DNA of 35,729 bases from Planctomycetota bacterium (GTDB lineage Bacteria > Planctomycetota > Planctomycetia > Pirellulales > Pirellulaceae): positions 1 to 35,729 of the forward strand of contig JAQBZB010000060.1 in the NCBI GenBank assembly GCA_027622275.1. Direction: 5' to 3'. Positions 1-35,729 of this stretch are shown one piece after another (within the stretch, counting starts at the first letter, position 1; each line of letters opens with the position of its first letter). The notes under the pieces were generated by a model. The model was given only the letters and a program-made list of their open reading frames with translations, was not told where the DNA came from and did no database searches. Position numbers and translations under genes: made by a program.

Positions 1-92
1 TCGCCCTCCCGAAACTCAAATCGCGAAGTTGTTGATAATCACTTCCTAAGTTCTCTAACTGCATGGTCTTCTAGACGGGAGTCGGACGCCAG

Positions 93-1400
93 ATGGCGGA
101 TCGAGAGTCCAATTGGCAAGTTGACCTCGCACATGTCGCGCTGACCGATATCGGTATGCGGCGAGCAAACAACCAGGATTCGCATACCGTCGTGTTGGCG
201 AGCGATCAGGAGGAATGGCAGGCGCGGGGGCACTTCTTCATGGTGGCGGATGGGATGGGAGCGCACGCGGCAGGCGAGCTAGCAAGCAAGATCGCCGTCG
301 ATGGCGTTCCGCATCTGTATCGCAAGTACCGGGATCTGTCCCCACCGGAAGCGATGCAGAAAGCAATTGTCGAGACAAACAGCGAAGTCTATCGCCGGGG
401 GCAAGCCAACAGCGACTTTCGTGCCATGGGAACGACGGCCAGCGCCATGGCGCTGCTTCCGCAAGGCGCGTTGATTGGCCACATCGGTGATAGCCGCGTC
501 TATCGCGTTCGAGGCACGAAGTTGCAGCAGCTCACGCGCGACCACAGTTTAGTCTGGGAGCTGCGGGATGCTGGCCAATTCGATGGCGATTCCGATCTAG
601 CAAACTCCGTTCCAAAGAACGTCATTACACGATCGCTCGGTCCAAACGCTCATGTCCAGGTTGATATTGAAGGGCCGTACGGTGTGTTAGTGGGTGATAC
701 GTTCCTGCTTTGCAGCGATGGGTTAATGGCCCGCGTAACCGATGAAGAAATTGCCGCAATTCTGCGAAATCTGTCTCCCGGCGAGGCCGGGCGGCTGCTC
801 GTTGATCTGGCGAACCTTCGCGGCGGACCGGATAACATCACTGTTATTGTGGCGCAGGTAACGGGCAGCGAATTAGCGACTGCGGAAAGCGATTCTGCAC
901 CGATCAAGATTGGGACGGTAAAGCACGATCCGAAATCGGAACTCGTATTTCTCGTTTTGATCGCGGTGTTCTTCCTCGCCGCGTTGCTGCTCTCGGTGAT
1001 TGGGAATATGCCGGCAGCGCTGAGTGCTTTGGCGATCGGTCTGATCGTCGTTCTGGTGGCATTTGTCATCAGAAAGAGAAATGCGGCCAAGGGCATCGAG
1101 CTGGGAACGGCGCGCAAGCTCGGCAAAGGCCCCTACACGTCGGCGGATTGCCCCGATCCCGCCGAGTTCGCTGAAACGCTTGTCAAGATCACTCAAGAAC
1201 TGCGTCAGTCTCCCGCTGCCGTCAAGTACGACATCGAGTGGACTGATTTCGATTCGCATTGCCAACGCGCGGCAGAGGCATCCGGGGACGCTCGCCCAGA
1301 AGACGCGATTCGCGAGTCGGCGCGAGCCGTCTCGTTGCTCATGGAGTATATCCGCGAAGCGATGAACAAGGATGCTAGCGATTCAGCGATCGAATTGTAG
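93..1400 (+). CDS. PP2C-family serine/threonine phosphatase with C-terminal membrane anchor
   Basis: Encodes 435 residues. The first ~260 form a bacterial PP2C (PPM/Stp1-like) metal-dependent phosphatase that removes phosphate from Ser/Thr of proteins, typically opposing Hanks-type kinases. Visible motifs in order are RRANNQD (residues ~24-30), FFMVADGMGAHAAGE (metal-binding Asp, with Ala where the second Gly of DGMGGH usually stands), MGTTASAM, GHIGDSRVYR, LLCSDGL and GGPDNITVIV. Residues ~283-330 contain two close hydrophobic helices, followed by a ~105-residue soluble tail that I do not recognise. The catalytic domain should face the cytoplasm. The ATG is preceded by GGGAG at 78-82. The family call is secure; the substrate and the tail's role are unknown. 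Confidence 0.9.
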   Translation: MADRESNWQVDLAHVALTDIGMRRANNQDSHTVVLASDQEEWQARGHFFMVADGMGAHAAGELASKIAVDGVPHLYRKYRDLSPPEAMQKAIVETNSEVYRRGQANSDFRAMGTTASAMALLPQGALIGHIGDSRVYRVRGTKLQQLTRDHSLVWELRDAGQFDGDSDLANSVPKNVITRSLGPNAHVQVDIEGPYGVLVGDTFLLCSDGLMARVTDEEIAAILRNLSPGEAGRLLVDLANLRGGPDNITVIVAQVTGSELATAESDSAPIKIGTVKHDPKSELVFLVLIAVFFLAALLLSVIGNMPAALSALAIGLIVVLVAFVIRKRNAAKGIELGTARKLGKGPYTSADCPDPAEFAETLVKITQELRQSPAAVKYDIEWTDFDSHCQRAAEASGDARPEDAIRESARAVSLLMEYIREAMNKDASDSAIEL

Positions 1401-1650
1401 CGGGTGGCATGTGACGCACCGCTCGCGTGATGAAGCTTCGCCCCGAGTGGGCTCTGCCAGAACTGTCGTTTCAAGCCGCTCGTGAAATTGTTACAGTGTC
1501 GGCGCTTGTCCGCTCGGCCCGCGTGTGCCGCAAGACGTTGTTGTACGAAGACTTCGCGCCGGTGTTCGCGATTGTAACGGATGTCGGCACGCGGCTTGCG
1601 TACGATTGCCGATGCCCCACTTTTGTCCGCGGCACGAACAGGGATCGTTG

Positions 1651-2835
1651 ATGCGTCGAATCACTCGTTACCTCCTTGCTGAGTTTCTAAAGCTTTCGCT
1701 TGTCATGTCGGTTTGCATGACGGTTGGAATGCTGCTGGTCGTCGTCGGACAAGAGGCAATTCGCCAAGGTCTCGGGCCGATCGCGGTTATCAAGCTGCTT
1801 CCTTATGCCTTGCCGGTGGCTTTGGCCTATGTCGTTCCCGGGACGATTCTGTTCGCGGCTTGCAGCATCTACGGTCGCATGTCGGCGATGAATGAAGTCA
1901 CCGCCGTCAAGTCGCTCGGTATTTCGCCAATGGCGTTGCTGTGGCCCGCGCTGCTGTTTTCGTTCTCGATCAGCCTGGGAGCCGTCTGGCTGAACGACCT
2001 TGCGGCGTGGGGACGAATCGGTTTGAAACGCGTTGCTTTGGAGTCTGCCGAACAGATTGCTTATGGGATGTTGCGATCGAGCCGATCGTACAGTACGGAT
2101 CGGCTCTCGATTAACGTGAAAGATGTGCAAGGGCATGTTCTTGTACGTCCAACGGTGACCGTCTACGAAGATGACGACGGCCCGCCGATCGTGCTGTCCG
2201 CCGAATTTGCGGAGATCGATACCGACGCGGAACGCGACGTGTTGCTGATCTCGATGACAAATGGCGAGATCGAACGGGGTGACCGCATCCGCATGGACTT
2301 TCCGGATACCGAGGTGATCGAAGTACCGTTGTCGAACGCATCCCGCAAGGCCGGTGGGGCGATTCGGCCTGCCGATACGGCGTTGCGTCGCATTCCAGGC
2401 GAGATTGTCAGCCAGCGCGCCGCTCTGGAAGATCTCGAACGTACCTTGGCAGCCGAGGTGGCCTACCAGTTGATGACGGGAAACTTTGCGGAATTGAATG
2501 ACGAGCGGTGGAGCCAGCAGCAAGCCGCGATCGCGGGTGGTGAACTGATGCTCGCTCGATTGCACACCGAACCGTGGCGACGTTGGGCTAACGGCTTTAG
2601 TTGCTTTGCCTTTGTCTTGGTTGGCGCGCCACTGGCCGTTCGAATGCGCAGTGCGGATGTCTGGTCCAGCTTCATTGCCTGTTTTCTGCCGATTTTGATT
2701 GTCTACTATCCTTTACTTGCCTACGGCGTTGATTTATCGAAGTCAGGCGATTTACCACCTTATGCCGTGTGGATCGCGAACCTTGCGATGATGGCTGCCG
2801 GGTGCCTGATGATGCGACGCACGATCCGTCATTGA
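1651..2835 (+). CDS. LptF/LptG (YjgP/YjgQ) family permease
   Basis: Encodes 394 residues when started at the ATG beginning MRRITRYLLAEFLKLS, the usual N-terminus of this family. The reading frame continues 42 codons upstream, but that extension is Cys/Arg-rich and unlike the family, and AGGGAT lies 5 bases before the chosen ATG. LptF/LptG form the membrane part of the ABC machine that extracts lipopolysaccharide from the inner membrane. Three N-terminal transmembrane helices (~10-120) include the segment GRMSAMNEVTAVKSLGIS, typical of the coupling region. A periplasmic jellyroll-like domain (~130-290) and three C-terminal helices (~315-390) follow. It stands alone without LptB or a partner, so F versus G cannot be decided. 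Confidence 0.88.
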   Translation: MRRITRYLLAEFLKLSLVMSVCMTVGMLLVVVGQEAIRQGLGPIAVIKLLPYALPVALAYVVPGTILFAACSIYGRMSAMNEVTAVKSLGISPMALLWPALLFSFSISLGAVWLNDLAAWGRIGLKRVALESAEQIAYGMLRSSRSYSTDRLSINVKDVQGHVLVRPTVTVYEDDDGPPIVLSAEFAEIDTDAERDVLLISMTNGEIERGDRIRMDFPDTEVIEVPLSNASRKAGGAIRPADTALRRIPGEIVSQRAALEDLERTLAAEVAYQLMTGNFAELNDERWSQQQAAIAGGELMLARLHTEPWRRWANGFSCFAFVLVGAPLAVRMRSADVWSSFIACFLPILIVYYPLLAYGVDLSKSGDLPPYAVWIANLAMMAAGCLMMRRTIRH

Positions 2836-3157
2836 AATTGACATGACCCATGTTTTTCTCTACTTTCCGCCCGCCCGCAACTGCCAACGCATCATCGAAT
2901 GAGAGAATTAAACTGATCGCACCTGGATACCTTTCTGAATTCTGACGGGGTCGTTCAGACGCTAACGGCATGTGAAAATGCTATTGTGAAAACCAATTAG
3001 CTTGTGAATAATCCCGCGCTTCGAGCGCGCGGCCGCGACTCAAGGGGCGGCTGCGGTTGGAAGTCTTGTCATATCACAGCGGCTGGGCAACGCCTGTCTC
3101 GATTCGAGGCAAGCGCGATGATCTAGATGTCAACGTCGATTGATTGAGGACAAACTC
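2836..3157. other. Intergenic region, no gene seen
   Basis: This stretch separates the LptF/G-type gene from the methyltransferase. I see no coding potential on either strand beyond short shadows. A GC-rich hairpin (CGCGCT-TCG-AGCGCG, 3015-3029) lies in the middle and could end transcription from upstream, but it has no T-run. The Shine-Dalgarno sequence TGAGGA of the next gene is at 3144-3149. Confidence 0.5.
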
Positions 3158-4057
3158 ATGTTGGAAGCTCTCAGTCGCCTCCTCCCACTGACGCGATATC
3201 CCTATGTCGGTGAAAGGATAAACTGTCCGGTCTGTGACCACGCCTTGACGACCGATGTGGCGAACTTGGATCGCCGCTTCAAAAGATTGCCAACGAAATG
3301 TTGCGACGCGTGCGGTCTTCTTTTTACTAATCCCATGCCGACTGAAGACGAGTTGGGAGCCTACTACACGAAATACTACCGACTCGACTATCAAATGGCG
3401 ACAACAAGCCCCAAGCAAAAGCACATCGTGAAACGAAATCGAGAAGCTGCGATTCGTGTCGCGCACGTGATGGATCTGTTGCCCAGCAATGCTCGAACGC
3501 TCGACTTTGGTTGTGGCTCGGGCGAGTTTGTTTGCCAAATGTTGGAAAAGGGGTTCGATGCTCATGGATTTGAGCTTGGAGAGGCGTACGGCCGTTACGC
3601 ACAGAGCAAATTGGGTGAACGCATCCAGATCGAGAAATGGCAGGATCTGTCTTTCGATAGACCGTTTGATATGGTCACGTGTTTCCATGTCGTCGAGCAC
3701 CTGCGCGACCCGATCTCGGCGATGTCCAAGATGGTCGAGTGGTTAGCACCAGAAGGACTGGTCTACATCGGAGTCCCCGACATGGGGCAGAGACACCCGA
3801 GCAGGGGCTTCGGCGGACTGCACTTTGCTCACGTCTTGGGATTCAATCATCACAATCTCCTATTGGCCGCTCGCAAAGTTGGGTTGCGGCCCACGCGCAC
3901 GATTGCGCCAACAGACATCATTTTTGAACGAGGCGTTGCCGGAGAGGCGGACCAAATCGCCGTGAGCGGTCATCGGCTCAGCCAAGAGATCTATGGAAAC
4001 GGGAACGCCTATCGAAGCTATCTTCGCTATCAAGTCGGCAAGCTTGTGAAGCGATAA
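3158..4057 (+). CDS. Class I SAM-dependent methyltransferase with N-terminal zinc-type cysteine motif
   Basis: Encodes 299 residues. CPVC (23-26) and CDAC (49-52) form a probable zinc-binding cluster, followed by NPMPTEDELGAYY, a combination common in methyltransferases of sugar and cell-surface biosynthesis. The SAM-binding motif I is LDFGCGSGEF (~115-124), and the segment MVTCFHVVEHLRDP matches the UbiG/Methyltransf_23 group. A TTG start 18 bases upstream is possible, but the ATG has TGAGGA eight bases before it. No sugar or polysaccharide genes lie next to it, so the substrate cannot be inferred. It ends 139 bases before the sensor kinase and appears to be its own unit. Confidence 0.85.
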   Translation: MLEALSRLLPLTRYPYVGERINCPVCDHALTTDVANLDRRFKRLPTKCCDACGLLFTNPMPTEDELGAYYTKYYRLDYQMATTSPKQKHIVKRNREAAIRVAHVMDLLPSNARTLDFGCGSGEFVCQMLEKGFDAHGFELGEAYGRYAQSKLGERIQIEKWQDLSFDRPFDMVTCFHVVEHLRDPISAMSKMVEWLAPEGLVYIGVPDMGQRHPSRGFGGLHFAHVLGFNHHNLLLAARKVGLRPTRTIAPTDIIFERGVAGEADQIAVSGHRLSQEIYGNGNAYRSYLRYQVGKLVKR

Positions 4058-4196
4058 CGCTATCACGAAGTTGCAACGGACGGATTCCGAGTCAAGACGT
4101 GAACATCACTCAGAATCGCCCAGTGAATCCCCCAGATGTTTGCCGCTGTTGATGCAATGAAGTCATGCACTCCCGATCGCGACATGGAGGTCGCAG

Positions 4197-5798
4197 ATGT
4201 TTGCCCGATGTTCAATTCGATACAAGCTTCTGATCGGCGTGTCGCTGCTGTCCCTGATCGTTTGCGTCTTGTCAGTCAGTGGTTTGCTCGGCGTGAACTC
4301 GTACCGATGGCTGGCGCGGGCGGTCAGTCTCCGCGCGGCTGAATTGCCGCTTGCCGATGAGCTGACGCGCAGTGTTGCGGAACTTCGCATTACGTTCAGC
4401 CGGTTTCGTTCAGCTCATGACGTTGGCGACTCGCGAGTGCATAACGCCTTGGTTCATCATCAATTCGGTTATGATCTCGCCGACGTCAAGCAAGCATTGA
4501 AGAAGTACCGCGAGCAACTCGAACCCAACGGCACTGGGATCCGAGACAATCGGGAAGAATGGGACACGGTGACGAGTATTCAGCGGACGCTCGAGCGGAT
4601 CGAGCACCTGAGCGAGGCCGACGATTGGATCCTCGAGACCTATCGTGATGACAACCTACGGGAGGAGTTGGATGGTCTGTATCAACTGGCCGGAACGCTG
4701 CCCGGACATCTCCAGAGCAGGATGCTGCAACTGAAAGGGAATGCCCGCGGCGAATACCACACGCTTCTCGGGTTGACCTGGACGACGAGCATCTTGTCGA
4801 TCGGCATCCTGGGACTCTTGGTTCGGCTGTTCTACGACTGGGTCTTCCGGCCGCTGCGGGTGTTGATCACGGGCTCGCGGATCGTCGCGTCGGGCGAGTT
4901 CGACCATCGCATTCAGTTAAACTCACACGACGAGATGGCTGAGTTGGCGACGGCGCTGAACGATATGACGACCCGCTTTTGTGAGATTCGTGACGATCTT
5001 GATCAGCAAGTTCAACAGCGCACCAAAGAAGTCGTTCGCAGCGAGCAACTCGCAAGCGTCGGCTTTCTTGCCGCCGGAGTATCGCACGAGATCAATAACC
5101 CGCTGGCGATCATTGCCTGGTCCGCGGAAGCACTTGAGTCGCGTCTGCATGACATTATCTACAGCGACGACTTGAAACCGGACGACGAGCACGACCAAGA
5201 AATAACCGTTCTCAAGAACTACCTGCGCCGCATTCAGGACGAGGCGTTTCGCTGTAAGGGAATCACCGAGAAGCTGCTGGATTTCTCGCGGATTGGCGAC
5301 GTCGATCATCAAGACACGGATTTGCGGGAGCTGACCAACGATGTCATCGAGATGGTCAGGCACATTGGCAGCTACAGAAACAAACAGATTGAGTTTCAAT
5401 GCAGCGAACATGTTGTCGCCTGCGTGAATTCCCAAGAGATCAAGCAGGTCTTGCTGAATCTCCTGACGAACGCGCTCGACAGTCTCGACAAGGATGGCAC
5501 AGTTACCGTCGAGTTAGGACTGCATCGCGGTCAGGCGAGATTGATCGTCCGCGACGACGGGTGCGGCATGACCAGCGACGTACTCGAACACCTCTTTGAA
5601 CCTTTCTTCACGCGACGCCGCGATGGCCAAGGGACTGGCTTGGGGTTGTCGATCAGCTACCGGATCGTCATCGATCATGGCGGCAAGATCGAAGCCACGA
5701 GCCACGGTCCCGGCACCGGCTCGCAATTCTGCGTTTTTCTTCCCTTGGTCGGAACCAAACATGAAACCCAACAACAAAGACAATATCAAGTTGCGTAG
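4197..5798 (+). CDS. Membrane sensor histidine kinase (NtrB/ZraS-like)
   Basis: Encodes 533 residues. Transmembrane helix 1 is at ~10-32 and helix 2 at ~195-215, enclosing a ~160-residue, mostly helical periplasmic sensor domain rich in charged residues. A HAMP domain (~216-270) and a short coiled coil follow. The phospho-acceptor box is GVSHEINNPLA with His297. The HATPase domain carries an N-box (NLLTNALDSL, ~420), a G1 box (DDGCGM, ~451) and a G2 box (GTGLGLSI, ~479). GGAGG at 4186-4190 supports the start. The gene overlaps its response regulator by 38 bases, so the two are probably co-translated and are a cognate pair. The signal is unknown. Confidence 0.92.
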   Translation: MFARCSIRYKLLIGVSLLSLIVCVLSVSGLLGVNSYRWLARAVSLRAAELPLADELTRSVAELRITFSRFRSAHDVGDSRVHNALVHHQFGYDLADVKQALKKYREQLEPNGTGIRDNREEWDTVTSIQRTLERIEHLSEADDWILETYRDDNLREELDGLYQLAGTLPGHLQSRMLQLKGNARGEYHTLLGLTWTTSILSIGILGLLVRLFYDWVFRPLRVLITGSRIVASGEFDHRIQLNSHDEMAELATALNDMTTRFCEIRDDLDQQVQQRTKEVVRSEQLASVGFLAAGVSHEINNPLAIIAWSAEALESRLHDIIYSDDLKPDDEHDQEITVLKNYLRRIQDEAFRCKGITEKLLDFSRIGDVDHQDTDLRELTNDVIEMVRHIGSYRNKQIEFQCSEHVVACVNSQEIKQVLLNLLTNALDSLDKDGTVTVELGLHRGQARLIVRDDGCGMTSDVLEHLFEPFFTRRRDGQGTGLGLSISYRIVIDHGGKIEATSHGPGTGSQFCVFLPLVGTKHETQQQRQYQVA

Positions 5799-7149
5799 TC
5801 AGCTCAAAGTTCTCTTCGCCGACGACGAGGAGCCGTTGCAAGAGTTGATGAAGAACGAGTTGCCTCGCATGGGGCACGTGGTGACGGTTTGCCCGGACGG
5901 CCTGACGGCCGCCGCGGCCTTGGAGAAGAACACTTACGACTGCATCCTGGTTGACCTCGACATGCCAGGCATGAACGGTATTGAAGTCATCACGCGGGCC
6001 AAGGAGCTGTCACCCAATACGGAAGCCGTCGTCCTGACGGGCAAGTCGTCACTCAACACCGCCGTGGCCGCGCTCCGGCAAGGGGCCTTTGATTATCTGA
6101 CGAAACCTTGCAGGTTGGTCGAAGTCGAGGCGTTGCTCGAGCGAGTTGCCGAGAAGCGCGAACTCATGAAGAAGTGTGCAGCGTTACAACATCAGTTGCA
6201 TCACGTGGAAGGCGATCGCAGCTTGATTGGCAGCGGGCGGGCGATGCAACAAGTACGCGATTCGATCAGCAAGGTCGCACCGACCGGATCGACGGTGCTG
6301 ATCCTTGGCGAAACGGGATCAGGTAAAGAGCTGGTGGCACGCGCCGTCCACGAGCAGAGTCCACGCGCCACGAAGTCGTTCGTGGCGATCAATTGTGGAG
6401 CGCTCCCCGAATCGTTGATCGAAAGTGAATTGTTCGGGCATCGAAAGGGAGCCTTTACGGGAGCGGACGAGCATCGCGTCGGACTGTTCGAAGTCGCTCA
6501 TGGCGGCACGTTGTTCCTGGACGAAATCGGCGAATTGCCGAAGGCGATGCAAGCCAAGTTGTTGCGAGTTCTTGAATCCGGCGAGATCCGGCGTGTCGGC
6601 GATAACGATTCGCTGAAAGTCGACGTGCGTGTCGTCTGCGCGACACACCGCGATCTCGAACAAATGGTCGAAGAGGACGAATTCCGCGAAGACTTGATGT
6701 ATCGGATCAACACCTTTGAAATCACCTTGCCGCCACTCCGCCAACGGGTAAGCGACATTCCAGAACTCGCGAAACATCTCTATTGCCGATTTCGTCCCAA
6801 CGCCAAGGCAGGCGACAATCTGTTTTCGCCAGACGCCATCGAAGCACTCACTTCGCACACGTGGCCAGGCAATGTCCGCGAACTAGCCAACGTCATCGAA
6901 CATGCGACGATCGTGTGCGATGGTCTGCCGATCACCTCCGAGCATCTCCCCCGCCGATTCGGATCTCGTAGCGCTCGCACTGCCCCTTTCGGCCCGATGA
7001 CGCTGCGCGATCTTGAAATGCAAGCCATCCACGAATCGCTGGATCGCCACGATGGCAACAAGCCGGCCGTCGCCGACGAGTTGGGTGTCAGTCTCAAGAC
7101 ACTCTACAACAAGCTGAATCAGGCCAGTTCGCTAGAGAAATCGGCATAA
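5761..7149 (+). CDS. Sigma-54-dependent response regulator (NtrC family)
   Basis: Encodes 462 residues from the ATG inside the end of the kinase gene. A longer same-frame start at 5596 would read through kinase-coding DNA and is not needed. The receiver domain (~15-130) has the acidic pair FADDEE and phospho-acceptor Asp65 (LVDLDMPGMNG). The AAA+ domain has Walker A GETGSGKE (~183), the sigma-54 contact loop GAFTGA (~230), Walker B GGTLFLDEIGELP and the WPGNVREL segment. A Fis-type helix-turn-helix ends the protein (ELGVSLKTLYNKLNQ). All features needed to open sigma-54 promoters are intact. A long palindrome begins at the stop codon and may end the message. Confidence 0.93.
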   Translation: MKPNNKDNIKLRSQLKVLFADDEEPLQELMKNELPRMGHVVTVCPDGLTAAAALEKNTYDCILVDLDMPGMNGIEVITRAKELSPNTEAVVLTGKSSLNTAVAALRQGAFDYLTKPCRLVEVEALLERVAEKRELMKKCAALQHQLHHVEGDRSLIGSGRAMQQVRDSISKVAPTGSTVLILGETGSGKELVARAVHEQSPRATKSFVAINCGALPESLIESELFGHRKGAFTGADEHRVGLFEVAHGGTLFLDEIGELPKAMQAKLLRVLESGEIRRVGDNDSLKVDVRVVCATHRDLEQMVEEDEFREDLMYRINTFEITLPPLRQRVSDIPELAKHLYCRFRPNAKAGDNLFSPDAIEALTSHTWPGNVRELANVIEHATIVCDGLPITSEHLPRRFGSRSARTAPFGPMTLRDLEMQAIHESLDRHDGNKPAVADELGVSLKTLYNKLNQASSLEKSA

Positions 7150-7266
7150 GTAGCCATCACGCTCCGCCGTGATGAGCCCTTCAAGTTGAGCTTGAACTGG
7201 CAACAGAGTTTCCGCTCGGGAGGCGGTTCGCAACAGGCTCATCACGGCGGAGCGTGATGGCTACTT
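7148..7266. repeat. Perfect 31-bp inverted repeat with self-palindromic arms
   Basis: The left arm (7148-7178) and right arm (7236-7266) are perfect reverse complements around a 57-base centre. Each arm also folds on itself (CATCACG-CTCCGC-CGTGATG). The centre holds a small stem, TTCAAG...CTTGAA (7180-7196). The left arm overlaps the stop codon of the response regulator. It may act as a transcription terminator or be a REP/BIME-like mobile palindrome. Confidence 0.85.
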
Positions 7267-7370
7267 TTGTTGCTCGAACTGGAAAGAACGCGGCGCACGC
7301 ATTACACTGGGCGAGTCCTCTCCGCATAGAGGCTGTCCCCGATCCAGGCCCGGAACGAGTTTCACAAATC

Positions 7371-8753
7371 ATGGCAAACCAAAAGCAAAACCGCCGTCGC
7401 TTCCTGCAAACTTCGGGGGCTGCCGCCGCGGCAGTCACCGTTCCTTACTTTTTCTCAACGCGAGCGATCGCCGACGATCAACAGGCCGAGTCGGCCAACG
7501 ATCGACCGACGCTCGGTTGCATTGGCACCGGCAGCCGTTGGGGGTCCGTTGGGCCGTCGGCGATGAACTACGCGAATTGTGTCGCGGTTTGCGACGTCGA
7601 TGCGAATCATGCCGCGAACGCCGCCAATGTCGTTCAAAAGCATCAACAGCAAAGTGGCAAGGCTCCCGATATCTACGAGGATTATCGCAAGGTTCTGGAG
7701 CGCAAAGATATCGACATTGTGACCATCGTCACGACCGACCACTGGCACAGCAAGATCGCCATCGAAGCGATGCAAGCCGGAAAAGATGTTTATTGCGAGA
7801 AGCCACTTACGTTGACCATCGAAGAAGGCAAGCTGATCGGCAAGGTGCAACAGGAAACCGGCCGCGTCTTCCAAGTCGGCACGCAGCAGCGCACGGAGAT
7901 GGGACAGCGATTCCTGCATGCCATCGCCATGATTCGTGATGGACGTATTGGCGACGTGCAGAAAATCACTTGCGACATCGGGGGCGCGCCAATGAGCAGT
8001 GCGATCCCCGTCGCCGACGTCCCCTCGGGGTTGAATTGGGAGAAGTGGCTTGGACAAGCTCCCTTGGTGGACTATCGCTACGGTAAAGAGGGGAATCAAC
8101 CGAAGACGCGGTGCCATTATGAGTTCCGCTGGTGGTACGAATACTCGGGCGGCAAGCTGACGGATTGGGGCGCGCATCACGTCGATATCGCTCAATGGGC
8201 GATCGGTCAAAACGGACCCGGCCAAGGCGTTGTAAGCGTCGAGCCGGTCGAGGTGCATCATCCCGTTGACTTCAAGGACGGCAGGCCGGTGCAAGACGAC
8301 CGCTACAACACGGCCGACAAGTTTGTCATCAAGTGCATGTTCCCGGGCGGTGTCGAATTTAACATCGTGAGCAATTCGTCCGATGGTATCGGCATTTTGT
8401 TTGAAGGGACGAAGGGCCGCTTCCACGTCTCGCGCGGCAACACGAAAGGCAAGCCGTTCGAGGATCTCAAGGAAATGCCGCTCCCCGAAAACGCGATCGC
8501 CCAAGTCTATGGCGGCAAGCAGCCGACCAATCACATGGCGAACTTTATCGAGTGCGTCAAGACTCGCGAGTTGCCGATCTCCGACGTTCACACGCATCAC
8601 CGTGCGTTGACGACTTGCCACCTGTCGAACATCGCGATTCGCTTGGGCCGCGCGCTGAAGTGGGACTCCCAAGCGGAACAGATCGTTGGCGACGACGATG
8701 CCAATGCTTGGCAAAGCCGCAAGCAACGCCCAGGCTACGAGATCAACGTCTAG
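7371..8753 (+). CDS. Gfo/Idh/MocA family oxidoreductase with Tat-type signal
   Basis: Encodes 460 residues from the ATG giving [15 protein letters not shown]. The upstream frame (from 7254) runs through the palindrome and is rejected. The N-terminus is a twin-arginine signal (RRRFLQ, then [12 protein letters not shown]), so the enzyme should be exported folded. A Rossmann nucleotide site (CIGTGSRWG, ~47-55) is followed by [19 protein letters not shown] and the family signature [12 protein letters not shown] (~142-153). The C-terminal dehydrogenase fold contains [19 protein letters not shown], typical of planctomycete members. These enzymes act on sugars and inositols with NAD(P); the substrate is unknown. 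It is a close paralogue of the gene at 9357 and has a palindrome on each side. Confidence 0.9.
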
Positions 8754-8787
8754 TCCGATGCGTCTTCGGTCTGTTTGAAATCGGCGA

Positions 8788-8867
8788 GGCGAGCGGGGGA
8801 CGTCAGTCCCCTGATCGTCCTCCCGTTGTTCGCGTAATCATCAGGGGACTGACGTCCCCCGCTCGCC
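8788..8867. repeat. Perfect 28-bp inverted repeat with self-palindromic arms
   Basis: Arms 8788-8815 and 8840-8867 are perfect reverse complements around 24 bases. Each arm contains a smaller hairpin, GGGGAC-GTCA-GTCCCC. The element fills the gap between the first oxidoreductase and the GNAT gene, and its right edge lies 13 bases before the GNAT start codon. It could terminate the upstream message or hide the ribosome-binding site of the next gene. Confidence 0.85.
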
Positions 8868-8880
8868 AGGGGACCAAGAT

Positions 8881-9309
8881 ATGAGCGAAGAGGCTGGCGC
8901 GGTCGAAGTGCGACCTGTCGTTCCGGCGGAGCAAGCCGAAGTGCTGGCGCTGCTGAAACCATACGTCGATCAGAAGAAGCTGCTGCGGCGAACGATCGAT
9001 GAGCTTGATACGCTGTTGCCCAACGGTTTCGTGGCAGTGTCGGGCGGGCGGGTCGTCGGCTTTGCTACGCTGGAGGTCTATTCGCGGAAGCTGGCCGAGG
9101 TTCGAGCTTTGGTCGTCGCCGACGACCACAAAGGAAAAGGCGTCGGACATAAGCTTGTCGAAGCGTGTCTCCAGCGGGCTCGCGAAAAGGATGTCATGGA
9201 GGTGATGGCCATCAGTTCGGCCGAGTCATTCTTTCTTTCCTGCGGCTTCGGCTTTACACTACCGGACGAGAAGAAGGCTTTCTTCTTGCAAACCGGTACA
9301 CGACACTAA
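8881..9309 (+). CDS. GNAT-family N-acetyltransferase (ArgA-like C-terminal type)
   Basis: Encodes 142 residues, a single GNAT domain that would transfer acetyl from acetyl-CoA to an amine. The pyrophosphate-binding motif is VVADDHKGKGVGHKLVEAC (~82-100). The tail SAESFFLSCGFGFTLPDEKKAFFL resembles stand-alone N-acetylglutamate synthase-type GNAT proteins, so a role in arginine synthesis is possible but unproven, as no arg genes are near. The ATG follows the palindrome directly, with AGGGGA at 8868-8873 as the likely ribosome-binding site. It lies between two oxidoreductase paralogues; a functional link is not evident. Confidence 0.82.
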   Translation: MSEEAGAVEVRPVVPAEQAEVLALLKPYVDQKKLLRRTIDELDTLLPNGFVAVSGGRVVGFATLEVYSRKLAEVRALVVADDHKGKGVGHKLVEACLQRAREKDVMEVMAISSAESFFLSCGFGFTLPDEKKAFFLQTGTRH

Positions 9310-9356
9310 CTCACACTCCGCTCCGGACTCGACACATCATTCAGGGAACTGCCGAC

Positions 9357-10685
9357 ATGAACTCGAAACTTTCGCGCCGTGAACTCCTCAAGACCACTTC
9401 TGCCGCCGCCATTGCCGTTCCGTACTTTGCGACGGGAAGTCACGCCATCGCCGACGAGTCCAAATCAGCGGAGAAGAACGATCGCCCGCTCCTTGGTGCG
9501 ATCGGAGTTGGGGGCCAAGGTCGGCACGACAGTCGCCGTGCGAAGGAGTTCGGTGACTTCGTTGCGATTTGCGACGTGGATCAAGCTCACGCCGAGCAAG
9601 CCAACCAGGAGCTGGCTGGTGGCAAGGCGCAGCTGTACGGCGACTATCGCAAGCTGTTGGAGAGAAAAGACGTCGAAGCCGTGATCATCGCGACGCCTGA
9701 CCATTGGCATACCAAGATCGCAATCGAAGCGATGCAAGCCGGCAAGGACGTCTACTGTGAAAAGCCGCTCACGTTGACGATCGAAGAGGGCAAGCAGATT
9801 TGCCAGGTTGCGAAGGCGACCAAGCGAGTTTTCCAAGTCGGCACGCAGCAACGCAGCGAGAACGGTGATATGTTCTTGAAGGCTGCCGCGATGTGCCAAG
9901 ACGGGCGGCTCGGCAAAATCCAACGGGTGACTGCGATTATCGGTGGTGCCCCGGCGGGTGGCCCGTTTGCCGTATCGCCCGTGCCGTCAACGCTCGATTG
10001 GGACGCCTGGCAGGGCCAGGCTCAAGTCACGGACTTCATCAAAGAACGTTGTCACGGCAATTTCCGCTGGTGGTACGAATACTCGGGTGGCAAGATGACC
10101 GATTGGGGCGCTCATCATGTCGATATCGCTCACTGGGTGCTGGGAGCCTCGGACACCGGGCCGGTCAGCGTCGAAGGAACGGCGAGTCATCCGGTGCCGC
10201 TCAAGAACGGCTATCCGACGGAAACGAACAAGTACAACACGGCGACCGTGTTCACGGTGACTTGCAGGTTCGCCGACGGTGTCGAATTAATCGTCACCGA
10301 CACGACCGCGGAACACGATAACGGCGTGCTGATTGAAGGGGCGTCGGGACGAATCTTCGTCAATCGCGGCAAACTCACCGGCAAGCCGGTCGAAGAACTC
10401 GCGGCGAATCCGCTGCCGGATGCACTGATCAACAAACTGTCCAAGGGCAAGAAGACCGGCAATCACATGCGGAACTTTATCGAATGCCTCAAGGACCGCG
10501 GCGAACCTATCTCCGACGTCTTCTCGCATCATCGCGCTCTCACGACTTGCCATCTCGCCAACATCGCGATTCGCTTGGGTCGGCGGCTGAACTGGAACCC
10601 CGAAACCGAGCAGTTCGTTGGCGACGACGCGGCCAACGCGTGGTTAAGCCGTGACCAACGGAAGGGCTTCGAGATTTTGGTATGA
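9357..10685 (+). CDS. Gfo/Idh/MocA family oxidoreductase with Tat-type signal (second paralogue)
   Basis: Encodes 442 residues. The N-terminus MNSKLSRRELLKTTSAAAIAV is a twin-arginine signal. The nucleotide-binding loop is AIGVGGQGRHD, then [19 protein letters not shown] and [14 protein letters not shown], almost identical to the paralogue upstream. The segment [25 protein letters not shown] is also shared, as is the C-terminal pattern NHMRNFIECLKDRGEPISDVFSHH. The upstream protein is slightly longer in the middle, so this looks like an old tandem duplication now split by a GNAT gene. A longer frame start at 9165 lies inside the GNAT gene and is rejected. Substrate unknown; periplasmic carbohydrate oxidation is an inference. 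Confidence 0.9.
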   Translation: MNSKLSRRELLKTTSAAAIAVPYFATGSHAIADESKSAEKNDRPLLGAIGVGGQGRHDSRRAKEFGDFVAICDVDQAHAEQANQELAGGKAQLYGDYRKLLERKDVEAVIIATPDHWHTKIAIEAMQAGKDVYCEKPLTLTIEEGKQICQVAKATKRVFQVGTQQRSENGDMFLKAAAMCQDGRLGKIQRVTAIIGGAPAGGPFAVSPVPSTLDWDAWQGQAQVTDFIKERCHGNFRWWYEYSGGKMTDWGAHHVDIAHWVLGASDTGPVSVEGTASHPVPLKNGYPTETNKYNTATVFTVTCRFADGVELIVTDTTAEHDNGVLIEGASGRIFVNRGKLTGKPVEELAANPLPDALINKLSKGKKTGNHMRNFIECLKDRGEPISDVFSHHRALTTCHLANIAIRLGRRLNWNPETEQFVGDDAANAWLSRDQRKGFEILV

Positions 10686-10724
10686 TGGAATCGTTGATTA
10701 TTCCGAGGTTTGGAAGTGAGTCGC

Positions 10725-11438
10725 ATGGCTACGTCGATTACGAACGGCACGCACAATGAATTCTCCTTCGAGGGGATTCCGCCGCTTGAGCCGGGAGACC
10801 GCCTGACCCGCGCCGAGTTCGAACGCCGCTGGGAGGCGATGCCGAATCTCAAGCGAGCCGAGTTAATCGAGGGAGTTGTCTATATGGCTGCGGCAGTTAG
10901 ATATCGACAACACGGTCGACCGAATCGTTGGATCACTCGTTTACTTGTCACGTATGAGAACCATACTCCCGGAGTTGCGGGTGCCGAAAACACAAGCGTC
11001 CGCATGGATCTCGATAACATGCCACAACCTGATTCGTTACTTCTGATCGAACCGCCTCACAGCAAAACAATTACGATCAGCGACGATGACTACCTCGAAG
11101 GCGCTCCTGAACTGATTGTTGAGATCGCGTCGAGCAGTACAAGTTATGACCTCGGCGTCAAGCTTCAGGCATACCTCCGCAATGGAGTCCCGGAGTATAT
11201 CGTGTGGCGCGTGCTGGAGGGCGAGTTCGACTGGTTTGTCCTGCACGAAGGGGAATTCAAACGGCAGGTGATCGAGGACGAAGGTGTCGTGCGCAGTACC
11301 CAGTTTCCCGGTCTCTGGTTGGATACGCGAGCGTTGCTTAGCGGCAAGTTCGCCGACGCATTCGAGACGCTTGAACGCGGCCTGGCGACTCCAGAACACG
11401 AAGCGTTTGTCAAACAACTCAGTTCATCCTCGGCGTGA
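10725..11438 (+). CDS. Uma2-family (DUF820) putative restriction-endonuclease-fold protein
   Basis: Encodes 237 residues. The order of motifs fits Uma2: AELIEGVVYMAAA near residues 46-58, an acidic PDSLLLIEPP near 104-113, then APELIVEIASSS, YDLGVKLQAYLRNGVPEYIVW (~130-165) carrying the Glu and Lys of a PD-(D/E)xK-like nuclease core. Uma2 proteins are abundant in cyanobacteria and planctomycetes, usually as many unlinked copies, and their biological role is not established. I chose the ATG at 10725 over a TTG at 10710 because GGAAGTGAG lies just upstream. It ends 10 bases before the dehydrogenase start and may be co-transcribed with it. Confidence 0.83.
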   Translation: MATSITNGTHNEFSFEGIPPLEPGDRLTRAEFERRWEAMPNLKRAELIEGVVYMAAAVRYRQHGRPNRWITRLLVTYENHTPGVAGAENTSVRMDLDNMPQPDSLLLIEPPHSKTITISDDDYLEGAPELIVEIASSSTSYDLGVKLQAYLRNGVPEYIVWRVLEGEFDWFVLHEGEFKRQVIEDEGVVRSTQFPGLWLDTRALLSGKFADAFETLERGLATPEHEAFVKQLSSSSA

Positions 11439-11448
11439 GTTGTCTTGG

Positions 11449-12255
11449 ATGTCCTACTGGCAAGGCAAAGTAGCAATCGTCACCGGCGGATCAGCTGGGT
11501 TGGGGCTTGCCATCGCCGAGGCTCTGGGTGATCGTGGCGCTTCTGTGATGATTGCTGCACGTGATGGCGGCCGGCTTCACGAGGCAGTCGGACGCCTTCA
11601 ACAAAAGGGGCACCGCGGAGCGGGTTTCGCGACCGATGTGACCGATGCCGAGCAAGTCGATTCGTTGATTGACAGAACGATCAGCGAGTTCGGGCGACTC
11701 GACATGCTCGTCAACAACGTCGGACGCTCCACGCGCGGGAACGTACTCGATACCGGTCCCGATGAATTTCGTGAGTTGTTGGAGTTGAACTTCCTGTCGG
11801 TCGTTCGATGTACGCAAGCCGCTGCCCCACACTTGATCGAATCCCGCGGTCACGTTGTAAACATCGGCTCGCTGGCGTCGAAGTCCGTCTCGAAATTCCT
11901 CGGTGCTTACCCCGCGAGCAAGTTTGCCGTCGCCGCATATTCACAGCAATTACGATTGGAGCTTCAGCCACAAGGTGTTCACGTGCTGTTGGTTTGTCCC
12001 GGTCCGATTGCTCGCGAAGACGCCGGTCAACGCTACGACGCCGAGACGCGCGATCTGCCGGATTCGGCGCGTCAACCGGGCGGCGGAGTCAAGCTCCGCG
12101 GCATCCCGCCCGATCGACTTGCCGCCAGGATTCTGCGGGCGTGCGAGCAACGGCGTCTCGAATTGATCGTTCCCGCGAGAGCCCGCTGGCTGTTCGCGAT
12201 CTCGCAGCTGTGGCCGTCGCTCGGCGATCGCATTATCGCGAAGATGAATTCTTAA
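11449..12255 (+). CDS. Short-chain dehydrogenase/reductase (SDR)
   Basis: Encodes 268 residues of the classical SDR fold, an NAD(P)-dependent oxidoreductase of the cytoplasm. Visible are the dinucleotide-binding TGGSAGLG (~13-20), the stabilising NNVG (~88), the catalytic Ser in NIGSLASKSV, and the catalytic YPASK (Tyr and Lys, ~154-158), followed by LVCPGPI. The last ~60 residues (RILRACEQRRLELIVPARARW) resemble SDR proteins of the DltE/YqjQ type. The ATG is 10 bases after the Uma2 stop. A longer frame (from 11284) lies inside the Uma2 gene and is rejected. The substrate cannot be told from the sequence. Confidence 0.88.
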   Translation: MSYWQGKVAIVTGGSAGLGLAIAEALGDRGASVMIAARDGGRLHEAVGRLQQKGHRGAGFATDVTDAEQVDSLIDRTISEFGRLDMLVNNVGRSTRGNVLDTGPDEFRELLELNFLSVVRCTQAAAPHLIESRGHVVNIGSLASKSVSKFLGAYPASKFAVAAYSQQLRLELQPQGVHVLLVCPGPIAREDAGQRYDAETRDLPDSARQPGGGVKLRGIPPDRLAARILRACEQRRLELIVPARARWLFAISQLWPSLGDRIIAKMNS

Positions 12256-12264
12256 CGTCCGTCG

Positions 12265-12294
12265 TTGGACCGGGCACTCGTCTGGCCCTATCAT
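12265..12294 (+). promoter_or_regulatory. Possible housekeeping-type promoter for the sulfatase
   Basis: A TTGGAC hexamer (12265-12270) and TATCAT (12289-12294) are separated by 18 bases and lie 47 bases upstream of the sulfatase ATG. This fits a sigma-70-like promoter in spacing and -10 quality, but is a match by eye only. Confidence 0.3.
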
Positions 12295-12340
12295 GACGGG
12301 CAACCGCCGTCAGTTATTCTCTTTCGCGAAGGCAACACTC

Positions 12341-13738
<1,398 letters not shown>

Positions 13739-14303
13739 ACGAAAAGAGCGTTTGCCGATCTCGGATTATTCATGAACTCGGTGGCGATCGTTGCCAGCTA
13801 TTTGGCAACAGGAGGTTGAAGCTACCTTGCCCAAAACACCGCGCAAAAGTAACCCGACGCGTAAGCGAGGAGACACGTTGGCCTTCCTCGCTTACGCGTC
13901 GCGTTACGAATAATCCGCGCTATTGCATTCTGTCGTGAAATGGGGTGCCAAAGAGTTTTTACTGCAAAAACAGTTGCGGTGGCGGCTCCGGTGGGATATG
14001 TTACTTGGTTAGTTCGAGTTGGCGAGTTCTCTATGGTTTCGCCCTGGTTGGTTGATTCCGTCGTGCATGTTGCGTTATGTGCGCTCGTTTTTTGGTTTCT
14101 GATAGAGATAAATTGCCGTTCGGCTCGTCTCTTCGGTTGATCTGCCAAACCATCCATTCGTGACGGTGATAAGCTTGAATGAGTGCGCTGAACAACTCCA
14201 CGGAAGGTCGCTCTTTATCAAAGTAAGTCATTCGCAATGGCATAGGTGTTCGGAAAGTTGTATCCTCGGTATTTTCCAGTCCTCATTTTTTGGAGTAACG
14301 ACT
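13739..14303. other. Intergenic region with palindromes and a doubtful small membrane ORF
   Basis: This gap between the sulfatase and the DUF1559 gene holds a 7-bp stem (GTTGCCA/TGGCAAC, 13790-13809) and the longer inverted repeat at 13850-13906. An open frame at 13940-14140 (66 residues, ending in a hydrophobic helix VVHVALCALVFWFLIEI) has no convincing ribosome-binding site and is not called as a gene. The promoter of the DUF1559 gene should lie in the last ~150 bases, but I cannot point to it. Confidence 0.4.
13850..13906. repeat. 22-bp inverted repeat (one mismatch)
   Basis: Arms 13850-13871 and 13885-13906 are reverse complements except for one position, around a 13-base loop. The arms contain the palindrome ACGCGT. 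It lies about 110 bases after the sulfatase and starts with TAAC / ends GTTA, like the element at 35634-35697. It could work as a terminator or be a mobile palindrome. Confidence 0.8.
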
Positions 14304-15311
14304 ATGTCTCGGCCCCGAAATAGAGCAGGCTTCACGCTTGTTGAACTGCTCGTGGTGATTGCCATCATCGGTATCTTGGTAGCTTTACTGCTCCCTGCCG
14401 TACAGGCAGCGCGTGAAGCCGCGCGGCGCATGCAATGCAGCAACAATCTGAAGCAGATTGGATTGGCCCTGCACAATTATCACGACACCTATCAGACAAT
14501 GCCGTCTGGTTACTTGGTTAAGCGCACGAGTGCGACCGTCTGCTTGCCCAACGAGAATAGCTGGAGCTGGGGTGCCTTGATTCTCCCATTCATCGAACAG
14601 TCGTCTCTGCACGACCAGTTGAATGTGGGAAACATATCGCTTGCTCAGGCCGGTGCCAACGTAACATTGCTGGCGCAGATGGAACTGTCGATGGCTGCCT
14701 TTCGCTGCCCATCGGACACAGGGCCGGAAGTCAACAATAACAATATGAAGCGGTTCAACCCATGGAATAATCCTGCTGGCTGGACGATGGCGACCTCCAA
14801 CTATGTTGGCAACAACACGTCCTGGGACTTGCGATGGGACGGTAACGTCGATCGCACACAGGGGATTTTTGTGCAGGACCAGGGGACCGCGTTCCGAGAT
14901 GTCCTCGACGGGACCACCAATGTTATCGCGGTCGGCGAGCGTCGCTGGCGAACCAAGAATTCTGGTGGCATCCAGACAATTCAAGCCGCTATCGTGTTTG
15001 GGGTCACAACCGGCGCAACGACATGCGACGAAGGTAGCAACAATCGCCTGTCAGCGGTATTAGCGATGGGACGCCCTAGGATCAATCGGAACTCGATCGT
15101 GAATACCGACAGACAGCGTTGGGGCTATTCCAGCCAACATCCGGGCGGATCGATGTTCACCATGTGCGACGCCAGCGTGCAATTTATTGCGGAGATGATC
15201 GAGGGTGACTTTGGGGCCGACCAGGAACTCGTCGACAGCACCTTCGCCACGCTGACGACTTGGGAAGCGCTTCTGGCGAGGCAGGACGGCACAGCGGTTC
15301 AGCTTCCGTAG
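14304..15311 (+). CDS. DUF1559 / type IV pilin-like secreted protein
   Basis: Encodes 335 residues from the ATG giving MSRPRNRAGFTLVELLVVIA; the upstream frame extension (to 14160) is rejected since GGAG lies at 14292-14295. The N-terminus is a prepilin cleavage and methylation motif (G|FTLVELLVVIAIIGILVALLLPAVQAAREAARR) and NLKQIGLALHNYHDTY is the DUF1559 hallmark. The C-terminal part has GSMFTMCDASVQFI, again typical of the family. DUF1559 proteins are expanded into hundreds of copies in planctomycetes and are thought to be pseudopilin-like surface proteins; the exact role is unknown. It is followed by an intrinsic terminator and a small lipoprotein gene. Confidence 0.95.
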   Translation: MSRPRNRAGFTLVELLVVIAIIGILVALLLPAVQAAREAARRMQCSNNLKQIGLALHNYHDTYQTMPSGYLVKRTSATVCLPNENSWSWGALILPFIEQSSLHDQLNVGNISLAQAGANVTLLAQMELSMAAFRCPSDTGPEVNNNNMKRFNPWNNPAGWTMATSNYVGNNTSWDLRWDGNVDRTQGIFVQDQGTAFRDVLDGTTNVIAVGERRWRTKNSGGIQTIQAAIVFGVTTGATTCDEGSNNRLSAVLAMGRPRINRNSIVNTDRQRWGYSSQHPGGSMFTMCDASVQFIAEMIEGDFGADQELVDSTFATLTTWEALLARQDGTAVQLP

Positions 15312-15329
15312 TTGAGTTTTCGATGGCTG

Positions 15330-15352
15330 CGGCTGTTCCGAAGGGACAGCCG
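15330..15352 (+). other. Stable hairpin after the DUF1559 gene
   Basis: CGGCTGTTCC-GAA-GGGACAGCCG makes a 10-bp stem (one G-T pair) with a three-base loop 18 bases after the DUF1559 stop. There is no T-run, so it is more likely an RNA-end-protecting or pausing hairpin than a terminator. Confidence 0.5.
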
Positions 15353-15384
15353 TTTGGCCGACCATCACACTGTCGAGTCACAAC

Positions 15385-15421
15385 AAACGCGGCGGGATCA
15401 GTCGATCTCGCTGCGTTTTTT
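15385..15421 (+). terminator. Rho-independent terminator of the DUF1559 gene
   Basis: ACGCGGCGGGAT and ATCTCGCTGCGT pair over 12 positions (two G-T pairs) around a six-base loop and are followed by six T residues (15416-15421). This is the clearest intrinsic terminator in the window, so the lipoprotein downstream probably has its own promoter or depends on read-through. Confidence 0.8.
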
Positions 15422-15675
15422 CATTCTGATTGAGCGGACTCCGTGACTATCGTGGCATCGCCACGGCCATGCTTTCGAGGAGCAAATGAGAGTTTCGAGA
15501 AAATCTCCGCAAGATAGGGTTTATTTTCCATTTACAGTTGTGTTAAGTTGGACGCATGCGTTTCGCCGTCTTGCCAGCTCTGGCCTGCTTTACAGTCACG
15601 TCATCCAGCTGGCAGAGATTCGCTTCTAGCAATCAATTCTGTTCGATTCTCATTTGTTGAAGGAGTTGACTTCCC

Positions 15676-15840
15676 ATGAATTTGTTGTTCCGTCTTTTGG
15701 TGTTAACGGTTCTACTTGCCTCGCCAGCTCTGTTTGTCGGCTGCGCCGCATCCAAAATCACGAGCGATGAGATTCCGACGGATATTGGCGACGTAGGCGA
15801 AGACGAAGGTGCAGACGCCAATCCGCCCGAAGGTCGGTAG
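15676..15840 (+). CDS. Small lipoprotein (54 residues)
   Basis: An ATG with AAGGAG at 15659-15664 opens a 54-codon gene ending in TAG. The product starts with a short basic and hydrophobic signal (MNLLFRLLVLTVLLASPALF) and a VGC lipobox-like cleavage site at Cys23. The mature part is about 30 residues, strongly acidic, with SDEIPTDIGDVGEDEGADA. It would be an acylated envelope lipoprotein. Planctomycete DUF1559 genes are often followed by such small lipoprotein genes, so a functional link to the pilin-like neighbour is plausible, although a terminator separates them here. No function is known. The lipobox lacks the ideal Leu at -3, so lipidation is likely, not certain. Confidence 0.7.
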   Translation: MNLLFRLLVLTVLLASPALFVGCAASKITSDEIPTDIGDVGEDEGADANPPEGR

Positions 15841-15944
15841 AGATCACGAAGACCTATTGCGTAGTCGGTGCTTTGAGTGATCCCGTGCATCCGGATCTGA
15901 CATCTAGCGACACAGTATCCTGAACACACTTGTTGATGCGAACC

Positions 15945-15974
15945 GCGAGGAGTGGGCGATTCCCTGCTCCTCGC
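15945..15974 (+). terminator. Possible terminator hairpin after the small lipoprotein
   Basis: GCGAGGAG and CTCCTCGC pair perfectly and the stem can extend through GGG/CCC with one bulge around a short loop. No T-run follows, so factor-independent termination is doubtful. It sits between the lipoprotein and xylose isomerase. Confidence 0.45.
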
Positions 15975-16069
15975 TTCATGTTGCACGGGCATGGCACCTT
16001 GCGGGCGGCAGCTCAATTCGCCACGATTACACCCGGCTTGAATTCATTCCCCCCCTGAAACGCATCAAG

Positions 16070-17380
16070 ATGTCCGCATTCCCAAAAACTGAAAAGATCC
16101 GGTACGAAGGCCCTCAGTCGAAGAATCCGCTGGCCTTTCGTTGGTATGACGAAGACGAAGTGATCGAAGGCCGCTCGATGAAGGAGCATCTGCGTTTCTC
16201 GGTCACGTACTGGCATACGTTCCGGGGGACTGGGAGCGATCCGTTTGGGGCGGGGACGATGGTCCGGCCTTGGGAGGATGGGACGGATTCGGTTGCGAAT
16301 GCGTGTAACCGGGCTCGCGTGGCGTTCGAGTTCATCGAGAAAATCGGAGCGCCGTACTACGCGTTCCATGATCGCGATGTGGCTCCCGAAGGCGCGACGT
16401 TGGCCGAGAGCAATAGGAACCTGGATGCCGTCGTGGCTGTCTTGAAGGAGGAGCAGGAGCGGACCGGCATCAAGTTGTTGTGGGGCACGGCCAATATGTT
16501 CAGCAACCCGCGGTTCATGCACGGGGCCTCGACCAGCTGTAACGCGGATGCCTTTGTTTATGCGGCAGCTCAAGTGAAGAAGGCGCTCGAAGTTACCAAG
16601 GATCTGGGCGGCGAGAACTATGTTTTTTGGGGAGGCCGCGAAGGGTATCAGTGCCATTACAACACGGACATGAAACGCGAACTGGATCATCTCGGCCAGT
16701 TCTTCCACATGGCCGTCGACTATGCAAACGAGATCGGTTTCGACGGCACGTTTCTTATTGAGCCCAAGCCGAAGGAGCCGACCAAGCACCAATACGACAG
16801 CGATGCCGCGGCTTGTATCAACTTCCTCCGAGCGTACGGTTTGACCGAGCGGTTCAAGTTGAATATCGAGACGAACCACGCCACGCTCGCCGGTCACACG
16901 ATGATGCACGAGCTGGATTACGCCGGGCATCAAGATTTACTGGGCTCGATCGATGCCAATACGGGCGACCTGATGTTGGGTTGGGACACCGATCAGTTCC
17001 CGACCGACTACTATCTCACCACACAGATCATGCTGATGCTGCTCAAGTACGGCGGTGTCGCCCCCGGCGGTGTCAACTTCGATGCCAAGGTGCGGCGCGA
17101 GAGCTTCGAGCCGATCGATCTGTTTCACGCCCACGTGGGCGGCATGGACGCGTTTGCTCGCGGCTTGAAAATCGCCGCCGCGATTCGGGCGGACGGTGAA
17201 CTTGCCGGCTTCGTGAAGCAACGCTACGGCAGTTGGGACACCGGCATCGGTGCGCAAATCGAATCCGGCAAGGCGGACTTCAAGTCGCTGGAAGCCTACA
17301 TGCTGAAAAAAGGCGAAGTCTCGCCGAATCAGAGCGGCCGACAAGAGATGCTCGAGCATCTGATCAACCGGTATCTGTAA
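16070..17380 (+). CDS. xylA: Xylose isomerase
   Basis: Encodes 436 residues, the usual length of class II xylose isomerase. The enzyme interconverts D-xylose and D-xylulose in the cytoplasm with two divalent metals. The N-terminus ([19 protein letters not shown]) and [15 protein letters not shown] are characteristic. The catalytic His100 lies in [13 protein letters not shown]; metal ligands are carried by [35 protein letters not shown] and [22 protein letters not shown]. No xylulokinase or xylose transporter gene is next to it, so it stands alone here. The Shine-Dalgarno sequence before the ATG is weak. A self-complementary palindrome follows three bases after the stop codon. Confidence 0.96.
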
Positions 17381-17382
17381 AC

Positions 17383-17440
17383 GTACGTGGCCGTTCGCTC
17401 CGCGAACGGACGCATTTTCGCGGAGCGAAAAGCCACGTAC
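17383..17440. repeat. Paired palindromic hairpins after xylA
   Basis: Arms 17383-17406 and 17417-17440 are inverted copies with two mismatches. Each copy also folds by itself: CCGTTCGC-TCC-GCGAACGG (17391-17409) and TTTTCGC-GGA-GCGAAAA (17415-17431). The two differing pairs are changed on both sides of the small hairpin, so each copy stays perfectly paired. Likely a REP/BIME-like element that also serves as 3' end structure. Confidence 0.8.
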
Positions 17441-17550
17441 CCGCCGAGTCACTTGATCTTGCGCCATAAGCAGCGGATAATCACGCCGAGTGGATTCCGG
17501 TCTGTCTGTCAATTGGTTTCTGTGTAGCGAGTACTCGAAGGAGCAAAGAC

Positions 17551-18651
17551 ATGCGAGCGAAGTTTTTATTGAGTTGTGCGGTCCTCGTCGCGATGACGGC
17601 TGTATCCACCGTTCAGGCAGCGGATTGGGGATTGAAGAAGGGGAACGCCGATTTGAAGTCGGCTGGTCCTTTGGCCTTCGGGCCCGATGGAATTCTGTTG
17701 GTCGGCGATACGAAGGCCGCGACGGTCTTTGCGATCGATACCGGCGACGCTTCCGGCGAGCCGGGGAAAGTCAGCTTCAACATCAAGGGACTGAACGAGA
17801 AAGTCGCCGATGCCGTTGGAGCCGGTTCCCAGAGCGTCACGATCAACGATGTGGTCGTGAATCCGGCGAGCGGGAATGTGTATATCTCGGCGAGTGCGAA
17901 CGGAAAGGCCGCGCTCGTGCGCGTTGATGGTTCCGGCAAACTGAGCCAAGTCAAGTTGGAAGGTGTCGGCGTCGCGAAAGTCGCGCTGCCAAACGCTCCC
18001 GAAGATAAGGTCCAAGGTCGCGGCAATCCGCGCGACGATTCGATCACCGATTTGGCTTACAGCGATGGCAAAGTCTTGGTTTCGGGCGTATCGCCGAATC
18101 CCGCTGGCGGACGACCGCTGTCGACCGTGCGTGAGCTTGCGTTCCCGCTGACGTCCGCCGACACGGGTGTCAACGTCGAGATTTATCACGGCGCACACGG
18201 TGGCTTGGAAAACTATTCCACAGTACGAACCTTCGTGCCATTCAATGTCGACGGCAAGCCAATCGTGCTGGCGGGCTTCACCTGCACTCCGTTGGTTCGC
18301 TTTGATGTCAAGAGCTTGAAGTCCGACAAGCCGGTTCGCGGCACGACGGTCGCCGAGCTGGGCAATCGCAATCGTCCCTACGACATGATCGTCTACGAGA
18401 AGGACGGCGAGAGCTGGTTGCTGATGGCCAATAGCGCTCGTGGCGTGATGAAGATCAGCACGAAAGACATCGGCCGCAGCGAAGGCATCACCGAGCCGGT
18501 GAAAGGTGGCGGCGTCGCCGGTCAGAAGTACGAGACGATCGAAGAACTGAAAGGCGTCGTCCAGCTCGATCGGTTGAACGATGGCCAGGCGATCATCGTT
18601 GTCCAGAATGAAGGCGGAGCGCAGGACTTGGCGACCATCGAGTTGCCGTAG
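17551..18651 (+). CDS. Exported protein of unknown function, possibly beta-propeller
   Basis: Encodes 366 residues. A clear Sec signal peptide (MRAKFLLSCAVLVAMTAVSTVQA, cleaved before ADWG) directs it to the periplasm. The mature part has several repeats of the type FGPDGILLVGDTKAATVFAID, VYISASANGKAALVRVD, LAYSDGKVLVSGVS and YDMIVYEKDGESWLLMANS, which look like the strands of a beta-propeller, but I do not recognise a named family. No catalytic motif is visible. The gene is preceded by AAGGAG (17538-17543) and ends in a terminator shared with the convergent PQQ-type gene. Possible roles such as binding or scaffold protein are guesses. Confidence 0.78.
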   Translation: MRAKFLLSCAVLVAMTAVSTVQAADWGLKKGNADLKSAGPLAFGPDGILLVGDTKAATVFAIDTGDASGEPGKVSFNIKGLNEKVADAVGAGSQSVTINDVVVNPASGNVYISASANGKAALVRVDGSGKLSQVKLEGVGVAKVALPNAPEDKVQGRGNPRDDSITDLAYSDGKVLVSGVSPNPAGGRPLSTVRELAFPLTSADTGVNVEIYHGAHGGLENYSTVRTFVPFNVDGKPIVLAGFTCTPLVRFDVKSLKSDKPVRGTTVAELGNRNRPYDMIVYEKDGESWLLMANSARGVMKISTKDIGRSEGITEPVKGGGVAGQKYETIEELKGVVQLDRLNDGQAIIVVQNEGGAQDLATIELP

Positions 18652-18679
18652 TCCAATCGCGTTTTCAAGTATTCACAAT

Positions 18680-18715
18680 AGCCCGGCGTCTTGAGATTTA
18701 TCGAGACGTCGGGCT
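18680..18715. terminator. Terminator between convergent genes
   Basis: AGCCCGGCGTCT and AGACGTCGGGCT pair over 12 positions (one G-T) around an 11-base loop, followed by TTTCTTT on the plus strand. It ends the exported-protein gene and could partly block the convergent message, which ends at 18753. Confidence 0.75.
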
Positions 18716-18752
18716 TTCTTTGCTGGAACTGCCGCATGAATTCGATGACGCG

Positions 18753-20099
18753 TCAGCGCGCCTCATTCTCGATGCAGTAAAGATGGTTCGCCGTGCGCAG
18801 GAACAACTGGTTCCCGACGATCGCCGGCGAGGCATCAATGGGTTCCGCGAGGTTGTTGATTGCCAGGACTTCAAGGTCGCTACCGTGGCGGATCACAACC
18901 GTCGTACCGTTGCGGTCGGTAAAGTAGATGAGCCCGTTGGCCGCGACCGGCGAAGCGTAGACGTTCTTGAGTTCTGGCAACCGCTGTCGTTCGAAGATCG
19001 GCTTGCCCGTGCGAATGTCCAGGCACGTGAGGATGCCTGTGTTGCTGCCGGTGAAGTAGATGTGGTCGTCAACGATGATCGGCGACGGAACGTAAGGCGT
19101 TCCCTGGCGATGGTGCCAGAGCACATGATCGGTGCCAGTGATGTCTCCCGTCGCGCTCAGCGGGATGGCCAGAGCGGCTGAACTGCGGTAGCCGCTCATA
19201 CAGAAGACCGTCCCGCCCGCCAAGATCGGTGACGGGATCGCGTTGACCGACTGGCCCCCGCATTCCCAGATCACGTCGCCTGTCGCGAGGTCGTAGCTGC
19301 GCACACGATTCGTCCCGTTGGCGATGACTTGCGTGCGGCCAGCGTGTTCGACGATCAAAGGCGTCGCCCACGAAGTCGGCTCGTCGCGATCGGCTTTCCA
19401 TTTTGTCTCGCCGGTCGCCGCGTCGAGTACCTCAATGAAGGATTGATCCTCGTGGTCCCAGTTGATGACTAGTGAATCGCCGTACACAACCGGCGACGTT
19501 GCCTCGCCCCAGCCGTACCGCGTTCGCATCTCGCCAAGATCACGAGTCCAGAGCAATTGGCCACCGAGGTCGTAACAGTAAATTCCGCGCGAGCCGAACG
19601 AAACATACAGCCGTCGGCCGTCCGTGGTCGGTGAAGCGGAAGCATAGGTGTTGGTGTTGTGCTTGCCTTCGTGAGGCACTTGTTCGCAGGCGACCTGACG
19701 CCAGAGCTGCTTGCCCGTGCGGCGATCGAAACTGAGTACAAGGAATTGGTAGTAGACGGCGGGTGGCTGCGTTTTCGCCTCTTCGTCAGCTCGAGGCGTC
19801 GTCGTCGCGACACGATCTGTCGCTAGGGCAGCCACGACGAACATCTGATCCTCCCAGACGATCGGCGTTGCGCTCCCTTCGCCGGGAATTGGCGTCTTCC
19901 ATTTGACGTTCTTCGATAGGCTCCACTCCATCGGCGGATCGCAGTTCCTGGCGACCCCATCCGCTTGTGGCCCGCGCCATTGCGGCCAATGAAGGTTCAG
20001 AGGCGACACCACCTCCTCTGCCGACACGCCGGGGATGAACGCGATCGTAGTTAAGAGCACTATGCAGGCGTGCTGAATGAAGCGAGTCCGAAACGGCAT
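18753..20099 (-). CDS. Exported PQQ-like beta-propeller repeat protein (BamB/quinoprotein type)
   Basis: Encodes 448 residues. A Sec signal (RFIQHACIVLLTTIAFIPGVSA) is followed by LHWPQWRGPQADGVA, a common opening of planctomycete PQQ-propeller proteins. Repeated blade motifs of the form A-TG--W appear, such as DRRTGKQLWRQV, DLGGQLLWTRDLG, DAATGETKWKAD, DLATGDVIWECGG and DIRTGKPIFERQ, spaced ~50-60 residues. The fold is seven- or eight-bladed. Such proteins may be sugar or alcohol dehydrogenase relatives or assembly scaffolds; no PQQ-binding or heme site is evident. A GGAG Shine-Dalgarno lies 8 bases upstream of the ATG at 20099. Confidence 0.88.
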   Translation of the reverse strand: MPFRTRFIQHACIVLLTTIAFIPGVSAEEVVSPLNLHWPQWRGPQADGVARNCDPPMEWSLSKNVKWKTPIPGEGSATPIVWEDQMFVVAALATDRVATTTPRADEEAKTQPPAVYYQFLVLSFDRRTGKQLWRQVACEQVPHEGKHNTNTYASASPTTDGRRLYVSFGSRGIYCYDLGGQLLWTRDLGEMRTRYGWGEATSPVVYGDSLVINWDHEDQSFIEVLDAATGETKWKADRDEPTSWATPLIVEHAGRTQVIANGTNRVRSYDLATGDVIWECGGQSVNAIPSPILAGGTVFCMSGYRSSAALAIPLSATGDITGTDHVLWHHRQGTPYVPSPIIVDDHIYFTGSNTGILTCLDIRTGKPIFERQRLPELKNVYASPVAANGLIYFTDRNGTTVVIRHGSDLEVLAINNLAEPIDASPAIVGNQLFLRTANHLYCIENEAR

Positions 20100-20279
20100 G
20101 AGATGACTCCGGGTGCGAAGACGGCTAGTGCAAGGATGCCTGATGATAACATGAGCTGCAAAAAACTGGGAAGTTGCACCGCTTCAGTTATACTGTCGTT
20201 CCGGCAATCGTAAGACGCCGCTGAAGTTCTAATCAATCCGCTACGAATCAATCCACGTTGCACATCGCGAGGCAAACTC

Positions 20280-21311
20280 ATGAGTTCTCAAACGCCAGAA
20301 ACGCCCGCACCCCATCTTGGACGCCGCGAGTTGCTTTCCTACACCGCTGCCTTCGGAGCGGCTTTTATGGCTCGACAGGGATTGGCGGCACCCGATGACG
20401 TGCCTTCAGCATCCAAGCAATCGTTAACGAGCCACGCGCCGAAACGTTACGACATGAAAAAGTCGATCAACCTGTGGGCATTCCCTTATCCGGATCGGAT
20501 GAACCTGACACAGTGCTTGCAACTGGCCAAGGATGCCGGCTTCGATGGAATCGAATTGAACTACGATCTCGTCAACGATCTCTCGCCGAATTCGGGCACC
20601 AAGGAGTTTCATGACATCCGCCGCGAAGCTGAGCGAATTGGGATCGCGATCAGCGGTGTCTGTTCGTTTCTTTTCTGGCCTTATCCGCTCACCAGTAACG
20701 ATCCGGCGGAACGCGAACGCGGCATGGAACTCGCTTCCAAGATGACGCAGGCGGCGCACGATCTGGGCACCGAGAATTTGCTCGTCGTGCCGGGTGCCGT
20801 ACACATGCCGTGGCGCGAGGATCACGATCCGACGCCCAACGACGTCTGCGATCGGCGGGCTCGCGAAGCGATCGGCCAGCTGCTTCCGCAAGCGGAGAAA
20901 CTCAAAGTCCACTTGAACATCGAGAACATCTTTTTCAACGGCTTCCTGCTGTCACCGGGCGACATGATCGATTTCGTCGACAGCTTCGGGAGCGAATACG
21001 TCAAGGTTCACTTCGATACCGGCAACATCATGGAGTATCAATTCCCCGAGCACTGGATTCCGATCCTGGGCCAGCGGATCAAGAACGTTCATCTCAAGGA
21101 ATTCACGAAGAAGGGGACCGACCATTCGCTGCAAGCCTTCCGGCCGCTGCTGGACGGAACGACGAATTGGCCGGCTGTCGTCGAAGCGTTCGCGGAGGTT
21201 GGATACGGCGAATACCTGACCTTCGAGTACTTCCATCCCTACCAGCACTATCCGGAAGCACTGGTCTATCAAACGTCCGACTCGCTGGATCGGATGCTCG
21301 GAAGAAAATGA
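20280..21311 (+). CDS. Sugar phosphate isomerase/epimerase-like TIM-barrel protein with Tat-type signal
   Basis: Encodes 343 residues. The N-terminus has a twin-arginine motif (GRRELLSYTAAFGAAFMARQG), so it is probably exported. The body matches the AP-endonuclease-2/xylose-isomerase-like TIM-barrel family: INLWAFPYPDRMNLTQCLQLAKDAGFDGIELNY at the start, LNIENIFFNGFLLSPGDM with a metal-ligand Glu, VKVHFDTGNIMEY (metal ligands His and Asp), NVHLKEFTKKG and LTFEYFHPY. Members interconvert sugars or sugar phosphates, for example hydroxypyruvate isomerase. The substrate is unknown. Its neighbours (oxidoreductases and xylA) fit sugar catabolism, but no operon is formed. It ends inside a repeat shared with the convergent M20 gene. 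Confidence 0.87.
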   Translation: MSSQTPETPAPHLGRRELLSYTAAFGAAFMARQGLAAPDDVPSASKQSLTSHAPKRYDMKKSINLWAFPYPDRMNLTQCLQLAKDAGFDGIELNYDLVNDLSPNSGTKEFHDIRREAERIGIAISGVCSFLFWPYPLTSNDPAERERGMELASKMTQAAHDLGTENLLVVPGAVHMPWREDHDPTPNDVCDRRAREAIGQLLPQAEKLKVHLNIENIFFNGFLLSPGDMIDFVDSFGSEYVKVHFDTGNIMEYQFPEHWIPILGQRIKNVHLKEFTKKGTDHSLQAFRPLLDGTTNWPAVVEAFAEVGYGEYLTFEYFHPYQHYPEALVYQTSDSLDRMLGRK

Positions 21312-21430
21312 CGAAGTCCGAAATACCCAAGGACGAGGAGGAAATGACGAAGACCGAAATACCCAATGACGAAAGCAAGATTCGGAATTCGTCATTCCTT
21401 AGTCATTGGGTATTTCGTCATTCGTCATTT
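21306..21430. repeat. AATGACGAA-type repeat: two direct copies and one inverted copy
   Basis: Direct copies at 21306-21330 and 21342-21366 differ at one of 25 positions. A third, inverted copy lies at 21406-21430; counted with flanks, 21342-21370 and 21402-21430 form a 29-bp inverted repeat with three mismatches. The TGA stop codons of the epimerase gene (21309-21311) and of the M20 gene (21425-21427) both lie in the copies. It resembles a bidirectional 3'-end hairpin. Confidence 0.85.
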
Positions 21431-22639
21431 CCTTAACCATTGCTTGCCGATTTGATAGTAAATCTCGGCGGCCGTCTTCAGTTGCTCGATGGCGAGCCAT
21501 TCGTCTTTCGTATGCGCTTGCTCGATCGAGCCGGGTCCAAAGACGATTGTCGGGCAATTGATCGCGTCAAACGCCGGCGCGTCCGTCCCATAAGGAACGC
21601 CGATCAATTCGCCGGGCGAACCATAGCCTGATGCGATGCGGCTGACCGCTGCCGCTAGTTCTTGATTGTGATCGTCCGCGAGTCCGCCCTTGGCGATGAA
21701 CGGATCCTCGTGAGTGATTGGGACCGACTTGTCGAGCTTCGCCGCCAGATAGTCAATCACATGCTGCCGAGCCGCCACGGGATCTTCGCCTGGCAAGACG
21801 CGTCGATCGACTTCGATCACGCAGGCATCAGGAACCGTGTTCACACTGATCCCGCCGGTGATGATGCCCACGCTGAGCGTCGGACCGCCAAGCAATCGAT
21901 GCGCGCCTAGCGTCGGTGCAACGTCACGCGCGTACTCTTCGAGGTGCTGCAGCACGCGAGCCATGTGATAGATCGCGTTGTCGCCGAGATGGGGGTTCGA
22001 GCTGTGACATGCGCGACCGCCGGTGTGGATTCGCCAGCGAGCGACTCCTTTGTGGGCGACGACGATGTTCAGCAACGTTGGCTCCGCAACGATGACGGCG
22101 TCTGGCTTGCGTGGAACGAGTGGGCTGCCGCCACGCTCCCAAAGCGACGCCATGTCGCTGGCACCGCTGAAGCCGTGTTCTTCGTTGACTGAACACGCCA
22201 TGATGATCGTTGGCATCCCGGCTGGCCGATCGGCGGCTAGTCTCGATACGGCAGTCAACATGGCGGCCATGCCCCCTTTAATGTCACACGATCCGCGACC
22301 GTAGACTCGGCCATCGCGAACGGTCGGCTCCCAAGGTGAGATCGTCATGCCGTTGACGGGGACCGTGTCTTGATGAGCCTCGAAGACGAGCAGCTGATCG
22401 CCGGCATGCTGATCACTGGCATCCAGTCGCGCCACGATATTGCTTCGTTTGGGCGCAACCTGCTGTCGCTCGAACGGAAGCCCCAGCCCCCGGAAGATTC
22501 CTTCCAGCAGATCCGTCATACGATATTCGTAGAATTCATCACCCGTATCATCCCGTCCCATCGGATTCACACTCGGAGTGGCGACGAGACTGCACAGTAT
22601 TTCGACCACATCTAATGTTTCAACGCCATCCAACGCCAT
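21425..22639 (-). CDS. M20-family metallopeptidase (ArgE/DapE/CPG2-like)
   Basis: Encodes 404 residues from the ATG at 22639, which is preceded by AAGGAG; the frame is open 43 codons further upstream, but that stretch is low-complexity Pro/Thr-rich and rejected. The family hydrolyses an amide bond with a two-zinc site. The motif HQDTVPV (His and the following Asp), GRGSCDIKGGMAAML (bridging Asp), and VNEEHGFSG (catalytic Glu pair) are visible, along with AEPT and the dimerisation domain (~180-300). The last His ligand is in GPGSIEQAHTKDEW. It is closest in style to acetylornithine deacetylase / succinyl-diaminopimelate desuccinylase, but the substrate cannot be fixed from sequence. Confidence 0.9.
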   Translation of the reverse strand: MALDGVETLDVVEILCSLVATPSVNPMGRDDTGDEFYEYRMTDLLEGIFRGLGLPFERQQVAPKRSNIVARLDASDQHAGDQLLVFEAHQDTVPVNGMTISPWEPTVRDGRVYGRGSCDIKGGMAAMLTAVSRLAADRPAGMPTIIMACSVNEEHGFSGASDMASLWERGGSPLVPRKPDAVIVAEPTLLNIVVAHKGVARWRIHTGGRACHSSNPHLGDNAIYHMARVLQHLEEYARDVAPTLGAHRLLGGPTLSVGIITGGISVNTVPDACVIEVDRRVLPGEDPVAARQHVIDYLAAKLDKSVPITHEDPFIAKGGLADDHNQELAAAVSRIASGYGSPGELIGVPYGTDAPAFDAINCPTIVFGPGSIEQAHTKDEWLAIEQLKTAAEIYYQIGKQWLRK

Positions 22640-22832
22640 CTTCGGCTCCTTAATAGCAGGTGCAAGTGTTGAGAATATCGAGGGTATTGTAGCGGGAGTG
22701 GGTTGCGGTTGCGTTCGCCGCTGCGGAGGACAAGAATTTTTCTGATAATTCAGAGAAATAAGTTGCAAGTTGTACAGTTGGTAGTTAAATGTATACCCTG
22801 CGAGGTGGGAGCAATCTTGCCTCGCGACAAGG

Positions 22833-22863
22833 CCTCCGTAAGCATCTGCCCCGCTTACGGAGG
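22833..22863. repeat. Inverted repeat upstream of nuoA
   Basis: CCTCCGTAAGC (22833-22843) and GCTTACGGAGG (22853-22863) pair perfectly around nine bases. The outer flank GCGAGG (22800-22805) also pairs with CCTCGC (22820-22825). The core GTAAGC is also found in the 13850 element, so the two may be related. Confidence 0.65.
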
Positions 22864-22942
22864 TCGCTTTTGTTTCGAAGGCGGTCTGGCCGCCGCGACG
22901 GCAGCATCGAACGGTGAAATTGCAGTGCCTTGACCACGTTTC

Positions 22943-22966
22943 TAAGCAGCGATACGATGCTGCTTA
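22943..22966. repeat. 8-bp inverted repeat upstream of nuoA
   Basis: TAAGCAGC and GCTGCTTA are perfect reverse complements around GATACGAT. It may be an operator or a hairpin that isolates the nuo transcript; no T-run follows directly, although a run of six T lies at 22989-22994. Confidence 0.4.
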
Positions 22967-22996
22967 ATCGGCTACGGGTAATGGCTGATTTTTTAT

Positions 22997-23027
22997 TTGA
23001 CAGACTTTGTGACAAGATTCACAAAGT
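22997..23027 (+). promoter_or_regulatory. CRP/FNR-family operator overlapping a -35-like hexamer upstream of nuoA
   Basis: ACTTTGTGA-CAAGAT-TCACAAAGT (23004-23027) is a perfect inverted repeat with nine-base arms and carries the core TGTGA-N6-TCACA of CRP-type sites. A TTGACA hexamer sits at 22997-23002, and ATTAAT (23041-23046) could be a -10. The operator centre lies about 51 bases before the nuoA ATG. If ATTAAT is used, the operator is near -38, close to the activating position of class II CRP sites. Confidence 0.6.
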
Positions 23028-23066
23028 TTGCGGTTTCTGTATTAATTTCAATCATCTCAAGAGGTT

Positions 23067-23465
23067 ATGGACAACCTTCTCGTCCCACTTCTGCTCTTCG
23101 CTGCCTGTGCGACCCTCCTATCGGTAGGTGTGCTGACACTGAGCTGCCTGCTTGGCCCGAAGAAGACGGGGCGCGTCAAGGAGATGCCGTACGAAAGCGG
23201 CATGGACCCGATTCATGACGCGCGGCGACGGTTTGACGTCCGCTTCCATTTAGTCGCGATCGCGTTCTTGCTGTTCGACGTCGAGTTGCTGTTTCTGTAT
23301 CCGTGGGCCGTCGCGAATAAGAACCCGGATGGTTTGCGGAGCATTGCCAAGGTAGCTCCTGATTTCAGTCCGACGGTCGTGTTCGCCGAAGTGATGTTCT
23401 TCATCGTTCTGCTGACCGTCGGTTTTGCCTATGCGTGGCGGAAAGGCGTGTTTCGATGGCGATAG
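23067..23465 (+). CDS. nuoA: NADH-quinone oxidoreductase subunit A
   Basis: Encodes 132 residues with three membrane helices (~5-30, ~65-85, ~100-125), the usual size for NuoA, a small subunit of complex I close to the quinone site. The signature [24 protein letters not shown] (~40-63) and [12 protein letters not shown] are conserved in the family. AAGAGG lies at 23059-23064, slightly close to the ATG. The last ten bases overlap nuoB. It is the first gene of the operon, directly downstream of the CRP-like operator. Confidence 0.96.
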
Positions 23466-24031
23466 AACTGCCGGAAAACGTTGTTGTCAGCAAGTTGGAT
23501 TCACTGGCAAGCTGGTGTCGTAAGAACAGCCTTTGGCCGATGCCTTTCGCGACGGCTTGTTGCGGGATCGAGTTGATGGCGACTGGCGCGAGCCGCCACG
23601 ATCTGGCGCGATTCGGTGCGGAAGTGTTTCGATTCAGCCCTCGTCAGTGCGACCTGATGATTGTTGCCGGGCGAGTCGTCATGAAGATGCTGCCAGTGTT
23701 GCAGCGAATCTGGCAGCAGATGCACGAGCCGAAGTGGTGTATCTCGATGGGAGCCTGTGCATCGACGGGCGGAGTCTTCGATACGTACTCGGTGGTGCAG
23801 GGCATCGATCGTTTTATTCCCGTCGACATGTACGTGCCCGGATGTCCTCCTCGGCCCGAACAGCTGATTCAGGCGATCATTGACTTGCAAGACAAGATCC
23901 AAGCCGAAGGCACGATCGAGGGCCGCGAGTTCAATACGTTTGCTCGCCAGCAGCGTAAGCGAGCGTTGATGGAATTGCCGATCATCGGCGGACCGCAGAT
24001 CATCATGCCGCCACGACAGGGAGTGAACTGA
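23456..24031 (+). CDS. nuoB: NADH-quinone oxidoreductase subunit B
   Basis: Encodes 191 residues. It carries the terminal [4Fe-4S] cluster N2, which passes electrons to quinone. The ligands are the tandem Cys pair in [12 protein letters not shown], the Cys in [10 protein letters not shown] and the Cys in VPGCPPRPE, all present. The segment [23 protein letters not shown] is typical. An ATG at 23435 is possible, but the one at 23456 has GAAAGG nine bases before it and gives the normal N-terminus. It overlaps nuoA by ten bases, so translation is probably coupled. Confidence 0.96.
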
Positions 24032-24033
24032 AT

Positions 24034-24534
24034 ATGTCGACTCTGTCGGAGGTTGTAGCGGCTCTCAAGGATCGCTTCGCGGAAGTCACTGACAGCGAGT
24101 TTCGCGGTCAGACTCGCGTGGTCGTCCAGCAATCGCAGTGCTTTGACGCGTTGAGTTGCCTCAAGAATGAGTACGGGTTTGACATGCTGGTCGACGTGAC
24201 GTGTGTCGACTATTTGAACTTCCGTGATGCGACCGATCGCTTTGGTTTGGTGTATGTGCTTGCGGGCACGGAGAGCAACCTGCAATTGACCGTTCGCGTG
24301 ATGTTAAACGAGCCTGACTTAACGGTCCCCTCGGTCGTGCCTCTGTGGGAAGGTGCGAACTGGATGGAGCGTGAGGTGTGGGACATGTTCGGGATTCGCT
24401 TCGAAGGACATCCCGATTTGCGGCGGATCTTGTTGCCGGAAGAGTTCGCGGCCCATCCGTTGCGCAAGGACTATCCGCTGCAAGGACGCGGCGAACGACA
24501 TAATTTCCCGGTACTGACTCGCGCGGAAGCTTAA
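24034..24534 (+). CDS. nuoC: NADH-quinone oxidoreductase subunit C
   Basis: Encodes 166 residues, separate from NuoD (in some bacteria the two are fused). It is part of the connecting module of the peripheral arm. Conserved parts include DMLVDVTCVDYLNF, FGLVYVLAG, VPSVVPLWEGANWMEREVWDMFGI and HPDLRRILLPEEFAAHPLRKDYPLQG, the C-terminal signature. It follows nuoB by two bases. Confidence 0.95.
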   Translation: MSTLSEVVAALKDRFAEVTDSEFRGQTRVVVQQSQCFDALSCLKNEYGFDMLVDVTCVDYLNFRDATDRFGLVYVLAGTESNLQLTVRVMLNEPDLTVPSVVPLWEGANWMEREVWDMFGIRFEGHPDLRRILLPEEFAAHPLRKDYPLQGRGERHNFPVLTRAEA

Positions 24535-24551
24535 TCAACACCTGGACGTAC

Positions 24552-25772
24552 ATGACCACCGCAACTCGAACAATCGGCTCCGCATCCGCTCGCGAGGAAG
24601 ACTATCTGTGGACGCTGAACTTCGGTCCGCAGCATCCCGCGACACATACGACGCTGCGAATCGTGTTGAAGTTGGATGGCGAGCGAGTCGTCGATGCCGT
24701 TCCCGACATCGGCTATTTGCATTCAGGCTTCGAGAAGCTCGGCGAGCATCTGGATTACAACCAGTACGTCACCGTCACCGACCGGATGAACTACATCTCG
24801 CCGATGGCGAACAATGTGGCTTGGCATCATGCGGTGGAAACGCTGCTCGGCATCGAGTTGACGCCACGCTGCAAATACATTCGCGTGCTCATCTCCGAAT
24901 TGGCACGGATCAGCGACCACTTGCTCAGCACCGGCGCGATGGGGCTCGATACGGGCGCATTCACATTCTTTTTGTACGCCTTCTATCAGCGTGAGAAGAT
25001 CTACGACATCTTCGAGACGCTGTGCGGCGCGCGATTCACGAACAGCTACACACGCGTCGGCGGCGTGATGCACGACATTACGCCCCTGGTGGTCGAGAAG
25101 ATTCGTGCGTTTATCAAGGACTTCCCCAAGACGCTCGAAGACATGGAAAAGTTGCTGAATCGCAATCGCATCTTCGTCGATCGGACAACAGACGTTGGCG
25201 TGCTGACGAAGGAAGAAGCGATCAACCGCAGTTGCACCGGACCCATTGCGCGGGCCAGCGGCGTGACGCGTGATGTGCGGAAGGACCAGCCGTATCTCGG
25301 ATACGAGGACTTTGATTTTCAAGTTTGTTGCGCCAAGGCCGGCGATTGTTTTGCCCGCTACTACGTCCGCATGGCCGAGATGCGCGAGAGCTTGAAGATC
25401 CTCGCCCAGGCCGTCGAGAACATTCCGGCGGGGCCCGCGAATATCGGTGTCGACGAGCGAACGGCATTGCCGACCAAGCAGCAGGTGTATCAGACGATCG
25501 AAGGCACGATCACGCACTTCGAGTTGGTGATGGCGAACCGCGGTTTCGAAGTGCCTTGCGAAGAAGTGTATGCCGCGAATGAAACCGGCAACGGCGAGCT
25601 TGGTTTCTACATCGCAGGCGACGGCAGCAACGTGGCTTATCGCGCCCGCTGCCGTCCGCCGTCCTTTATTCACTTCGCCGTGTTCCCGCATTTGATTCGC
25701 GGGCATACGCTCAGCGATCTTGTGGCGGTGTTAGGCAGCCTGAATATCATCGCCGCTGAACTAGACAGATGA
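24552..25772 (+). CDS. nuoD: NADH-quinone oxidoreductase subunit D (49-kDa)
   Basis: Encodes 406 residues, the expected size. NuoD forms the quinone pocket with NuoB and NuoH. The opening FGPQHPATHTTLRIVLKLDGE contains the invariant HPATH; GYLHSGFEKLGEHLDYNQYV, DRMNYISPMANNVAW, LARISDHLL, GPIARASGV and the C-terminal SFIHFAVFPHLIRGHTLSD..LGSLNIIAAELDR are all as in the family. The final residues end with the usual AELDR. It is followed by a 40-base gap almost filled by a heptad repeat. Confidence 0.96.
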   Translation: MTTATRTIGSASAREEDYLWTLNFGPQHPATHTTLRIVLKLDGERVVDAVPDIGYLHSGFEKLGEHLDYNQYVTVTDRMNYISPMANNVAWHHAVETLLGIELTPRCKYIRVLISELARISDHLLSTGAMGLDTGAFTFFLYAFYQREKIYDIFETLCGARFTNSYTRVGGVMHDITPLVVEKIRAFIKDFPKTLEDMEKLLNRNRIFVDRTTDVGVLTKEEAINRSCTGPIARASGVTRDVRKDQPYLGYEDFDFQVCCAKAGDCFARYYVRMAEMRESLKILAQAVENIPAGPANIGVDERTALPTKQQVYQTIEGTITHFELVMANRGFEVPCEEVYAANETGNGELGFYIAGDGSNVAYRARCRPPSFIHFAVFPHLIRGHTLSDLVAVLGSLNIIAAELDR

Positions 25773-25782
25773 GCGTTGGTTT

Positions 25783-25824
25783 CAATGACCAATGACCAAT
25801 GACGAATGACCAATGACGAATGAA
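25783..25824 (+). repeat. Heptad array between nuoD and nuoE
   Basis: Six 7-base units run CAATGAC, CAATGAC, CAATGAC, GAATGAC, CAATGAC, GAATGAA. Each unit contains ATGA, and the nuoE start codon (25813-25815) is in the fifth unit. The same AATGAC/AATGACGAA words are seen in the repeat at 21306-21430. Confidence 0.9.
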
Positions 25825-26295
25825 AGAATCCTGACTGACGAGATGGTCGCCGAGATCACGGCGTACTTTCCTCGCTATCCGTCCCGGCAGGCGGTGACGT
25901 TGCCCGCACTGCATATCGTCAACGAGCGTTTGCGCCACGTGCCGTTGCAAGCGGTGGTGGAAGTGGCCGAGTTGTTGGACCTGAGTCCCGCGCAGGTCCA
26001 GGACACGCTGACGTTCTACGGATTCTTCAAGCAGGACGAGCCGCATGGTCGCGTTCGTGCATGGGTCTGTCGATCGATCAGCTGTCATCTTCGGGGTGCC
26101 GACGAACTGTTCGAGCATATATGTCATAAGGCCGGCGTCGAACCGGGCGGCACGACGGCCGACGGCGCGTTGACATTAGAGTTCGGCGAGTGCCTTGGTG
26201 CGTGTGAGTTTGCACCGTGCGTTCTGGCGAACGAAACTTTGCATAAGTGTGTGACGAACGAACAGGCCGACGCGTTTGTCGAGTCGTTAAAGTAA
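25813..26295 (+). CDS. nuoE: NADH-quinone oxidoreductase subunit E (24-kDa)
   Basis: Encodes 160 residues, the usual length. The protein binds a [2Fe-2S] cluster (N1a) in a thioredoxin-like domain. The ligands are in WVCRSISCHLRG (CX4C) and GECLGACEFAP (CX3C). An N-terminal helical bundle (MVAEITAYFPRYPSRQAVTLPALHI) precedes them. The start at 25813 comes from the heptad array and gives the first residues MTNER; a later ATG at 25843 (MVAEITAY) is also possible. There is no classical Shine-Dalgarno for the first start, so either it relies on coupling with nuoD or the second start is used. Confidence 0.92.
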   Translation: MTNERILTDEMVAEITAYFPRYPSRQAVTLPALHIVNERLRHVPLQAVVEVAELLDLSPAQVQDTLTFYGFFKQDEPHGRVRAWVCRSISCHLRGADELFEHICHKAGVEPGGTTADGALTLEFGECLGACEFAPCVLANETLHKCVTNEQADAFVESLK

Positions 26296-26305
26296 AGGTG
26301 CCGTT

Positions 26306-27661
26306 GTGGCCGAGTTTGAGCCAGTCTTACTTGCGAACATCCATCAAGAGGACAGTCACACGCTGCGCGCGTACGAGTCCACCGGCGGCTATGCGGGGCT
26401 GAAGAAAGTGCTCGGCGGAATGTCGGCCGACGGCGTGAAGGAGCTTGTAAAAGCGAGCGGGCTGCGCGGCCGGGGCGGCGCGGGTTTTCCGACCGGTTTG
26501 AAATGGACGTTCCTGCCCAAAGATCACCCAGGGCCGATCTACTTTTGTTTGAACGCCGACGAAAGCGAACCCGGCACTTTCAATAACCGCATCTTAATGG
26601 AAGAAGATCCCCATCAGGTGATCGAAGGTCTGATCATCAGCTGCTTCGCAACGGCGGCGTCGACGGCTTATTTCTATATGCGATACGAGTATCCGCTGGC
26701 TTGGAAGCGGGTCCAGGCGGCGGTGGATGAATGCTACGCGGCTGGTTATCTCGGCAAAGACATTCTCGGCAGCGGCTACTCGCTGGACATCTTTTTGCAT
26801 CGCGGGGCCGCGGCGTATATCTGCGGCGAAGAGACGGGCTTGATCGAAAGTCTAGAAGGCCGGCGGGCCTGGCCACGGATCAAACCGCCGTTCCCGGCCG
26901 TCGAGGGCGCATTCCGCAAGCCGACGGTTGTCAACAACGTCGAGACCGCCGCGTGTGTGAAGCAAATTGTGGATCGCGGTGCCGGCTGGTTCCGCTCGAT
27001 CGGCGTCCCGCCGGATCCGAACAACCCGCGCGATCCCGGCAGCTTCGGGCCGAAACTGTATTGCCTGAGCGGACACATCGAGAAGCCGGGCTGCTATGAA
27101 GCTCCGCTCGGCATCACGGTCAATGAGTTGATCGATAACTACGGCGGCGGCGTCTGGAGGGGGCGCAAAGCCAAGGCGGCAATTCCGGGCGGCATCAGCA
27201 TGGGTCTGCTGACCGCCGACGAGTTCGATTGCCCGCTGGATTTCGCTGGCCCCGGCAAGTACGGCTGTCTGGGACTTGGCACGGCCGCCGTGGTCGTTAT
27301 CGATGAAACGGTGCCGATGGTTGACTTCCTTCATAACAGCTGCCAGTTCTTCTCGCACGAGAGTTGCGGTCAATGCACGCCCTGTCGCGAAGGAACCTCG
27401 TGGGCATTGAAAATGATGAATCGCATCAAGGCCGGCAAAGGCCGCTTGAAGGATCTCGATCTGTTGCTGGAGATCGCCGACAACATCGGCATCATCCCCG
27501 GCACAACGATCTGCGGGTTAGCGGATGGCGCGGCTTGGCCGATGAAGAACGCGATCCGCAAGTTTCGCGGCGAGTTTGAAGAGTACATCAAACGAACGAA
27601 TCCGGACGGGTATATGGAAACCAATCCTGTGCCCGTGTTGGAGATTATTGGAGCGCATTGA
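26306..27661 (+). CDS. nuoF: NADH-quinone oxidoreductase subunit F (51-kDa)
   Basis: Encodes 451 residues from a GTG start preceded by AAAGGTG (26294-26300). This is the NADH-oxidising subunit. FMN and NAD sites are in GRGGAGFPTGLKW, CLNADESEPGTFNNRIL and EYPLAWKRVQAAV; GAAAYICGEETGLIESLEG, KPTVVNNVETAACV and the [4Fe-4S] (N3) motif SCGQCTPCREGT are all present. The C-terminal segment ICGLADGAAWPMKNAIRKFR is typical. It ends 87 bases before nuoG, a gap filled with repeat sequence. Confidence 0.96.
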   Translation: MAEFEPVLLANIHQEDSHTLRAYESTGGYAGLKKVLGGMSADGVKELVKASGLRGRGGAGFPTGLKWTFLPKDHPGPIYFCLNADESEPGTFNNRILMEEDPHQVIEGLIISCFATAASTAYFYMRYEYPLAWKRVQAAVDECYAAGYLGKDILGSGYSLDIFLHRGAAAYICGEETGLIESLEGRRAWPRIKPPFPAVEGAFRKPTVVNNVETAACVKQIVDRGAGWFRSIGVPPDPNNPRDPGSFGPKLYCLSGHIEKPGCYEAPLGITVNELIDNYGGGVWRGRKAKAAIPGGISMGLLTADEFDCPLDFAGPGKYGCLGLGTAAVVVIDETVPMVDFLHNSCQFFSHESCGQCTPCREGTSWALKMMNRIKAGKGRLKDLDLLLEIADNIGIIPGTTICGLADGAAWPMKNAIRKFRGEFEEYIKRTNPDGYMETNPVPVLEIIGAH

Positions 27662-27682
27662 ATTGCCGATTTGCGATTTTCA

Positions 27683-27741
27683 ATTTGCGATTGGGCATCC
27701 TGTAACAATCAATCGCAAATCACAAATCACAAATCACAAAT
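27683..27741 (+). repeat. Inverted repeat plus CACAAAT heptads between nuoF and nuoG
   Basis: ATTTGCGATTG (27683-27693) pairs perfectly with CAATCGCAAAT (27710-27720). It is followed by three CACAAAT units (27721-27741), with CGCAAAT (27714-27720) as a degenerate fourth. The array ends just before the nuoG start. Confidence 0.85.
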
Positions 27742-27748
27742 TACCATC

Positions 27749-29362
27749 ATGGCCACAGTCATCGTCGACGGAAAAGAGATCGAACTAGCCGCTGGCGAAC
27801 GCCTGAATGGCATCCAAGTCGCTGCGCGAGCGGGGGCGGATGTTCCGCATTACTGTTGGCACCCTGGGCTGACCGTGGTGGCCAGCTGTCGCATGTGTCT
27901 GGTCGAGACCGGTCGCCGTGATCCAGCGACTGGCGAGGTGACGATGTTTCCCAAGCTGGTGCCTGGCTGTCAGACGCCAGCCACTGACGGAACCGTCTTC
28001 ATCACGAAGAGCGACAAGGTCACAGCCGCTCGCGCGATGGTCGAAGAGGATTTGCTGATTCGGCATCCGATTGATTGTCCGATCTGCGACAAGGCTGGGG
28101 AGTGTTCGCTGCAAGACTATCACTTCGAGCACGGTCGCGAGGAGCGCCGAGCCGATTTGAAGCCCTTCACCAGCCGCCGCCGGGAACTGGGCGACACGGT
28201 CACGCTGTTTGTCGACCGCTGTGTCATGTGTACGCGTTGCGTCCGCTTCAGCCGCGAGATCAGCGGCGATGCCGAATTGATGGTCGTGAATCGCGGTGCT
28301 CACGAAGAGATCGATGTCTTTCCGGGATTCCCGCTTGATAACAAGCTGTCTGGCAACGTCGTCGATCTTTGTCCGGTCGGCGCGTTGGGCGATCGCGACT
28401 TCCTGTACAAGCAGCGTGTCTGGTTCATGAAAAGCCACGACAATGTTTGTGTCGGCTGTTCGACCGGCTGCTCGATCAAGGTGGAGGAGAATCAAGACAA
28501 GGTCTATCGTTTGAAGCCCCGCGAGAATCCGCACGTCAATCAATGGTGGATGTGCGACGAGGGCCGGTACGGCTGGAAGCACGTCCACGATCCGGCGCGT
28601 GTGACGCTGCCGCGTCGTGCTGGGAAAGACGGTTACGAGAACGTCGAGTGGTCAACGCTTCCCGCCGAACTCGATGCCAAGCTCTCGGCGAGCAAACGTA
28701 TCGCCGCCGTCTTGTCACCGCACTTGACGGTCGAGGAAGCCTATCAGTTAGCCAAGTACGTGCGTGGGATCGACGAGCAAGCCTTATTGGTGCTCGGGCC
28801 GGTACCGACCGCAGGTGAAGACGAATGTTTCCCGAGCGGCTTCACGATTCGTGCCGAGAAATGCCCGAACCGCCGCGGCGTGGAAGAGGTCATCGTTGGT
28901 CTCGCCAAGGAGCTGGTTACGTGGGACGACTTCCTGGAACGATTGAGCGACGAGTCGATCGACGCGGTCTGGGTGACGGGCGGTTACAAGACCGCTTGGA
29001 ACGACAACCCTGCCGCGCAAAAGCTCTCGTCTGTTCCGCTGCTGATTGTTCAAGATGCGATTGCGTCGCCGTTGTGGGAAATTGCGACGTATCAGTTGCC
29101 CGGCGCGACGTTCGCGGAACGCGACGGTTCCTACGTCAATCACGCGGATCGCTTGCAGTCGTTCAAATGGGCGGTGCGGCCGCCGGCGGGCGTGACGACC
29201 GAAGGACAGCTCTACTGGCGTCTATTGAAATCGCGAGGACTCTACAACTCGCGGGCCGTTCTTGACGATTTGACTCGCGAGTTGCTCTACTTCAGCGCGG
29301 CCGCTGGAGTCGAATGCGAGTACGGGATCGATTTGAAGGTGAACCAATTGGCTTCGGTATGA
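27749..29362 (+). CDS. nuoG: NADH-quinone oxidoreductase subunit G, short form
   Basis: Encodes 537 residues from the ATG giving MATVIVDGKEIELAAGE; the frame is open 26 codons upstream, but in repeat sequence. The N-terminal [2Fe-2S] ligands are HYCWHPG, CRMC and GCQTPATDG. The His-ligated [4Fe-4S] motif is HPIDCPICDKAGECSLQ. A further [4Fe-4S] site is CVMCTRC...DLCPVGAL. CVGCSTGC followed 27 residues later by Cys in WWMCDEG matches CX2CX3CX27C, the extra N7 cluster of some bacterial NuoG proteins. The molybdopterin-like C-terminal domain is short compared with ~780-900 in Thermus or Escherichia. It ends in an ATGA overlap with the next gene. Confidence 0.94.
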   Translation: MATVIVDGKEIELAAGERLNGIQVAARAGADVPHYCWHPGLTVVASCRMCLVETGRRDPATGEVTMFPKLVPGCQTPATDGTVFITKSDKVTAARAMVEEDLLIRHPIDCPICDKAGECSLQDYHFEHGREERRADLKPFTSRRRELGDTVTLFVDRCVMCTRCVRFSREISGDAELMVVNRGAHEEIDVFPGFPLDNKLSGNVVDLCPVGALGDRDFLYKQRVWFMKSHDNVCVGCSTGCSIKVEENQDKVYRLKPRENPHVNQWWMCDEGRYGWKHVHDPARVTLPRRAGKDGYENVEWSTLPAELDAKLSASKRIAAVLSPHLTVEEAYQLAKYVRGIDEQALLVLGPVPTAGEDECFPSGFTIRAEKCPNRRGVEEVIVGLAKELVTWDDFLERLSDESIDAVWVTGGYKTAWNDNPAAQKLSSVPLLIVQDAIASPLWEIATYQLPGATFAERDGSYVNHADRLQSFKWAVRPPAGVTTEGQLYWRLLKSRGLYNSRAVLDDLTRELLYFSAAAGVECEYGIDLKVNQLASV

Positions 29363-29586
29363 ACATGCTGCGAGATCCAAAACCACGGCCGAACCACCGG
29401 AAATACATTGACATCTTGCGCCGGATGACACCGCAGGAGCGGATAGACACGGCAATCGAGTTGACGGAAAACGCCCGCTACCTGTTTCGTGTCGGGTTGC
29501 GCGAGCGACATCCCAATCTGTCTGACGAGGAGCTGCACGAGTTGTACCTCAAGCAGATGGCCAAATGGCACAACAGGAATTATTAA
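29359..29586 (+). CDS. Small protein of unknown function (75 residues), first gene of inserted cassette
   Basis: The start codon is in an ATGA overlap with the nuoG stop. The product is helical and highly charged: KYIDILRRMTPQERIDTAIELTENARYLFRVGLRERHPNLSDEELHELYLKQMAKWHNRNY. The pattern of a basic-acidic N-terminal part, the SDEELHELYL segment and the MAKWHNRNY tail recall small proteins that I have seen paired with nucleotidyltransferase genes, but I cannot name a family. It overlaps the nucleotidyltransferase gene by 22 bases, so the two are a coupled pair. It is not a complex I subunit. An antitoxin-like or accessory role is only a hypothesis. Confidence 0.8.
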   Translation: MNMLRDPKPRPNHRKYIDILRRMTPQERIDTAIELTENARYLFRVGLRERHPNLSDEELHELYLKQMAKWHNRNY

Positions 29587-30134
29587 CAAGCGTCCTAGAC
29601 GAACTGGACAAACTTTCCATAGCGTACGTCGTGACAGGTTCGTGGGCCTCCAGCCTCCAGGGCGAACCTCGATCCACCCATGATGTTGATTTAGTCGTTG
29701 CACTTAAAGCTGAGAAAGTTCCAATGTTTTTAGCCGCATTCGAGAATCCGGACTACTACTTGTCGGACGTCTCCGTGCAGGAGGCAATTCGCCACCAGTC
29801 GATGTTCAACCTTTTGCACATGACTAGTGGCGACAAGGTCGACTTCTGGATGCTCACAGCGGACCCGTGGGACCAAAAGCGGTTTGAGCGGCGGGTCGGA
29901 ACAAGGCTCTTCGGTCGCGATGTCTGGATAACCACGCCCGAAGACACGATCTTGGCAAAGCTACGGTGGTCCAAGCTGTCGGGTGGGAGCGAGAAGCAAT
30001 TCAACGACGCGCTGAGAGTTTATGAAGTACAACGCCCGCATCTCGATATGGACTACATTTCCAAATGGTCGAAGACGCTCGACATCGCCGAATTGTGGGA
30101 GCGAGTAGTGAACGAAGCAGATGCGAACGTATGA
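29565..30134 (+). CDS. Nucleotidyltransferase-fold protein, second gene of inserted cassette
   Basis: Encodes 189 residues. The N-terminal half shows the nucleotidyltransferase (Pol-beta-like) signature: VTGSWASSLQGEPRSTHDVDLVV has the GS motif and the paired Asp of the DxD site, and the later KVDFWMLT supplies a third acidic residue. The C-terminal half is helical (PEDTILAKLRWSKLSGGSEKQ, DLDMDYISKWSKTLD). All three catalytic acids seem present, so it is probably active on a nucleotide substrate. Related proteins include AbiEii-type and MNT-type components of toxin-antitoxin or defence pairs, but this assignment is inference. It overlaps the 75-residue gene by 22 bases and nuoH by the four-base ATGA. 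Confidence 0.82.
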   Translation: MAQQELLTSVLDELDKLSIAYVVTGSWASSLQGEPRSTHDVDLVVALKAEKVPMFLAAFENPDYYLSDVSVQEAIRHQSMFNLLHMTSGDKVDFWMLTADPWDQKRFERRVGTRLFGRDVWITTPEDTILAKLRWSKLSGGSEKQFNDALRVYEVQRPHLDMDYISKWSKTLDIAELWERVVNEADANV

Positions 30135-31396
30135 TAATCGAAACACTCATTAAAATCGCGATTGTGATTGGTGGCCTGATGACGGCCGCAGCCTACTTTG
30201 TGCTGCTCGAGCGTCGCATGGCCGCCTGGGTCCAGGATCGTGTGGGCCCCAATCGCGTTGGCGCGCCACTCAGCCAACTGAACAAGGGCTGGAAGGACTT
30301 GCGTCTGTTTGGCTTGGGCCAGCCGGCCGCCGACGGCGTGAAGTTCATTCTCAAAGAAGAGTACACGCCGGCGCATGTCGACAAGCGGCTGTTTGTGTTG
30401 GCTCCGATTTCAATTCTCGTGGCCGCACTCGCGACGTTCGCCGTGATTCCCTTCGGCAGCGTCTTGCCGGCTGGATTGTTTTGGGACGAGCCGATCGAGA
30501 TGGTCGTGCATCCTGGGGCAGGGGTCGGGATGCTGGTTGTGTTTGCCTTGTCGAGCATCGCCGTTTATGGCGTCATCCTCGGCGGTTGGGCCAGCAATAA
30601 TAAGTACAGCTTTCTTGGCACGCTGCGTTCGAGCGCCCAGTTGATCGCCTACGAGTTGCCGCTCGGGCTTGGAATTCTTGGCGTCATTCTGGCGACAGGT
30701 TCGCTGGACCTGAACGAGATTATCGCGGAGCAGGCAAAGTCCGGTTGGTGGTTCGCTTTCACGCAGCCGCTGGGTTTCTTTGTGTTCTTCGTGGCGGCGT
30801 TTGCCGAAGCAGCTCGCTTGCCCTTCGACCTGCCGGAATGCGAGCAAGAGCTGATCGGCGGCTATCACACCGAGTATTCGGGCATCAAGCTGCTGTTGTT
30901 TCTGGTCGCCGAGTTTCTGCACATGATTGCGGCATCGTTCCTGATTGTCATGTTGTTCTTCGGCGGCTGGCATTTCTGGTTCATCACCGGCCACGACAGC
31001 AATCCCGGTTGGATCCAAGCGATCCTGCGCGTGGCGGTGCTGATGACCAAGATCTTCCTGGTGATCCTGTTTTTCATGCTCGTCCGCTGGAGCTGGCCGC
31101 GATTTCGCTTCGACCAGCTGATGGCGTTGGCCTGGAAAGTCATGTTGCCGCTGGGATTGATCAACTTTGTCGCGGTCGCCGTGATCGAACAAGTCAAGGT
31201 CGCTGTGATCGATCCAGTCAAAGCGATTTCCGGTTCATCGCCCGGCATGGAATTGATCTGTGCGATTGCCGCTTGGGTAGTTTGCATCGTTGCTTGGGTC
31301 GTCATCTCGATCGCCGGGCCGCTCGTCGCCGACAACCGCCCGCGACTTGACATGGACGCCTTCGACGTCGATCCGCAACTGGAAGAAGCAAGGTAG
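30131..31396 (+). CDS. nuoH: NADH-quinone oxidoreductase subunit H
   Basis: Encodes 421 residues, longer than the common ~325-350. NuoH is the heel of the membrane arm and shapes the quinone tunnel. Eight or more membrane helices are visible. VLLERRMAAWVQDRVGPNRVG (~22-42), FAEAARLPFDLPECEQELIGGYHTEYSG and LLLFLVAEFLHMIAAS are characteristic; a C-terminal extension of ~50 residues (LVADNRPRLDMDAFDVDPQLEEAR) is charged. The start is the ATG of the ATGA overlap with the nucleotidyltransferase gene; a longer frame from 30065 lies inside that gene and is rejected. Confidence 0.95.
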   Translation: MIIETLIKIAIVIGGLMTAAAYFVLLERRMAAWVQDRVGPNRVGAPLSQLNKGWKDLRLFGLGQPAADGVKFILKEEYTPAHVDKRLFVLAPISILVAALATFAVIPFGSVLPAGLFWDEPIEMVVHPGAGVGMLVVFALSSIAVYGVILGGWASNNKYSFLGTLRSSAQLIAYELPLGLGILGVILATGSLDLNEIIAEQAKSGWWFAFTQPLGFFVFFVAAFAEAARLPFDLPECEQELIGGYHTEYSGIKLLLFLVAEFLHMIAASFLIVMLFFGGWHFWFITGHDSNPGWIQAILRVAVLMTKIFLVILFFMLVRWSWPRFRFDQLMALAWKVMLPLGLINFVAVAVIEQVKVAVIDPVKAISGSSPGMELICAIAAWVVCIVAWVVISIAGPLVADNRPRLDMDAFDVDPQLEEAR

Positions 31397-31400
31397 CCGC

Positions 31401-31946
31401 ATGAAAGCCGACGATCCTGACATCAAATGGGTGGAAGAGCCAAAGCTGGGCTGGAGCGGCAAGATGTACGCGCCGATGTTCGTGCAAGGCTTGACGACCA
31501 CCTTCAAGCACCTGAAGCGATCGTTGCAAGGCCAGGCGGTGACGGTCAGCTACCCGGAGCAAGAGCCCAATATCGAGAACCCGCTGATCTACCGCGGCGT
31601 CCACCGCTTGAACAAAGACTCGCAAGGGCGGGTGAAATGCGTCGCGTGCTTTCTGTGCGCGACGGCCTGTCCGGCTCATTGCATCGACATCATCGGCATC
31701 GAAAGCCCGTGGGAAGACCGCGAGAAGTATCCCGAAAGCTTTACGATCGACGAGCTGCGCTGCATCTACTGCGGGATGTGCGAAGAGGCGTGCCCGGTCG
31801 ACGCGATCGAATTGACGAGTCTTTATAACCTGACCGGCCGCAGCCGCGAGGAAATGATCTTCGACAAAGAGAAACTGCTCAGCGTGTACGACGCCACGAA
31901 AGACAACGAGCCGATGCGTTCGCCAGGGCTGGGAGGAACCGTGTGA
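31401..31946 (+). CDS. nuoI: NADH-quinone oxidoreductase subunit I
   Basis: Encodes 181 residues. It binds two [4Fe-4S] clusters (N6a and N6b), shown by CVACFLCATACPAHC (~74-88) and CIYCGMCEEACPVDAI (~118-133), and passes electrons between NuoG and NuoB. EQEPNIENPLIYRGVHRL precedes the first cluster as in the family. The frame upstream of 31401 lies in nuoH and is rejected. The gene lies four bases after nuoH, and its stop overlaps the nuoJ start. Confidence 0.96.
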   Translation: MKADDPDIKWVEEPKLGWSGKMYAPMFVQGLTTTFKHLKRSLQGQAVTVSYPEQEPNIENPLIYRGVHRLNKDSQGRVKCVACFLCATACPAHCIDIIGIESPWEDREKYPESFTIDELRCIYCGMCEEACPVDAIELTSLYNLTGRSREEMIFDKEKLLSVYDATKDNEPMRSPGLGGTV

Positions 31947-32680
31947 ACGTGACGGCACTGCTGCTGGCTCAGACCGCATTAACGCTCGACTCGCCGATGA
32001 CTTGGGGCATCGGACTGGGTGCCGCCGGCCTGGCGCTGCGTCTGGCCCCACAAGCTGCCTGGCAAAAGCTCGGCATCATCGCGGGTCTGATCGGCATCGC
32101 CCTGATCGGCGTCGCCTTGCCGCCGTTGGGAGACGTGTTGCCTCAAGTGCTGTTTTGGCTGATGGCGACGCTTGCCGTCTTTGCCTCCGGTGCGGCGGTG
32201 ACATCGCGCAGTGCCGTGTATGCGGCGATTTGGTTCGCGGTCTCTTTGCTGGGAGTGGCAGGGTTGTTCCTGCTGCAAGGTGCTCAGTTCCTCGGCGTCG
32301 CGACCGTCGTTGTTTACGCCGGAGCGATCGTCGTCACGTTTTTGTTCGTCCTGATGCTGGCTCAGCCCGAAGGCCACTCGCCCTACGATCGAATCAGTTG
32401 GGCGGGCTTTGCCATTCCCATCGCCACGATTGGCGTCGCACTCCTGATCGGGACGCTGGTCAGCTCGTTGCCTGAGTTTGGTTCCGTGGGCACGCCGAAC
32501 GAGATTCTGCACAAGACACACGTCGCGCGCCTGGGCGGCGAACTATACGCGAAGCATCTCGTTTCCGTCGAGGTCGTCGGTACGATCCTGCTGGTGGCGT
32601 TGGTCGGAGCGATTGCGATTGTGATTCAAGGCAATCCGCGCCGGCGAACGACTTCCGAGGAAGGAGCGTCGGATCGATGA
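31943..32680 (+). CDS. nuoJ: NADH-quinone oxidoreductase subunit J
   Basis: Encodes 245 residues from a GTG that overlaps the nuoI stop (GTGA); GGGAGGA at 31931-31937 is a strong ribosome-binding site. Five or six membrane helices are apparent. The conserved GAQFLGVATVVVYAGAIVVTFLFVLMLAQ (~112-140) includes the pi-bulge helix of NuoJ that takes part in coupling. It ends in an ATGA overlap with nuoK. An N-terminal hydrophobic stretch of ~45 residues precedes the usual family start. Confidence 0.93.
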   Translation: MNVTALLLAQTALTLDSPMTWGIGLGAAGLALRLAPQAAWQKLGIIAGLIGIALIGVALPPLGDVLPQVLFWLMATLAVFASGAAVTSRSAVYAAIWFAVSLLGVAGLFLLQGAQFLGVATVVVYAGAIVVTFLFVLMLAQPEGHSPYDRISWAGFAIPIATIGVALLIGTLVSSLPEFGSVGTPNEILHKTHVARLGGELYAKHLVSVEVVGTILLVALVGAIAIVIQGNPRRRTTSEEGASDR

Positions 32681-33120
32681 ACGAAGCCGCTCTCTTGCAG
32701 AACTATCTGGTCGTCGGCGGATTGCTGTTCGGCATCGGGCTGTTCGGTTTCATCGTTCGCCGGAACATGATCGTCATGTTTCTGTGTGCCGAGATGATGC
32801 TGCAGGGAGTGTCGGTCACCGCCATCGCTTTTGGACGATATCACGACGACTGGGGCGGCCAGATGCTGGTCATCTTCATCATTGCGGTCGCCGCGGCCGA
32901 AGCGGGCATCGCGCTCGCCTTGATTCTGATGCTGTTCCACAAGAGCGGCACGCTCGACATGGCGTTCTGGCAAGACCTGCGCGAGGAAGGCCAACCGGCG
33001 TTCATCGACCGAGGCGTCCCCGAGGAACGGGCTGAAGATCGCGTTTGGCCGACGTTGACTCCGGCGGGCGTCGAGCCAGAAGTCGATCAAGAAGAACAGC
33101 GGCATCGGAGCAACGTCTGA
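32677..33120 (+). CDS. nuoK: NADH-quinone oxidoreductase subunit K, with C-terminal extension
   Basis: Encodes 147 residues; NuoK is usually ~100. Three membrane helices cover residues ~5-90. The conserved membrane glutamates used in proton transfer are in FLCAEMMLQG and AVAAAEAGIALALIL. The last ~55 residues (KSGTLDMAFWQDLREEGQ, then RAEDRVWPTLTPAGVEPEV and a charged tail) are hydrophilic and beyond the family core. The start is in the ATGA overlap with nuoJ. The tail probably faces the cytoplasm or contacts neighbouring subunits; that is inference. Confidence 0.93.
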   Translation: MNEAALLQNYLVVGGLLFGIGLFGFIVRRNMIVMFLCAEMMLQGVSVTAIAFGRYHDDWGGQMLVIFIIAVAAAEAGIALALILMLFHKSGTLDMAFWQDLREEGQPAFIDRGVPEERAEDRVWPTLTPAGVEPEVDQEEQRHRSNV

Positions 33121-33122
33121 GC

Positions 33123-35630
33123 ATGGATGACTGGCTGAGCAGATTTCTGATTCTGATCCCGGCGTTCCCGCTGGCCGCCGCGATCCTTGTTGCGATCGCC
33201 GGGCCCAAGCTGTTGAAGCGTTGGTGTCACGTGCCGGTGATCGTCGCGATTGCTGCTTCGTTCGTTTGCAGCTTGGGTGTGTTGAGCCAAGTCAGCCGGC
33301 TGAGCAATGATGCCGTCGCGGAACATTCGACGCTCGCCAGCGCCGGATTCGAACACGTCGTCACACTGTGGACGTGGGCGGATGTGGTGGAAGCATACAC
33401 GCCGCCTGACGATCTAGAGGCGGTTGCCGACGGCGGGTCGCGCGACTTCCGCATCGACGTCACGCTCCGCGCCGACGCATTGACGGCGATCATGCTGTCG
33501 ATGGTCACGTTCATCTCGACGCTGGTCGCGATCTTCGCCGCCGGCTACATGCACGGTGATCGCGGCTACTGGCGGTTCTTCGCCTACATCGGATTGTTCG
33601 TGTTCTCGATGACGATGCTGGTCTCGGTCAGCAACTTCATCATGCTGTTCGTGTTTTGGGAAGCGGTCGGCGTGTGCAGCTACCTGCTGATCGGCTTTTG
33701 GTACGAAAAACCGGAAGCAGCAGCCGCGGGCAAGAAAGCTTTCCTCGTCAATCGCGTTGGTGACTTGGGATTCGCCCTGGCGCTGTTCCTGATCTGGACC
33801 AACTACGGCACGCTGAACTTTCACGATACACGCGCGGACGGCGAGACCGATCCGGTCTTGATTTCGCAAGCGATGGAAGCGCAGCTCGCGGGAGACGCGC
33901 CGGGCGACAACGAATCGCTGGTTGTGCGCGGCGTATTGGGCCGCTGGCGAATCGCCGCGAACGACTACGTGACCGGCAAGGTGGCTTTGGCGATCTGTTT
34001 GCTGTTGTTGTTGGGAGCTTGTGGCAAGAGCGCTCAGTTCCCGCTGCATGTCTGGTTGCCCGACGCGATGGAGGGCCCGACGCCTGTCAGCGCGCTGATC
34101 CACGCGGCGACGATGGTCACGGCCGGCGTCTATATGGTCACGCGATGCACGCCGCTGTTCATGGCTTCGCCCGAGGCGCAATTGACGGTGGCTTGTGTCG
34201 GCACGTTTACGGCGCTGCTGGCTGGTTTGATCGCCATGACGCAATTCGACCTGAAGCGAGTCCTGGCCTACTCGACGGTCAGCCAACTGGGCTACATGTT
34301 CCTGGCGCTCGGAACCGGAACAGTCGTCGGCATTTCCGCCGGAATGTTTCACTTGTTCACGCACGCTTTTTTCAAGGCATTGCTGTTCCTCGGCGCGGGC
34401 AGTGTCATGCACGCGATGGGCGGCGTGATCGATATGCGTCGCTTCGGCGGCTTGCGAAGGCGGATGCCGACGACGCATGCCACGTTCATGATCGGTTGCC
34501 TCGCGCTCGCCGGCTTTCCCTTGCTGTCAGGTTTTTTTAGCAAAGACTCGATCGTCGCCGCCGTGCATGATCGCGTGCATGACATCGAACATCACTTGGA
34601 AGGGCATGGCCTGGAGTCCAATGTCGATGACAAAGACAATAGGACGAATAGGTCTCATACGACCTATGAGTCCTATTCGGAGCCGGAACATTCCCAAAGC
34701 ACTCTCGGGCAACTTGCAAACTTGCCCGCTGCCCAGTTGCATCGGTTTGCGACGGTATATCAATGGTTGTACTATTCGGCGATGTTCACCGCTTTCCTCA
34801 CGGCCTTCTACACCTTCCGTGCGTTCTTTATGACGTTTTACGGTAAGGAAGTCATTCCGCACGAAGCTGGACACCACGCTCATGAGTCGCCGCCGATGAT
34901 GGCTTGGCCGTTGATCGTCTTGGCCGTGTTTGCGGCGCTGGTCGGTGGTGCGCTCGATCAAACGATTATTCACGGCCCGAATCTGTTCGGCACATTCTTG
35001 CTCCATACGCCTTCGTTGGCCGACGGAGCGGCGGCTGCCACATTCAAACCATTCGAGTTTCACGGAAATGTTGCTGGTACAAGTGGCGCGATCGCGATCT
35101 TGGCAATTCTGCTGGCGACCTACTTGTATCTTGGCCATCAGCGCGAGATCGAGTGGATTCGCCGGCTAATGGACTTTGAGCAGTTTGCGAAGTGGTTTGA
35201 CGTCGAATCGGTTTCTCGGTGGAAGGAAGTTGCTTGGGTCAAGCAGTTGCATAGCGCAGCCAAGTCGGTTGGCCTTGGTTGGCTGACAGGTGGACTCGGC
35301 AATGCGATTCTCTTGCTGGTCTTGATTGCGGCCACACCATTTATGCTAGGTCACTTCATCTCGCCATATAAGCTTTCCCTAGGGAAATTTTTTGTTGATG
35401 AGATTTACCAGCTTTTGATCGTACTCCCGCTCCGCGGGTTTGCGGTTGTCTGTTACGCGATCGATCGTTGGATCGTGGATGGATTCGTGAATCTCGTGGG
35501 CCGCATCCCGCTGCTCGTTGGCGGGTTGATGCGTTCGCTCCAGATGGGATTGGTTCAGTTCTATGCGTTGGCGATGGTGTTAGGAGTGTTGGTGTTGTTG
35601 GTCGCCCGGGTCATGCTGGCGGCTGGTTAA
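33123..35630 (+). CDS. nuoL: NADH-quinone oxidoreductase subunit L, enlarged
   Basis: Encodes 835 residues, compared with about 610 in Escherichia. The first ATG giving MDDWLSRFLILIPAFPLAAA is chosen; the frame is open 26 codons upstream inside nuoK. The antiporter-like core is intact: MLFVFWEAVGVCSYLLIGFWYEK has the key Glu, KSAQFPLHVWLPDAMEGPTPVSALIHAATMVTAGVY contains the conserved Lys and His region, and AYSTVSQLGYMFLALG and LTAFYTFRAFFMTFYG follow. Extra material lies at ~60-115, ~240-290, at ~480-545 (including a translated palindrome at 506-519) and near the C-terminus, where the lateral helix is expected. Confidence 0.94.
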   Translation: MDDWLSRFLILIPAFPLAAAILVAIAGPKLLKRWCHVPVIVAIAASFVCSLGVLSQVSRLSNDAVAEHSTLASAGFEHVVTLWTWADVVEAYTPPDDLEAVADGGSRDFRIDVTLRADALTAIMLSMVTFISTLVAIFAAGYMHGDRGYWRFFAYIGLFVFSMTMLVSVSNFIMLFVFWEAVGVCSYLLIGFWYEKPEAAAAGKKAFLVNRVGDLGFALALFLIWTNYGTLNFHDTRADGETDPVLISQAMEAQLAGDAPGDNESLVVRGVLGRWRIAANDYVTGKVALAICLLLLLGACGKSAQFPLHVWLPDAMEGPTPVSALIHAATMVTAGVYMVTRCTPLFMASPEAQLTVACVGTFTALLAGLIAMTQFDLKRVLAYSTVSQLGYMFLALGTGTVVGISAGMFHLFTHAFFKALLFLGAGSVMHAMGGVIDMRRFGGLRRRMPTTHATFMIGCLALAGFPLLSGFFSKDSIVAAVHDRVHDIEHHLEGHGLESNVDDKDNRTNRSHTTYESYSEPEHSQSTLGQLANLPAAQLHRFATVYQWLYYSAMFTAFLTAFYTFRAFFMTFYGKEVIPHEAGHHAHESPPMMAWPLIVLAVFAALVGGALDQTIIHGPNLFGTFLLHTPSLADGAAAATFKPFEFHGNVAGTSGAIAILAILLATYLYLGHQREIEWIRRLMDFEQFAKWFDVESVSRWKEVAWVKQLHSAAKSVGLGWLTGGLGNAILLLVLIAATPFMLGHFISPYKLSLGKFFVDEIYQLLIVLPLRGFAVVCYAIDRWIVDGFVNLVGRIPLLVGGLMRSLQMGLVQFYALAMVLGVLVLLVARVMLAAG
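34638..34677 (+). repeat. 40-bp palindrome translated within nuoL
   Basis: AATAGGAC (34638-34645) pairs with GTCCTATT (34670-34677); after two unpaired positions per side, ATAGGTC-type bases 34648-34654 pair with 34661-34667, leaving a six-base loop. In the nuoL frame it reads NRTNRSHTTYESYS (residues 506-519), low in hydrophobic residues and unlike the flanking helix-rich sequence. Confidence 0.85.
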
Positions 35631-35633
35631 GTT

Positions 35634-35697
35634 TAACGCCGAGCCACAGGCGACGGCATCTTTGCCCGTGCGAGCCGTCGCCTGCGGCTCGGCGTTA
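35634..35697. repeat. 24-bp inverted repeat after nuoL
   Basis: Arms 35634-35657 and 35674-35697 are reverse complements with one mismatch, around 16 bases. The right arm also holds GAGCCG-TCGCCTG-CGGCTC. It starts three bases after the nuoL stop codon. Flanking TAAC/GTTA ends match the 13850 element. It may terminate or pause transcription before the next gene. Confidence 0.8.
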
Positions 35698-35726
35698 CAC
35701 GAAGGTTTGCTAAACAGAAAAACGGA

Positions 35727-35729
35727 ATG
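35727..35729 (+). CDS. Possible start codon of the next gene (expected nuoM), cut by the window end
   Basis: An ATG with a purine-rich GAAAAACGGA just upstream occupies the last three bases. nuoM usually follows nuoL, so this could be its start. There is no coding sequence to support it. Confidence 0.2.

What the first reader, a model, noticed from the sequence alone, without database searches (positions are those of the whole stretch)
34610..34700. Intergenic-style palindrome captured in frame by nuoL
Seen: a 40-base imperfect palindrome (15 paired positions) is translated as NRTNRSHTTYESYS in a hydrophilic insertion of NuoL between the conserved SKDSI and the YYSAMFTAFLTAFY helix. Around it the frame is open and the rest of NuoL looks intact. 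Inference: a mobile palindrome landed in a tolerant loop of an essential subunit; its length change (a multiple of three) kept the frame.
Basis: partly seen in the sequence, partly recalled or inferred. Interest (0 to 1): 0.55.

Follow-up and report, generated by a model that had tools for sequence, protein, structure and literature searches.

The report
Hairpin of 9-base repeats inside nuoL
A small self-complementary DNA hairpin built from 9-base repeats sits in frame inside a respiratory-chain gene of a planctomycete, and it looks like a gene-less copy of a repeat family that surrounds genes for a little-studied four-helix protein, which suggests an overlooked kind of mobile DNA.

Summary
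The palindrome is real. It is a degenerate array of 9-bp units (consensus ATNNGWCNN) whose unit is cyclically self-complementary: two forward and two inverted units forming a hairpin at 34639-34679, read in frame as NRT/NRS/HTT/YES/YS. It is absent from nuoL of the two congeners searched (84-86% identity). The loop is hypervariable (36-123 aa), so a clean insertion cannot be shown at nuoL.

The family can be traced. Same-flavour arrays (ATAGGWC) lie at three more sites of this genome, none in the congeners. A second flavour lies in frame in hsdM and hsdR of this genome; one hsdR site is a net 81-nt in-frame insertion against a relative. In the best-sampled relative 8 of 11 array groups lie between genes.

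Arrays track TIGR04258 (four-helix-bundle-suffix) genes: 9 of 11 array genomes against 4 of 87 others among 98 relatives; among 392 phylum genomes all 5 with at least 5 hits, against 25 of 387. A flavour seen at that gene in two genomes was then found in three of 98, those two included.

Best reading: a gene-less miniature hairpin element, captured in frame. Movement and any role of the protein are inferred. Plain four-helix-bundle genes show period-7 or period-8 arrays.

The parts
34639..34680 (+). degenerate array of 9-bp units ATAGGACGA / ATAGGTCTC / ATACGACCT / ATGAGTCCT / ATTCG(GAGC); two forward units followed by two inverted units
   Evidence: template score 23 against 6-8 in the nuoL loci of 11 relatives, and the only one at 13 or more in 336 kb of this genome; the template was read off this array
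34638..34679 (+). hairpin: predicted stems of 8 and 7 bp separated by a 2x2 internal loop, 6-nt end loop
   Evidence: RNA fold -21.8 kcal/mol; DNA fold z -4.3
34638..34682 (+). in-frame translation NRT-NRS-HTT-YES-YSE, a tripeptide repeat within NuoL
34554..34769 (+). hypervariable hydrophilic loop of NuoL between SKDSI and YYSAMFTAFLTAFY
   Evidence: GFFSKD to TAFYTFR spans 36-123 aa in the 79 homologous loci with both motifs; 30 more lacked a motif; the two PDB alignments shown break here
33123..35630 (+). nuoL, NADH-quinone oxidoreductase subunit L, 835 aa, intact frame, host of the element

Best explanation
The nuoL palindrome is a gene-less miniature hairpin element of a planctomycete family built from short inverted arrays of 9-bp units. 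The arrays of this family also bound, and sometimes lie inside, genes of four-helix-bundle proteins with the TIGR04258 suffix domain. The most likely mechanism: the hairpin (forward units, short loop, inverted units) is copied as a unit to new sites, probably with help in trans from a TIGR04258 protein. Unit number then changes in 9-bp steps, so the frame is kept, and the copy in nuoL survives because it fell in a tolerant loop. Shown: the array and hairpin, the same flavour at three other sites of this genome, in-frame hairpins in hsdM and hsdR, one net 81-nt insertion, and the association with TIGR04258. Inferred: movement as a unit, any action of the protein, and which partner served this flavour.
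For: Same-flavour pattern ATAGGWCNNATAGGWC: 7 hits at 4 sites of this genome (nuoL 2, C16 3, C132 1, C481 1), 0 in the congeners G001 and G002. Flavour ATGGGAANN in this genome: around the TIGR04258 gene on C372, in hsdM and twice in hsdR, all in frame (gene names). Against G026 (81-86% nt identity over the long blocks), hsdR site 1 is a net 81-nt in-frame gain holding a 73-nt hairpin that ends in GGCGATG...CATCGCC; the hsdM array is a 16-residue gap in 3ufb and 5ybb. 98 relatives: arrays in 11 (reversed control in 2), TIGR04258 in 13, both in 9; Fisher p 2e-8, within family f1 2e-6. 392 phylum genomes: arrays in 16 (control in 7), TIGR04258 in 30, both in 9, p 2e-7; all 5 genomes with at least 5 hits have it, p 2e-6. 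Prediction noted before the search: flavour AARGGACNN, seen at the TIGR04258 genes of G017 and G030, was found in 3 of 98: G030 (121 hits), G017 (8), G069 (2). In G030, 9 of 11 array groups away from that gene are forward-then-inverted pairs, 0 inverted-then-forward. Arrays scoring at least 14: 24 of 28 TIGR04258 loci, 0 of 9 plain PF05635 loci, 0 of 29 NuoL loci of relatives.
Against: The nuoL units are degenerate: without a template the period-9 score is only 10, below the cut-off, where periods 7 and 15 score as often as 9 or more often in this genome. Neither TIGR04258 gene found in this genome carries the nuoL flavour (C372: ATGGGAANN; C225: ATCAGTCNN), so the partner of this copy is missing, lost or unassembled. 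Two of the four same-flavour sites (C132, C481) rest on one pattern hit each, and single hits also occur in the reversed control (11 of 98 genomes). No clean empty site at nuoL; in hsdM and at hsdR site 2 the array replaces other loop sequence. No target duplication was established. Two array genomes lack TIGR04258 (G036 and G041, 72% and 82% complete) and four TIGR04258 genomes lack the first pattern. In one search G069 has no TIGR04258, seven of the eight G017 hits lie at the gene itself, and the control has single hits in 3 of 98. In the phylum set 7 of 16 array genomes lack it, each with at most 2 hits. Arrays inside or beside the TIGR04258 gene inflate the association; counting only genomes with arrays elsewhere gives 7 of 9 against 6 of 89 (sorted by hand, with G069 and C651 of G001 left out). 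The templates were chosen after seeing the relatives' loci; the template-free score passes 14 in 13 of 19 and only 1 of 9, and the phylum hits rest mostly on a stretch of the gene's own frame.
Confidence: 0.64

Rival explanations
1. Local origin: the array grew in place by 9-bp slippage and hairpin template switching in a loop under weak constraint, with no mobile unit.
For: Units 1-2 are 14 of 16 identical to the reverse complement of units 3-4, as copying by template switch would give. The loop is hypervariable. No near-identical copy exists elsewhere in the genome. The units are degenerate. The C16 array is a pure tandem, ATTCGTCCT repeated.
Against: It does not explain the shared flavour at four sites with none in two congeners, the net 81-nt hsdR insertion, the association with TIGR04258, or the forward-then-inverted order in 9 of 11 groups of G030.
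Confidence: 0.23
2. Protein-level selection: the tripeptide repeat is useful in the NuoL loop (or another host protein) and the DNA palindrome is a by-product.
For: The copies in hsdM, hsdR and nuoL are in frame. TIGR04258 proteins from other classes carry a similar peptide, such as RSYETYKTHVE or RSYMTYKTYVE, at the same kind of array.
Against: With the protein fixed, synonymous resampling reaches the palindrome score in 1 of 1000 and the 9-mer score in 0 of 1000. Other loci read other frames of the same unit, such as VLFVLFVLFV on C16. 8 of 11 G030 array groups are between genes. The residues are not kept in the other NuoL loops printed.
Confidence: 0.05
3. The arrays are regulatory or terminator hairpins, placed by selection at gene ends, and the link with TIGR04258 is shared ancestry or genome size.
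For: Several arrays in G030, G024, G036 and G053 sit within tens of nt of gene ends, some between convergent genes.
Against: In-gene copies in nuoL, hsdM and hsdR are translated, so they cannot be terminators there. The flavour at the gene pointed to the genomes. The association holds inside one family.
Confidence: 0.07

Closest known systems
Rickettsia palindromic elements (RPEs)
   Same: Palindromic elements inserted in frame in unrelated protein-coding genes (passages of PMC10969869 seen).
   Different: RPEs are about 150 bp and of ten families in Rickettsia; here inverted arrays of 9-bp units with genome-specific flavour, about 42 nt in nuoL and 63-93 nt in the hairpins folded, in Planctomycetota, and tied to a four-helix-bundle gene.
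REPIN / RAYT systems
   Same: Inverted pairs forming hairpins, dispersed between genes, same sequence type beside a partner gene, partner-specific types (passages of PMC3116915 seen).
   Different: The partner here is a TIGR04258 protein with a PF05635-like part (below Pfam's cut-off), some with a topoisomerase-type zinc ribbon, and no transposase match among the five examined in Pfam and NCBIfam; arms are 9-mer arrays, and copies also lie inside genes.
Intervening sequences (IVS) of 23S rRNA genes
   Same: A four-helix-bundle ORF in an inserted element; PMC10053308 (passages seen) notes family members encoded in large 23S rRNA intervening sequences. That IVS ends are complementary and that ORF-less IVS exist is recalled, not from a call.
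   Different: Not in rRNA here; the ends are period-9 (or 7, 8) arrays; gene-less forms lie in operons and reading frames.
Heptamer direct repeats (TAACTGA repeats of Beggiatoaceae and cyanobacteria)
   Same: Short-period intergenic arrays (passages of PMC4679880 seen).
   Different: Period 7, mostly direct; 'four helix' and 'S23' do not occur in that paper's main text, and its abstract suggests translational regulation.

Membership tests
Rickettsia palindromic elements | palindromic element inserted in frame in coding genes | tested here: met
   in-frame palindromes in nuoL, hsdM, hsdR; insertion proper shown only at hsdR site 1
Rickettsia palindromic elements | sequence homology to an RPE family | not tested
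   no RPE sequence was compared
REPIN / RAYT | inverted repeat pairs forming hairpins, dispersed | tested here: met
   9 of 11 array groups of G030 away from the partner gene; nuoL, hsdM, hsdR hairpins
REPIN / RAYT | partner gene is a Y1 (HUH) REP-associated tyrosine transposase | tested here: not met
   five TIGR04258 proteins match only TIGR04258, TIGR02436/PF05635 and zinc-ribbon or topoisomerase models; RAYT genes were not searched genome-wide
MITE | terminal inverted repeats | tested here: met
   hsdR element GGCGATG...CATCGCC, 73 nt
MITE | target site duplication and a related transposase | tested here: inconclusive
   no duplication visible at hsdR site 1 against G026; transposases were not searched genome-wide
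23S rRNA IVS-like element | four-helix-bundle ORF bounded by inverted repeats | tested here: met
   period-9 arrays at 24 of 28 TIGR04258 loci, at some of them only inside the gene; plain PF05635 genes of this genome with inverted heptamer arrays on both sides in 7 of 9. This concerns gene-bearing relatives, not the nuoL copy, which has no ORF of its own
23S rRNA IVS-like element | located in a 23S rRNA gene | tested here: not met
   the nuoL element is in a protein gene
TIGR04258 (partner gene, this genome) | score above the curated cut-off of 40 bits | tested here: met
   two loci, C372 and C225, over the cut-off

The most novel reading that the evidence does not exclude
Four-helix-bundle proteins of the PF05635 superfamily are the trans-acting partners of a widespread, undescribed class of mobile hairpins without a recognisable transposase. 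The hairpins are inverted arrays of short units whose period matches the protein subtype (9 bp for TIGR04258; 7 bp for plain PF05635 in this genome; 8 bp at five and 7 bp at one of six cyanobacterial plasmid loci). The protein would bind a repeated helix with internal loops, in RNA or single-stranded DNA, and promote its copying. The nuoL palindrome is one such copy, made harmless by its 9-bp unit.
Probability: 0.35. Interest if true: 0.92.

Novelty: new variant of a known kind. Interest (0 to 1): 0.72.

Why it matters
If right, a curious palindrome in nuoL is a window on a mobile-DNA system that pairs short inverted arrays with a protein family of unclear function. It would give a role to TIGR04258 and perhaps other PF05635 proteins (which resemble the Avd protein of diversity-generating retroelements, PMC10053308, passages seen), explain some short-period repeats of planctomycetes and cyanobacteria, and add a case beside Rickettsia of palindromes that enter reading frames without breaking them. 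The flavour rule makes it directly testable.

Tried and rejected
Identical dispersed copies: rejected; the array has no other match within 3 mismatches in the genome, and a blastn search with 111 bases found three weak pieces besides itself (one of them, on C16, proved to be an array).

Array density in this genome: in 336 kb only the nuoL array reaches template score 13; template-free period-9 segments are not commoner than those of period 7 or 15 (same sample plus the two loci L027 and L028); the first exact pattern occurs at 3 places in the genome. The genome is not array-rich.

Plain PF05635 genes as partners of the nuoL flavour: none of the 9 plain loci carries nonamer arrays at score 14; weak matches below that are listed.

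Chance single hits: five of the nine genomes with ATAGGWC pairs have one hit each, and the reversed control has single hits in 11 genomes. Controls elsewhere: 2 of 98 genomes (G016 with 4, G075 with 1 on each strand), 3 of 98 (one hit each), 7 of 392 (G204 3, G249 2, five with 1).

First idea that the palindrome is a terminator: dropped, it lies inside the translated frame.

Literature: no report of nonamer arrays with four-helix-bundle genes in searches. Those listings, and passages of PMC3733652, PMC6749651, PMC10969869, PMC10053308, PMC3116915, PMC4679880 and PMC4692102, are all I saw; the library is open-access only, so this is weak evidence of novelty.

Structure prediction was not run: its rule limits it to the window and certain fetched loci, and the partner genes came from the genome search.

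Full report
1. The observation. Positions 34638-34679 hold inverted repeats in two registers, inside an intact 835-aa nuoL. The array reads ATAGGACGA / ATAGGTCTC / ATACGACCT / ATGAGTCCT / ATTCG. The consensus ATNNGWCNN is its own reverse complement up to rotation, so an array of it tends to pair with itself in registers half a period apart; the two repeats are centred 4.5 bp apart, as expected. The first two units are 14 of 16 identical to the reverse complement of the next two. The DNA fold has z -4.3. With the loop's protein fixed, synonymous resampling reached the palindrome score in 1 of 1000 and the 9-mer score in 0 of 1000. The 9-mer template was read off this array; without it, period 9 is still the best of periods 5-15 there, but with a modest score of 10 against at most 7. 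So neither chance nor the peptide explains the palindrome, and the units are degenerate.

2. The host site. From GFFSKD to TAFYTFR the NuoL loop region spans 36-123 aa in the 79 homologous loci in which both motifs were found; 30 more lacked a motif (sequences of the best-scoring ones). The congeners G001 and G002 (84% and 86% identity) have 90 aa against 97 here, with unrelated loop sequence by eye; their loci score 7 with the 9-mer template, against 23 here, and nine further relatives score 6-8. The two alignments shown to solved homologues break at the loop. The palindrome therefore sits in a tolerant loop, but so much else differs that a clean insertion cannot be read off.

3. Other copies in this genome. 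The exact pattern (ATNNGWCNN)3AT occurs at three places, with 0 in the reversed control: nuoL, C16 (in frame, a hydrophobic N-terminal stretch LFVLFVLFV) and C225 (inside a TIGR04258 gene). The nuoL flavour, ATAGGWCNNATAGGWC, occurs at four sites (C16, C132, C250 = nuoL, C481), and not in G001 or G002. C132 has forward and inverted arms; C481 is between genes by a crude gene call; each of these two rests on a single pattern hit. In 336 kb read in full, the nuoL array is the only one reaching template score 13.

4. A second flavour shows capture in frame. ATGGGAANN arrays surround a TIGR04258 gene on C372, which lies between an N6-methylase C-terminal part and a type I specificity gene, and lie in frame in hsdM (C288) and at two sites of hsdR (names). 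The genome G026 has a collinear operon at 81-86% nucleotide identity over the long blocks. At hsdR site 1 this genome has 118 nt where G026 has 37, a net in-frame gain of 81 nt, containing a 73-nt hairpin with ends GGCGATG and CATCGCC. In hsdM the array replaces part of a loop, net +21 nt, and is a 16-residue gap in 3ufb and 5ybb. At hsdR site 2 G026 has an unrelated cysteine-rich loop. This is what an in-frame capture looks like, once as a near-clean gain and twice as replacement.

5. Relatives. In 98 relatives the first pattern is in 11 genomes, the control in 2. Of 15 arrays at score 14 or more in 20 fetched stretches of relatives, 8 are between genes and 7 in an open frame, three of these in TIGR04258 genes (crude gene call). 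In G030, a single-contig genome, ten windows away from its TIGR04258 gene, taken at the first listed places (first 2.5 of 8.2 Mb), hold 11 array groups, leaving out one match at the lowest score: 9 forward-then-inverted pairs, 2 single forward arrays, none inverted-then-forward; 8 are between genes and 3 overlap an open frame. Six of these folded alone give long hairpins; in nuoL and hsdR the stems are broken by 2-nt internal loops.

6. The partner. The C225 array sits in a protein with a four-helix-bundle part (TIGR02436 over its cut-off; PF05635 below Pfam's) and the TIGR04258 suffix. TIGR04258 is in 13 of the same 98 genomes, 9 of them array genomes; 9 of 11 against 4 of 87, Fisher p 2e-8; inside family f1 2e-6. 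Counting by hand only genomes with arrays away from that gene: 7 of 9 against 6 of 89, p 4e-6 (G030 and G017 come in; G069 and a simple tandem on C651 of G001 were left out). In an even sample of 392 phylum genomes with a second pattern, 16 have arrays (control in 7), 30 have TIGR04258, 9 both, p 2e-7; all five with at least 5 hits (G241 156, G350 19, G256 15, G417 8, G476 5) have it, p 2e-6. The two samples overlap in a few genomes, and phylogeny was allowed for only by the within-family test.

7. A prediction. The TIGR04258 genes of G017 and G030 carry AARGGACNN arrays. Before searching I noted that this flavour should be confined to them. It is in 3 of 98: G030 (121 hits), G017 (8 hits, seven at the gene itself and one on another contig) and G069 (2 overlapping hits at one place, no TIGR04258); the control has one hit in each of 3 genomes. 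The G030 result carries the weight.

8. Specificity. Arrays scoring at least 14 occur at 24 of 28 TIGR04258 loci (15 of 19 of relatives, 9 of 9 of the phylum set), 0 of 9 plain PF05635 loci of this genome and 0 of 29 NuoL loci; the templates were chosen after seeing the relatives' loci. The template-free period-9 score passes 14 in 13 of 19 relatives' loci but only 1 of 9 phylum loci. In at least seven of the nine phylum loci the array lies in the TIGR04258-bearing frame itself, reading for example NRSYETYKTHVE or NRSYMTYKTYVE, close to the nuoL peptide; whether that stretch is the origin of the dispersed arrays or simply conserved protein is open.

9. A wider pattern. The nine plain PF05635 genes of this genome have period-7 arrays next to them, on at least one side in nine of nine and, in inverted order, on both sides in seven of nine, as I read the listing at score 12. 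Six cyanobacterial plasmid loci, taken from 20 hits, have period-8 (five) or period-7 (one) arrays with the nearest 1-12 nt from the gene. Over the 37-40 kb around four of these genes there are 2, 5, 3 and 2 period-8 arrays, of which 2, 3, 1 and 2 lie within 120 nt of the gene; two of the stretches also hold period-7 arrays elsewhere. This was not tested at scale.

10. Mechanism. The most economical reading is a gene-less hairpin copied as a unit, with TIGR04258 as the likely helper. Shown: architecture, in-frame copies, flavour sharing, association, one near-clean insertion. Inferred: movement, protein action, and the identity of the partner, since neither TIGR04258 gene found here carries the nuoL flavour. 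Frame safety follows from units of nine bases and from the unit's few stops: in the nuoL array four of six frames are open.

11. Comparison. In-frame palindromes are known as RPEs (passages of PMC10969869); inverted pairs with a partner gene as REPIN/RAYT (passages of PMC3116915); PF05635 proteins encoded in 23S rRNA intervening sequences (passages of PMC10053308). The nuoL element works like the first, its family is organised like the second, and the partner protein resembles the superfamily of the third. By the tests made it is not shown to be a member of any of them.

Noticed in passing
window 21380-21429, 25783-25823, 27662-27744: Period-7 arrays (ATTCGTC; CAATGAC; AAATCAC and inverted), two of them at the nuoD/nuoE and nuoF/nuoG junctions of the same operon (gene names).
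   Followed up: partly
L268-L276 (plain PF05635 loci of the window's genome): Plain four-helix-bundle genes have inverted heptamer arrays on both sides in 7 of 9 loci, for example AGAGGTC x3 before and GACCTCT x4 after the gene in L271.
   Followed up: partly
L296-L305 (cyanobacterial plasmids): Four-helix-bundle genes with octamer (five of six loci) or heptamer arrays, nearest 1-12 nt from the gene, inverted on the two sides in L302, L303 and L305; gene-less copies of the same type (GCAGAGGA or its complement) elsewhere on the stretches L303 and L304.
   Followed up: partly
L249, L250, L028, L010, L013: TIGR04258 genes sit in defence-type surroundings: in a type I restriction operon, between a helicase and an N6-methylase-like gene, and next to Csb2 of type I-G CRISPR in L010; in L013 the neighbour looks alike by eye only.
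   Followed up: partly
L267 12228-12402 against L249 5772-5871: The same site of hsdR holds a cysteine-rich loop in G026 and a 9-mer hairpin in the window's genome: perhaps a hotspot for inserts.
   Followed up: no
L027 332-410 (C16): A pure 9-bp tandem (ATTCGTCCT) codes the hydrophobic N-terminal stretch YVLFVLFVLFVL of a thioredoxin/HEAT-repeat protein, so the array may form part of a signal or membrane segment.
   Followed up: no
window around 13874, 15399, 17407, 18694, 22844, 35661: Other strong imperfect hairpins, unrelated to the 9-mer unit and apparently between genes.
   Followed up: no
G016 and G204: The reversed control patterns have clusters (4 and 3 forward hits), so other short-period array flavours may exist.
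   Followed up: no
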